Shown here: positions 1-64,000 of the stretch, in pieces | Numbering within the stretch: the first letter of the stretch is position 1 | Layout: every line of letters begins with the position of its first letter | Assembly (NCBI GenBank): GCA_950295325.1 | Contig: OX485806.1 | Span: 20,584,001 to 20,648,000 of the forward strand | Reading direction: 5' to 3' | DNA length: 64,000 bases | Origin: Polytrichum commune | Taxonomy: Eukaryota > Streptophyta > Polytrichopsida > Polytrichales > Polytrichaceae | Program-made: the position numbers and the translations under genes | The notes under the pieces: generated by a model | Told to the model about the DNA's origin: nothing | The model's database searches: none | What the model saw: the letters and a program-made list of their open reading frames with translations, nothing else

Positions 1-349
1 ACCAAGGGGGAGGGTGATAAGTTGAAAACACTATTTGCTATATAGAGCCCATGGATCTCTTTTTCTAAAAATAAAAAATAAATCAAAATTAGGATCAAAA
101 TTAAATCAGCACATCAAATTAAATTTTGATGAATCTAGCACAAACTTTTAGGAGGCAGATTTTTATCACACCTCCCATGATAAGTGTTGAGAAACAAAAC
201 TTGTGTCATTGCATGCACGTCACAATTTGAATATGAAACATGGTGCCCATACTACACTTCAATTTCTTTTTTCTTGCCACAATCATAGGCTATGTATGGC
301 AATGGCACACGGTAACTTAGGGCCATGCGGCACATAACTACAGTCTAAC
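1..349. other. No recognised feature
   Basis: AT-rich DNA leading into the pogo-like element. I see no coding motif and no match to the repeat families of this window. Confidence 0.5.
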
Positions 350-1930
350 CTTCGTTATATTTAGAATTTATATTTTGTCATATTAAAGAGGTAACCGATG
401 CTAAAATTCCTTTCATCTATGTTATGTACATCTAAAGTACATCCATTTTCACTTGGGAACTACTTGGGAACTTCACTCATCATTGGGAACTTAATAATAA
501 TTAGGGTTACTAGTGTAGATGGACTTGGTTAGGGTTAGAGTGGCCTCCTTCTTATTCTTTTGTCAAATTATGAGCATGAAGATGTTTACAACATGGATGA
601 GATTGAATTGTATTTTAAAGCACATCTAAATGAAACCATTAGCACAAGGGAAGGTGAAGGGTCGGAAGTTACAGAAAGAGCGTGTAACATCTGCTCTTGC
701 TATTAATTCAACTAGGATTGATAAGTTGTAGTTGCTTGTGATTTATACATCTAAGCAACCACGATGTTTTGGAAGGTGGCAACCTCATGAGTATGTTCGG
801 TGGCACTCAAATAAAACAACTTGGATGAAGGGGGATATATTTGAAGCTTGGATTTTGTAGCTCAACAATCAGTTCAAAGGCTAAAATCGAAAGGTGATAA
901 TGATTTTGGATAATGCATCTTCACATGTTGTTAGCTCTGCCAAAGTTAGTAAGTCTCGTGGTTTTTCAACCTTGGAATTGAGCAACATGACTTTGATATT
1001 CCTTCCTCCCGACGTTACAAGTGTAGTTCAACCTTTGGATCAAGGTATAATAGCATCTTTCAAAAGTCAATACAAGAAGAAACTATGCAATGAATTTTGT
1101 CACTATATGATGATGCTACATTGAAGGACTTAAGGAGGTGGTGCCCAACATCAGACATGCTATCATGTGGAATTATGAAGTATGAAGTGAATTGGATGCA
1201 TAGATAGTCAGGGATTGTTAGAGGATGGTGCGTATATTACTTGCAACATGGAATGTTGATTTTGCCCTAGTTGATGAAAGGGATAAGAATAGAATACAAG
1301 AAGAATCAGATGTACTTGGTACTATGATCTCAAAGTTATAATTGGGTGATGAAGAGATATCAATCGAGACTTGCATTCAGATGGAAGGGGAAGAGAGAAC
1401 TGAGCTAAAATTGAGTGTTGATGAGTTGGTGGATGTTGCTTAGGGAATCAATTATGCACAAGGCTTTGATCTTAATGTTGATCTATATTAAGTAGATGTG
1501 GATGATGTTGCTCCACCTACAATAAAGCTTAGTAATGCTAAACGTCATGCATCATTGTTGTCGAATTTCTTATTAGACATCTCTTTACATTTTGGTGTTA
1601 ATGAGATTATTAGTTTTCAAAAGCTAGTCGGTAATTTAGATAATATGACAATTGCTAACTTGAGTAGGCAACACCAAAATTCTTTGAACTTGTATTTCAA
1701 GAGTTCTTGAGAATATTTGTATTTGTTTGGAGTTATAAGTTATTATTTCATACAATCTATATTGCTGAAACTTGTTATATATATTTTTCAGCTCATATTG
1801 CTTATGTTTTTGTATTCCCTTGATAGTACGACAATATTACGCCAATTGTCATATTAACGAGAAGATGACACCTCGATAATATGACATTTTTTGTGTTTCC
1901 CAAACGTGTCATACTAAAGAGGGTGAACAA
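350..1930 (+). mobile_element. Decayed pogo/Tigger-like (Tc1-mariner superfamily) DNA transposon
   Basis: The span surrounds the dead transposase at 561-1710. A motif reading TGTCATATTAAAGAGGT lies near the left side (about 375-392). A similar motif lies inverted near 1868-1890, and another copy lies in direct orientation at about 1905-1922, so subterminal repeats are present but the outer ends are uncertain. No clear TA duplication was identified. Boundaries are an inference from the position of these motifs. Confidence 0.5.
561..1710 (+). pseudogene. Pogo/Tigger-like DDE transposase, inactivated
   Basis: The frame reads as the catalytic and C-terminal part of a CENP-B/jerky/Tigger-type transposase (DDE_1 superfamily). 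The first acidic motif, NMDE, is near 596-607. The second, LDNASSH, is at about 906-926. The third lies in LPPDVTSVVQPLDQGII at about 1000-1050. Downstream text such as IKLSNAKRHASLL and LSRQHQNSLNLYF matches the usual C-terminal tail and ends at a stop at 1708-1710. It is broken: frameshifts are needed near 647 and 1112, and in-frame stops occur near 727, 859, 881, 1339, 1441 and 1489. The N-terminal DNA-binding part was not seen. Family assignment is firm; activity is excluded. Confidence 0.8.
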
Positions 1931-2752
1931 TAGTCACCAAACCCCATACAACATAATTCATGTTAGTTAAGCTTATTATGACACTATCTCTTCTAAAAGT
2001 TGATGTCACTTTGAGTGTTTGTATATATATGAGAGGTTGAACAAAAGGGTCAAAGCCTATTCAATCCCACCTTGTCCTCTTTGTTCCGGAGTCCTTATCC
2101 ATCTCCTTCATTTGTAGGAGACCCTTAACTTTATCATGTCCACTCCTTGCCCTCTTTATTGGCTTTGTCTGTAGGATAGAGACTATGCATCAACTTCTTC
2201 GTTTCAAGAGCAAATTCCTAACCATTTTGTGTTCACACTTGGACGTTTCTTGTTCTTGTTATTTTTGGTCCACTTTATGTAATGTGGATGTTAACTATAG
2301 TTTTTATATATATATATATATATATACAAGTGCTCCCTAAAATGCATTGAAAGAAATCTAGTTAACTATAATTATTTCGGCAGTTCTTGATTATTTATTT
2401 TAAAAATTTCGGGTGATAAATGAGTAGCTTCAATCCTTGACCCGTATTTGAGAAGAAGGTGCACAAAATCCAAGAAAGGTTTGGTATAGTGAATAGGCAT
2501 GGATTGGCATGAGCAAAGTAATCAACTACAATTGTAGTATTTCATAGCAAAGGACAGAGCCTCACGGTTCTACCGTTTTCTTGTTTAACTTATTATCTAA
2601 CCATTAACTAAGAAGACGAGATGGATGTCTTGTTAGTTAAAGATGAATGACCTTAGTCATGTAAGAAATAGCTCCAGATGTTAAACATCTTCAGAACTTG
2701 TCTCCTTGACCATGCAATTCATAAAAAGTTAACCTTTCACCACTACTATAGC
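1931..2752. other. Intergenic, no gene seen
   Basis: AT-rich sequence with a short (TA)n run at about 2305-2327. No coding motif or repeat-family match was found. Confidence 0.5.
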
Positions 2753-2765
2753 TATGGGTTGGTAA
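2753..2765. repeat. Target-site duplication of the SINE (left copy)
   Basis: TATGGGTTGGTAA is repeated exactly at 3133-3145. This 13-bp duplication flanks the SINE and is the mark of target-primed retrotransposition. Confidence 0.9.
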
Positions 2766-3132
2766 GGATAGAAACTCCGGTCCCTTTTTAGCAAGGGGCC
2801 GGCGTGAATAAAGTGTCCGTTCGTAATGTCAATGGCCCGATGCCCACCGGACAAGGGGACATTGGGGCAATACTACTCTCCCCTTTCGAGGATGGGCACT
2901 ATAGTGACACACTATACTAGTTTCTAGCTAGCCACTAGTAGTGCCTTGAAGATACCGGACATGGTATCCCCCCAAAGGGCTTTGAGGTACCCATACAACA
3001 AGGTCCAAGGACCCCCCACCATAGTTGGGTGGACTAAGGTGGTGAGCACCACGCCGGCACGGGGAATAGAACCCACAACCTCCCCATTGGGGGCCATGAG
3101 CCCTAACCACCAAGCCAAGGCCCGTGGTGCCT
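2766..3132 (-). mobile_element. tRNA-derived SINE, copy 1 (367 bp)
   Basis: Read on the minus strand, the element starts at 3132 and holds two RNA polymerase III promoter boxes. The A-box-like TGGCTTGGTGG is about 35 bases before the B-box GGTTCTATTCC, as in tRNA genes. The first ~270 bp are nearly identical to the copy at 49831-50196; the 3' third has diverged strongly. It is flanked by a perfect 13-bp duplication (2753-2765 and 3133-3145). SINEs carry no protein and depend on a LINE in trans; none is visible here. The small open frames in it on both strands are chance. Confidence 0.88.
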
Positions 3133-3145
3133 TATGGGTTGGTAA
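3133..3145. repeat. Target-site duplication of the SINE (right copy)
   Basis: Exact second copy of the 13-bp sequence at 2753-2765. Confidence 0.9.
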
Positions 3146-4420
3146 CCCTTAAGCGTGGCAAGGTCCTTACTTTACCAACACCACATAACAACTTGCTATA
3201 TATTTACTCTAATACTGTTGTGACACATAGTGCCATATAAATTTTACATGTTGACATTATCTTTAGGTGTAGACTTGGTCAAACTATTTGTTGTGTGGGG
3301 GCCCCTTGGGGGGGGGGGGGGGGGGGAGTTTAATCACTTTACATCACAAAGAAACCTAGTCTCTCCTAAATTATATCTCAATCACAATGTCAAATTTTCA
3401 TGAACTCAAGTGTGTTAGCCATTTTTGTGAAATTTATTGAACATGTTAGAGTTATTCATAAAGTCTCACAAAGAGGGAGAAAACCATGGGTTTGATCCTT
3501 CTTTGATAATGCTTTCTATTAAGAGCTCATTAGTCCGCTGTATATGAAAGCCTCATTTGAAAGTTTGGGGAAACTTTTGTGACCTCCCCTTTCTACCTTT
3601 CAAACTTTGAGAGAATCTAACGATCTACAATAGGGCATGTGCATGAGACCTGCTATCGTACATCCATAATTGGCCCATGCGAGGCAAGCTTGGCCCACCC
3701 ATCCTAAGGTAGAAAAACGGAAAATAATGAAAATAAGTTGATTCGGGCATAAAGAGTGGCTTGAAAATTGTGCAATACTTTTTAGAGATGGAGTAGGGGA
3801 TATGATGAGGAATGTAGATTGTTTCATAAATTTCTTCCATGTAATTAATTAGTTACATTTTCTGAAAGAGGCAAGTAAGTAAGGCCCCTTACTTGTACAG
3901 TAGGGTGTCCCTAATTTGAGCATCAAAATATCCTACTCTACATACGAATGCACACAAAATGATTAACTTAATGGCAGTGAAAAGTGATCCCAAGCAATGT
4001 ATAACATGACCTATCTGGCCAATCACTGCATCCGGCCTACATTGCACCCTTTTTAGGCCAACACTTTTAGAATCAACCATTTTGGGTCCACACATAAATC
4101 CTTCTACTCCTAGTCTAGTGCACCGGTAGTGGTCATTCAATGTTCTCCCTTTTTTTTTGCCTTAGTAGGACAAGCTAGCAAGCCAATTTATAATAGCCCG
4201 ACACCAAACTCTTTGTGTATGATAATTTAAGCATTAAGAAAACTTGGCGAATTTTTGTTAATTCTCATAAACTTAGGGTTTGGGACTAAACCCATGGTTA
4301 CATCTACTTTACTTTACAAACAACTCTATTAATAGTCTTAAGTCCTCAAAGTATCCATACCAAGCTATATGATAGGCCAATCTACATATATACGTGAACC
4401 TTGTGCAAGCCATATGAAGT
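3146..4420. other. Intergenic, no gene seen
   Basis: A G-homopolymer of about 20 bases lies at 3308-3327. Short open frames on the minus strand (3600-3840, 3889-4140) show no family motif. Nothing else recognised. Confidence 0.5.
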
Positions 4421-4421
4421 G

Positions 4422-4765
4422 TTAGGGTAGATGTGTCCAATTTGATTTTTGATCTCAAACGGAACACCTATATTTTAGTGGCTTATGGTTGATTGTGAAT
4501 CTAGAACGGACACCAAAACGACATGTGTTGAAAAGAGATTGGACAATGTATTTCAAAACTTGGTAATCAACCTAGACACCATAATGAACATAATTGGAAG
4601 GACTTATATGATCATTTATTAATCCATAAAATCTTCACTTTGATAATGAATAAGATAATCATAAGAGCTCCGAAAATTATGAGAAAGGTGACTACAAGCA
4701 CAATTTGGATTTGCTAATCATCTCGCACCTAATTGCGCTTTTCACATCATACAAGAAGGTGGTGC
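4422..4765 (-). repeat. R1 dispersed repeat, minus-strand copy
   Basis: One of roughly eleven copies of a ~370-bp repeat in the window. Well-preserved copies start near TAAGGTAGA and finish near TCTACCTTA, so short terminal inverted repeats are likely. Internal landmarks are GCCTAGAATGGTTAGCA and CACTCAAATATAGGTG, here as reverse complements. It has no coding capacity. It may be a miniature inverted-repeat transposon; the superfamily is unknown. Confidence 0.75.
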
Positions 4766-5659
4766 AGAGTAAATGTGTCCGTTTGAGACCGGCTTCCCTT
4801 ATGACTTCCCTCAAAGCTGGGCATCGAAGTTTCCAAAGCCCTCAGTCTGTCATTTCTCGGCTCCAGATAATTGATGATATGCACCACACACGTAAATTGA
4901 ATTTGATTATTTTTTGGAAGGATCTTGGAGAACAAGACTGCAATGTCACACTAAACTTTTGATTCCCACATGGGAAAGGGAGAAAGTTAGATATGGTTGT
5001 ACAAGAGTACAGACAGAAGTCAAGAATTTCGGTGAAAGGGCGGAGGTGAAGCAGGATGTTGAATTGTAGGTCAAGCAGCTTTAAATTCACCCATTTTTTA
5101 TTGTAACTATCTATCAATCTATCTATCTATTTGTCCCCCCATCCATCCTATTGCATCAAGTTGTTGAAGTTGAACTTTGTGTTTCCAGTGCAGGTAAGGT
5201 ATGTGGTAGTTGTTCAGTTATTTTTCAGGTGCTCCAACTTCTACTGATAGATTTACACAATGAAACTTGTGTTGCATTAAGCAAATCTACAATGAAGTAT
5301 CAGAAAAAATTGGATGGAATATCAACCTCCCCTGATTATGGTTATCGGAAGCGCATGTTAATTGATTCCTCAACTAAATACATAAGTCATTCCATTTGTG
5401 TTCACTATTGAGTGTGTAGGAAAATAATAAAATCTGAAGATGTAGCCCAATCTCTTTCAAATATATATGTTTATGGTGTTTGTTCTTCGATCCTCACCTA
5501 ACCACACACCAAATGAAATGTAAGTGTCCAATTACGAAAAGTGGCGAAATAACACCCGCAGACCTCATTCGAATTAACCCGGATTCATGCATATTTTTGC
5601 ACCCAATCTTTCACCAATTGTGTTGGGTGTGTCGTATCTTGCATACACAGCCACCTGCA
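4766..5659. other. Intergenic; partial R5 unit and a small tandem tract
   Basis: A fragment matching the R5 landmark TTGTAGGTCAAGCAGCTTT is at about 5066, ahead of the main array. A (TATC)n-like run is at 5108-5130. No gene recognised. Confidence 0.5.
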
Positions 5660-7380
5660 AGTCCCTTCAATTATGGGTCAAGCAGCTTTCAGCCTTTTCT
5701 GACCCTCTTAGACCCTTCCAATGTTTATGAGGGGCTGGTATTCACCTAAAAAATGGCTCTTCATGCATCCTTTGGACCAGTCCTTCATTAAGTGTGTTAC
5801 ATGCTTTGCATGGCCAGTGACAACAAACAGTGGCCAAGATTCTCTTTCTATACTTTCAAGTTAAGCAAGCACGATGCAATGACAAGTGTGGCCATGTTTG
5901 GTCGTAATTTTTTTGATTGGCACGTTTTCCTGCAAACCTAGCCCAAGTGAGGTCACCGTAGCAATTTTGTGAGGACACAATTGATCTGCTTCTCACTTCC
6001 TTTACCTCTCACATAGGTCCCTTAATTGTAGGTCAAGCAATTTCAACTTTTCTGACCTCTTAGAGCTTTCCAGCACCTAGTGGGAGATGCACAACGTAGT
6101 TGGTTTTAGGGGTACGTAGTCATCTCCAAAATGACCTCTCATGCATCCTTTTTGAGTTACATCCTGTGCATGGTCAGTGGCGACAAAAATGGTGGGTCAA
6201 GATTCTCTTGTTATGTTTTTGTAGTACCAAGCATGATGCAATTACAAGTGTGGACATGTTTGGGTTTGGTTTCTTCGATCGGCATGTTTTTCCCTGCAAA
6301 CCTAGCCGAAGTAAGGTCTCCATAGCAATAGAGATCTGCTTCTCATGTTCTTTTACCTTTCACACATGTCCCTTTAATTGTACGTCAAGCAGTTTCAACC
6401 TTTCTCACCCTCTTAGAGCTTTCAAGCACCTGGTGGAAGGTGCACACAAACTAGTTGGTTTTGGGGGTAGGGATGATACCTTCCAAACATCCTTTGGGCC
6501 AAGTCCTTCATTTTTTTTAATGTATTGCATTCTTTCCATGGTCGTTGGCAGAAAATGGTGGTCAAGATTTTCTTGTTATGTTTTCTGTAGTGGCAAGCAT
6601 GATGCAAGTACAAGTATAGACTTTGGTCGGCATGCAAAATTTAGCCAAAGTGAGGCCACCGTAGCAGTATGTGAGGACAATGTTGCTCTGCTCCTCATCT
6701 TCTTTACCTTTCACACAGGTCCCTTGAAATTGTAGGTCAAGCAATTTCAGCCTTTCATAAAGCCTTTGTGCACCTTGTGGAAGATGCACAAGCTAGTTGT
6801 TCTTGGGAGCAGGTGTGTATTCACCTCCATGGCGATCTTTCATGGATCCTTTCATAATTGTGTTACACTCATTCCTTTGCATGGTCAGTAACAACAATTG
6901 GTGTCCGGCATTGTTTTGGTCATGGCAAGCAAGACTCGTGTACAATTTCTTTGGATCGATCGGCATATTTCCCTGCAAAACTAGCTTTTTCCTTGGGGGC
7001 AGAAGTTCACCTTCCAAAATGACCCTGCATGCACACTTTGGGCCAGTCCTTCATCGATTGTATCACATTCCTTGCATGATCAGTGCGCAAAAATGGTGTT
7101 TGAGATTCCTCTCTTTTTGTTTTCGATATAGCAAGCACGAGCCAGTTCCAAGTGTGGGCATATTTGGGCATGAATTCTTTGATCCGCATACTTTCCTGCA
7201 ATCCTAGCTGAAGTACTTAAGAACACAGTAGCCTTTGAATTTTGGGTGAAGCAATTTCAGCCATTTTGCCCCCTGTTAGAACCTTGGGTGCACAGACTAG
7301 ATCGTTGTCTTTCAGGGGCAGGTATTCATTTCCAAAATGGCCCTCCATGCATCCTTGGGACCAGTCCCTCCTTAATTGTG
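5660..7380 (+). repeat. R5 array: diverged tandem units of ~352 bp
   Basis: The landmark GGTCAAGCARTTTCARCCTT recurs near 5675, 6030, 6382, 6734 and 7242. The first four are spaced 355, 351 and 352 bp apart; the last is about 508 bp on. Each unit also carries a CATGGTCAGTGRC-like motif and a CAAGCATGATGCAA-like motif. Units are roughly 70-85% alike by eye, so the array is old. A 211-codon open frame at 6100-6735 runs through two units but has no family motif and is treated as chance. Function unknown. Confidence 0.75.
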
Positions 7381-7381
7381 T

Positions 7382-7757
7382 TAAGGTAGAGGTGGGTTAT
7401 GCGGATGCTTTTCTCTCTGCACGCACTTCTTGTAGGATATAAAACACGTAATTAGTGCCAGATGATTAGGAAATCCAGATCATGCCATAGCCATTCGCAT
7501 CATAAGTTTTCAGAACTATATGAATATCTTACACATTCTCAAAGTGAAGATTCCCGTGCTCATCAAGTGGTCACATAGGCCCCCCAATCATGTTGACTAT
7601 TGAGCCTAGAATGGTTAGCACATTATGAGCACGCACTCCAATCTCTTTTAAACACGTGTCTTTTTGGTGACCATTTGTAGATCCGCACCTAGCTCCATAC
7701 CACCGAAATATAGGTGTTCAGATTATTGCTAAGTTGGAATTGGACACGTCTATCTTA
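7382..7757 (+). repeat. R1 dispersed repeat, plus-strand copy
   Basis: Starts at AGGTAGA, directly after TTA, and ends at the TCTATCTTA side. It has the full set of R1 landmarks, including GAATATCTTACACATT and GGTCACATAGG. Confidence 0.75.
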
Positions 7758-7985
7758 CATCGTTTGCATGGTCAAATGATGTTCAACATTGTCAAGTGTG
7801 TTGTTTTTGTATTAGCAAGCAATATGAGTGCATCACTATTAGTGTGGACATGTTTGGGCTTGCTTTCTTTAATTGGCATGTTCGCTGCAAGCCTAGCCCA
7901 TACATAGGTATTTTTTTCTGAGGACAATCATACTGCTGGTACTCTGTGGGTGGGCAGTAATTCAATGATTCTTAATCTCTAAACC
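7758..7985. other. Diverged R5-like segment
   Basis: Text such as TAGCAAGCAATATGAGTGCA and GGACATGTTTGGGCTTG resembles the second half of an R5 unit, which suggests a detached, decayed unit. No gene seen. Confidence 0.4.
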
Positions 7986-7993
7986 TTTCACAC

Positions 7994-8218
7994 CAGTGTC
8001 TTGGGAGATTTTTGGGCACAATCGGCCGAGGTCCTAACGTTTCCAAGTCCAACCGGTTACATGTTGACATCTTTTGGGTTGTCTTTATCAATTTGAGGCA
8101 TATTCTATCAAATTCCCCTAAAATGATCGATAATTTTCTCAGTTTTGAACTCGAACCAGTTATTTCTCAAACTTAACCGGCTCATCTGTACCTAGCCGTT
8201 GTTTCTCTCTGCTCATCC
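7994..8218 (+). mobile_element. F-family miniature hAT-like element
   Basis: Begins CAGTGTCTTGGGAG and includes the family landmarks GGTTACATGTTGACATC and the paired AACCGG boxes. It is flanked by TTTCACAC (7986-7993) and TTTCACAT (8219-8226), a 7-of-8 duplication of hAT length. The right end has drifted from the CACTG type. This copy shows the unoccupied site of the CACTA-like insertion found at 53902-54021. Confidence 0.6.
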
Positions 8219-8635
8219 TTTCACATGATGACTATTTGTGCAGGTCAAGTGGCAGCGTGGGATTTGTGGAAGGTGTCGTTGCTATGGAAAAAGAACTTCA
8301 GCAATTCCGGAGGGATTCAATGCTGTTGATGTTGTTACTAAGCAGTGCAATTTTGGTGGCGGCCACAGCCGCAAAACAGAGCTCATCGGCTTGCATCCTC
8401 CTCACAGAATCTGGAGGTAGGGCAAATTAATCTTCTCTTGTTGCAAATCACTTGTGCACGAGAATCTAATGGATTCCAATGTGAGATGGTTTTTTGGTTT
8501 GAAAATCGGGGCACTAGAAGTTGAGGAACATTCTCCTATCGGTTGTCAGTTCATTTCACCATGGGAACCATGGGGAGGAAACATGTCACTTGGAGATGAA
8601 CTTGAACCAACATGTGGATAGTAGCACATAGCAAG
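8219..8635. other. Intergenic, no gene seen
   Basis: Two overlapping open frames of about 60 codons near 8236-8430 show no family motif. Nothing else recognised. Confidence 0.45.
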
Positions 8636-8999
8636 TAAGGTCCATGTGTGGTATTTGGATGCTTTTCCCTAGTAAGACATGAACGACACAATTAAAGTGA
8701 GATGATTAGCAAATTCAAATCTTGCCAAAGCCATTTGCCTCATAAGTTTTTGGGCTCATATGAATATCTTATTCATTATCTAAGTGAAGATTTCTTGTGC
8801 TCATGACGTGGTCATATAGGTCTCTCCAATTGTGTTGGTTGTTGAGCCTAGAATGGTTAGCATAGTTTAAGAATGTAGTCCAATCTTATGTAAACATGTG
8901 TCTTTTTGGTGTCCGTTCTTAGATCCACACCTAACCACATACCACTCAAATAGAAGTGTCCAAATTATCGACGTGTTGGAATCAAGCACGTCTACCTTA
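8636..8999 (+). repeat. R1 dispersed repeat, plus-strand copy
   Basis: Full-length copy from TAAGG at 8636 to TCTACCTTA ending at 8999. It is the clearest right end of the family in the window. Confidence 0.8.
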
Positions 9000-9430
9000 G
9001 GGGAAACGGCTCCTAAGTAAGTCAACTACAATCTTTAACGATAGGACTCTATTTTGATTTTTCTAATCAATTTATAAAGCATGATATGGATAACAATGTG
9101 CCATAGCGGCCACAACACTTAAAAGTGTTGCTTGAGAAATGGAAGGCAGAAGTGTGCACACATTTCACAAGAGATCAAACTTCTTCAAGCTTGGACTATT
9201 TCTTCTTTGCACTTGTGCAATCATATGTTTGCACTTGAGCCACATGATGAGGAAATACCCACTTCACTTTATCGTGTCATGGATTCCTGTTGTTGAGTTT
9301 TTTTGTTTTTGTCACTTTTGCATCAGAGTGGTGTCTTGTGCTAATAAATTGACTTTCAATTTATCGGGACTCAAAGATATCTCCAAAGTTAGGTGTTACA
9401 ATGCTGAGTTTGCTTGGAGCAATTGAGTGT
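9000..9430. other. Intergenic, no gene seen
   Basis: The 95-codon plus-strand frame at 9139-9426 has no motif I recognise and no splice context. Nothing else found. Confidence 0.4.
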
Positions 9431-9433
9431 TAC

Positions 9434-9704
9434 AATGATGGTGCATGCTTGGAGCTGGTACTGTTTGAATTTGAATGAAAAGCAACCTGTTTCTTGAGAT
9501 TCAATGAGGGACAAACTCAATTATTAGCACCTCTTGGCATGCTAAAATGAGTTTGACCCTCCCTAAACTGATATAGAATCCTTTTTGTTCAAACCTCCAC
9601 ACTCTTTTCAAGCATGTACCAAAAACTCACTAAACACAAAAGGTCTCGTAATCAAAACAACAAACTCTTGACCAAAACTCATGTTGAGTTAGAGGATAAC
9701 TCTA
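9434..9704. repeat. Foldback element FB, decayed copy
   Basis: The right arm (about 9530-9704) matches the right arm of the palindrome at 14473-14812, including CACCTCTTGGCATGCTAAAA at the centre and GAGGATAACTCTA at the end. The left arm is shortened and diverged (GTGCATGCTTGGAGC near 9442). It is an old, asymmetrical relative of that element. Confidence 0.65.
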
Positions 9705-9715
9705 TGCGTAGTAAC

Positions 9716-10090
9716 TAAGGTAGAGTAGGCCTTGAACATGCATTTTCCTCTCCGCAGCCACTTCTTGTAAGATATGAAGCACGCAATTTGTGTGAGATGA
9801 TTAGCAAATCCAAATGTGCCCGTAGTCACTTTCTCACAATTTTGTTCAGAGCTTGTACGAATAATTTGTTCATTGTCAAAGTGAAGATTCTCCTAGCTAG
9901 TAGTCCCCCCTCCCCTGAATTTTATGTTGACTCTTACCTCTAGAATGGTTAACAAAATTCGAACCCATAGGCCAATATGTTTTCAACATGTCTATTTGAT
10001 GTCTGCATTCTTAGATTCACATGCAACCATACACCACTCAAATATAGGTGTCTGTTTGAATCGAAAACCGAATTAGGGATATCTACTTTA
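9716..10090 (+). repeat. R1 dispersed repeat, plus-strand copy
   Basis: Full-length copy from TAAGGTAGAGTAGG to TCTACTTTA, lying only about 12 bp after the foldback copy. The small open frames on both strands are in the repeat. Confidence 0.78.
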
Positions 10091-10684
10091 TCCTCATGCA
10101 TGCCAGGAAGCAAGCAAGAAAATTTATGTAATTTCTGCAAATCTTGCACTGAAATTAATCTTACTTCCTTCTGTATTTCATTCTGACAAAAAAATATTCT
10201 ATGTCTTTCAGTAACAGGGCAGGTTGAAAACGAGGGATGCGCATCAATTCATGCAGCCCACAATCGGGAGCTTCTCACGACACGGGCAGTGCCGGTGGGG
10301 TACCCACCCCCTCCCAATGTGGCATCACCTCCCTCTTCGTCTTAGTGACGTGGAAGGACAATCATCAAGACGTGAGATTATTCAAACCCTAAATTTGTTG
10401 TAAGATTGTGCATGTGGAGCATGGTTTAATTTCATGTACCACTGTTTGGACTTGAGTGTGCATGTAAAACACTTTACATGACGTATGGCCGACAAAACAA
10501 TTACAGAGCAAAACTCAAGGGAGACTATGTTGTCTAAGAGCATCCAATTTGTAAAAACCTAAAATCCAAATGCAAACCCTAACAAAAATGGATAGGGTAG
10601 TCATTGAGGATTATTACCATATGGCAACTCTGGATGAGAACATGAAATGGATGACATGAACACATCTCGTGTCAAATTTTCTCT
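10091..10684. other. Intergenic, no gene seen
   Basis: Mixed-composition DNA including a short GC-richer patch (about 10250-10350). No motif or repeat match found. Confidence 0.45.
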
Positions 10685-10858
10685 AAGCCTTAGGGCCACC
10701 TTTTGTACACCTACCTTTATTTCAAAATTCTTTAAATGTACGCACTAGTAAAAACGATACCTCTCCCTTACATATACTATGTACGTTAATGCCTCAAATA
10801 ATGCCCCTTCTTACATTCACATTTGTTCGTACGCGGTATGAAGAGTCCACCCTCCGGG
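10685..10858. repeat. R6 repeat, copy 1 (inverted relative to 47088-47260)
   Basis: Landmarks CTTTTGTACACCTACCTTT and GGTATGAAGAGTCCACC are found as reverse complements at 47088-47260 in matching order. Non-coding, class unknown. Confidence 0.6.
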
Positions 10859-10859
10859 A

Positions 10860-11010
10860 GAATAGTTAGCATATTTTGAGCACGTAGTCCAATCTCTTAT
10901 AAACACACCCTTTTTTAAAATATCCATTCTTAGATCCACACCTAATCACATACCACTCAAATACATGTTTCCAAATTATTCCTATGTCTTATTAAGGCGA
11001 GTCTACCTTA
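10860..11010 (+). repeat. R1 dispersed repeat, truncated copy
   Basis: Only the right ~150 bp are present, from ATAGTTAGCATATTTTGAGC to GTCTACCTTA. It abuts R6, so the left part was probably lost or replaced there. Confidence 0.7.
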
Positions 11011-13545
11011 TTCCTTCAACATTTGTAGTTCATATACAGTCTACCCTCTCTAAGTGTTACCTCTTCATGTGTTATTTTGCCAAAATGTTACATTTCTCAC
11101 ACTCTGTTGAAAAATACACTATCGAGTGTTACTCCGCTACGAAAAATTACTCTCCTCTTTGTTAATTTACCCTTCATAACTATATCTGCACTAGAATCCA
11201 TGAAACACATACTCTAATTATGTGAATTTATGATGACTACTCTAAGTGACAATGTTGGAGGGTGGAGAGTGAGCCAATGCTAAGAGTGGTGGAGAGTGAG
11301 CCTTTCATTAGGGCATTGAGGAGATTATTGTTGAGTCTCAAAAAAAAATAAAAAAATTGGATACTCCAGAGTTTGTTTGTTGAGTCATTGGTATGTCTAT
11401 CAATGTCTATTTCTTACCTTAGTATTTCTTCTTATGACTTTCATTCTTGTAAATGCACATGTGTCAAGTGTACTCACTTGGTTTGTTGTATTCTTCAATC
11501 AAGTAGTGCAAGTGCAAGTTACCACTGGAAGCTTCTATTGGCCTTGATTTTGCTATGAGATCAAAAAGGATTAAGTGCCAATGTTTGCGTAGATAGACTC
11601 TCTCGATCATCAATTAAAGAAAACGATAGTGAGTCTATGGTGACAATGAGTGCAAAAGAATATGTTCATTTTGAAGTTGAATCATCCTTATGTTCCAATT
11701 GAGGAGAATATCTTGAATATACTTGGTGCATCAGAGGTATCTAGAATCATTAAGAATAATTTAAAATTTAGTGAAGTGGTAGTTCCTAATGTTTCATTTT
11801 CTCATGTGCAGGTAGCAACTGCAACCCTATCTACATTTCTAAAACAACAACATAATAATGTTAGTGAACTAAGGACAAAGCTTTTGTCTTTAGAAAAATC
11901 CATCACTATTTCTTGTATTTCAAGAGTCTCATCAAACAACGGTAGACTCTAATTTTGATCATTGAATAATTTTAACCATGTTTTTATTAATATAAGTGAA
12001 AATATTTTATTATTGGTACTAATGACTCTATTCTTACCATGTAACTATTACTCTCATACATGTTTTTTTTTTTTAATTGCCCACCCTTTCTAATTAGTAT
12101 TGTGTGAGAATTATTCAAATTGATTTGAACATCTTTCATGCCTTTGGACAACTACAATTGATAACATGATTATATAAGGTTTCGTTGTGAGGCTTTCCCA
12201 TCGACTGGCATTTATATTGTCACTTACTACTCAAAATTACAAAACGCTATAATTGTTTACTGTGTATTTCTTTATTTACCAACAAAGGTCGAATTGGTTA
12301 TTTGGACATTATAGAACATTAACATCTTTCCTTGGTAAAAAAATACATTAAAGTAAAAGGTTATAGGAATGTGTATCTTCAAAATATGTAGCTCTGGCAA
12401 CCTATTCAGATTCTCATTTTCTCAAACAATGAGAACTCACAACCCAATGATAACCCGTTAAGAGGCTATACTCTGGATTTTCACTTCTATGATGCCTCTT
12501 CTCATGTTTTGGGACAGTTGTGAGCTCGTGGAATTTACCCCTAACCGCCTAAGGGTTTTGAGCAATTTCAAATTTCACTATAAAAATTATGTTCCTCTTT
12601 ATGAAAGAGAAAACTTCTTAAGACAAAGTTGTTCATAAAAGATCGGCACACACACAAGCATAGTTTGAGCTTCCTTGGTAGATGGAAAGACTTTTGATGT
12701 AGATTTTCTCTTCTACACTCCTTTGGTACTTTGGCTTCAAGTCGACCTCTTAGTCTCATGTTCCCCCTCCACCTCACAAATTGTGCCCAATGTTGATGGC
12801 AATTCAATGGGGTCATGAGAGTCAAGACATTGTTGGAGATGTCGAAAGAGACTCAAGTGCGAAGCAAGATCTTCTTCATAGAGAATTTCAATTTCAATAA
12901 ACTCACATGACAATCTATTAAGTTCTTAGATGTGAGGCAATGGAGACATGATGTTTGAGTTGCTCCCTCTCGGGTACCACCCACCTATTTTATAAATTTG
13001 TTGTTTAGGATGATTCGGCGGTACAATTGTCATGTTTGGAAAGTCACTTAGGCAGACAACATCAACAATGACCACAAGCTCATTTTTTGGTATGCAATTT
13101 GTGTTGGCCAATTGGTTTGTAGCAACAACTCTTGCACCCACCGTAAATGGCATAGCTACCAACTATAACATTGAAGGTGGGGAATTTCAAATACCAATCA
13201 TGTAATGATCTAGGGATTGGTTGAAGAAATCAATCCTTGCTTGCAAGCATTGTTTGATCATGCATGAGTATTTCAATCCTTGTTCTGCCACAATGTTCTA
13301 TATTGCTTATACACACAATATGTCAATATTGCGATTATGTCAAAAAAAAAAGAATATTGATAGATCCGCAACAAAATTTCATGACATGGAACCTCACTTA
13401 GAAGGAGAGAAACAATTTGGAAGTAACAAATGAAGATTGACTGAAGACATAGGTGACGAGAATGAATCTCATAGGCTAGATCCTGTGAATTTCAATGTCC
13501 TTAAGAAATCCTCCAGTTGTCTTCCCCACACGAGGGGAGCTAAGA
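11011..13545. other. Intergenic, no gene recognised
   Basis: The frame at 11650-11952 (100 codons, plus) and those at 12568-12825 and 12926-13162 (minus) were inspected. None shows a family motif. Poly-A and poly-T runs occur at about 11339 and 12063. A duplicated motif GTGGAGAGTGAGCC lies near 11263 and 11289. Confidence 0.45.
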
Positions 13546-13552
13546 TATGAGC

Positions 13553-13602
13553 AATGTGCAGTGAGCAGTGAGCAGTGAGCAGTGAGTGGTGAGCAGTATT
13601 AC
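13553..13602. repeat. Short tandem repeat of about 7 bp
   Basis: AGTGAGC-type units repeat about six times. A looser version of the same motif (RTGAGCAATGA) lies at 59390-59445, at the same relative position downstream of the second SWIM-domain remnant, so it probably belongs to that mobile element. Confidence 0.75.
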
Positions 13603-13789
13603 ATGAGCAAAGATGCAAAATTTAATATTTTTGCACAGTTTTAAGGTACATACTCAAAATAATGCACTCATTTTTATAAAAAAAAACCCAATAGTAAACT
13701 ACCAACATATTGACTGAACAATAGTATTAAAATGGACACTTCAATAATCTATGAGCACATTGTTGGTTTTATTATAAGGATCCACACCA

Positions 13790-14160
13790 ATACATGTTAC
13801 TTATTGACATTGTCAAACATGTGGTTGAACATAACACCTAGAACACTACTCATACTCCACAACACCGGTAAGTTCAAGTAAACCTTGGAGCATGTATGAA
13901 GTTGTCATTGTCATAATCTACCTTGCACAAAATCCTAAGCACATTACATAGATGTTTGCAATACACCCGTTTCCCATTCTTTTTCAAAGATAGAGATGAC
14001 ATTTCCTAAAGTCATGACGTATACAATGCGGTGTGCAATGTCGTCATTGGAGACAATGTTGATTACCACTCTAAAGCCTGGATATGGAATCACAACCATG
14101 AGTAACCATCCATGAGTTTGGCGCTCTCTCATTTGTATTTGTGATTTATTGTTGGTGTTG
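13790..14160 (-). pseudogene. SWIM-type zinc-finger protein remnant, copy 1 (transposon-derived)
   Basis: On the minus strand one frame reads IPYPGFRVVINIVSNDD and then VYVMTLGN (about 14095-13995). After a one-base frameshift near 14000 a second frame reads EMSSLSLKKNGKRVYCKHL and LCKVDYDNDNFIHAP (about 14000-13880). The CKH pair is the second half of a SWIM finger (CxC...CxH). The first half, CxC plus DF, is missing here but present in the copy at 59690-60085. A stop interrupts the tail. SWIM fingers occur in plant MULE/FAR1-type transposases and their derivatives; no DDE domain is visible nearby. The layout supports a dead mobile-element gene; the exact superfamily is inferred. Confidence 0.65.
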
Positions 14161-14326
14161 TTAGATTATGACGAATTGTCTTGCTGAACCTGGATGTTGG
14201 ATGGGCGTCTTGGTTTGGTGGCACATGGAATGTGATAGAGGAGACTTTTGGGTGAAAGGCTTGGCCATGTCCAAATTGGGATCATCAAGTTGCCAAGTAC
14301 AAGGTTGGGAGTTGGGTTGAGACCCC

Positions 14327-14413
14327 CACCCCCCCCCCCCCACACACACACACACACACACACACACAATATAATAAGGTGCCACCGGGGGGTGGGGTGG
14401 GGGGTGGGGTGGG
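14327..14413. repeat. C-run, (CA)n microsatellite and G-rich tract
   Basis: About 13 C bases are followed by about 14 CA units (to about 14368) and then a G-rich GGGGTGGGGTGG tract. The open frames across it are low-complexity artefacts. Confidence 0.9.
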
Positions 14414-14472
14414 GTGGGTAAGGGCTACCACTTGCCCAAACAAGGATTTCAGGATAGCCAGTCATGTGCCAA

Positions 14473-14812
14473 TAGAGTTATCCTTTAACTCAACCGGAGT
14501 TTTAGTAGGGAGTTGGTTGTTTCGCATGCATAACTTTCCATGTTCGGTAAGTTGTGGGTGCATGCTTGGAGTCAATGTGGAGGTTTGAACGAAGAACCTT
14601 CCATATTAGTTCATTGGGTATCAAACTCATTTTGGCGTCTCTTGGCATGCCAAAATGAGTTTGGTACCCAATGAACTAATATGGAAGGTTCTTCGTTCAA
14701 ACCTCCACATTGACTCCAAGCATGCACCCACAACTTACCGAACATGAAAAGTTATGCATGCGAAACAACCAACTCCCTACTAAAACTCCAGTTGAGTTAA
14801 AGGATAACTCTA
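14473..14812. repeat. Foldback element FB: 340-bp near-perfect palindrome
   Basis: Left arm 14473-14636 and right arm 14649-14812 are 164 bp each and complementary, with only three mismatches seen, around a 12-base spacer (14637-14648). It opens TAGAGTTATCC and closes GGATAACTCTA. The outer TA pairs could be a 2-bp target duplication of mariner/Stowaway type, leaving GAGTTATCC termini. Diverged relatives lie at 9434-9704 and 21378-21590. An RNA copy would form a ~164-bp hairpin, so it is a candidate source of small RNAs. It encodes no protein. Confidence 0.92.
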
Positions 14813-16636
14813 ATATATTGAAGTAAGTTCTCTTGAAAATGTAATGCAATGCCATCATCCAATATTTTGAATTGATTTCTTTTTGGTATTGGATGGTCTA
14901 GGATGATGGCATCATTCACCCACTTCCACCCAATTTGTTGATTGTTAATCAACAGTGTCTTCAACATTCAACATTGAACAGTATAATCACATACAAGCTT
15001 TGGGCATTATACATATTAATTCCTTGATAGGCAAATTGCGTACGAAGCCCATTTCTATCTTAGAATCAATATCCCACTTTGCGTTTGATTCTATTACCTC
15101 TTGTCAGACCTATCTAAGAGGTTGATGTACAACTTTTCAACAATAAATATGTGAATGATTACAAGGATGGAGTTAAGGTGTTATATGTGTCATCTTATGA
15201 CAACTATGAGCAAGGTATGGAGATTAATGTTTCAGACACATGGGAAAGCATTTTGTCGCACTAGCTCCCCTTAACTATCTTGGTTGTTTCTCAATTCTAG
15301 CAAGGGTCACAAGTGCTAATCCTTCGCATTCCATCCATGCAAATTGTTAGCTCCCCATATCGCGGACCTCTTAGCTTATAGGTGGGGGATCGACCCTCTT
15401 ACACTTGCATTCGGGACTCTCCCTTTATTCGGTAGCCAATGGGTAGATGTGGACTTCCATCCATGGAATTTCAATCTTTAGTTGATCATCGCATTGCTAG
15501 GCAATTATGCATCCACGTTGGGCCAATGCCCGTGGAGGCCGTGTCATTCGGCCTCGGGTGGGTTCGGCCGGCCACGCCGCCTCACCCATATAAACCTCTA
15601 GGACTTTGGGCAAGGCCCCTACCCCACCATCAAAAAACCTTTTGTTTCTCTCCTAAGAGTTCACTAGAACCCGGTCACTTTGACATAAGGCCATGACATA
15701 AAAAAAAATTGTTGAAGTTTTGAGCTCCGCAACATATTTTTTACATATGTGGGAGTTATGTCACTTTATTGTTATACAAAAGGTCCATGAAGGAATGTTT
15801 TATTTTTAATTAGTTTTATAGATCTACTACATACATATTATTATTTTAATGATATGTGTATATATAAAAATTAAATCAAATAACCCTTGAATTCTACTTA
15901 TAATCAAAAAATTACCGCCAAGGTCAAAGTCAAAGAGCTAAAACCACGACACAATTCTAACACCCATTTGCTAAAAAATAGGATTGGTTCAAGATGACAC
16001 CTTCTCCATATTGGCTACAACTTCAACGAGATGTGTGTTGGTCACTTAAAAGCGTCAGATTAGTGTCCATTTTTTTGTGGAAAATGACCATGTTTCCTTC
16101 TAGTAGTTGGGGCCGAGTAGACATTTTCCCTTAGCCGTTGGGGCAGGAAGACCCCAACAACTTCAAACCACCATAACTTCTTTGCATGATCTTTGATGCA
16201 TCAAGCAACCACTCCATAGTAATTTGCGCTTCATGTAGATGTCGATGGACTCCTCACTTGCCCCATTCGGACAAATATTGAAGAAGCTATGGTTGTTTTA
16301 ATCACGGGCGCCACTTTCAGGTCACTGTTGTCCTAGGGCGTTGTCCCTAGACAGTGCCCCACTCAAGAAATCGACGTTGTCCCTAAACAACGTTGATTTT
16401 GCACCAGTCACATTGCAAGAAACCAAGAATTTGGGCTCTCGACCCTTCACAATAAAGGCCAAAGTCTAAAGGCCATCGCTCTCCAAAATGCCTACATGGT
16501 AGTATTTTTTTACCAAGGCAACAGACTCTCGAAGGAAATTTGGGTTAGACATGAATGGAAACCCAAACTATGGTCGAGAGGCCGTCGGTTTTTTCATTAA
16601 AATTTTAAAAACTAACAAGATCTTGGCTGCTAGATT
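14813..16636. other. Intergenic, no gene recognised
   Basis: A weak inverted pair (CATCATCCAATA ... TATTGGATG) lies at about 14850-14905. The frame at 15439-15696 has no family motif. Nothing else found. Confidence 0.45.
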
Positions 16637-16863
16637 GTAGGGGTTGTTTTGGGCAGGGAATGAAGTGGGATGCTCCTTCTTCCCTCTTCATGTGGACTTT
16701 GAGCCTGGCTTTTGGAGACTTCACACTATGCCCGGCGTGAAGGCTCCTATTCCTATATTTTATTGGCTATTTTCAACCCATTTCTTTGGACTCTCAACAA
16801 AAGTTTGGCCATTCAATCCCACAACCTCTCAACTTGGATAGCCATAGTGTGAAGCGACCCCTA
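16637..16863. mobile_element. Possible miniature inverted-repeat element
   Basis: The left end GGGGTTGTTTTGG and the right end GTGTGAAGCGACCCC are roughly inverted (GGGGTYGYTT), with TA-containing flanks. It resembles the T1 family in mentioning TTCACACTATG, but no clean duplication is visible. Confidence 0.35.
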
Positions 16864-16947
16864 AGAAATTTGGGATGTGATGTGGAGACCATAAGCTACA
16901 GTAATCATTTTGTTCATCCGGAGACAAAGAGGTGGCTACAAAAATAT

Positions 16948-17003
16948 TTATTTATTTATTTTTATTTTATTTTATTTTAAAACACACACACACACACACA
17001 CAA
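16948..17003. repeat. (TTTA)n/(TTTTA)n followed by (CA)n
   Basis: Simple-sequence tract: TTTA and TTTTA units to about 16980, then about ten CA units. Confidence 0.9.
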
Positions 17004-18399
17004 CTCGACCCTTTGATGATTGATTGTAAGAGTAATTGATCAGGGGGTACGACAATTGGCCGTGTAGCAGGGATAAAGTGCGAAGCTTCTGGCAACAAAG
17101 TCATCGTGAACAGATAAGGGTTGAACCTTGTCATAGTGAAACTCTTAGTTTATCAAGGAAATAGAAATCAAATTAGAATTTCTAAAAGTGAGGATGAATG
17201 AAAAATGAATCTTGAAATTTGTAAAGAAAAAAATAATCGAGTTAATGAACATTAATTGCTATGTTACGTTATGAAGTAACTCTGGATTGAATTTTAATGA
17301 AGTGGTGTGACCATGAAGGTTGTTCTAGACTATTGTCCAAGACTATGGCTCCGATTATTGTCAAAACTATAAACTATCTAAACAATTAGGATTTCCTCAT
17401 GAATTGCAATCAAAATCAAGGAACATATCAAGGAACATATTATGGTTTTGGCACTTATCTAATTTGCCATGGCCAATAGCTAAACTCACAGGTGCTTGTC
17501 CTTCACTTGGTCCATGTAAGGACAATGATTGGACGGACTCATTAAATTGAAGATAAATCAATTAACCCATTAACCCATTAACCCACAGGGTTGTTCATAT
17601 AATATTTCATGATCTGCTAAATTATCTTTAAATTAAGGAAGGATTATGGTTCACATCGGGGTGCCGTGGGTCCTAGTTATATGACGTTATTGACACTCAA
17701 AAATTAATTGATGAGCTGAAACACCTTGCATTGAAATCCATGGTTTCGCGAGTCATTATTATTGAACTATGGTTGGTCATAAGGGATAGATTGTGCAATT
17801 GCATGTACAACACTAGGTGACCTTTAAATTTAACCAAATAGTTTAACCTTAACCTTTAAAAATCAAAAGAAATAATGCCTAACCTAGGTTTTGGTACCCA
17901 AATCTTACCTCAAACTCACTCTAACCTATCATTAACCTAGTAGTGACACTTAGATTCACAAATGAACACTTATTTCACCTTCCATGTGTTGTTTTGTTAA
18001 ATTGAACCTTATAAGAGAAACGTATCTATGTTTTGCATTGAAAATGCTAAGGTGGAGGGATCCTTTATGGACAAGAGAGGACTATTACTATGGAACCACC
18101 ATGCCAACCCAACTACATAGAGGGGAAAGGTCCATATGTAAAAAAGATTTAATGTTGCAAGAATCATGCCCTTCACATGTGAGTTAGAAAACTACTTGAG
18201 TATCAAATTAGGCTTTTGTTTTGAATTTTAAGATAACATCTACAAAATTTTAGAAATAACAAGGGTGTCAAAATTACAACTTTAAAAATATTCTTCAAAA
18301 CATCGTAACGATTTTTTAAAAATTCTAGAATCCTTCATATATATGTATATATATATGATATTTATACTCCTAAAATTACCCCTTGTTCCCATGCCACCT
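17004..18399. other. Intergenic, no gene recognised
   Basis: AT-rich. A short ACCCATTA repeat (17565-17585) and a TATATATG run (18336-18358) are the only structures seen. Confidence 0.45.
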
Positions 18400-18908
18400 A
18401 TATTTGAGTGGTAGGAAGATAGGTGTGGATCGATGAATTGGCACCAAAAAAGCATGTGTATAAAAGATATTGGACTATATGCTCAAAATATGCTAACCAT
18501 TCTAGGTTCAACTATCAACATATTTGGGGGGAGGGACTATATGAACACTTGATGAGCACGATAGCCTTCACTTAGATAATGAGTAAGATATTACTATGAG
18601 CTTTGAGAAGTATGAGGCAAATGGATGTGGGCATCATAACGTTATTCAGTTGCTATTAGTCGCTCCAATTTCATAATATTCAGTGGTAGTGCTTCACCCG
18701 AGTTTATCAAGTTGAATTTCATATAGCAATGATGGTAAGAGAATAACCATGGTATAGTTTCCGAACAATATCTTACTTATTCTTAGCCCCACCCGCCCTC
18801 CATACTCAGCTGGATAGTGTTATGACGATTTGGAATTGCTAATCATCTTGCACGAGTTGTGTGTTTCACATCATACCATAAGTAGGTGCAAAGAGAAGAG
18901 CATCCATC
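18400..18908 (-). repeat. R1 dispersed repeat, minus-strand copy with an insertion
   Basis: R1 landmarks flank about 190 bp of unrelated DNA at roughly 18638-18830. On the far side R1 resumes at GATTTGGAATTGCTAATC. The inserted piece was not identified. Confidence 0.65.
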
Positions 18909-19480
18909 GAAGGCACGTCTACCTTGTCTAACTTTCTCCTTGACCTGACTCTCAACACAAATTGCAAGCCCCACCTCCAAAAAAAAAAAAAAAACGTTGT
19001 CATGTAGACATCCACGTCATACTTGGGACTTAGGACTTGAGACCTGTGTGAAGTGGTAAGTCCCAACTCCCATGTTCTTAACGGCTGAGATTGCACGGAT
19101 TGACCTCAAATGACTTGGGGTCGCGTGTGAACCGGCCATTAGTGGTAGTGCCAACCCCTAAGTGAACATTCAAGATTATTGTACCTTCTCCTTGTTTTAA
19201 GTCCATAGTTTGGCACTAACTCCAACTCTACCCGAATATTTTAACCTTACATTGCTCCAACGAGATGCCAACTTATGATACTAAAAGAAAGTTGAAGAGG
19301 AGTTGCTTCGAAAAGGGCAGTGGTCTTCATTCTTCAACAAATTAATCATATTCAATGTCGTTTACTATGTACAACATATCGCATGGGTCAATGCCTTCCA
19401 CCAACTAATTATAAACTTATCTTCCTTTCCTAGTGGTACGATCAAGAATGTAAAACGGTGTGTAAAGGTGGATAAGTACA
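18909..19480. other. Intergenic, no gene seen
   Basis: A poly-A run lies at 18979-18994. No recognisable coding sequence. The sequence after about 19480 belongs to the R4-type host repeat. Confidence 0.45.
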
Positions 19481-19501
19481 CCACACTAAATATGATGTTT
19501 A

Positions 19502-20012
19502 TGCCCCTTCCCCACTTGACATTAGCTAAGCCTAAAAGTGAGTTCTTAAAAATGAGTGTTCACACCATCAACATTATCTAGTGCCGAGCCTAGTTGGCAA
19601 ATGATATGGCATGGCTTAAAAGTAGAGGTTTTAAGCTAAAACTACCGACCCTCCCATCGGTACCTAGACATGAGGCAAGAATGCAGGACCTCTAAAAGTG
19701 TTGCCTCCCGCCCTTGTGATTGGTTGCTTTTAGTCTTAGCTATGAGGGCACGAGGAGCTTCATTAACAAAAACCGATGGTAAGTATTAAGGCATTTGGGG
19801 ATGGGACAAAAACTATCCAACATTCATTGGTTGGTAGATAAAACAATGAGCATGTGTGAAAGCTATTTAACTAAAACCTACTTGGAAATCTCCGGAGCAA
19901 GTTCTTGTAGGTGCATTGGGATAGCCGGACGTGTCCGCTATAACCGAGGGAGCTTTACCCAGGTTTTAGGGAAGTCTTTGGTTATTTGCTAATGTCAAGT
20001 GGGGAGGGGGCA
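19502..20012 (+). mobile_element. T2 Tourist-like miniature element, uninterrupted copy (511 bp)
   Basis: Starts TGCCCCTTCCCCACTTGAC and ends with the inverse, with GTCAAGTGGGGAGGGGGCA as the last bases. The ~25-bp terminal inverted repeats continue through CATTAGC. It is flanked by TTA at 19499-19501 and 20013-20015, the 3-bp duplication typical of PIF/Harbinger. The unoccupied form of the host repeat (one TTA) is seen at 45400-45402. It has no transposase. This copy also provides the empty site (TAA at 19632-19634) for the T3 element that interrupts the inverted T2 copy at 27424-28468. Confidence 0.88.
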
Positions 20013-20110
20013 TTAGTATCACTTACTATTTGGAGCTACACAATGCTATGTCTTTTTACGACTGATGCACCTTTTCACCAAGTAAAGTTGTTCATGTTGT
20101 ATAATGTCCA
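20013..20110. repeat. R4-type host repeat fragment
   Basis: TCACTTACTATTTGGAGCTA and the following text match 45401-45500, giving the right flank of the T2 insertion. Confidence 0.6.
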
Positions 20111-21377
20111 ATCAACCACTTCAAACTCTGTTAACAAACCAAATGAGATATATGGTAAATAGTTATAGCATTGCATACTCCATAGTGTCCCCCCGGCCGA
20201 TGCACGGGGAGACACGCTACGTTTAGGAAGTGACACTAAATAAGATCTCGAAGTGTACTTATGGTTATTAATATGGGTGGATGAGTGTTGCAACCCACTT
20301 GGCAAAAGAGGTCGAGGCCACAATACCCATAAATGTAAACTTTTTCGATGTACTTCATGTCCAAATAAACCATAGTTGTATGTCCTATGTGTTTGCTATA
20401 CACCAATGTCTCACACAACACCCAATTTAAGCACTCACGTGGGGTTCATATTAGCGCTCGGGATAGGCTACTTTACTCCACACCTTCAGGATCTCCGGTG
20501 CTAATTTAAGACCCAAGTGGCTCGATCTCACACCTTCAACTCACATGCCCTATTGGACAGCTGTGGCCATATGTTTCATATAGCTAGGGGCTCAAATATA
20601 AATGCTAGGGTTTAATGCTAGGATAAGTTTGCAAAAAGGGGTACATACATGTCGAGGTTTGAAAAGCCTATAAAAAGTACACGAATATCTAATGTATATG
20701 TCGACCAAGCCCTCCCGGAAGTACATATATGGTACACCGATAACGGGTCATCAATGTCAATTTTGGGGGCTAGGGTTCATGGCGTCTATGTAAAGTATGC
20801 ATCCAATTGAATCTCACTACACTAATTTAAGGTTTCCGATGTTATTTTTAAAGTCAATTCAATGTAGAATGGCCATGCTATTGAATATTTCACTATGTTT
20901 TTACCTTGTCAATGGGTGAAGTTACGTTGACACCACGAATCCCTGGTCTCAATTTTAGCTCATATACCAATTATTATTATTTTTTCTTTGTCAAGTTTCC
21001 ATATAGTTCATAGTTACTATTAACACATGTTTGACACTTCATCAAATACATCAAGCTACAAGAATGCCTACCAAACAGAGGATTACAATTTTGATATTGT
21101 ATCTCTATTTTGTATAGTTGAAAGAGTGAAATCTCTGAAATTAAAGTAAAATTAACATTGTTGAATGAGCACTACATACTTCTAAAACTTGAAGGGTATG
21201 TATCAACATTGACTAAACATTAATCATTGCTCACGTGCATTTTGGGATGGTATCATTTCCAATCTTATGAAGCAAAGATGATTAAGGAATACATATTCAT
21301 ATTCTTAGTCATACCTATAAGTAAAGCGTTTGTGAGGCCAAACTAGCCAAAGGTTTTGTGCATTCACTACATACGTC
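20111..21377. other. Intergenic, no gene recognised
   Basis: Minus-strand frames at 20075-20421 lack motifs. No repeat-family match was found beyond the R4 fragment. Confidence 0.45.
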
Positions 21378-21592
21378 AAAATTATCCTTTAATTCAACTG
21401 GAGTTTTGGTTGGGAGTTGGTTGTTTTGCATATAAAACTTCCATGTTCGGTAAGTTTTCGGTGCATGCTTGGAGTTGGTGTGGAGGACTGCACAAGGAAC
21501 ATTCTATATCGGTTCATTTAGAACCAAACTCTTTTTAGCACCTCTTGGCATGCAAAAACAAATTTTGACCCTCAATGAACTGATAAATTAAA
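21378..21592. repeat. Foldback element FB, half copy
   Basis: The left arm (about 21378-21545) matches that of the 14473-14812 palindrome, and the centre CACCTCTTGGCATGC is kept. Only the first ~40 bp of the right arm remain, so the copy is truncated and cannot fold fully. Confidence 0.75.
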
Positions 21593-22714
21593 TGCCATTG
21601 ATTTAATCTCAACTATTGTACTTGAATTTTGTTTATGAATTAAAAGTATGATACTAAAATAATCGTTGCACAAAAATCGTGGGGCTTTTGCATGCGTCAT
21701 TGCGTGGGCTTCTACCATCACTTGTAAAAAAAAAATGTATGCAAAAATTACTTTCACGTTGTAAAGAGCTTTGAAACTCCTTGCACGCCGTTTTGCCACC
21801 ACTCTCCAAGCAAACAATGTCTCCAATTTTTCCTCCAATAATTTAACATGTAGTCCACGTTAAAGTGTGAAATAATGAGCACCACATCAAATTAAGATGC
21901 ATGAATATGCATAAAGGGTTTGAAAGAATGAATCTTACACTAACCGGTAGTTGAGCCTAAAAGTGACACTTTCATAAAATTTCCCTATTTCATGCAAGTA
22001 AGATAGTTTGGAAAAGTATCCATGGATTAGCAAATCTATACAAAGTTTACAAAACCTTTTTCAAAAATAATAAACGTATATGCAACCTACAAAAATTTGC
22101 AAAATCGTTTTAAGAAATGAACCTTTTACTCTCCACGAAGGGGGTCCATTGATGTTGGAATGCTAGGTAAGAATCACCCAAAAACATCAGCCTTATTACA
22201 GGTAAGAGTCTTTTATTAAATGAAGGTGTTGTCCCACTTTTGTGGATCACTTCTTACGCTACCTCGTCGAACGTAGAGATCCCCAACTAAACATTATGAT
22301 TGTCCAAAGTTGATGCTCTTCTTGAAGCGTTCTTGCCATCCCTCTTACACCGCTTCTATGAATGGCCAAAGTGGTGTTATTTTATACTTAATGCCACATA
22401 TGTTTAATCGCTCCTGACAATGAATTACTCGATGGCGCCATTGCACTCATTTGTTGACGGCTTCAAGATGAAAAATAAATGTTGCCAAAAGGAACGTGCT
22501 ACTTTGAGGTAATGCTACCTTGGAGAAACAAGAGTATACGTGTCAAGTTCGTTGGTGATGCTCAATGAACTTAATATATTCGGAAGTCATCATTGTTGCT
22601 TCCGTGTGACCATCCACAAAACAAGGCTGAAGGCTTTGAGTAGAATATTGTTTTCATAAGTTTTCAAAAGAGAAGGTGGATCAGCCAGCCAGGATCCAAG
22701 GAAGCTCCACCTCG
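21593..22714. other. Intergenic, no gene seen
   Basis: No motif found. Open frames at 21572-21838 and 22590-22772 (minus) are without family signature. Confidence 0.45.
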
Positions 22715-22952
22715 GGGCCACTTCACACATGAGACTGAGAGCCCACGACCGTTTCACTTCACGCACTCTCATTGGTGGAAAAGCCGGAGCTGGTCCAAGT
22801 TCGCTACTTCACACTACGCTTGAGGGACCAACGGAGTATGTGAATGCAAGGTAGAGGTAAAGTTTACATGGATTCCTACATGGCATCAAATGGATCATGT
22901 TTCATGGTCACTTGGATTATTTTAAAAAAACCGCCTCTTGGAGGTAGGCTTA

Positions 22953-23556
22953 GGGCCACTTCACACATGAGCCAAGAGCCGTGACCTTGTAATGGTGAGG
23001 ACCCTTGACTCTCATCCAAAGGCCGTACCATGGGTGTTGGGAAAGCCATTTTATGTAGTCTTTGGCCCTCAAGCATAGTGTGAAGTGAGAATGAACCATG
23101 TTGCGGGACCATTGCATATTTTGTTGGTGGAAAAAGAGGGGAGGATTTGGTTTAATATAATATGTCTCCAAGTTTATCAATTAATAAGATAACTACTTGG
23201 TGGTGTTTGTCTGTCCTGAAATCTGTCCTGGAATCTAATATGGAATCTGCCATGCAGTCTGTCCTGAAATTTGTCCTGCTGGAAAAAATATTAAAAAAAT
23301 CATGGTCTCCCGGAATTTGCGTCAAGCCCACCTCTTGGAGGTGGGTTTGACGCAAATTCCGGTAGACCATGCACCCTTATCCACAACTAGCCATGTAGGA
23401 CTCCATGTAGACTTTTCATCCACGAACTTTTCTTTGGGCCTTTAGGCCTTCACCTCCTAGTGTGAAGTGAACTTGGACGGTCTCCGCCTTTTCGACCAAT
23501 GAGAGCTCTTACATTGCCATGGTCAAGGGCCTTCAGCCTTGTGTGTGAAGTGGCCC
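22953..23556 (+). mobile_element. T1b Tourist-like element nested in T1 (604 bp)
   Basis: It has the same GGGCCACTTCACACA-type ends as its host but a different interior. It is flanked by TTA at 22950-22952 and 23557-23559. The interior holds a 69-bp palindrome (23302-23370) and a run of CTGTCCTGAAAT-like repeats (about 23208-23278). The interior resembles the copies at 44583-44858 and 50685-51373. Confidence 0.88.
23302..23370. repeat. 69-bp palindrome inside T1b
   Basis: The arms ATGGTCT...CCACCTC and GAGGTGG...AGACCAT pair almost perfectly around a tiny TT centre, with about three mismatches. A degraded form with the same CCACTTCCAAGAAGTGG core sits in the copy at about 50895. Confidence 0.85.
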
Positions 23557-23826
23557 TTAACATAAAATCGGGAGACCATGGCACTTTGAATGCTCACAAT
23601 TGTTTACTTATTCTATTCTATTATGTATGAGGACCCGCATGAATAGAAATTCATTGAAATATCATTTCGTTGAGGGCTAGGTCACATGTGACTTCACACT
23701 ACACTTGAGGGTCCGTGACCACACTACATGATTTTGGAGGTGTGGTGGGGGCCTTTGGACACTTTCTTTGGGCTCTCACAATTTCATGGTCACAGCTCTT
23801 GGCTCGTGTGTGAAGTGGCCCTTAGT

Positions 23827-24015
23827 GTCCGTGGATATTTTTGGGCATAATCAGTCAAGATCCTAGTGTTCCCAAGTCCAATTGGTTACATGTTGACATC
23901 TTCCAGTTTTTTCTTTATTAAATTGGGTATATTCTATAAATCTTCTAAGATGACCAATGATTTTCCTGATGTCTTGAACTTCAACCGGTTATTTCTTATA
24001 GAGTGTGTATAGAGT
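23827..24015 (+). mobile_element. F-family hAT-like miniature element, decayed copy
   Basis: Carries GGGCATAATCAGTCAAGATC, GGTTACATGTTGACATC and AACCGGTTATTTCTTA in family order. The ends are worn and no duplication was found. It lacks the CACTA-like insertion, so it is a second empty-site witness for 53902-54021. Confidence 0.65.
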
Positions 24016-25490
24016 ACCTGTAGAGGGCTCTCTTTTCCAACAAGAAATACTTCAACCTTTCCTCAAGTTTTGTCATGTGCAAATCTTACAATGGTTGAGG
24101 CCCTCTTGAAAGTTAAATTCCATGTGAGAACTACATTCGAGCATTATAAAGATAGAATAGAGCGCCCTCTATGGCAATGTGGGTAATTTACAATCGATGT
24201 GGTCCACTAACTTCATATGTGACAATCAACGTGGGTATTTGCAATTTAGTGTGGGCCCATACTAATAGCCATATTTAGTCTACTTGAGAGAGATCCCAAA
24301 TAAATTATGGAATGTCATTTAGTGGATTGATGTAACATGACCTCCATGCACATATGTAAGGTAGAAATACCATAACCCGTGAAAATAAGGTGATTCGCAT
24401 TGAAGATTTGGTGTGACAATCATGAGATAATTTTCCAAGATAGATGAGAAGGATTCATGAAAAATGCAAGTTGTTTCATATTTTTCTACCTTGTACAAAA
24501 GATTCCACAATTTTTCAAAGTGGAAAGTTTGTCCAACCCCCTACTCGTTCACTAGATTTTCCCTACACAAAACACGGTAAGCCGCATTTCCATACAAGAC
24601 ATCGAGTAAATCGGTTACCTCATGAGTACATTAACACTTGACTCCCATTGGCTACACTAAGTGTGCACGCATTGAAGTTGCCGCCGAGCCATGATCCATT
24701 TCAGAAATGGCACTTCACCATTATGACGGCGGTCTAGTGCACGGCTAGAGGGTGGTTAGTTGCTTATGGTATTTCTACCTTAGTTACTTATAGTCAAACA
24801 AATAAGCGTTGAGAGGAGGGCATTGCCACTTGGGGGGGGGGGGATTCCACTTGCAATTTTTTTATTAAAGATGTGATTTAGAACAAAAAATATAGTTTAT
24901 TCTTAACATGTAGGTACTTTACTTAAAGTTCCCCCTTCTCTTCAAATTGAATACTCTCTTAAATTTAGTCCAAGTCTCTAAATTCTATCCTTTACTCCTA
25001 ACCAACAATGACTCCTCTTCAATGGTACCTTCTACCTTATCCCTTATCATGTGCCCCTTTCCTTCTAATCTCTATCCATTTTCACTTGCTTTCTATGTTT
25101 ATCCTATTATGGTAAAGGTAATTTTTTTTAGTGTTAACATAATTAAACAATTCCAACTAGAAGAATAAATGGATGAATCAAGGTGGACTTAAGTGATTCC
25201 AACTAGATGATTGTGATTGAGCTAGAAGATGGAAGACGGTTCTAAACAAACCAAAGACAGAAGATGCATAGTAGAACCAAGGATAGAACTATGAATATAA
25301 GAATTTTTATTGTAGTTGGAAATGGAAAATAAAAGTAATACCTTTGGCATAAAATGAAGCTTGGGGGAGGAGAGATGACCTTTTATTCTTCTCCTATGGT
25401 CAGTTGATTCGAGCACATAGGCAATCACAATATTGTTGTTAGGTTGGAAAGCTTTTGCAACACACAAAGTTTGAAAGTTCACAATACTAC
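24016..25490. other. Intergenic, no gene recognised
   Basis: A G-run of about 11 bases lies at 24832-24843. The frame at 24947-25168 and neighbours have no motif. Confidence 0.45.
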
Positions 25491-25491
25491 A

Positions 25492-25830
25492 CTAAATACA
25501 TTATTTGGTGTCATATGGTATTTGATGTCACTATGGTAATTTTTTGGATGACATTTCTTATGAATAAGTGAACAAATATTGTCATGGATGATGGATGAGA
25601 TCATCCATTGGCCAAAACCCTACCTTCTCTTGTCAACAACTTGTGATGAAATATTGTCATGGATAACTGAAATTTGGATGAAGAATCACTTGGTAAGTGA
25701 CAAAAATTGCAACAACGTAAATCTAGAATCCCCCAACACTTCTACAAGGAATGACCAAAAAAGTTGGGTTGACAATTAGTGTGTGGTGACACTACACCGC
25801 GGTTTTCAATTAGTATTGAGCAAGACTATT
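25492..25830 (+). repeat. R4 repeat, copy 1 (inverted relative to 44870-45250)
   Basis: ACTACACTAAAT near the left end, ATATTGTCATGGATGATGGA in the middle and AATTAGTATTGAGCAAGAC on the right are found as reverse complements in matching order at 44870-45250. Ends of TACACTAAAT type hint at a DNA transposon. Class uncertain. Confidence 0.6.
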
Positions 25831-26331
25831 AGAGTTAGTGACTATAAATATCATATTTACCGTAGTATCTCATATGCATTCATGATTGTATTAATTTTGT
25901 ATCAAAGAGGAACATGACATATACAAAACATGAGGGAGGGATGACCCCCTATATGGATAACCATGCACAACACCTACCAACATGGAGGGTGAAATTTTGA
26001 TTGCTATGTAAAGCCCATTTATTAGGAGTGTGCAATGATCTTAATGCCTAAATCAAGATTGGAGACCCCAAATGTGTCTAGTAAAGTTATATCGTGAGGA
26101 TGAAACATCAACAAACCTATATGGGCATATTATTGCCGCCCACTCATTAGTAATGTTCGGAAACATAATCCCCAATCCATGTGTCAAGTAGAAACATGTG
26201 CGTATTAAGCTTATCATAAATTTCATTCATAGTAATAGTAATAAGTGAGGACCATATAAAATCCGATGTCAAATATCTTATCAATGGAAATGTCCAAACT
26301 ATAAGGCGTTCCGAACTTGTCAGCCTTCAAC
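25831..26331. other. Intergenic, no gene seen
   Basis: No motif or repeat-family match. Confidence 0.45.
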
Positions 26332-26334
26332 TTA

Positions 26335-26832
26335 GGGTCACTCCGCACACGAGTCAAGAGTCATGAGCATGAAATTGTGAGAGCTGAAAAGAAGTGCCCA
26401 AAGGCAGTCCCAAGACACTTCCAAAATCATGAAGTGTGGTCGCGGGCCCTCAAGTGTAGTGTGAAGTCATATGTGGTCAGGCCCTCAACCAAATGCTATG
26501 TCAATGAATTTCTATTCATACGGGGTCTTCACACATGATAAAATATAATAAGTCAATGGTTGTCAAATTTCAGAGTGCCATGGTCTCCCGGTTTTGTGTT
26601 AGGCCTACGTCCAAGAGGTGGTTCTTGAAAATAGTCCAAGTAACCACGAAACACAATCCATTTGATGCCATGTAGGAATCCATGTAGAATTTACATCCCT
26701 CTTGCATTCACTTACTCCATTCGTCCCTCAAGCGTAGTGTGAAGCGAACTTGGACCAGCTCCACCTTTTCCACCAATGAGAGTGCTTGAAGTGCAACGGT
26801 ATGGGCCCTTAGACTCATGTGTGAAGTGGCCC
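26335..26832 (+). mobile_element. T1 Tourist-like element, full copy (498 bp)
   Basis: Flanked by TTA at 26332-26334 and 26833-26835. Opens GGGTCACTCCGCACACGAG and closes with CTCATGTGTGAAGTGGCCC. It aligns end to end with 31454-31952. It is non-coding, so it must have been mobilised by a PIF/Harbinger transposase encoded elsewhere. Confidence 0.88.
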
Positions 26833-26835
26833 TTA

Positions 26836-27205
26836 AGTTATTGGACCTTGAACATACATTTTTCTCTTTGTACCCACTTTCTCGTAGGATATGAAACACG
26901 CAATCAATGCGAGATAGTTACCGAAACCAAATCATGCGTATAGTCGCCATCCTCATAATTTTTGGGGCTCAAGTGAATATCTTCATCATTATCAAAGTGA
27001 AGATTCTCGTGCTTGTGAAGTGATCATATAGGTCCTCACTGATCACGTTGATTATTGAACCTAGAATGGTTAACATATTTGAGCACGTAGTCCAATCGCT
27101 CACAAACACGTATCTTTTAGGTGTCCATTCTTACATCCAAACACAGTGCTCAGAATATAGGTGCCTCCCATTTCAAAGGTGTTGGATTAACACCAGTCTA
27201 CCTTA
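26836..27205 (+). repeat. R1 dispersed repeat, plus-strand copy
   Basis: Follows the T1 element directly. Begins at TTGGACCTTGAACATACA and ends at AGTCTACCTTA. The first few bases of R1 may have been lost at the T1 junction. Confidence 0.75.
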
Positions 27206-27420
27206 CATGAATGGGACGAACATCAAGCCCCATGCGAAGTGGGTTGAAATGCTTGTCATTAGTGCCACCATAATTTTGTTTCCTAGTATATTGATTATCC
27301 CAATTAGTGCGTATTGCTATTCAAAGTTACGCAGTGGTATAATTATTTAATGACACCATTGTTCCAAGCGAAGTCATTTATGTTCTATAGTGTCCAAACA
27401 ACCCATTGAACTTTCGTTAG
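27206..27420. other. Short intergenic segment
   Basis: Contains an R4-like fragment (TATAGTGTCCAAACAACCCA near 27395). Nothing else seen. Confidence 0.4.
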
Positions 27421-27423
27421 TAA

Positions 27424-28468
27424 TGCCCCCTGGCCACCTAACTTTACCAAATAACCAAAGTCTTTCCTAAAACCCGGGTAAAGCTCCCTCGGTAATAGTG
27501 GAGGCGCTCGGCTATCCCAATGCACCTACAAGAACTTGCTCCAGAGATTGTCAAGTAGGTTTTAGTTAAGTAGCTTCCAAGCAATGAATGTTGGATAGTT
27601 TTTTATTCCATCCCCAAATGCCTTCCTACTCATTTATCTTACCATCGGATTTCGTTAATGGAACCCCTCGTGCCCTCATAGGTAAGACTAAAAAGCAACC
27701 AATCATAGGGGCGGGAGGCGACACTTTTAAAGATCCTACATTCTTGCCTCATGTCTAGGTACCGATGGGAGGGAGGGTCGGTGCTTGAGGCTTAGGGCTG
27801 CTTTACACCTAGAAGCCGGGCCAATTTGTTGTGTAAGAGGCTTGAAATCCTCACTTGTGATTGGCCAAAAGGCTTATATCGACCCCAACCCCTTTACACC
27901 TAGAGGCTCGGTCGATTTCGTGGTATGAAATTTTTAATCAAAAAATGCATGGTCTGACACGGCCTGAGCTCGTTGAATTGGGTGCACCCAAAATGGAGGG
28001 CCAATTCTTGGCCTCGGGGCCAATGTCAAATTTCAATAAAAAGAACTTTTGTTAATAAAATATGTTTTTTTTAGCGAACCATATCCATTGGATTATGTGG
28101 GAATATGAACGGCTCTATGCTAGATTATGCTTGATCCGTTGGATTATGCTAGATTTATTGAATTGGCCTAGCTTCTTGACCCTAAGGCCTTTACATATGG
28201 GAAAATTGGCCCCCATCATAATCTTATTATTATAATGTGTAGTTGAGGCCGGCCTCCAACCCAAAAAAGGCTGAAATTTCATGCAATTGGCCTCAAGGGG
28301 AATTGGCCCGGCCTCTAGGTGTAAAGCGGCCCTTAAAACCTCCACTTTTAAGCCATGCCACGTCATTTGCCAACTAGGCTCGGCACTAGATAATGTCGAT
28401 GGTGTGAAGGCCGTGTTGTTTTTAGACCAACTTTTAGGCGTAGCTAAAGTTAGGTGGGGTAGGGGGCA
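27424..28468 (-). mobile_element. T2 Tourist-like element interrupted by T3
   Basis: Reverse-complement copy of 19502-20012, flanked by TAA at 27421-27423 and 28469-28471. It is split by the T3 element. Without that insert and one TTA it is 504 bp, against 511 bp for the intact copy. The match covers both arms, including the ACCGATGGGAGGG and CCTCATGTCTAGGTACC blocks. Confidence 0.88.
27795..28332 (+). mobile_element. T3 Tourist-like element nested in T2 (538 bp)
   Basis: Left end GGGCTGCTTTACACCTAGAA and right end CTAGGTGTAAAGCGGCCC are inverted, and the repeat continues into GCCGGGCCAATT. It is flanked by TTA at 27792-27794 and 28333-28335. Comparison with the intact T2 copy shows the empty site with one TTA (19632-19634, opposite strand). 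A second inverted pair (GGCCTCGGGGCCAAT and related) lies inside. It has no transposase; a 128-codon minus-strand frame across the right half is chance. Confidence 0.9.
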
Positions 28469-28471
28469 TAA

Positions 28472-29530
28472 GAGTAATAAGACGTTAAAGCACAATGGCA
28501 ATAATTGGGATCATGGGTTAGGAATACCTAAGTGGGCAATGAGATGAGATTGAAGTTATGTGTAGAGAGAGTCGGGCCCGGTTATTTGGAGCTAAATAGG
28601 GACGAGGTGCCAAAAGGGGAGCGGGGAGCGAGGCAGTGGAAGGCCCCCACCAGCAGGGAGGGACTTTTCGTCCAAAAAGTTGACCCACCAGCGACTGGGC
28701 GCAAGGCCCTTAATATTTGGCCGTTCGCAGGTAGCCCGGGTAAGTTTTCGGGTTTAGGACCAGAAACTTACTAAAGTGCGCAAGAGTGACAACGGCCGTT
28801 TGAGTTCATTGGCCCGTGTTCGGGGAAATTTTAGGGCATATTGGTTGAAATCCTACCGTAGGTTACTAGAAGCTTAGGCTTAAAATAATTATTACCAAGT
28901 GTGCCTTAACACCTAGGCAGTTCTTGACTTTGTTTGCTCAAAAATTTAAAAATTAAAATTGGGTTAGCATTAAAATTCAATCCTTTGGCAATTATCCGAT
29001 GGACCAGAAAATGTCCTGGAAATGTAGCCGATTCTTCTTGTGAGATATTGGATTTCAGCCTGAAGCATCCAAAGCACTATTTGTCCGGGGCATCTAATGA
29101 TGCACTTGAGGAAGTACCCTAAACCTTAAACTTTTTGAATTATGCAACCTTCGTAGACCAAATCCAATTGCTTCTATGAAGAATTGGGGGACCCTTGGCC
29201 TTCAAGTGGTGAAGGCATTGCTAGGTTCAATTCCTGCCAAGGATATTAACTCTTCAAATTTAAAATTTCGAACATGCCTTTCATTTCACTTATTCAAGAT
29301 TTTGTACTAAGAAATGATTTCTAATAACTTTTCATACATTTTTAAAACAATTAGTGCCGATATGAATTCCATTTAATCGGATATTGGCCAATGAAAATAT
29401 GAAAATATAGGCAATTGGCCGATTGATTTTACAGAAGACCGGCTCTTACCGATGTAAATTGGAAAAATCCGACCCTTCGTAGCAACTACCGGCAATTAGC
29501 CACTCAGGCTTCAAAAACTTCCCGAACTCT
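28472..29530. other. GC-richer intergenic segment, no gene recognised
   Basis: At 28550-28790 the DNA is GC-rich with no coding motif. At 29196-29234 a TGGCCTTCAAGTGG and GGTTCAATTCC pair resembles polymerase III A and B boxes, possibly an old tRNA-derived fragment. An F-like fragment (GGGCATATTGGTTGAAATCC) lies near 28835. Confidence 0.4.
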
Positions 29531-29532
29531 GG

Positions 29533-29600
29533 CCCACACATGCTGGTGGCGGCGAACGGACTTCGTCCGTTCACTGCCCCCCGCCACCAGTATGTGTGGG
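29533..29600. repeat. 68-bp compound hairpin
   Basis: Outer arms CCCACACATGCTGGTGGCGG and CCGCCACCAGTATGTGTGGG differ at a single pair. An inner palindrome, GAACGGACTTCGTCCGTTC, lies at 29554-29572. It is a strong cruciform or RNA hairpin candidate. No rho-type or poly-T context suggests a terminator, and the role is unknown. Confidence 0.88.
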
Positions 29601-29708
29601 GAGGGTATATGTAAAGAAGACATGGTCAGCCACACTCCCCGACAAGGAAGTGAAGCGATGCCGTGTGCATGGCTCGTATTTGGAGCGAGGCTGGGGCGGG
29701 GGCCATGA

Positions 29709-29936
29709 ATGTCCGGGAGATTTTAGGGCATAAAATGTCGAGGTCCTAGTGTTTAGGGTTTAGGGTTACGGGTCGACATCTTTTTGGGTTCACGGTATTG
29801 AATCGAGGAACGTTTTGTAAGTTTTTTCCTACATGGATCGGTAGTTTTCCCGAAGCCTTGAATTTGAACCGGTCATTATGTAACACAAACCGGTTCATCT
29901 ATAACCAACGGTCGGTTCTCCCCCGTCCATTGGATG
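29709..29936 (+). mobile_element. F-family hAT-like miniature element
   Basis: Opens ATGTCCGGGAG and closes CTCCCCCGTCCAT, an inverted pair, with the paired AACCGGT boxes between. An interstitial TTTAGGGTTTAGGG lies in it near 29753. No duplication is visible. Confidence 0.6.
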
Positions 29937-29939
29937 GGA

Positions 29940-30275
29940 GCAAGGGAGGATGTGTGTTGTTCGGATGTTCTCTCTCTTTGTACCCACTCTCGAAGGATAT
30001 GAACATGCAATTAGTGTGAGTTGATTAGCAAATCTAAATCATGCGCGTAGCTCGCATGCCTCATCATGTTCGGAGCTCATATGAATATCTTATTCATTAT
30101 AAAAAGGCGAAGATTCTCGTACTCATCAAGTACTTGTACGCGATCTTCTTAATCGTGTTGATTATTTAAGTTTAGAATGGTTAGCAATGTTTAATCATGT
30201 TGTTCAGTTTCTTTCAAAGATGTGTATTTTAATGTCCGTTCTTACATCATGTGTCACTCAAATATAGGTGTCCGA
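29940..30275 (+). repeat. R1 dispersed repeat, plus-strand copy
   Basis: R1 landmarks GGATATGAACATGCAATTAG, GAATATCTTATTCATTAT and CACTCAAATATAGGTGTCC occur in order. The right end is lost. Confidence 0.7.
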
Positions 30276-30955
30276 TCTTTTTTTTGTTATGTAGGGTTTA
30301 AGAACATATGCCTTAGCATGCTAGTCATGGAGTGGGGAGTTGTGGGAGTGCAATGGTTAGGGAAATTAGTGAGCGAGTGACGAGGGTGAGAATTTAGGGT
30401 TTAGACATTGGAATGCATGCTTGAGATTCCATTGACGACCTAAAGTTGGGGATGGCTTATGTCCTTTGAGATGAACTCCAAAGTGCTCAAGCATTAATGA
30501 TCTAACCACTGTTTTGAGACATGTCCTATACATGTACATTTCACAAATTATAAGGATTGAATTAGTTACTATAATACATCTTTGATTTGACTTGCAACAC
30601 CAATGCTTCTAAACAATCATTTTACCCATCAATTATATCCTACAAGCTCACATATGGTGATAACATCAAACATTTTTTTATTGATTTATTACAATGAAAA
30701 CGATTATTCAAAGTGACCATGTAGGTAACAATTTTCACTACCCCCCCCCACCCCAATGGTATGTGTCAATATTCAAATAGAAAATTTATAAATGTTCTCG
30801 ATATCCAAATTTAAATTAAAATACATCTGAAAATACAATAAATTATAAATAGATATACCAATATTATTGGTTTTATTTTCCGCTACCTAAATCACATATT
30901 GTTTTCAATGGTTATGTGAAGCATCACGGAGCCTTTAAAATTCAACAACCATTCT
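30276..30955. other. Intergenic, no gene seen
   Basis: AT-rich, with a short C-run at 30741-30748. Nothing recognised. Confidence 0.45.
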
Positions 30956-31180
30956 AAATTCATTAGTCAACATGATTTCTTTCTTTTTTTAGGGGGGAGA
31001 CTAAAATGACCATTTAATGGGCACAAGATCCTTCACTTTGATAATGAAGAAGATATTCATAAGAGCTCTGAGAATTACGAGGAAAGTAGCTACACCCTTG
31101 ATTTGGATTTCCTAATCATGTCATACTAATCACATGTTTCATATTTTAGGAGAAGTGGGCTAGTCTAAAAAAATAACCAT
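30956..31180 (-). repeat. R1 dispersed repeat, truncated minus-strand copy
   Basis: Begins near ACCATTCTAAATTCATTAGT and runs to CATGTTTCATATTTTAGG. About 110 bp of one end is missing. Confidence 0.65.
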
Positions 31181-31274
31181 TTGACACCGATCCACCTTAG
31201 CAGGCTAACCGTAGAGTGGGTAGCATAATGAGTGAGTGAGTGAGTGACATGGCGGGGGTTTAGGGCTTAGACAT

Positions 31275-32045
31275 TGGATTGCATGCTCAAAATTTGAACA
31301 CCATTCTACACTTATTAGTCAACACAATTTGTGCAGCAGGGGGGGACCCAACCTATACGACCATTGAATGAGCACGAGAACCTTCACTTTGATCCAATGG
31401 AAAGGATGTTCATCCGAGCTCCGAGCTTGATGAGGAGAGTCACAACTAACTTAGGGCCACTTCACACACGAGCCAAGAGCCGTGACTGTGAAATTGTGAG
31501 AGCCCAAACGAAAGTGTCCAAAGGTTGTCCCAACACACCTCCCAAATCATGTAGTGTCGTCACGGACCTTCAAGTGTAGTGTGAAGTCATATGTGACCGG
31601 GCCCTCAACCCAATGTTATTTCAATATATTTATATTCAGGCAGGTCGTGACGCATGATAAATTAGAATAAATCAACAGTTGTGAGCTTTCAAAGTGCTAT
31701 GGTCTCCCGGTTTTGTGCTAGGCCTACCTCCAAGAGATGGTTTTTGAAAATAATCCAAGTGACCATGAAGCACGATCCATTCGATGCCATGTAGGAATCC
31801 ATGTGGACTGTACATCCATCTTGCATTCACATACTCCGTTGGTCCCTCAAGCGTAGTGTGAAGCGAACTTGAACTAGCTCCGCCTTGTCCACCAATGAGA
31901 GTGCTTGAAGTTTAATGGTCACGGGCTCTCAGTGTCGTCTGTGAAGTGGCCCTTACCCCCTCTGCTTGAATCGGCTAATAGTTGTCCTACTAAGTGCGTG
32001 TTTCATGCCCTAGGAGAAGAGGTGGGATGGATGGAAATAGTAACT
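31275..32045 (-). repeat. R1 dispersed repeat, minus-strand copy split by T1
   Basis: R1 text runs to ATGAGGAGAGTCACAACTAAC at 31450, is interrupted by the T1 element, and resumes after it with CTGCTTGAATCGGCTAATAG and AAGTGCGTGTTTCATGCCC. T1 therefore landed in an older R1. Confidence 0.7.
31454..31952 (+). mobile_element. T1 Tourist-like element, full copy (499 bp)
   Basis: Flanked by TTA at 31451-31453 and 31953-31955. Opens GGGCCACTTCACACACGAG and closes GTCTGTGAAGTGGCCC. It aligns throughout with 26335-26832 and, reversed, with the outer element of 22715-23821. Internal 'TTCACACTACACTTGA' and 'TCAAGCGTAGTGTGAAG' blocks form further inverted pairs. Non-coding. Confidence 0.9.
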
Positions 32046-32303
32046 ATTTAACTACCCATCTAGCTTGGCAGGCTAGCCCTGGAGCAGGGAGCTCATGTGT
32101 GAGTGGACGCCCACTAATTAAATCCACTGTCACCTACAATACGCCATACCTCATATTTAACCAACAACTGTCAAATTGGGTAGATGAGCGACCACAGAGC
32201 AGTAATTAACAACTGGACTTGGTAACAGGAGAATTACACCAGTAATCCAAAAGGATAGTATATATGGTGGCTGTGTAACTCCCGAGCAGGGGAGTGACAC
32301 TAA

Positions 32304-32406
32304 GGGCCACTTCACACATGAGCCCAGAGCCATGGCCATGAATTTGCGAGGGCCCAAAAGAAATTGTAATGGTCACGGGCTCTCAGTCTCGTGTGTGAAG
32401 TGGCCC
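32304..32406. mobile_element. T1-type element, 103-bp deletion derivative
   Basis: Left GGGCCACTTCACACATGAG and right CTCGTGTGTGAAGTGGCCC survive with almost no interior. Flanks are TAA and TCA, so the duplication differs by one base. Confidence 0.78.
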
Positions 32407-32636
32407 TCAGGTTGCCGTGCACTAGATAACACCTCCAAGCATGGATGTAATGGCGGCAGGATACGAAAACACTTGTTTCATGCCGCACCAATTTGTGTGC
32501 TTAATGTAATAATACCACGAAACAACTTTACGATAAGTTTTAAAATAATGTCACAAAACTGAAATTAGTTGACCCTCATCCAATCATCACATTGGCTTTT
32601 TGTAGAAAATGTGAGTGTGCAGGACTGGGCTAAGAA

Positions 32637-32746
32637 AGGCCACCTCACACACGAGACTGCGAGGCCGCGACCATGACACTTTCCGCCAATGAGAGTGCGT
32701 GAAGTGGCGTGGTCACGGGCTCTCAGTGTCGTGTGTGAAGTGGCCC
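32637..32746. mobile_element. T1-type element, 110-bp deletion derivative
   Basis: AGGCCACCTCACACACGAG on the left and GTCGTGTGTGAAGTGGCCC on the right. An internal inverted pair flanks GAGAGTGCGTGAAG. Flanks are GAA and TAA. Confidence 0.75.
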
Positions 32747-32749
32747 TAA

Positions 32750-33070
32750 CTCCCACCACCCGGGCGGGCGGTGCGTGGCAGCTTTTGAGCTGGAGGGTTC
32801 CCACTTTTGGGGGCACGCGGACGCAGGGCGTCCGGCCCCACCACCGCGTGCTGCACGAGCCAATGACTGCATTCGCCCCGCCCCCCCTTTCCCCCACCTA
32901 CCTTTTCTATTCGCTGCCCGTGCCCGTGCCCGGCCCAGCCCGCCCTCCCAGCCTTACTATTCCGCATCCCCAGGGGGTTTTTAGTCAACACCGGCCCGGC
33001 CCAGCCCTGCCCCGCGCTGCCCGTCCACACTCCCCCCCCCCCCCATAGTTCTCTTCCCAACAGCCAGCCT
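32750..33070. other. GC-rich patch
   Basis: Strongly GC-rich with CCCGTGCCCGTGCCCGGCCC-like runs and a C-run at 33032-33044. Overlapping frames exist on both strands (up to 155 codons, minus) but are low-complexity and without motifs. It could be an old promoter or exon remnant or a GC-rich transposon fragment; I cannot tell. Confidence 0.4.
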
Positions 33071-33164
33071 TCGCAGTTGTCCCCACTCGGGCAGCATTCC
33101 CCAAATTTAATTAGTAGCCCCACGGCCATTGGCTTAGCTTCTTTCTCACTCTTCTTCTTCTTCG

Positions 33165-33540
33165 TCGTCGTCTTAAATGGACACCTATATTTATATGAGT
33201 GGTCTGTGGTCACGGCTGGGCATCCACTCCTTCAAGACGGGCTGAGGTCAAGGGGGTCTAGTAGGTAGAAACCTAACACTTAGTTCCTTTTTTTCTCTCT
33301 CTCTCTAAAAGTCTTTGCATTTGCATTGACATCACTTATTATTCCCTCTATGGGTTACATATCCCAAAGTAAATTAGTGCAAGGCAATTGGTTGGCTTCA
33401 GTCTCACTCTTCTTCTTCTTGAATGGACACCTATATTTGTATGATTGGTGTATGGGTTATGGTTAGCCATCCACTTCTTTGAGACGGGGCCCACCAATGT
33501 TGCCAAGGTGAAGGGGGTCTAGTAGAAACTTAAACCCTCG
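33165..33540 (+). repeat. R7 repeat, two tandem-like copies
   Basis: The text CACCTATATTTRTATGA ... CATCCACT ... GAGACGGG ... AAGGGGGTCTAGTAG occurs at about 33180-33265 and 33425-33525. A third, partial copy is at about 35120-35195. Non-coding. Confidence 0.6.
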
Positions 33541-33828
33541 TGGTTTTGTGGTTAATATATCTCAAGTAGGTTCCTCTACACTAATGTGGGTGGGTGGGTG
33601 GGTGTGTTGGAAGAGGGGGGGGGGGGCAACATGTGGGGGGTGTCTAGCTATGGCTATGATGTTATGGCAAGGCATCTTTTCAAGGGGTTAGACTATGCAC
33701 GTCAAATATTAGAGCACATCCACCTCACTTGGAAGATGTCATATGGTCCAAAACATTGACTTAGAAATGTTAACTAATTCGCATAAGTGATTTTTTAATT
33801 TTTTTATGAGAACTTTGTTAGGTGATGG
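33541..33828. other. Short intergenic segment
   Basis: (GTGG)n at 33588-33603 and a G-run at 33616-33626. Nothing else seen. Confidence 0.5.
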
Positions 33829-33982
33829 CTGTTAGAGCATGGTTAGGTGATGGTCGTTAGAGCATGGTTAGGTTCACCCAATAGCCATAATCTAATATAA
33901 AATTGTATGTGAAACATGTAGAGCATGGTTAGATTCACCAAATAGCCATAATCTAATACGAACTTGTATGTGAAACTGGAAG
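33829..33982. repeat. Local tandem duplications (25 bp and 61 bp)
   Basis: GTTAGAGCATGGTTAGGTGA-type 25-bp units recur near 33831 and 33856. A 61-bp unit starting GAGCATGGTTAG repeats at 33860 and 33921. Confidence 0.8.
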
Positions 33983-34395
33983 TGCCCACAATGAAGTCGC
34001 ATATCTTATATACATGCCATTGCAGTTCTCCACTCCAAAGTGTCCTTTCACATGCAAACAACTCATGTGGGTCAGAGGCAGAGGAGATTCTTACATGTGG
34101 AATGCACTAGGGCCAGAACACTACACTGCATAATGCACTGGCAAGCCCTAGTGAAACCCAAATGTGCATTTTTGTGTGATTTAGCAAACACTAGCATTGC
34201 AAGTGTTTAGGTTGTGATGATGTGCAACAACTCTGGAAATGTACTTCAAATTTGGGAGCATGGTGTTGCTGGTTGGCCTGTGGCAAGAGGAACAATCCAT
34301 GAACGCCCCATGAGGTGATTGACATAGGTGGATGGAAATTCTTATGTATGGAATGCACCCAAAGTAGACAACCGACATATTCAGTTACTCCTTTT
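33983..34395. other. Intergenic, no gene seen
   Basis: No motif or repeat match. Confidence 0.45.
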
Positions 34396-34397
34396 CA

Positions 34398-34752
34398 AGT
34401 AGGACACCTATGTTTTGAGTGGTATGTGGGTTTGGGGTGACTCCAAGAACGGATACCAAAAAGTCATATGCTTGAAAGACATTGGACAACACGTTCAAAA
34501 TATCGTAACCGCTCTAGGTTCACTAGTCACTGTAATTGGGCAGGCATGTACGATCCTTCAATGAGTGCCACGAGAATCTTCATTTTGACAATGAATGAGA
34601 TGTTTATATGAGCTCAAAAAATTATGAGGAAAGTTTTGCTAGTGTCTTGATTTGGATTTGCTAACCATCTTGTACTAATTGCTTATTTCCTATCCTAGGA
34701 GAAGTGAGCTAGCTGAAGAAGTTAACCAATTAAGACCCATCTACCTTAGGAC
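34398..34752 (-). repeat. R1 dispersed repeat, full minus-strand copy
   Basis: Runs from AGTAGGACACCTATGTTTTG to CATCTACCTTAGG. Includes TCTAGGTTCACTAGTCA and ATGAGATGTTTATATGAGCTC in expected order. Confidence 0.72.
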
Positions 34753-35338
34753 TAGTGCTTTACACTGCATAGCAGCACGAACAAACTGTAGAACATCTCC
34801 ACTCATGAAGTTGCAAATAGAACACTACCATTTTTATTTTTATTTTCTCTTTTTTGTGCTATGTCCCGACTTCCAAAGTCCATATAAATACATATCCAAA
34901 ACTCTCCAATTAAGATATAGTAAGAGAGGACCTTCTCTTGGGAACAATTCAACATGCCATCCTTAGTGAGCTGAGAGAGGGTATGTATGATGTAAGTTAA
35001 TCAATGGACAATGACATTTTTAAACACATATAGGAGCTCATGGGTGGAACATACCACACTGAGTTTGCCTTAAAAGGTCTAAAAAGCCAATGATAGTGGC
35101 CCGGTTGTGGGGCCAAGGCTGGACACCTTTGAGATGGGGGCCACCACTGTTACCAAGGTAAAAGGGGGAGGGTCTAGTAAAAAAGTGACCATCTCAAGCT
35201 CCTCTAAACTAATTTGGGACTTCTCATGCTAATTCTAGGGTCGAATATATTGTCGAAAAGGAAACTACATGCTATGTCATAATGGACTGCATTTTCACCT
35301 AGGGTAATGTTTGGGGGGCACCTCAAAGAGGTGGGTGT
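34753..35338. other. Intergenic; partial R7 copy
   Basis: The R7 fragment lies at about 35120-35195. No gene seen. Confidence 0.45.
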
Positions 35339-35346
35339 CTAGCTAG

Positions 35347-35738
35347 CAGAGCCCAACATTTTCCTTTCTAATTGCACCCATACCCAGACCATGCCCATCA
35401 GCAGCGACCTATGCCCACCCATGCCCACCCATAGCATGACATGTGCGCACCCATGCCCACCCATGCCCACCCATGCTATTCAAATTGCGCCCATGTATTC
35501 AAAAATTATGTAATGTGTATTGTGTAATTGTGTAATTGTGTAATTGTGCCCCACCCATGCCCACCCATGAACAATAATATCACAGCCATGCCCACCCATG
35601 CCCACCCATGAACAATAATAGCTCAGCCATGCCCACCCATGCCCGCCCATGAACCATAATATTGCACCCATGCCCACCCAAAACCCATGGGCATGGGTGG
35701 GTATGGGCATGGGCATGGGCGCCCAATGTTGGGCTCTG
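35347..35738. mobile_element. hAT-like miniature element carrying a minisatellite (392 bp)
   Basis: The terminal inverted repeat CAGAGCCCAACATT ... AATGTTGGGCTCTG is perfect over 14 bp. It is flanked by an exact 8-bp duplication, CTAGCTAG, at 35339-35346 and 35739-35746. CAG-type ends and 8-bp duplications are hallmarks of hAT transposons. The interior is mostly degenerate CCCACCCATG decamers plus a TGTAATTG run (35512-35548). It holds no transposase. Open frames in it are repeat artefacts. Confidence 0.85.
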
Positions 35739-35749
35739 CTAGCTAGGCC

Positions 35750-38370
35750 TGGCCCGGTCGCGGCTAGCTCCATGAGTGGAGAGAGAAACCCAAGCATTTT
35801 GTTGTTCTGGTGTCATGTCATGTCATGCACGCCGGTGTGACTATCTAGTCAAGCAAGTGGCCAGGTTGTGATTATGATGAAGTGCAGCAGTGTGGAGAAG
35901 GGATTTAAAAATTGGGGAGCCTGGCACTAGCTGCTGGTGGCGCTTCTGGCAAGAGCAGCAATCCATGAAGGTTCGCCCTCATGAGGCGATTGGGCAGGGC
36001 GGATGGAGATTGGGCAGGGTGAAGGAGGAGATTGGCCAATATGGGTCGAAATGCAACGCAGAGAGGAATCATGGGAGTTAAGTCTACTTGCATACATTAT
36101 AGGTTAAGTTATTGGGTCTTCTCACTTATTCAGGAGGAGCAGCTTGAATGCATCATAAACGACGAGTACTGATGATACGCATTGGATCAGGAGATGGCAT
36201 GGTGCAGTAATACTTCTACACAGGCAGTCAGTCAGCAGGCAGGCAGGTTGTAAATGGGGAAAATTGATAAAGAATCGGGGGGGGGGGGGGGAACTGTGGC
36301 ATGGAAATCTATGGATGGACAAGGTGGCAAGGGTGTGGAACATGAGCATCAATGATAAGGAGTGGGTGGGGGGAGGAGTCGAAGGAGCACGGAAACTCAC
36401 ACCTACTAAATTCTTACACTACTATTGAAGGATTAAGTTATTGCGGGAATAAGTGGGGGAAGAAGATGCTACTGGTGCCTGGTGCTGGTGATCATGATCA
36501 TGATCATGGCGGTGTGAACCATGATGGCAAACCCCAGCCCCACTGGCAGGGAATATAAACCAGAACAGACAGCACAGACAGGCTAGCCTCACTGCTGCAC
36601 AGACAGCACAGACATGATGATCACTCACTCCGAGCAGATAGATAGACACGAGTTGCTGAATCTTATATTTACAGAAATGCCACGGTACCAACAGTCTCAT
36701 CCTATGAACTTAAATCACATACAAAAGGTTTTGGTGTAAGTAGACTGGTACGATCAAGCCCCGAGAGACCTGCAGACTTGCCAGAATTGTGACGAGTGAC
36801 GACATCATTGCAAATCTATGGCTGCAGACATACTTGTCAACCATGCAGGGCCAGGGTTGTGGATAACCTAATCTGGACGCTAAGCAGTGCTGTGTCCAGT
36901 TCATTGGAAACGACACCAGTGCGTGGTCAGATGGAGGTAGACTTGCAGACCGTTACAGAACACACACTACTACGTCAAACTGCGTTGAAGGAATGTGTCC
37001 TCTGTGAATTACCTCCAGCGGTTGCCTGTATCGGAATGTGCACACACCATTGTCGCATGCGGAGATAGACGATCGATGCAGTAAGTTAAACTGAAGTTAA
37101 CATGAATCTCAGTGGTCACGCGGGTTGATGGTTTACATCGTCGTCGTCGGTTCCTGGATGGACTTCACCTCGTTTTACGCATGCGGTGACCTATTTACAA
37201 GTTGAGATGCTGCAGGCATATTGCACGAGTGCAGCTCACTGCATTATTCTGCAGGTGAGATATGACTAAGCATCTCGATATGGATCGCTGACAGGTGGCT
37301 GACAGGTAGGGTTAAAGCAAGCCAGTATTGATAGTTGCGCATTTCCTCTCAAGATAAAAGCGGGGATGTCGAGCTTCCAAATAGTCATGAGAACTACGTA
37401 TCCAGTCTCTGCGGCAAAGGGTAGTGATTTTGAGAGGTCACAAGGGATATGCTTATAATCGAGATTTTGTCTGTCGATTTATGTGCTCGGAATTAGCATG
37501 AGGACTATATACCTCAGATTTCTTCAAAGTAGCTGAATCCACTTTGTGCGGCATTGATCAGCTAAATAAAGGCCTTCAACAAAATCATAGAGAGCACGAT
37601 AGACTTAGGTCGAACCATGCAATGCTCATCGGTTAAGGAAGTAGATAGGACGAATACACAGACATGAACATGAAATTTATTCATAGCTTATTATATCTAT
37701 ATATACGTATAGACTCACAATGGCATCAGAAGGCCGATTCTAACCCGACGCAAAACTTCTCGATGCACTCTTGCGGAATGCACGTGTAGGAAATGTGTGA
37801 ATATCAATATCTAACCATGGAGTTTACCAGGCACCAGAAACAGGTCTGATGTTCGTGGATCAGGAGTATTCACAAGAATAACTGTCACTCTAACACTCAA
37901 TGACCTGCTGCATTTGACGTCCCACTCAGACGTGTCAAGAGGTAAACTCGTGCTACAAAACATGTTCATATGAAAACACACACATTAAAGCACGGGTCGG
38001 GTGGGGCGGGATAGGCTTCACCGGGGAAAAGTGTGCAAGATTATTCATGTAGGATTCATCTCGAATCCTGAGTCGGTGTGGAAGACGACGATGATGCTGC
38101 TGCATTGCCAACTCGTTGCCATAGGATAGTACCATCTGCTTCCTCCGCGAACTTCTCCACAAGCGACAATGCAGATGAAAGCCGGAATGTACAAGAAATG
38201 CTCTGCGTGCTTTGATCGCTCTAGAGCACTAGTTTCCGGTGGCCAAGATATGCACTTGGCATCGATTGAATTAGTCCTCGGTGGACTAGCGGCTGACAAA
38301 TGATGGCCGCGTCTTTAGGTTGAATCCACTGTACATGTCCCACAAGACTGCGAGTTGCAATGTAGCTGGC
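35750..38370. other. Repeat-poor flank of the bHLH gene, no gene recognised
   Basis: None of the dispersed families of this window was seen here. Local structures are a G-run (36279-36291), a GATCATGATCATGATCATG run (36490-36508) and two CAGACAGCACAGACA copies (36566 and 36600). Short frames, such as 36796-37068 plus and 38045-38299 minus, have no recognised motif. It could include the long 3' flank or untranslated exons of the minus-strand genes. Confidence 0.4.
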
Positions 38371-38375
38371 TTCAA

Positions 38376-38770
38376 TCAAGTCTTTTGCTCCTCCCCGCTG
38401 CTTGAGAGAGGCTGCTCTGCACCCAAGGCTTGCTTCAAAGAATCGACGATGTCCTGGATTGCTTCAGGGCTGGTCACCTCCCGCGGCTGGAAAATCATCA
38501 CAACAAATGGAACCAACTTGATGAGTGAGCCTTCAGATGTTTGAAGTGCACCAAACCATTCATCTTCTTGTAGCGCCAAGATTGAAAATTCATTCGTTCG
38601 ACCAACCCACTGCTATAGCAACTGTTCTATACAACTTAATAGCAGTTTCCAATTCAACTGACTGATCATCTCGAGTGCAACCTAAACATCTCCCCTTGGC
38701 ACGTTCATGTTCTTGAGCATTGCGTAGGTCATGAAGAAAACAAATATGCCCGGACCAATATAAACCCCGA
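38376..38770 (-). other. Possible coding remnant or unrecognised 3' exon
   Basis: The minus-strand frame from about 38604 to 38376 reads like real protein: NEFSILALQEDEWFGALQ, then LIKLVPFVVMIFQPREV, then SPEAIQDIVDSLKQALG, then stop. Upstream in the same frame, MTYAMLKNMNVPRGDV appears at about 38735-38690, but stops separate the pieces near 38685 and 38616. AG dinucleotides there could be splice acceptors. I do not recognise the family. It may be the last exons of a gene or a decayed copy. It lies 50 bp beyond the bHLH stop on the same strand, so read-through or an overlap of 3' ends is possible. Confidence 0.3.
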
Positions 38771-38772
38771 AC

Positions 38773-38775
<3 letters not shown>

Positions 38776-38811
<36 letters not shown>

Positions 38812-38812
38812 G
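38776..38812. repeat. (CT)n microsatellite just after the bHLH stop
   Basis: About 17 CT units, that is (GA)n on the gene strand, starting 8 bp after the stop codon and so probably in the 3' untranslated region. Confidence 0.9.
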
Positions 38813-38819
38813 TACGCAT

Positions 38820-40658
38820 TCATTCATTAATCCAGCGCAGTGAATGCCCATGGTTTGCATTTGTGTGCATCACGTGTTTCCTCCGGGTCGAGACAAGTTC
38901 AAATTGGAGAGGTTGTTCATCATCAAAATTCCTTTCTTTGTTCAGAAACTGGGCAAGGGTTAGGTGCAGCTCGAGTTCATTCTGTACCTGGGCCGAGACA
39001 ACACACACGACGCGGTGTGCAGCTTTTGTGATGCTACATTGGCTGACATCCAGTCGCAAACTCTCCAGGCATTGGAAAATAAGGCTCTGAAAGTGCCGTT
39101 GAGGACGGCAAACCAACTCAATTAACACCTGGTGCGGCAGGTCCACATGGATATCTATCTTCTCCAGACAGCTTCTCAGAAGGGCATAAGTTTCATTCAG
39201 ATCTTCCTTCGTAGCTCCAACCTTAATTTGTGTTTTACAGTCTTCGTCACGGCGGCTTAGTTTCTGAGCAGCAGCTGCTCCAGCTTCTGCTGCCACAGTT
39301 GTAATTCTCCCACGCTGCGTGGGGGTTTGCTGGATAGTGCGTGGCGATAAAGCTGCCGTAGCACTTTGTTTCATCTCCAGCTTCCGCTGTTGGAGGACTT
39401 TAATACGATGATGCAGATTCTTCACATACTCGATGGAGTCGTCAACTATGGTGGACCTGTCCCGCTGGATTGTCAAACAAACAGAAGTAAACACGGTTAG
39501 TTGCTGTGACTTGAGATGATTTTCCAGACACACACACCTCGTACTCGCACAACCAAGAACAGTGACTTAACCCCCCAAACCACTACTAAAACATCGTGCA
39601 TCATCACAACGGTTTCTCTTTCTCACCTGTGTGACAACGATCTCACTCAAATCCCACAAAGGCAAACATCATCACAAGCTGGAAATTCGTATCAATCAAC
39701 CAACTTACAGGAAACACATTAAGAAGTATATTACGAAATAAGGACAAGCAGCTTGGTTGATTACTTTTGCGCCATCAGGTAGCAAGGACTCCAGGACCAA
39801 GAACTTGCTAGTCATGTCGTCTCGCCGCTGCCGCTCCCTCATGATATGATCGGCTTGATCCGTCGCCCGCTTCGGCCACCGCCCTGCAGCAGCTTCCTGA
39901 CCAGCCCTCTTATCAATTTTCCTTCTCGGTGCAAGATTACTCGGAGGATCGAGACTTCCATTATCCCCACGTTTCCCTCCTCGAGGCGATGAACTCGAGA
40001 GCTGCTGCTGCTGATGATTACCTTCCAGCCAGCATTCTCGAGGAGGGACCTGTCTCCGCACAGGCACCGACGAATTAACCCCTCCAGCAGCAGCCATCTG
40101 CGAGCCGGGGCTTGTAGTAAAACCCAGTCCCCCTGCAAGCCCCGAACCATACGAAACCGCCGCAGGGCTTGTAGTCCTACCATGACCGAAGTTCATTGCT
40201 TTTTGATGATGATCATCTGCTTGGTGAATCGATATCGGATCATCATCGTCATACAACAAGCTCTGAGCAAGCTCCATAGGTGATGCGTAGCCGCCTAACC
40301 CTCCATACGAGCTCCCCAAACATACTACAGCCTCCCCGGGTGTTCCGACTCCACCACCACCGTGCACAACATGAACACCTGCTCCTGCTGATGTTATTGT
40401 TGTCGTCGTCGTCGTCGTCGTCGTGGTTCCAATTTGCGGATGATGATGATGTTGGGGAGGAGCTGAGCCTTGTTGTAGGTACACCTGGCTCTCTAAAAAT
40501 TCATTAAACTCCTGCTGCAGGTGCGCATTGCCTTCTGACTCCATCGATGGGAAGCAACTGGTGGTGTCACCGCGCACCATGAAGTCGTCCTCCCCGAAGC
40601 CAATATTAAACCCTCGCCTGTTCGGCCCCATGGTGTAGGACGCCCCCAAGCTTACCAT
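38820..40658 (-). CDS. bHLH transcription factor with C-terminal ACT-like region (two exons)
   Basis: Exon 1 is 40658-39765 (298 codons) and exon 2 is 39464-38820 (214 codons plus TGA), joined in phase 0 across a 300-bp GT-AG intron (39764-39465). The join falls in the loop of the bHLH domain, between LLPDGAK and RDRSTIVDDS. The basic region HIMRERQRR (residues 271-279) has the His-Glu-Arg pattern that contacts E-box/G-box DNA. Helix 2 (about 299-325) continues into a leucine-containing coiled coil. Residues 403-458 resemble the ACT-like fold seen at the C-terminus of many plant bHLH proteins, used for dimerisation. The N-terminal 200 residues are low-complexity, rich in His, Thr, Gly and Ser. 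It should act in the nucleus as a dimer. The subfamily is uncertain; helix sequences recall the group containing Arabidopsis bHLH010/089/091. An alternative start is the next ATG at 40631. Confidence 0.9.
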
Positions 40659-40663
40659 CACCA

Positions 40664-40688
40664 CTCTCTCTCTCTCTCTCCCTCCTCC
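40664..40688 (-). promoter_or_regulatory. GA-repeat 5' leader of the bHLH gene
   Basis: A run of about 10 GA units (CT on the plus strand) ends six bases before the chosen ATG, so it lies in the 5' untranslated leader. GA/CT leaders are common in plant genes and can bind BBR/BPC-type factors. That role is inferred. Confidence 0.5.
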
Positions 40689-41340
40689 ACAGCTCCGCTA
40701 CAACTATACCAACAAAACTTGATTCCACACAGCCCCCGGTACTCAACCTCCTCACACATCAAACTTGCATCAAACATCCCAACCTTCCACAACCTCCCAG
40801 AACCTCCCAGAACCACACAAGCATCAGCCAACTACTCCGATCACCGTCCGCAAAAATTCCTCCAGCTTCGTACTTAGCTGCCGCTTTTCTTACACTCCCA
40901 AGTCTTGTCACAGCTTGCTTCCCGTTTTGATCCAATTCCTGGGCACGAAACGAGACGACCCCTTATGCTGATGATGATGAGCTACCGAACACCCAACCAA
41001 GGTTTGCGAGAATGGGGTTGCTGCATCTTCTTTGTGAAGATGATGATGATGAGTTGCGGTGTTTGGAGATGGAAAAAAGGATGATGTGATGATACTCCTC
41101 CCGCTGCCGCTGCTGGGTGTGTAAGTGTCTGGCCACGAGCGGACGACGTAGTTGCAGCTGATGAAGGCGAGCGATCCAGGGTTTGGACGGCCATCCCTCG
41201 CACCTCGCCAAGTGCTCGCCTGTCATTCGCCGATGTCAACCCCCTCCTCCTCGCCCTTCTTATTAATTACTTACCCCAGCCCAGGGCTCCCATACCATAC
41301 AGTATAGTACCATACCCCCTGCTGCTCACTCTTTACCTTA
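40689..41340 (-). promoter_or_regulatory. Probable promoter/leader of the bHLH gene
   Basis: The segment upstream of the start codon is GC-richer than its surroundings and free of dispersed repeats. It contains three AACCTCCCAGAACC-like direct repeats near 40790-40815. No convincing TATA box or transcription start could be fixed. An 85-codon minus-strand frame (40982-41239) has no motif. Confidence 0.35.
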
Positions 41341-41344
41341 TTAT

Positions 41345-41800
41345 TCACCCCTTCCCCGTACCCTTACTCCCCTCCCGTTCGCTCACCAAAACCCATGTCA
41401 ACACGTTGCCATCCCTCACGAATTTCTCAACTCGAATCTTACTAACACTATTCAACGCCAAAGCTCTTGGTTCGCGAAAAATGGCTCGGTCTATCAAAAC
41501 ATGTGTCCAAATCCCTGCCTCTATACTATATTATGCACTTCCGTTCTCCCCCTTTGCCCTCCTTTCCCGTACTATTACTCTAGTTCATTTGCCAAGGCCC
41601 GTGTTAACATGTCGGCCTCCCTTGTGAATTATTCAACTCAACTTGTAGAATCTTTCACACTATTCAGCATCAAAGACTTTGTCTCACAAAAAAAAAGCAT
41701 GGCCTATCAAAACACACTCCCATAGCCATATCCTATATCTTCTAATTTCAATCCTCCCCCCCTTCACCCATATTGTTACTCCATTTCATTTGCTGAGGCC
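41345..41800. repeat. Tandem duplication with a ~204-bp period upstream of the bHLH gene
   Basis: The segment from CCGTACCCTTACTCC (about 41357) to about 41556 is repeated from CCCGTACTATTACTC (about 41562). A third partial unit starts at about 41763 (CCATATTGTTACTCC). Shared blocks include AACACTATTCA / ACACTATTCAGC and TATCAAAACA. The units are roughly 75% alike by eye. It lies about 700-1100 bp upstream of the start codon, so it could be regulatory. Confidence 0.6.
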
Positions 41801-42246
41801 AAATTATTGTGGGTGATCAGTCGCATTTCCATTGCATAAAAACTTGAGAATTACACGAGTTCTCCTACAAATTTTAAAAGTTGAAGAAACATCATTCGGT
41901 GACACTAACCTATATCCATGTCACTTGCAATTCCCATAGCCACTCAGCCAGCATGGAGAACATGAGCAAGTGTAAAACATTAGCAAGTCGAACAAACATA
42001 TTGCCCATTGGTCAACTCCTTGAGCAAACGTGTTTACAAACTTCTATCATCCAATTTTTAGTTGTGTAGACATTGAAGACTTCGATTTACTCACAACAAC
42101 TAAGTTGGAATGAATCGATCACAAACTTGGGAGGATACAAATCCGTCTAATCTACCCACTGCTAGTAGCTTAAATTTATTAATCTCAATGCCATAATCAT
42201 GGAACATAAATCATGTGAATGTACCATGGTGGAAATGTTGTGAATC
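41801..42246. other. Intergenic, no gene seen
   Basis: No motif found. Confidence 0.45.
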
Positions 42247-42254
42247 ATCTAGAC

Positions 42255-42479
42255 CACTATCCCGGGAGAACTGTCAGTTAGTTACAGATGAACCAGTTGA
42301 GTTAGAGAAATAACCAATTGAAGTTCAAGACTTTAAGAGAATTACCGATCATTTTAGAAGAATCTATAGAATATACCTCAAATGAATAAAGCAGAACCGG
42401 AAGATGTCAACATGTAACCGGCTGGATTTAGAATCACTAGGATCTTCACCAACTATGCCCAAAAACTTCCCAGGCACTG
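42255..42479 (-). mobile_element. F-family hAT-like element with perfect 8-bp duplication (225 bp)
   Basis: The element lies between exact copies of ATCTAGAC at 42247-42254 and 42480-42487. Left end CACTATCCCGGGAGAAC and right end (reversed) CAGTGCCTGGGAAG form an imperfect terminal inverted repeat. This copy assigns the family to hAT-like elements. It has no transposase. Confidence 0.8.
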
Positions 42480-42487
42480 ATCTAGAC

Positions 42488-44580
42488 TCCATAGCTTTGC
42501 AGTTCAAAGTTGTAATTGAGAAATTGTGTACAAGATCTTCAATAGTTATTTTATGATATAAGTAGGACACAAATGTACCAGTTGAAAACTTTGATGGGGA
42601 TTTTGTTCTTTCATGGTACGCTGACACAATGTAATTCTCCTCCATTTTTAATGCATGTGTCCAAAACAACACTTCCGTATGTGTGTCAAACACCTCAACG
42701 TTTGTCAATAATTTATCTCCCAATCTGATTCATACAGCTATTCATAGGTCCTTCAATGAACATATCGAACCAATTTCACTACAATGGAAATGGAGTTAGA
42801 TGACACCTCCCAAATAAAAAGAGATTTAGGAGGCGTGTCGTTACATGCCATTTTTGATGATGTTAATACCACTTTTGGCATAAACAAAACAAAATATGGT
42901 AATTGGTAACACATCTCATTTGAGAGGTGTCATCTAATTTCTTTTCTTCTTGTAGTGCTAGCTTTCATAGGTATGCATTGTACCAATTAGGGCTTCAATT
43001 TTGCAAAGGTCCAATGGAGACAATCATTTGTTTCCAAGCACATTGCAATTGTGGTAAGCAATTTGCCACAAACGTAGCCTGCTACATAAGTAATGAGCAT
43101 ATAGTATTGCAGGAATTGTCAGTGGTTCCTTACCATTGGTTCTCTCTCCATCATACCTGTTTCAAAATCTATGAATATGAATTGGAGATTTATTAGTACA
43201 ATAGATCATAAAACCGTCCATTAGAAGAGAACAAGTGGTTAGGAGCTTTGATTCATGTAATGTGAGCTTGTGTGAATCGCAACTAATGAGAGGAAAGATC
43301 CCATGAGTACACCATATATGAAATAGTGTGGCAATAACATTGTTGTGCCTTGCTGATTACAATGGCTTCCATGACTTGCCACATAATGTTTGTGGGTCTT
43401 ATGTGATCACTATACCTAATTGGATACATATATTGGAGTGGCATGTGGTAAGGCTTCTACTTAAATGATTGCACCAAGAAAAAAATGCGCTACAATAAGA
43501 TTGGATGGTGTGTGAAACAATAACTAGAATGGTATTACAATAGTTAAGACATTGGAAGGGGCTATGTGATCACTTCAAGAGAAAGAGAAAATTTGTTTGA
43601 CCTCCAATAACTCATGCATCTTGTTGTCTCCGCTTCATAAACTTAAAATGATAATCTTCGTAACTCATAATTGCTAGCCACATGTGACAACTTTTGATCC
43701 AATCCAATGGCCACACTTGTTTGTGGAGTTGTAAGTGTCCACAGAGTGCCTCATACATTAGCAATGTGTATCCCATGTCACCTTCTATGGTTGCCACCCA
43801 ATGACTGCAAGATCATTTGTGTGGGTAGGTCATGAATTGTATAGACAACACTAGATCAAATGTATAGCATAGTTAGGGCATGTTTACACTAGGGTCCCAC
43901 ACCAAAGAAGCTCTAAATTGAGCAATCGTTTTGGTCAAAAGGAAAACGTTTGGACCCAAGGAGTTTACAATGGGCTCCAAGTCCAAAGCATAAAAAATAA
44001 AGTGGCGCTCGTGTGACACTATTTTCCCACCAACCCTTGGCAGTCTAGGCTCAAGAAAGTATTCCACCCATTTTGGGAAACCGGACTTTAAGATTGGATC
44101 CAATCTTGAGTCCACAAGTAAAGTCCATGAAGAGGTCTTTTGGACCTTGCGTTTCTTAAACCCAAACCCTAATGTAAACTCCCCCTAGTTCATTTTCCTA
44201 AATTGACAATATAAATCAAAACTCTAAGTAACTCACTAAATTGTCTTTAAAACAAAACAAAACAAAACAAACAAACAAACAAACAAACAATTTGAATAAA
44301 TGTAGAAGGAACATTGCCCATGCAAACATCTCAATGAATAGCTAAGTGATACCTCCACCAATATGTGCAATTATATTGACCTCACAAATAGGACAACTCT
44401 TTACCCATACCAATTACCTCAAGGGTCAAAACCATACCATGCAACTTCTAGCTTTGTTTATTCATCCATATAGCAACTATAGGAATGTTTTTTTTTTGGT
44501 ATATTAATGTTGCGGTAATGAAAATTCAAAATAATGTGGAGAGTTGATAAATTAGTGTGGGTCAACCTATTTCCACAAAT
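42488..44580. other. Intergenic, no gene recognised
   Basis: The minus-strand frame 42723-42488 (MGDKLLTNVEVFDTHTEV and on) is open up to the F insertion, where the host frame meets a TGA. It has no family motif. (AAAAC)n/(AAAC)n lies at 44249-44291. Other frames are featureless. Confidence 0.45.
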
Positions 44581-44582
44581 CA

Positions 44583-44858
44583 TGGCCACTTCACACACAA
44601 GACTGAGGGTCCATGACCATTACATTCTAAGATCTCTCATTGGTCGAAAAGGCAACACTAGCCAAGTTCACTTCACACTAGGAGGTGAAGGCCTAAGGGC
44701 CCAAAAACATTATCATGGACGAAAAGTCTACATGGATTCCTACAATGACAAATCATATATAATATTTCATGGTCTACTGGAATTTGCATCATGCACACCT
44801 TCAATGGTATTCTCACAATTACATGGTCACAACCCTTGGCTCATGTGTGAACTAGCCC
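44583..44858. mobile_element. T1b-type element, decayed copy
   Basis: GGCCACTTCACACACAAGAC on the left and CTCATGTGTGAACTAGCCCC on the right. The interior matches 22953-23556 (CTCATTGGTCGAAAAGGC, AGGTGAAGGCCTAAGGG). The flanking TTA is no longer visible. Confidence 0.72.
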
Positions 44859-44869
44859 CCAACATACTG

Positions 44870-45250
44870 CACTAAAGATAATATTTAATGTCACATGCTA
44901 CTGGTCTTGCTCAATACTAATTGTCAACCACGGGATAGTATCACCAACACTAAATGTCATACACCCAACATTATTTGTCATTCCTTGTAATTTATGGGGG
45001 GCATTTACAAATTTACAACATTGCAATTACTGTAACTTACCAAGTGATATTTTCATCCAAATTTCAATCATCCATGACAATATTTCATTACAAGTTGTTG
45101 ACAAGAGAAGGTAGGAATTTGCCAATGGATGAACTCATCCATCATCCATGACAATATTTGTTCACTTATTCAAAGGAAGTATCATCCAAGAAGTTACCAT
45201 AGTGACATTAAATGCCACATCACACTAAACATCATGATTAGTGTAGTTAA
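44870..45250 (-). repeat. R4 repeat, copy 2
   Basis: Reverse-complement partner of 25492-25830. The ends are ACTGCACTAAAG and ATGATTAGTGTAGT, and internal ACTAAATGTCA motifs recur. Confidence 0.6.
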
Positions 45251-45374
45251 AACTTAAGAAGCAATAACTTAATTAGTGGCCCAGCTAAACTCTTCCCTAA
45301 CGATTTGGCAACTTGCAAGTGGAATTGACATGTGCGCAATCCTGGTTTCAGGGAGCGTTGACTGGGGCCAGCAA

Positions 45375-45582
45375 TGGGTGCCTACACTAAATACTATACT
45401 TAGTGTCCCTTACTATTTGGATATACAGAAGTGCTATATCTTTTCACCATTGATGTAATTTATTACCAAGGAAAGTTGTTAGTGCTCTTTAATGTCCAAA
45501 CAACCAATTTAACATTTTTTCATAAAATATGAGATATATAAGAAATAGATATAGCATTGCGTAATTCTAAATAGTCATTGAC
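45375..45582 (+). repeat. R4-type repeat, third fragment (empty T2 site)
   Basis: CACTAAATACTATACTTAGTG continues into CCTTACTATTTGGATATAC. The same text surrounds the T2 element at 19502-20012, so the single TTA at 45400-45402 is the unoccupied form of that target. Confidence 0.7.
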
Positions 45583-45937
45583 GCCCAAGGCTGAATCGCA
45601 TTTGTGTTCGACTGGGTCCCGTCCATCCCACGCCTCCTTCACTGCTAAGTTGTCCTGCCCACACCTGCATGGGAACTCTTCCCCGTTGGGAATCAATGTG
45701 ACAGTATTTGGTCACTTAAGTCATTAAGCTCCTTTGGCATGTGATTAACTTCATCAATTAACTTGGGAATAATGAAAGTGATGTCAATATGAATATTTGT
45801 AATGTTAACTGGGTATTGTCACATTGGTTCCCAACGGGAAAGAGTTCCCATACAGGTGCGGGTAGGAAGACTGGGCAGTGAAGGAGGCGTGGGAGGGGCG
45901 GGGTCCAGTTCAACACATATGTGATTTAGCCCGGGGC
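45583..45937. mobile_element. M-family MULE-like miniature element (355 bp)
   Basis: Flanked by GTCATTGAC (45574-45582) and GTCAGTGAC (45938-45946), a 9-bp duplication with one change, as in Mutator-like elements. Ends are GCCCAAGGCTGAATCGCAT and ATGTGATTTAGCCCGGGGC. A second inner inverted pair contains TCCCCGTTGGGAATCAATGT. A relative lies at 57962-58367. Non-coding. Confidence 0.72.
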
Positions 45938-46193
45938 GTCAGTGACACTAAATATCATTTTTGTGTAGTTCCTTGTTGAGAGGACCAAAGATAGCAAAAG
46001 CGAAGACATGAGAAGAAATTGTCCGTAGATGCTTTTGTGAGAGGCGACATGTGGGGAATGAGCCCACAAAGTAAGCCATGTCAACAGTGCAAGAAAAATT
46101 GAGACACATCTGCTTTGTAAGACTTGACGTGTGGGTATGAGATAATAATAATAATAAAAAACAGCATGTGAGCCCAGCCTTTTGGACACCCAT

Positions 46194-46585
46194 CAATGCT
46201 CAAGATTGAAGTCTTCAATGCCCTTCAAACGCGATTTGGCCCTTCAAAATATACCTCTCTCAAAACAACCCTTCGAAACGCAACCCCAAATTGAAAATGA
46301 AGACGTCACTTGAAATCCTCAGTATAATCTACCCACCACAAGAACCAGCAAGTGTAGGGCATTGTCACTACAAGAAGCGGAGTTCAGATGGTTGGTTCTT
46401 AGTTCTTCACATTGTACTGGAAACATGTACCATATAATTCACGCACAAGTTTCATATGAGTTTTGTATTTCATTCCTATATTCTTGGGTCGACGTCTTGG
46501 GTTTGAACCAACCCTTCAACTGAAGAGCTAAAATATGAGAGCCCTTCAAAATGAAACTCATATGAGGGCTTCAATCTTGACCACT
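46194..46585. mobile_element. Possible miniature element with 9-bp duplication (392 bp)
   Basis: Exact GACACCCAT copies flank it (46185-46193 and 46586-46594). Near the ends TCAAGATTGAAG and CTTCAATCTTGA are perfect 12-bp inverted repeats, and the outermost 5-6 bases do not pair. Inside, CCCTTCAAA recurs several times. Mutator-like by duplication length only. Confidence 0.55.
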
Positions 46586-46594
46586 GACACCCAT

Positions 46595-47087
46595 TGTAAA
46601 ATGGTCAAAATCCTCTAAAATGGGACATCTCTTCTTATGTGAGAATGTGAATTGAGGATTGTTGTGTAATGGTTACTGTTTTAAGAGAAAGATACCAATG
46701 TGTAATTTTGACAATGTTTTTGCATGTTTTTGACATTTGACAAGCAAACCCTTGCACCCAAAAAAAAGCACACATCAATTGACATGCACAATGTAAGTTT
46801 TGACATGTGGCGTGACTTGTGAAGAAACAAATCGCATGTCAGTTGACACGTACTACTAAGCATGTGACATTAAGGACACAATTTAGAAGAAAACGTAAAT
46901 GTCAATTGACATTTGTTTTTGTTTTTGAAAACATAACCTGACACTTTGGAATCGAAGTTGAACATCAAATGAAAATTGTCAAACATATATGCACCAAATA
47001 TTGACGAATTCCATCTTGAGAGCAGCTTAATGCTATGCATTTCTAAGCTCAACACACCTCATAATTTGCCTCTGGTGAGAATCCCTG
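46595..47087. other. Intergenic, no gene seen
   Basis: Repeated TTGACATG / CAATTGACAT motifs near 46780-46910. No coding motif. Confidence 0.45.
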
Positions 47088-47260
47088 GGGTGTGGACTCT
47101 TCATACCACGTATGCACGATCGTAAGAAGGGGTATCATTTTAGGTATTAGCATACATGGTATACATAAGGGAGAGATCTTATTTCTCTCTAGTGTGTACA
47201 TCTAGAAAGGCTATTGAATTTTCAAAGTAAAGGTAGATGTACAAAAGGGGGCCCTAAGGT
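47088..47260. repeat. R6 repeat, copy 2
   Basis: Reverse-complement partner of 10685-10858: GGTGTGGACTCTTCATACC at the left and AGGTAGATGTACAAAAGG at the right. Confidence 0.6.
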
Positions 47261-48004
47261 TCAGGATACAAATTTGACAATAGATCTATTAGTTTTATCC
47301 AATTCACGTTTTCATCCATGGTGTCATATGGTCATAGTCCTCAATGACCACATATATGTACTTGTTAGGGATTGCATTTGGGTTATGGGTTTTTACAAGC
47401 TAAAGGCTCTTGGATCGCTCACATGCTTCCTTAAGTTTTTCTCTCTGGATTTCGGCTCACTTATTATGCTCTTTTCTTTGTTTGTTTAATATAATTGTGA
47501 GTTACATGCTATGGATGAGAAAACATCCAATGGCTAAGTTCTCATTGGAAAGTGATAATAAATTTTATGTTTAATGAAGGCTTGTTTAACCCATGATTTA
47601 TATTTTATATATATAGTGGAGGCATTTATCACATCAAATTGAAAAAAAAAGTAAATTTAAATACACAAGTCCATTTTTCTAGCATGTTGTAAGCACGTAT
47701 GCATCGATTTTTCTCTATAAACTTCTTGTATATAGGGGGTTCATTTCATAGTGACCCACACAAGTCATTTAGGTTTCCAATGAAGAGTCCACCCCCATGG
47801 TGCTCTTACTCATATAATTTCATCACTAAATACACATACTCTTTGTCTATGCGATGATCAATCACAAACTTATATGTTTTGATTACACGTACATTGGTTA
47901 ATATTAAGATGATTATGCTTTGGCATCTTCATGTATGTGTTCTCTATACCTAGAGGTTGTGCATGTCTCGAAGTATCTAGGAACTCATTGTGTTTTTTTT
48001 TTAC
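47261..48004. other. Intergenic, no gene seen
   Basis: AT-rich; no motif found. The frame at 47214-47489 is featureless. Confidence 0.45.
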
Positions 48005-48007
48005 TGA

Positions 48008-48452
48008 GGGGCGGTTTACACTATGGACCATGAAGTCGTCCCACGTAAGAGGCCTATTTTGCGTGGGACGACTTCATGGGACGACTTCCATGGTCCGAGT
48101 TACTAAAATATTAGTTTTCATGGTTCATGGGCCCTTCACTAGGTGTAAACCGAATGTGGACCATGAAGAATGACCATGCACCAAAAAGGCTTAAAACGGC
48201 ATTTTTCTGACATGGGCCCTTGCTCTTTTTCCCGGACCACCTCTTTTGCTTGTCCCAACGGAAAACCCGTTGGACCATGGCAGTGGATAGAGTAGGCTTA
48301 AAAAATAATATTTTGTGGACCTCAACCTCCGTGGTCACTCTGCCATTTTTTCCTTGGTGTAAACCCAAGTCGTCCCGGGACGACTTCAACGTCCAATCAC
48401 ATCGCTTAGACGGCCGTGGGACGACTTCATGGTCCATAGTGTAAACCGCCCC
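48008..48452 (+). mobile_element. T4 miniature element, intact copy (445 bp)
   Basis: The terminal inverted repeats are perfect over 38 bp, starting GGGGCGGTTTACACTATGG. TGA at 48005-48007 and 48453-48455 may be a 3-bp duplication. GAACTCATTGT also occurs on both sides (47981 and 48454), which leaves the true duplication open. Internal GGGACGACTTCATGG blocks add further inverted pairs. It has no transposase. Length and ends suggest PIF/Harbinger, less surely than for T1 to T3. Confidence 0.85.
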
Positions 48453-48740
48453 TGAACTCATTGTATCATATTGACCGTTGCTCCCAAACTCAGGGTTTGT
48501 TTACACCACAAACCATGAAGTTGTCCCATGGCCTTATAAGAGCGTTGATTGGTTGTCGAACTCATCCCAGGACCACTTTGGTTTACACCAAGGGGAAAAT
48601 GTCAGAGTGACCATGAAGGTCGAGGTTCTCAAAAGACATATTTTAAAGCCTACATAATTCACTGACATGGTTCAACGGGTTTTGCGGTGAGAGAGGCAAA
48701 AGAGGTGATATGGTAGAAAAAAAACAAGGGCCCATGGCAG

Positions 48741-49626
48741 AGTAATGATGTTATAATAAAAATTTAATGAATTTATCTGAGGAAGTTTAGATACAACTCT
48801 ACCCGCTAGGTAAGGCTCACAAGGCACATTTCTTCAGCATTTGTGTGTTGTAATGGATCTTGAGAAGCAAGTTTGCCCTTTGTGCGCGTTGACCATATCA
48901 TAGGCCATGAGACACACCACTTCTTCCATGCCCTCCCCCTTGAACCAACTCCCACCTTTTTCACCAAACAATGTGGGACAACGTACTTGCAAATCTATAG
49001 ATCTAACATAATGAGTTTAGTTACAATAGCAATATACCAGAACCGTCATGATGTCAAATTATTCACATCTCTATTGAAATTACGGAATATCAAAAATCAC
49101 ACCAAACCCAACACATCTAGAACTCCATAATTCAAGTACACATGATTGTAGTACAATGCATGGAAATTTTAATTCACCATATTCCTAAGCAGGGAGAACC
49201 GCCTGCTGCTTACAAATGAACTGGTTGAGATTGAGATATCAGGTTCGTAAGTGATCTATTTACATGAATCTTTTCAAATACACCTCAAATTGATAAAGAA
49301 AAACCAAAAAATGTCCACATGTAACTAGTTGCACTTGGAAACACTAGGATCTTGACAAATCATGGCCAAAAATATTTCCAGACACTTATCATAACATACT
49401 CAACCAGGTGACAAAAAGTGGGTTGCAAATAATGTTCAATGTACAACACAAGGTACATGTCACATGTAAATTATAATGGACATTTACAAATTAAATTGCT
49501 CATTTTGTTTGTAAAAATTATTGTGAGAAGATCTGCAAGCCACACCTTTGACACATCTAACACGAAGTGAAGACAAGTGAAGCCAAGAAAAGACAAGAGA
49601 ATGGTCAAACTTGACTTCTGTTTTTC
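48741..49626. other. Segment inserted into T4, of unknown nature
   Basis: 886 bp that interrupt the T4 copy. It holds an F-family relative (49195-49395, minus). No clear terminal repeat or duplication was found at its edges. The frame at 48873-49130 has no motif. Confidence 0.5.
49195..49395 (-). mobile_element. F-family hAT-like element, decayed copy
   Basis: Reverse-complement landmarks GATGTCAACATGTAACCGG-like (here AATGTCCACATGTAACTAG) and GGCCAAAAATATTTCCAGAC occur in family order. No duplication seen. Confidence 0.6.
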
Positions 49627-49820
49627 AAAAATGCCCTTTTTGGGCATATATTAAAAAATTCAGCACATTCACTTTTTGGTGCATGGTCATTCATCTTGGT
49701 CCACATTTAGTTTACACTTGTGACCTAGTGAGGGGCCCAAAGACTTTGTAAATTGATCTTTTAAATATCGGACCATGGGAAAAGGCCATCTTGCATGGTC
49801 CGACTTCATGGTCCATGGTG

Positions 49821-49830
49821 TAAACCGACC
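49821..49830. repeat. Target-site duplication of SINE copy 2 (left)
   Basis: TAAACCGACC repeats exactly at 50197-50206. Confidence 0.88.
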
Positions 49831-50196
49831 GAGCACCACGGGCCTTGGCTTGGTGGTTAGGGCTCATGGCCCCCCAATGAGGAGGTTGTGGGTTCTATTC
49901 CCCATGCCGGCGTGGTGCTCACCACCTTAGTCCACCCAACTATGGTGGGGGGTCCTTGGACCTTGTTGTATGGGTACCTCAAAGCCCTTTGGGGGGATTC
50001 TATGTCCGGTATCCTCAAGGCACTAGTGGCTAGCTAGGAACTAGTACAGTGTGTCACTATAGTGCCCACCCCGAGAGGGGTTAGTAGTCCTGCACCACTG
50101 GTATTATGCCCTAAGGGTATTATACCAAGGGTGGATCGAACGGGCATTCCAATCACGCTGATCACATGGTCAACGTTTCTTCTCTCTCTATCTCTA
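49831..50196 (+). mobile_element. tRNA-derived SINE, copy 2 (366 bp)
   Basis: Same family as 2766-3132. The A-box-like TGGCTTGGTGG and B-box GGTTCTATTCC lie within the first ~75 bp. It ends in a TCTCTCTCTATCTC tract. A 10-bp duplication flanks it (49821-49830 and 50197-50206). It landed in the terminal inverted repeat of a T4 element and is therefore younger than that element. Confidence 0.88.
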
Positions 50197-50206
50197 TAAA
50201 CCGACC
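50197..50206. repeat. Target-site duplication of SINE copy 2 (right)
   Basis: Exact second copy of TAAACCGACC. Confidence 0.88.
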
Positions 50207-50208
50207 TT

Positions 50209-50684
50209 TATAGTGATTGTGCACGTTATATCATGAAGGAATCAATTCATATTTAAGCTGAAACGAAATGAATATCAACCGTTTAGAAATATATGTTAAG
50301 ATTTGATGTCAAAGAGAAATGACTCCGATGTTCCCACATGCGTGAATTATGGTGTTGCTTCACCTTCGAGCAGATATACTCATTGTGATCAAACAGAAAC
50401 AAAAAAATTGTGCCTAAAACATAATGGATGGAAGGGAAATTTGTCCATTGATTAGGGCAGTAGGCCGATCCGGTCTAGGTTACTATAGAAAACCAATTGA
50501 GAATGCCCTATCAAAAAGACTCTTGAAAGCGATAAGAACAAAACTTTAGAATCATGATTTTCATTTTTATTTTGGATTGTATTTCTGTCCCATCCATTGA
50601 TGGTAGGAGATCATAATGGGCATGAGCCCTTACCTTTCCAGAAAGACATGTACATTGTTAACTACATGCATCATGCGCTAAAAA
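50209..50684. other. Intergenic, no gene seen
   Basis: No motif or repeat match. Confidence 0.45.
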
Positions 50685-51373
50685 GGGCCATTTCGCACTC
50701 AAGACCAAAGGCCAATGACCATTGCATTCGAAGACCTCTCATTGGTCGAAAAGCCAGAGACTATTCAAGTTCATTTCACACTAGAAGGTGAAGGTCTAAG
50801 GGTTCAAAGAAATTGTCACGGATGAAAAGCCTATATGGATTCATGCATGACATATCATAAACAATGTGTCATGGTATGTCAAAATTTGCATCAGGACCAC
50901 TTCCAAGAAGTGGGTTTGGTACAAAATTTGGCATACCCTCGGGGGGGGGGGGGGGGGGGAACTGCGTTAAAAAGTTAAGGACATAGGTGCGAACAACCAT
51001 TATTTTATAGGGGGGTATTACTTTCAATTCTTCTTTTTTTCACATGCTATCATTAGGTAATTTTCTACTTTGGGTTCATAAAAAAATGGCTTGCATTACT
51101 TATAATTCCAAATTACCTATTATTCCATACCCTATAATACTTTAAAGATGTCCAATGCCATTTTTGATACCCTATATTATTCTTAAGTCCATTTATAATT
51201 TTTTGCCCCCATGTTTTTTAAATACCCTATCATTTGTTCGCACGTATATTGCTACTCCAACCAATGACTACCCCCCCGAGGGCATACCATGTTCATGGTA
51301 CAGCCTTTGGATGAGAATCAAGGGCCCTCACAACTAAATGTTCACGATCTTGGACTCGTGTGTGAAGTGGCCC
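50685..51373. mobile_element. T1b-type element interrupted by a poly-G-ended element
   Basis: Left GGGCCATTTCGCACTCAAG and right CTCGTGTGTGAAGTGGCCC. The interior matches 22953-23556 and 44583-44858. It is split at 50938-51280. TAA follows the right end; AAA precedes the left. Confidence 0.75.
50938..51280. mobile_element. Element with CTCGGGGGG ends and an 8-bp duplication (343 bp)
   Basis: Ends CTCGGGGGGG and CCCCCCCGAG are inverted. GGCATACC at 50930-50937 and 51281-51288 is an exact 8-bp duplication, and the surrounding T1b sequence joins up when it is removed. The 8-bp duplication suggests hAT, but the ends are not of CAG type, so the superfamily is open. The interior is AT-rich and non-coding. 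Confidence 0.8.
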
Positions 51374-53827
51374 TAAGTTACAACATCAAGAGCACAATCG
51401 GTGGCTTATCCAGCTCGCAAATATACTTACTTTGGTCATCACCTCAACTTACACACTATGGTAGATGGTGCTAAAACCATCAGTTTAAGTGCCAACGAGC
51501 ATCATTTTTATACTCCATAGTGAAAAGGTTTTGAATGTTTCTTGTTAGCAATTGACAAAGGACTCCAACGCATCATAGCATATCTAATTTGAAACACACA
51601 TGCACAACTTATAAAGGTGTCGAAGTTTGATGGTGCATGACCTAAAATCAATTTGGGAGCATGATATTAACCTTTAAGTGTCCGAGAGGTATATAACGGA
51701 CATCTCTAAAGCCATGTCGTCGATTTTAGTGTTTACTTTAAGAAAGTTAGCACCCACTTGTTTTCATATCACTAATGTAGAGGTGCTCTATCTTGTTTAA
51801 ACTCTTCTACTTCTTCAAATACGCAATTTATAGAGGCCCAAGAGTTTCAACTTCTCTATAAGGAATCAACTATCAAAATCCCACAATCTTTGACTAGATA
51901 GAATCTAAGCTTCAACAAGATTGAATGTAGAGCCTTGTGTTATGTAGGACATTGGTTTTAAAATGCACACATGAAGTGAATGAGATTGTGCATGACATAT
52001 TATGCATGACACATTTGTACAAAATTTTCTATATGGCACCTTATGAAGGACACTCTGTGGATGACACTTTCTACATGCTAGAAAAAAGTGGATGGATACA
52101 AATTAGAGTAATTTTGAAAATAACATTTTATTTCATGGTTGAACATCAACTCGAGTTAACATAATTAATAAAGTGCATAATTCTAATAGTTGATCTAGTT
52201 TACAAATGTGGCAGCTAAGGTCTCTCCTAATATTATTCCTCATAATGGAAGTTGCCACTTCCATGATTCGGTACTATGTTTTGCCCTTGAACAAGAAAGA
52301 TGACTAACGATGCCACTAGCTTGCTGGGCATTCCCATATGAAAGCATACGTAGAATGCTAAACTAAGGCAACCGGGTTAGATCTAACATCTAGGTCGTTT
52401 GTCTTGTAGTTGGGTTTGAGGTCAATGAAATTGGCTGTCATGTAGTGAGAATTGTAAGTGTTTTGCACAAACCACAACATGTTTCATGCCTTATTTTGAT
52501 TTATTGTGCTACAACCACAAACTTAGCAAATCAATATGTTATGTATGCGTAGATGTATGTTATTAGAAAAACAAGTCCACGTTATTAAACCGAACGGATT
52601 AACTAAATGATTAGAAACTCGTAGACTTATAAGTGATGATCCAGTCGAAGGAGTATGGAACAATCATGAGTTTACACTAACATAAACGGTGGATTATAAT
52701 GAATCAACATAATCATCAGATGTAGCAAACTCTCATAGCGCCACATCAACTACCAATACATAATCGAATTGAGTGATCAAAAATTCTCATGCACAACCTA
52801 CAAATCATGTGAATGTAGGCACAAAACAAGCGGGTGTCTACATTGAGCTATAGAGTATTAGCATCACATGCTTAGAGAGGAAGAGCACTTGATTACATGC
52901 ATTATTTGTATGAAAGAGTTGTGCGCTTTAACAAGTTCAAATCCGTTAATATCATTGCAGTACACATTTGTAAATCCGGTGCATAACACATTTGCATAAC
53001 AAATTAGCAAATGTGCTGCAAAACCGAGGAGATGGGAACATGGAACGTTCCTAATGTCCAAAAAGAGTTTATGGCTTGAAGTATGATTAACATCGTTAGA
53101 GCTTACTCCGTCCATAGTTCTATCCGATTATGCAAGCACATGGGTATGACCAATAAATTATGGTCAGGGCACTGACGCGTGGACAGGAGCAATAAATTAT
53201 GGTGCGGACATTAACACGTGGGCTAGGGGCGACGGATTCTTAAACGGACAAAACTCGATAGGGGTGCTTTAACATCCGGCAATGATATCCGCCACCAAAT
53301 GTTATGATTTATTGATTCAATGCAACAAATACCGTAGTAGGTATGGTCACTCGAGTCCAATACTACTAGGGTTCTTATTCCATCCAATATTCTATAGTGT
53401 CACTAAGAGGTGAAGAAAAAGAAAACAAAAGCAGAGCATTGTTGGTGCTTTAACTTAGCATCAAGGTCCACCACCGTGACTTTGAGCCCGTTGTTCGTCT
53501 ATAGGACCTATACATTCATGCAACAATAGCCCCACGTGACTCTTTGTAGGTTTAATGACTCCATGCTTTTCCGAAATGGGTGGATTCTAAGGTACCCGAG
53601 CCTAAAACGGGCATCAATTGTAAAGCGGTCAGAATCTTCTAAAATATAGCAATGTATCTTCATTTTCAAAGAGAAAACTTTAAAATTATTGTGCAGTGGC
53701 AACCTTTATATGTGTATGTTAAAGGCTCATTGCTTACCAAAAACATGTTTTGTTTCTTTGTAGATGAAAGCAATGGCCATGACCAACAACCTTAGTTGTT
53801 GGACCCATGAGTTCTGGAGAGAGGAGT
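51374..53827. other. Intergenic, no gene recognised
   Basis: A near-repeat GTGGACAGGAGCAATAAATT / ATGACCAATAAATTATGG occurs at 53140-53220. Short frames have no motif. Nothing else found. Confidence 0.45.
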
Positions 53828-54180
53828 CAGTGCCCGGGAAGTTTTTGGGCATAGTCGGTCAACATCCTAGTGATTCTAAATAAATTTCCAGCCAGTTACA
53901 TCACTACAACAAAACGCATGTTTTATGACTACAATTTCTGATTGCACTCAGTCATATTTTGGGATTTATGGCTGAGTGCAATCATAAATTATAGTCATAA
54001 AACATGCGTTTTGTTGTAGTGCATGTTGACATCTTTTCGTCTTTGCTTTATTCATTTGAGGTATATTCCATAGATTCTTCTAAAATTATCGGTAATTCTT
54101 CTGAAATTTCCAACTTCAACCGGTTATTTCTCAAACTCAACCGATTCATTTGTAACTAACCGCCGGTTCTTCCTGGACAT
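53828..54180 (+). mobile_element. F-family hAT-like element interrupted by a CACTA-like element
   Basis: Opens CAGTGCCCGGGAAG and closes CTTCCTGGACATAG-like. The paired AACCGGTT and AACCGATT boxes are kept. It carries the 120-bp insertion at 53902-54021; without it and one CAT it is about 230 bp, near the 225 bp of the copy at 42255-42479. No clean 8-bp duplication remains. Confidence 0.75.
53902..54021. mobile_element. CACTA-like miniature foldback element (120 bp)
   Basis: Opens CACTACAACAAAACGCATG and closes with its inverse; the arms run about 50 bp around a short centre and are nearly perfect. CAT at 53899-53901 and 54022-54024 is a 3-bp duplication. CACTA start and 3-bp duplication fit the CACTA/En-Spm superfamily. 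The empty site, GGTTACATGTTGACATC, is seen in sister F copies at 8055 and 23884. Confidence 0.9.
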
Positions 54181-57100
54181 AGGAGGGAATTATCACATAC
54201 GAATGTACTTCTCCTTCATCCAACAACAACAAAATTTATGGTCGATTTGTGTCAAATGACTTGGACTGTACTAATTCGGGACTTTAAAGCCAATTATGAT
54301 GTTAATCAATTTTTAAGAAAACCTCCAAGTTGCATACTATTTTAGGATTTTTATAGTGGATGAATGAGAGGTACGATCATATGTGATCATTCCCTCTCTT
54401 CCTTGATTCCTTCCTCGTGGTCATCTAGTGGAACTCTTATTGTTTTGTTTTTCTTTACATTGGTGGCTTGGTCTTAGTGGAAGCGGAAGAGAGGACCATG
54501 ATAATTTAGAAAGGCTCATTGACACCCATCTAGAAGATAATTATCATCATGTATCAACACTTTTGGGGATTGAGTGTCAAAGTTTGTGAAGCCACCTTGT
54601 CAAAACAGTCGAGTTAATTGTAAAGTATGGGATTGATTGGGGTCAAAATGCCCTAATGGTCCCTTGTTTTGAGTGTAATTGTTTTTTTGAGTTGCATAAC
54701 ATTATTCAGCGATGTGAGTTAGTTTCATGACCTTGGAATCTATCAATCAAATTATGTGTCCCCCCGAACAAAGTGAGAATATTCAATTATTATTCATACA
54801 TTTAGGCTAATGCTTGGAAATTTGGGTGGAGTTAGGGTGAGTTTTCATGTGGGCTACTCACCCATTAGATTCTAGATAAGAATGGATAGTAGGTGTTCAC
54901 ATGTAGTTAACCCTTAAAGGACATATGCTTTCCCCATACCACACCCAAAATATCTTTTAAAATTCATTTTAAGCATGATTAACCAATTAATTTACATAGG
55001 CTCTATTCTAAAGTAGTATAGATCTTGCTAAGGTGCTCGATTTGGCATTCTAAAAACCCCATTTGGTGCAATGGAGTAGAAGTTTTGAACAGGATTCTCC
55101 CAAAATAATACCAAGCCCGTGGGGCAGCATTGTCCTTTGAGGGTTAAGCACAAGCTACCATTCAACCACATTTTGACAGTCCACTAGAATATGGAGGGCC
55201 ATGGACACATACCACTAGACTTCCATGAGCCCACTGAAGAATCTTAAACCTACAAGTGCCGATTATCAAAGAATTGAAGGCCACTTTTAGGAGGATATTA
55301 GCTAGTTGGCCCGTACAAACCCACCCCACTAGATTCCCTCTACATTTGGGTGGATTTTCCCTTATTCACACTAGAATTTGGTGGGCGAGCCGCCTACACG
55401 GAAACTCACATGTATACTCCCGGCACTATTCACACGAATCATTATTCATCGTGGCACTATACACATGAAACATTGCTCATCCCAATATTATTCATTGAAA
55501 ATATTGACATTATTCACAATGTTGACACTATTCATATTGGCACTATTCATTATCAATTTCTTCCTATTTTCTCAATTTCTTCTTATTTATAAGTTCCTTC
55601 CCATGAAGGTAAGATAGTGGAGGCCCATGTCAGATGCTAAGTATAAAATGGAACACAACCATGTGGTTGAATAATGTTATGTGCAACACTAACATGTTTT
55701 ATCTTTACAAAACTAAGATTTTCTTGTTTTCTTTGTCCCTTTGGTACACATGCATCTCATTGCTTCTCTCAACACTTTTGTACTTCCAAAATAGAATCAA
55801 CACAAGAAATTAATTCAAATTTGCTCAAAGGTCATACCAAAATAACTTCCCTCCCTAGTTTTGTTTTAGGTCACTAACAAAAATGTTGGAAGTGGAAGAT
55901 ATGGACAAGTCCCCTCAAAAAACTTGAGTTGGTCCCACTTTACAATCACATGTAGCAAAACAACATACAACACAAAACTTAACATCTTAATGCAATAGAC
56001 TTTCAACCCCTGACCACTACAACCCTAAACCCTTCATTATCTTTTGTAATGCACGTAACTTCACATATTTACACTTACCCTAATGTAAGGTAGCATCACC
56101 TTACACCAAGAAGTTAAGCTATTTGGTACACATATGGCAGCTGTATAAACCAAAAATATTTATTTCCATGTGGAAGAGAGGATACCAAGTGTACCCCAAA
56201 TATTAATATAATATAATTGAAGTGAAAATCATGTTGTCACCCGAACTTGTTAGGGAAACATGAGATTCACATGGTGAAAATTCTCATAATCAATATGTAC
56301 TAATTATGCAAGATTTGAAGGTGTTGGTTTCAACACCCTCTACCTAATCAGCAACAAAATTAGAATATATGACCTCCTACCTCCAAGGCAATATGTAAAC
56401 CAACTTCACACGTCCACCTTGCATGTGCGGTGTACACTTACATAAACAATAACATGGATATAACGTTGCTTAAGCCAAGCGCAATACTCAAAAAAATATC
56501 AATCTTGAGTAGAATTTCATGATGGACCTAATGCAATGTATAATTAGTCCTACAAACTTAAGTTTGTGTGTTCTCAAATGGGTTGTAACTTATCTAGAGT
56601 TCAACTCTCTTGACCACATTATTCCCCCTCCAAACTTTACCAAATTTTCCTTGAATAATGAAACATTTTTAACTTCCTTCTTATTTTGCTTTAGGGTTTG
56701 AGCTTTGACACCCTCAGCATGAGTTGTACTCCCATCATTTATATGATGATTATTCTATATAAGTTCACATGGTATTATTTGTTTAACCTCATATTGTTAC
56801 TTAGTGACATGGACCCCTCAAAATATAACAGCAAAATGTTGGGAGTTCAGTCTAAATTTGAGTCTTCTGCTCAACTTTTTGAGCATCCCACTCTTATATT
56901 CTTAGGGCCCACAAAATGAGAGTTGAACGATGAGTGATGTTATGTCATTGTAGAAAGATTTTAAGTATTACTTAGTTCCATTTTGAGCTAAAACTTTGAT
57001 AAGTTGACCATCCAAAACCAACCAAGTTAGAATTTTTCCAATTCACGCACTTTGATGGGGCTTTATTAGAATGTTCCAATGCCATAACTCCAAAAAGGCC

Positions 57101-57455
57101 CTCAATTTGATTGCACATTGAATTCTTACTATAGAAAAAATTTGAAGGTTCTTTCTATACCTTAGTTGCCCCTTTTAGATAACCACAACATTTAGTCTGA
57201 ATGTGAGAAATATTTAGAAATATTATGTGAAATATCGTAAGTCCCACAAAACAGTGTTATGGATCTAAATAATGTAATACAAAATATTAAATTGGGATTG
57301 GAGATTAAATGGTCATTAGAGAAAGGACCCGCGCGCGCGGGCGAGGGGGAGGGGAGCAAAATTGGGAGATTTCTCATCTCTTCACATTTTGATCAGATCA
57401 CTAATACAAACATGGAGGTTATTTGTCATGGGTATCTAAGACATTCTTCAGTTGA
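54181..57455. other. Intergenic, no gene recognised
   Basis: A run of degenerate CACTATTCA repeats lies at 55425-55555 and produces overlapping open frames. A CGCGCGCGGG palindrome lies at 57330-57341. No coding motif found. Confidence 0.45.
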
Positions 57456-57459
57456 AAGC

Positions 57460-57514
57460 CTTGCATTGCATTGCATTGCATCACATCACATCACATCACA
57501 TCACATCACATCAC
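57460..57514. repeat. (GCATT)n then (CATCA)n pentamer tract
   Basis: About four GCATT units followed by about seven CATCA units. The open frames across it (Ile-Thr-Ser-His repeats) are artefacts. Confidence 0.9.
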
Positions 57515-57961
57515 GTTGAATTCTTCTCAGAGGGTTTGACCAGTTTCTTTGATTTGATATACAAATCATGTCACATTTCTACCCCACATTCAAATGATAC
57601 ATCCAACCATATACCCATGTTTTTTATAGGTAGTTTTTTGCCGAGAATGGTTTCATTAAAATCATTTTTTGGGGGGGAAGGATTTGATACTTCCCACATC
57701 CACAGTTATTGTCTACAAATTGCTCGCCACAGGCCACCACCATGTCATCATGCCTTCACATCGATATGCACAAGAATGCAATACAACATTCAATAAATGC
57801 TTCTTACACACCACAACGTTAGGTGCAAATGCATCATTCAGTTGTGAACTGGAGCTCCACTCCGGCTGACCACATGGTCCCACACCTGCACCCACAACCC
57901 TGCCAATACTTGCACAAACTTTGCCCCTTCATATATAGCTAAACACCGGCCTTCCAACTAG
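57515..57961. other. Intergenic, no gene seen
   Basis: No motif found. Confidence 0.45.
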
Positions 57962-58367
57962 GGCCCCGGGCTAGATCACATCTTCATTCGGTTGGGCCCT
58001 GCCCTTCCCATGCCTCCTTCATTGTCCGGTTTTCCTGCCCGCACCTGTTGGGGAATTTTTCCTCGTTGGGAATCAATCTGACAATACCTGGTTAAAGTTA
58101 CAAATATTCAAGTTGACATCACTTTCATTATTCCCAAGTTAATTGATGGAGTTCCTTCACATGCTAAAGGAGCTCAAGGGCTTAAGTGACTGGGCGCTTA
58201 GTGCCCTAAGTGATCGGACGCTTAATGTCTTAAGTGACCAAGTATTGTCACATTGGTTCCCAACGGGGAAGAGTTCCCACGCAGGTGAGGGTAGGAAGAC
58301 CAAGTAGTGAAGGTGACGTGGGAGGGGCGGGGCCCAACCGAATGAAGATGTGAACTAGCCCGGGGCC
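57962..58367. mobile_element. M-family miniature element, copy 2 (about 406 bp)
   Basis: GGCCCCGGGCTAG at the left and CTAGCCCGGGGCC at the right are perfect inverses. The repeats continue through TCACATCTTCATTCGGTTGG. The inner half-palindrome CGTTGGGAATCAAT is shared with 45583-45937. A local GCGCTTAGTGCCCTAAGTGA-type repeat sits near the centre. No 9-bp duplication is visible here. Confidence 0.8.
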
Positions 58368-58369
58368 TC

Positions 58370-59375
58370 ATGACGCACCCAACCCAAGATTATGAAGGAA
58401 TTATCGTACAATGCATAGAGTTGATCTATTGTCACGACCATTCCCACGTATCGTCATACAATGCAAAATGAGGAAATGCACCCCCAACTGAACAAACTCA
58501 TACAATGAGGATGGACGCTTCCCTCCTCATGACCACCTCCACAACAAAACCCGGTCATTGCAAAAGTAGTTGGTAGGTGCCGCTCATAGACTCAGTCATG
58601 GGATAGGAATTTTATGTGTCACGAGAACCTCTCATGGTTTCGAACCCGGACTATCCAAATTTCAAACCATGGCATAAATCAACTAAATTGTGTATGGCAT
58701 TTAATGTCACTTACCATATTTTGAGGTGTGTGTTGGGTTACACTGACGATGAACAACTTCACCATGAGCGTCAGCTCATGACCCTTGGTGTTCAAGTGCG
58801 CTTACTCGTATCTTGGCATGGGTATGTTCAATAGTGTTATGAGATGTATGCATATGCTACACAATAGTTTACAAATTGACCAAAGTGCACATAAATGACA
58901 CATGACATTAGTAGGCTCAAAAATATCTTCCTCTTGCATATTGATATGTAAACTCATGACACTTGCCATTAATATGCTCAATAATATCTTCCCCTTGCAT
59001 GCTAAAACACAAAAATATCATCTCAAGTATCCCAATATGCTTACAACAAATGCCATAATGTAATTTCATGCACTTACAAAAGTTACTTATATTGACAATT
59101 AGCAGACGTGACATTTTGAGACCTCTAAGCATCTAGTTTAGGTCCTTCGCAAATAGTGTACATGACATTAAACACCATAGATGGTATAGCTTACTTAGTC
59201 CAAAGGTGCCCCTACCCCATCAACCCACCTTCTTAAACCCCCACATACACGTTACATGCACACATGTAATTAATGTCACATTCTTTTTAATTTATAATTT
59301 CACGTTGCCAATATATAGCCTACTCTTGAAATACGGTAGTAGCATATGGGCACATGGGGCTCTTCCTTGAGGGAA
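58370..59375. other. Intergenic, no gene recognised
   Basis: The frame 58616-58834 (72 codons, plus) has no family motif. Nearly identical CTTGCATRYT repeats near 58932 and 58994. Nothing else found. Confidence 0.45.
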
Positions 59376-59384
59376 GTTAGGACG

Positions 59385-59450
59385 TGATCAATGAGTGGTA
59401 ACTTATGAGCAATGAACAATAATTTGTGAGCAATGAGCGGTAGAATGTAG
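59385..59450. repeat. Degenerate ATGAGCAATGA repeats
   Basis: Matches in kind and position the AGTGAGC tract at 13553-13602 beside SWIM copy 1. Confidence 0.6.
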
Positions 59451-59689
59451 GTGATGATATAAAATATAGAAAATGGTCACGATTTAGGGGTCATGTTCTA
59501 AATATAGAAACCATGTCTTTGATTTATTCAATTATTATGTTACTTTTGAAAGTCACAAATGAAGGGGCCCATTACCATGGATGAGAGGAAAAACTTTCAA
59601 CCATAAATAGATTTTTATTATAATAATTTAAAACATTGTTACGTGCATAAAAGCAAATCCTAAACATTCAATGTCATGTGTGGGCATTT

Positions 59690-60085
59690 TGACACATTAG
59701 AGTGAACACTATACTAGCATCATTGCTTGTGTTCAACAACACCGGCAAATCAAGTAGTCTCATGACCTCATTGCCGGTATATGTTGGAGCACGCGCATGA
59801 ATTTGTTATTCATGTATTCCACCACGTAGTAAAGGTGTTTGCAAAATATCCATATCTCTTTCTTACCCAAAGCCTGGGAGGACATTTTGGTGAAGTCAAA
59901 GCATGCGCACTATGGGATATCATCAATTGTAATCCAGTAAGAGTTGTCATCATTTGAGACGATGTTGATGATCACTCCAAATCTTGGATACAAAATGCTA
60001 GTGACTCCAAGAACATAATATCCCGTCCATTAATCATGCATTCTCTCCCATTTGTTATTGTGATGTGTTGTTGGTGTTTTGATTC
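59690..60085 (-). pseudogene. SWIM-type zinc-finger protein remnant, copy 2 (transposon-derived)
   Basis: On the minus strand the frame reads YPRFGVIINIVSNDD (about 59986-59940). After one stop it reads CACFDFTKMSSQALGKK and IWIFCKHLYYV (about 59910-59825). CAC and CKH supply the four metal ligands of a SWIM finger (CxC...CxH). A frameshift follows, and the tail reads APTYTGNEVMRLLDLPVLL (about 59800-59745). Upstream text ITITNGRE (near 60070) parallels copy 1 at 13790-14160. Both copies carry RTGAGCAATGA-type repeats some 300 bp downstream. It is inactivated by a stop and frameshifts. Confidence 0.7.
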
Positions 60086-61895
60086 ATTGACTTTTAAAAT
60101 TTGGAAGTTGTGTGGGCGTTGATGTTGATTATTGATACCATGCACTCACCTATATACCATGTATCATTGCTCATAACCCTCCAACTTGTGATTATGCACT
60201 TAAGCCCTTTATTGATCTATCATATTTATGTCTAGCTTCCAAACTTAGTTTATAATGACCAAGATTACTGCACTATACTATAGAGGGTGGGTGCCTACTC
60301 GGGTAGTGCTATTGAGGCGTTGACCAACTTAGTCCTTTTAACTATAACACTAATGCGGTGGATACATCTTGTTATTAGCGAAAATGAAGGTAGGACATAC
60401 ATAAGTCTTGTGCCTCCAAGACTTGGAACTAATTGCTTACACAGCAACAAGCCGTACTACAACCACAAATAAGTTAGGAATCTCTTCCAACCCAACTACT
60501 AATATTCCAAGGACCAACACAATTACGTTAATTAGCAAGGGTGTACATTGCAAAATTGCACCACTCCCATGTATCGCTCACCCGTTTTAGATTTTCTAAG
60601 CAATTACTAGGAGTTGTTGCCTAAGAAACCCTCTGTTCACTAACTACCACTTTTTATACAATCATCCTAAGGGTTACAAGCGTTGCTCTTATCTTTATCC
60701 TTCGTAAGTCTTTTCCTTCAACAAGAGTTATGGTTACCTCCTCAAAAGTCACCTTATTATACATTTGGCTACTTACTTAATAAAACACAACTCCTTGCGA
60801 TAGGAGCCCATATGGAAATTTTGACAAGACCGTTTACAAAAAAAATTGAGAAAAATAACACACGTTTTGAGCTATTTCCAAGATTACCCAAATGATGATA
60901 TTTGTGTCCTTGGCTCCGAGCACACGAATTTTAAAGGTTTTGAGACTTTTCAAAGTTGTTTGTAAAGAATTTGAGAATATATATATATATATAAAGTTGA
61001 TTTTTCAAAACTTTTACAAGGTTTGAACTTCCTCTTTTCAGAGGCCAAATCCTTCAATTTCTTCCTCTTTGCAGTACAATGGTGGGTGGGTGGGAACATC
61101 CACAAGACTCTCTCTATGTTTCTTGCATCTTCCTATTTGATAGTGTAGTATCACATTGCATAATAGAGTCATTTGCCTAATGTCTCATAGTATGTGTTGT
61201 ACCACATATATACACCCTGCATACCTAGTTTGCCTTGCAAGAATACATACCTTATTTGGATTTTTTGCTATCATATGGTATTCATCTCCCAATGTTTGAT
61301 TTTAACTATCCCATGCTTTGGAAGTTGATTGCCAACCTTCTTGCCTCTCTATCAAGTATGTCTAACTAGATCAGCACATGTATGTTGTACTTACTAAGGA
61401 GATGTACCTAGTAACCTCAACCAATATATGTGCATAAAATGTCATGATCACAATACATCACTGCAATGATTGTGTGAAGGACCTGCCTCACCTGTGCCCA
61501 TGCAACCAACCAACAAACAATTAAGGATTAGTTACGTACACGAGGTAAATAACAACATGACCCAATTGTTATTCATGTCGCACACACTTAGTTCATTTCA
61601 AATGCACCAAAATATTTCAAAATACAACACTCATTGTAAAACAACATATGGGTGTTCAAACATGTTCCTTGGCCATGATTGGGTTACTCCAAGTAGAAAA
61701 CTCCTCTTGGTGATGAACCTTAGTTACTCTTACTTCAAGCACGTATCTACATCTATATCTCTGTTACATCCATTCCATGATAAGTATGATTTCTTTCCAT
61801 GTGTGTAGATATAGTATTATATGAGTTTATATCATATATTTATAAATCTTTGCTAGGTTTATTAATGCAAGAGTTTAAACTTGAATTTTTATGTA
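60086..61895. other. Intergenic, no gene recognised
   Basis: A (TA)n run lies at 60979-60994. Short frames lack motifs. Confidence 0.45.
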
Positions 61896-61896
61896 A

Positions 61897-62223
61897 CATG
61901 GCATTAATCAAGAGAGAGAGAGAGAGCCAAACATTGATATTAGTCATCTCGGCACCAAGATGATTAATTTCCAAAATTCCAAGAGTTTTTATAATCGCTT
62001 TGAAAGCCCTTGGAAGCGATGTGAGGGGCCATTTGTAAACCATTTGAGAAAAATAAACAAAATTTTAAGAGAAAAATATAGGTATCCAAATGTTGATATT
62101 AGTCACCTCGGCATCAAGGTGACTAATTTTGATGTTCTAAAAAAATTTCAAAATCATTTTGAGATCCCAAGGAAGTGGTATGAGGGCCATTTGTACATCA
62201 ATGAAGATAAAACAAATTTGTGA
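61897..62223 (+). other. Open frame with a 53-residue tandem repeat; coding status unknown
   Basis: A 159-bp unit is repeated once in frame (about 61928-62086 and 62087-62223). Both units read PNxDISHLGxK, then NF, K-F-N-F-E-P-K, EG and H/F at equal spacing. The frame is open from a stop at 61894 to the TGA at 62221; its first ATG is at 61960. An upstream (GA)n run encodes Glu-Arg. Base divergence is about 25-30%, yet no stop or frameshift has arisen. I know no such domain. It could be a small gene, an exon, or part of a mobile element. Confidence 0.35.
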
Positions 62224-63224
62224 CCCAAAATATATTTTTTATTTTGTTTCGCTCAAAGCCATATATATATATATAACTAATAATATCTTGTTTGAAGTTC
62301 AAGCATTTGAAAGATGTGACCATGGCCAACACTTGAAGGATAAAACCACAATTCAATGTCACTAGTGCGATAGTAAATAATATACAATATCGAGGGTTGA
62401 TTGTTGTGATATGCAATCCGAAGATGTCGCAACCCAACAATGACTTGAATAACTCTCTGTGATCAAGATCACCCAACAACACGTGTAACTATTGTTGCAG
62501 TTTCAACACAAAAATCTTGAAAGAATTAGATGTACACAATATAATGAAGGATGTTGAAACATAATACTATGTTGGTGGTTGTATTCTAGTGTGGTCACAA
62601 AGGAAGGCTTCCACGATCTTTCAAAACAATTAAGATTGTGGCCTTTCTATTATAGACAATGAATTAGTCACATGCTCTTGGTAGGTTCTTAGGGAGGACA
62701 ACCAATATGTTGTTGTGGTATACATACGTGTTAAAAGAGTATTTATTTGGGAGGTATGAAGTGCATGATCTTGATTTGAATGCATTCAATTGTTGTGCAT
62801 AACATAATTTCATTTTATTATTTTCATTGATGCTACCATGACTTAGATGGTGTAGGAGTTGTAAATTTTCACCATACTCTAGTTGCAAAATTTAGTTTTT
62901 TACTTATAACTTTTGTTGTTGTTTTGGAACATATGTGCTTGCATCCAACAAACCAACATTCAATACAAAAACTACATACATTACAAGTCTACGATCTAGT
63001 CTACAAGGCTCCTATTGAAAATGCGGCTTACAAAGTATACATATGGGAAGGATATTGTTCCATCTAGTTTTCTACAAATTAAAAGCTATAGTAGAACCAC
63101 ATGTTTCTGTTCAGGACCCCATCATGACTCTATAGGGTGCCATAATTTTTATTAGGTTGCGATTGATTTTGGTAATTTCTTTTCATGGGTGGTCAAAATA
63201 AGGTTCCACGCTTCATGGTTTCTA
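62224..63224. other. Intergenic, no gene seen
   Basis: A (TA)n run lies at 62262-62274. No motif found. Confidence 0.45.
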
Positions 63225-63350
63225 AGGGTTAGTTTCCATGTAGGTTACTTCCCCACCAAATTCTAGTGGAAACGTAGATGCCACTAGGTGGAATCTACAT
63301 TTCCACTAGAATGTAGTTGGCAAAAGCGGCCTACATGAAAACAAACTCCA
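63225..63350. repeat. Small inverted-repeat element (about 125 bp)
   Basis: The left GTTAGTTTCCATGTAGG and right CCTACATGAAAACAAAC are inverse. An inner pair, TTCTAGTGGAAACGTAGAT and ATCTACATTTCCACTAGAA, is near perfect. Looser relatives of the same text occur at 54840-54905 and 55345-55410. Probably a miniature transposon. Confidence 0.65.
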
Positions 63351-64000
63351 AGTCTTCAACTTCGGTTAATGATAATCACCAAGGGCATCAATAATGCCAT
63401 GGCACATGTCCCCGGTTTTAAGTGCTAAAGTGAGGAGGAACTCATCTAAACCTGAGCAATTATGACAGACCCTAGACATCGGTACTACGTTCGGACCCAA
63501 TCTTCACTTTAAAAATTCACAATAATCTCAATTTAAAGACCCAAATTACCAATTCCCTTCGCGATCCTCCCGATTCCTATCTTCCTACACGGGGAAAATT
63601 GCACCGCCTCGTACTCCTCCAAATATGGCACGAGATCTATGAAGTGATGGGTTATAGGCACACCTCTACTCTAGAAAGTGGCTCAAAATGCACCAGCATG
63701 TGTGGGAATGCCATGTACACGAACGCGAGTCCCTCTGAAAGAAGTTGTCAATGTTCTTATTAAAATATGAAGTGGGCCTTAAGAATATTACCTTAGTTTA
63801 TAGCTTATGTGACGCAAGGAGGCCGAACTAGCTACTTCCGATATATACAACCTACAACGCATTATCTTAAACGTTTACTAACTTAATCCGACCCTAGTAG
63901 TGTGTAGTACTACCACCACGCCAGGCTGGCCGGCAAGGGTACAGTAGGGAAGGCCGGACGCGTTCACACCTACACGAGTGTGGGATTGAGTCAGCTTTCC
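63351..64000. other. Intergenic, no gene seen
   Basis: No motif or repeat match up to the window end. Confidence 0.45.

Follow-up and report, generated by a model that had tools for sequence, protein, structure and literature searches.

A 340-bp palindrome lies at positions 14473-14812 of the window, the whole 64,000-nt stretch of Polytrichum commune DNA analysed here. Its left arm (14473-14636, plus strand) and right arm (14649-14812, minus strand) were delimited by an inverted-repeat listing and BLAST. Each arm is 164 nt long, the outermost TA possibly belonging to the target site, and 161/164 positions are complementary (98%). The arms enclose a 12-nt spacer, GTCTCTTGGCAT, at 14637-14648, which was assigned to neither strand. 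The arm mismatches are at 14495, 14538 and 14621, every one of them C/T. The palindrome of 340 bp with 164-bp arms, three mismatches and a 12-base spacer that the original prediction described was reproduced exactly, in both coordinates and counts. A listing of inverted pairs 30 nt or longer, spaced up to 3 kb apart, returned 25 pairs in the window. Among the 10 listed pairs with arms longer than 60 nt, this palindrome was 98% complementary compared to 72-87% for the remaining nine. Folding was compared with dinucleotide shuffles, and none of 100 was as stable either as single-stranded DNA (z = -39) or as RNA (z = -43), which rules out a chance origin. Symmetry does not extend past the outer TA: CCAA follows on the left and, on the opposite strand, ATAT on the right. 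About 50 bp ahead of the palindrome, at 14328-14420, there is a C-run followed by an AC repeat and a G-rich tract.

The only gene recognised in the frames searched encodes a bHLH transcription factor at 38823-40697 (~38.8-40.7 kb) on the minus strand, ~24 kb from the palindrome. A Pfam search of 30 open frames in the window gave matches for two, both of this gene. The HLH domain reached 21.7 bits (cut-off 20.7), and the same gene also shows a plant ACT-like match, weak and under its cut-off (17.6 versus 27.6). Both this gene and the repeats suggest a plant as the source of the window. The 9-22 kb region is touched by 46 open frames of 60 aa or longer; a Pfam search covering 23 of them revealed no transposase or other family, a search that would miss introns and short exons. 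The two such frames overlapping the palindrome, 14256-14585 and 14700-14897, had no Pfam match, and 340 bp is too short to encode a transposase. No Rfam family reached gathering score in the window, and ARAGORN under bacterial settings detected 0 tRNAs there.

Two older relatives of the palindrome, both on the plus strand, were present in the window. The damaged copy at 9438-9704 (the 9.4-kb copy) has a full right arm (9541-9704) with 73% identity to either palindrome arm and a left-arm remnant of ~85 nt (~9438-9522). The truncated copy at 21378-21590 (the 21.4-kb copy) has a full left arm (21378-21539) with 82% identity to the palindrome's arms and a right-arm remnant of ~33 nt (~21556-21588). 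The two relatives in the original prediction are thus real, with arms and centre in common with the palindrome, but they are incomplete, and the alignable sequence of the first starts at 9438 rather than 9434. Where the palindrome has GTCTCTTGGCAT, both older copies have ACCTCTTGGCAT in the same orientation, and no inversion of the spacer was seen among the three copies. Since this asymmetric centre is common to copies that are 18-27% apart, the palindromic layout predates the present copy. A profile was made from the six arm pieces of the three copies, so that its recovery of those six is by construction; neither BLAST nor this profile found an additional arm piece in the window with an E-value below 0.7.

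Apart from one 13-bp match (E ~0.5), the three copies have no similarity in their 1-kb flanks. Because the flanks are unrelated, the copies did not arise together by local duplication of some larger segment, and comparison of these sequences suggests instead that one family inserted at dispersed sites. The mobile foldback family that had been proposed is borne out as a family by its shared arms and centre, but its mobility is an extrapolation from three copies with unrelated flanks. All three lie inside 12 kb of one window, and this proximity may only reflect an abundant family. A direct repeat of ~300 bp with 68% identity (8669-8960 and 9764-10052) brackets the older copy at 9438-9704.

To trace the history of the arms, distances were taken from an arms-only alignment of the palindrome and the two old copies. 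The palindrome arms differ from each other at 3/164 positions (0.0185), from the 21.4-kb copy at 30/162 (left arm) and 29/162 (right arm), and from the 9.4-kb copy at 44/164 for each arm. A three-point Jukes-Cantor calculation gave a branch of ~0.10 per site for the palindrome itself. Over that branch, independent change of two arms from a symmetric ancestor would be expected to leave ~29 differences (hand calculation), compared to the 3 seen. In 12 of 162 columns both palindrome arms carry the same base and differ from the base agreed by the two full old arms; three differences are arm-specific. Only the two full old arms entered this count; the remnants, with 80 and 38 aligned columns, were displayed as extra rows. 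At the 7 joint-change columns that the remnants reach, they agreed fully with the old arms at five (103, 129, 133, 138 and 152), the 9.4-kb remnant matched the palindrome at column 122, contrary to joint change, and the remnants were split at column 171. In 8 of the 12 columns the old arms have A/T and the palindrome G/C. Six of these eight are transitions, which parallel decay of the C-to-T type in both old copies could explain instead. This leaves about six robust joint changes out of 12, at columns 32, 59, 82, 103, 129 and 138. This alignment indicates that change was copied between the arms, either in the lineage of the source element or at the present site.

Arms paired within one old element were no closer to each other than arms taken from different elements (26/80 different in the 9.4-kb copy and 14/38 in the 21.4-kb copy). 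Joint arm change is therefore evident for the palindrome lineage alone, and the arm divergence of the old copies is as expected of neutral decay following insertion. The original prediction held that the palindrome either is recent or owes its arm identity to gene conversion. For the joint change, recent insertion from a symmetric source would suffice, although conversion in place would look the same. The simplest reading of the near-identity is thus a symmetric source element that inserted recently, with conversion at the site possible and not needed. At substitution rates between 1.3e-8 and 7e-9 per site per year, which may not be the host's, the arm-to-arm distance of 0.0185 would correspond to an insertion ~0.7-1.3 million years ago.

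Similarity among the copies stops just outside [TA]GAGTTATCC at three intact termini, namely both palindrome ends and the right end of the 9.4-kb copy. Sequence comparison thereby places the element ends, to within 2 bp, at [TA]GAGTTATCC. Depending on the boundary chosen, the flank repeats are TA/TA or AAT/AAT, the TA flanks themselves being part of the palindrome. The TA flanks noted in the original prediction fit a TA duplication, but they belong to the palindrome and so prove nothing. Comparison of the flanks revealed no convincing target-site duplication at the palindrome, and we therefore assign the element to no superfamily. A Tc1/Mariner-like MITE that inserts at TA is a serious candidate, if somewhat short of an even chance, as TA is found on either side if the repeat starts at GAG and is retained where the right end of the 9.4-kb copy survives. 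Against this, TA is self-complementary and would also pass as part of the repeat, and a 2-bp match is weak. Furthermore, Stowaway ends are CTCCCTCC, and the ends found here, GAGTTATCC, are unlike them. We consider it unlikely that the palindrome is instead a Mutator-class foldback element whose 9-bp duplication (ATGTGCCAA / ATATATTGA) has since changed solely by transitions and whose arms were kept alike by conversion in place. In its favour, the flanks are identical (4) or differ by a transition (5) at 9/9 positions, a survey in PMC12550479 gives 41.5% as the Mutator share of MITEs in 207 plant genomes, and a passage in PMC4079207 states that foldback elements are mostly assigned to Mutator. 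However, among random flank pairs given the same boundary shifts, such a match of 8 or 9 bp arose in 4.8% of trials and one of 7-11 bp in 9.3%, so that the 9-bp match is not significant. Change at 5/9 positions would also need a very old insertion compared to the palindrome branch of ~0.10 per site; even at 0.2 per site, the chance of at least five of nine being changed is ~2% (by hand). A fuller version of this history, in which the insertion is old, the 9-bp duplication decayed by transitions and continual correction of the arms in place made a lasting near-perfect hairpin and small-RNA source while its relatives decayed, we regard as highly improbable.

Two further explanations do without a transposon. 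A young inverted duplication serving as a proto-microRNA or siRNA gene would account for a hairpin that is long and near-perfect, and inverted duplication is described in PMC3237417 as a route by which plant miRNA genes originate. However, both arms and the centre are common to two diverged copies, so the inverted repeat is older than the palindrome copy. In addition, the arms have no similarity to coding families in the frames of at least 60 aa tested that overlap or lie near them. These observations make such an origin quite improbable. High arm identity, and nothing beyond it, could also suggest an assembly or read-folding artefact. The arms differ at 3 sites, however, the spacer is short and defined, and the flanks do not continue the symmetry. 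Since the arms and the same asymmetric centre recur in two diverged copies in the window, an artefact appears very unlikely as the source of the palindrome, to the point of being almost negligible.

Collectively, these results make it highly probable that, of the copies visible, the palindrome is the youngest representative of a foldback-type MITE: a DNA transposon of ~340 bp, non-coding and non-autonomous, consisting almost entirely of terminal inverted repeat with an asymmetric centre of 12 nt. Inverted repeat accounts for 328/340 bases, so that long inverted repeats form the bulk of the element, as in foldback elements, and an element of 340 bp bounded by 164-nt arms is short with terminal inverted repeats, as in MITEs. 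Counting against this reading are that only three copies were found, that they occupy one 12-kb stretch, that all have the same orientation relative to the centre and that the flanks gave no convincing target-site duplication. The review PMC12595863 describes MITEs as short elements with terminal inverted repeats and AT-rich duplications of 2-9 bp, from which 24-nt siRNAs are possible when transcribed. The palindrome resembles plant MITEs (Tourist, Stowaway, Mutator-, hAT- and CACTA-type) in being short, hairpin-forming and, where tested, non-coding, with terminal inverted repeats and apparently dispersed copies. Unlike plant MITEs generally, it is nearly all inverted repeat, and its ends fit no type named in the literature compared. 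The foldback element Tetris of Drosophila virilis likewise has very long inverted repeats, a small centre and no transposase gene found. According to the description in PMC4079207, Tetris differs from the palindrome in carrying ~220-bp internal tandem repeats in its inverted repeats and making 8-10-bp duplications. No tandem repeat scoring at least 60 was found within 14473-14812, and we therefore term the element foldback-type rather than a member of Foldback/Tetris.

For this foldback-type MITE, we infer cut-and-paste movement in which a transposase from an autonomous relative elsewhere would bind the ends [TA]GAGTTATCCTYTAACTCAAC. The source element would stay near-symmetric, changes in one arm being transferred to its partner; template switching or conversion, acting on an extruded hairpin form of the palindrome or during repair, could do this. 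Every inserted copy would afterwards decay independently. That both palindrome arms bear the same changes resembles arm homogenisation by template switching; the examples in PMC8604942 concern short repeats in yeast coding DNA, and homogenisation in the palindrome is presumed by analogy. The joint arm change, itself read directly from the alignment, provides a small, testable case of how symmetry is kept up in palindromic elements and would not surprise specialists. As an element the palindrome is ordinary, new only as a member of a family matched to no named family so far compared. If mobile, it would serve as a young and clear reference on which to name a MITE family. Strings of the arm sequence gave no match in the papers searched, and the family may still stand in repeat databases. 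An exact-pattern scan with a degenerate arm stretch returned 0 hits in viral and prokaryotic contig collections, which says little on plants.

The original prediction that a transcript would form a long double-stranded hairpin agrees with RNA folding, which predicts a hairpin of ~164 bp for a read-through transcript. Read-through from a neighbouring transcript could yield an extended hairpin RNA that Dicer-like enzymes might plausibly process, mainly into 24-nt siRNAs. In its length and extensive self-complementarity, this hairpin resembles MITE-derived miRNA and siRNA loci such as the rice TE-MIRs and the Arabidopsis inverted repeats near genes. Unlike the latter, no gene was recognised around the palindrome in the stretch searched. 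In an Arabidopsis accession, ~486 of 634 inverted repeats near genes give 24-nt siRNAs, as summarised in the review PMC12595863, and PMC3086885 reports for rice that 80% of 92 TE-related miRNA loci are MITEs. By analogy with these published data, small-RNA output from the palindrome is plausible, and its hairpin is a sensible spot to look for siRNAs.

Other inverted repeats were observed elsewhere in the window. Nested inverted repeats at 48007-49830 include 230-nt arms at 77% and a perfect 39-nt pair. The inverted repeats at 45574-45946 and 57962-58367, with arms at 83% and 82%, share the ends GCCCCGGGCTA.ATCACAT and are probably one additional MITE family; the former has CTAAATA at either side, one base out of register. 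At 53902-54021 there is a 120-bp hairpin with 55-nt arms (95%), the ends CACTACAACAAAA and a 3-bp flank repeat, CAT/CAT, which we take to resemble a CACTA-type MITE.
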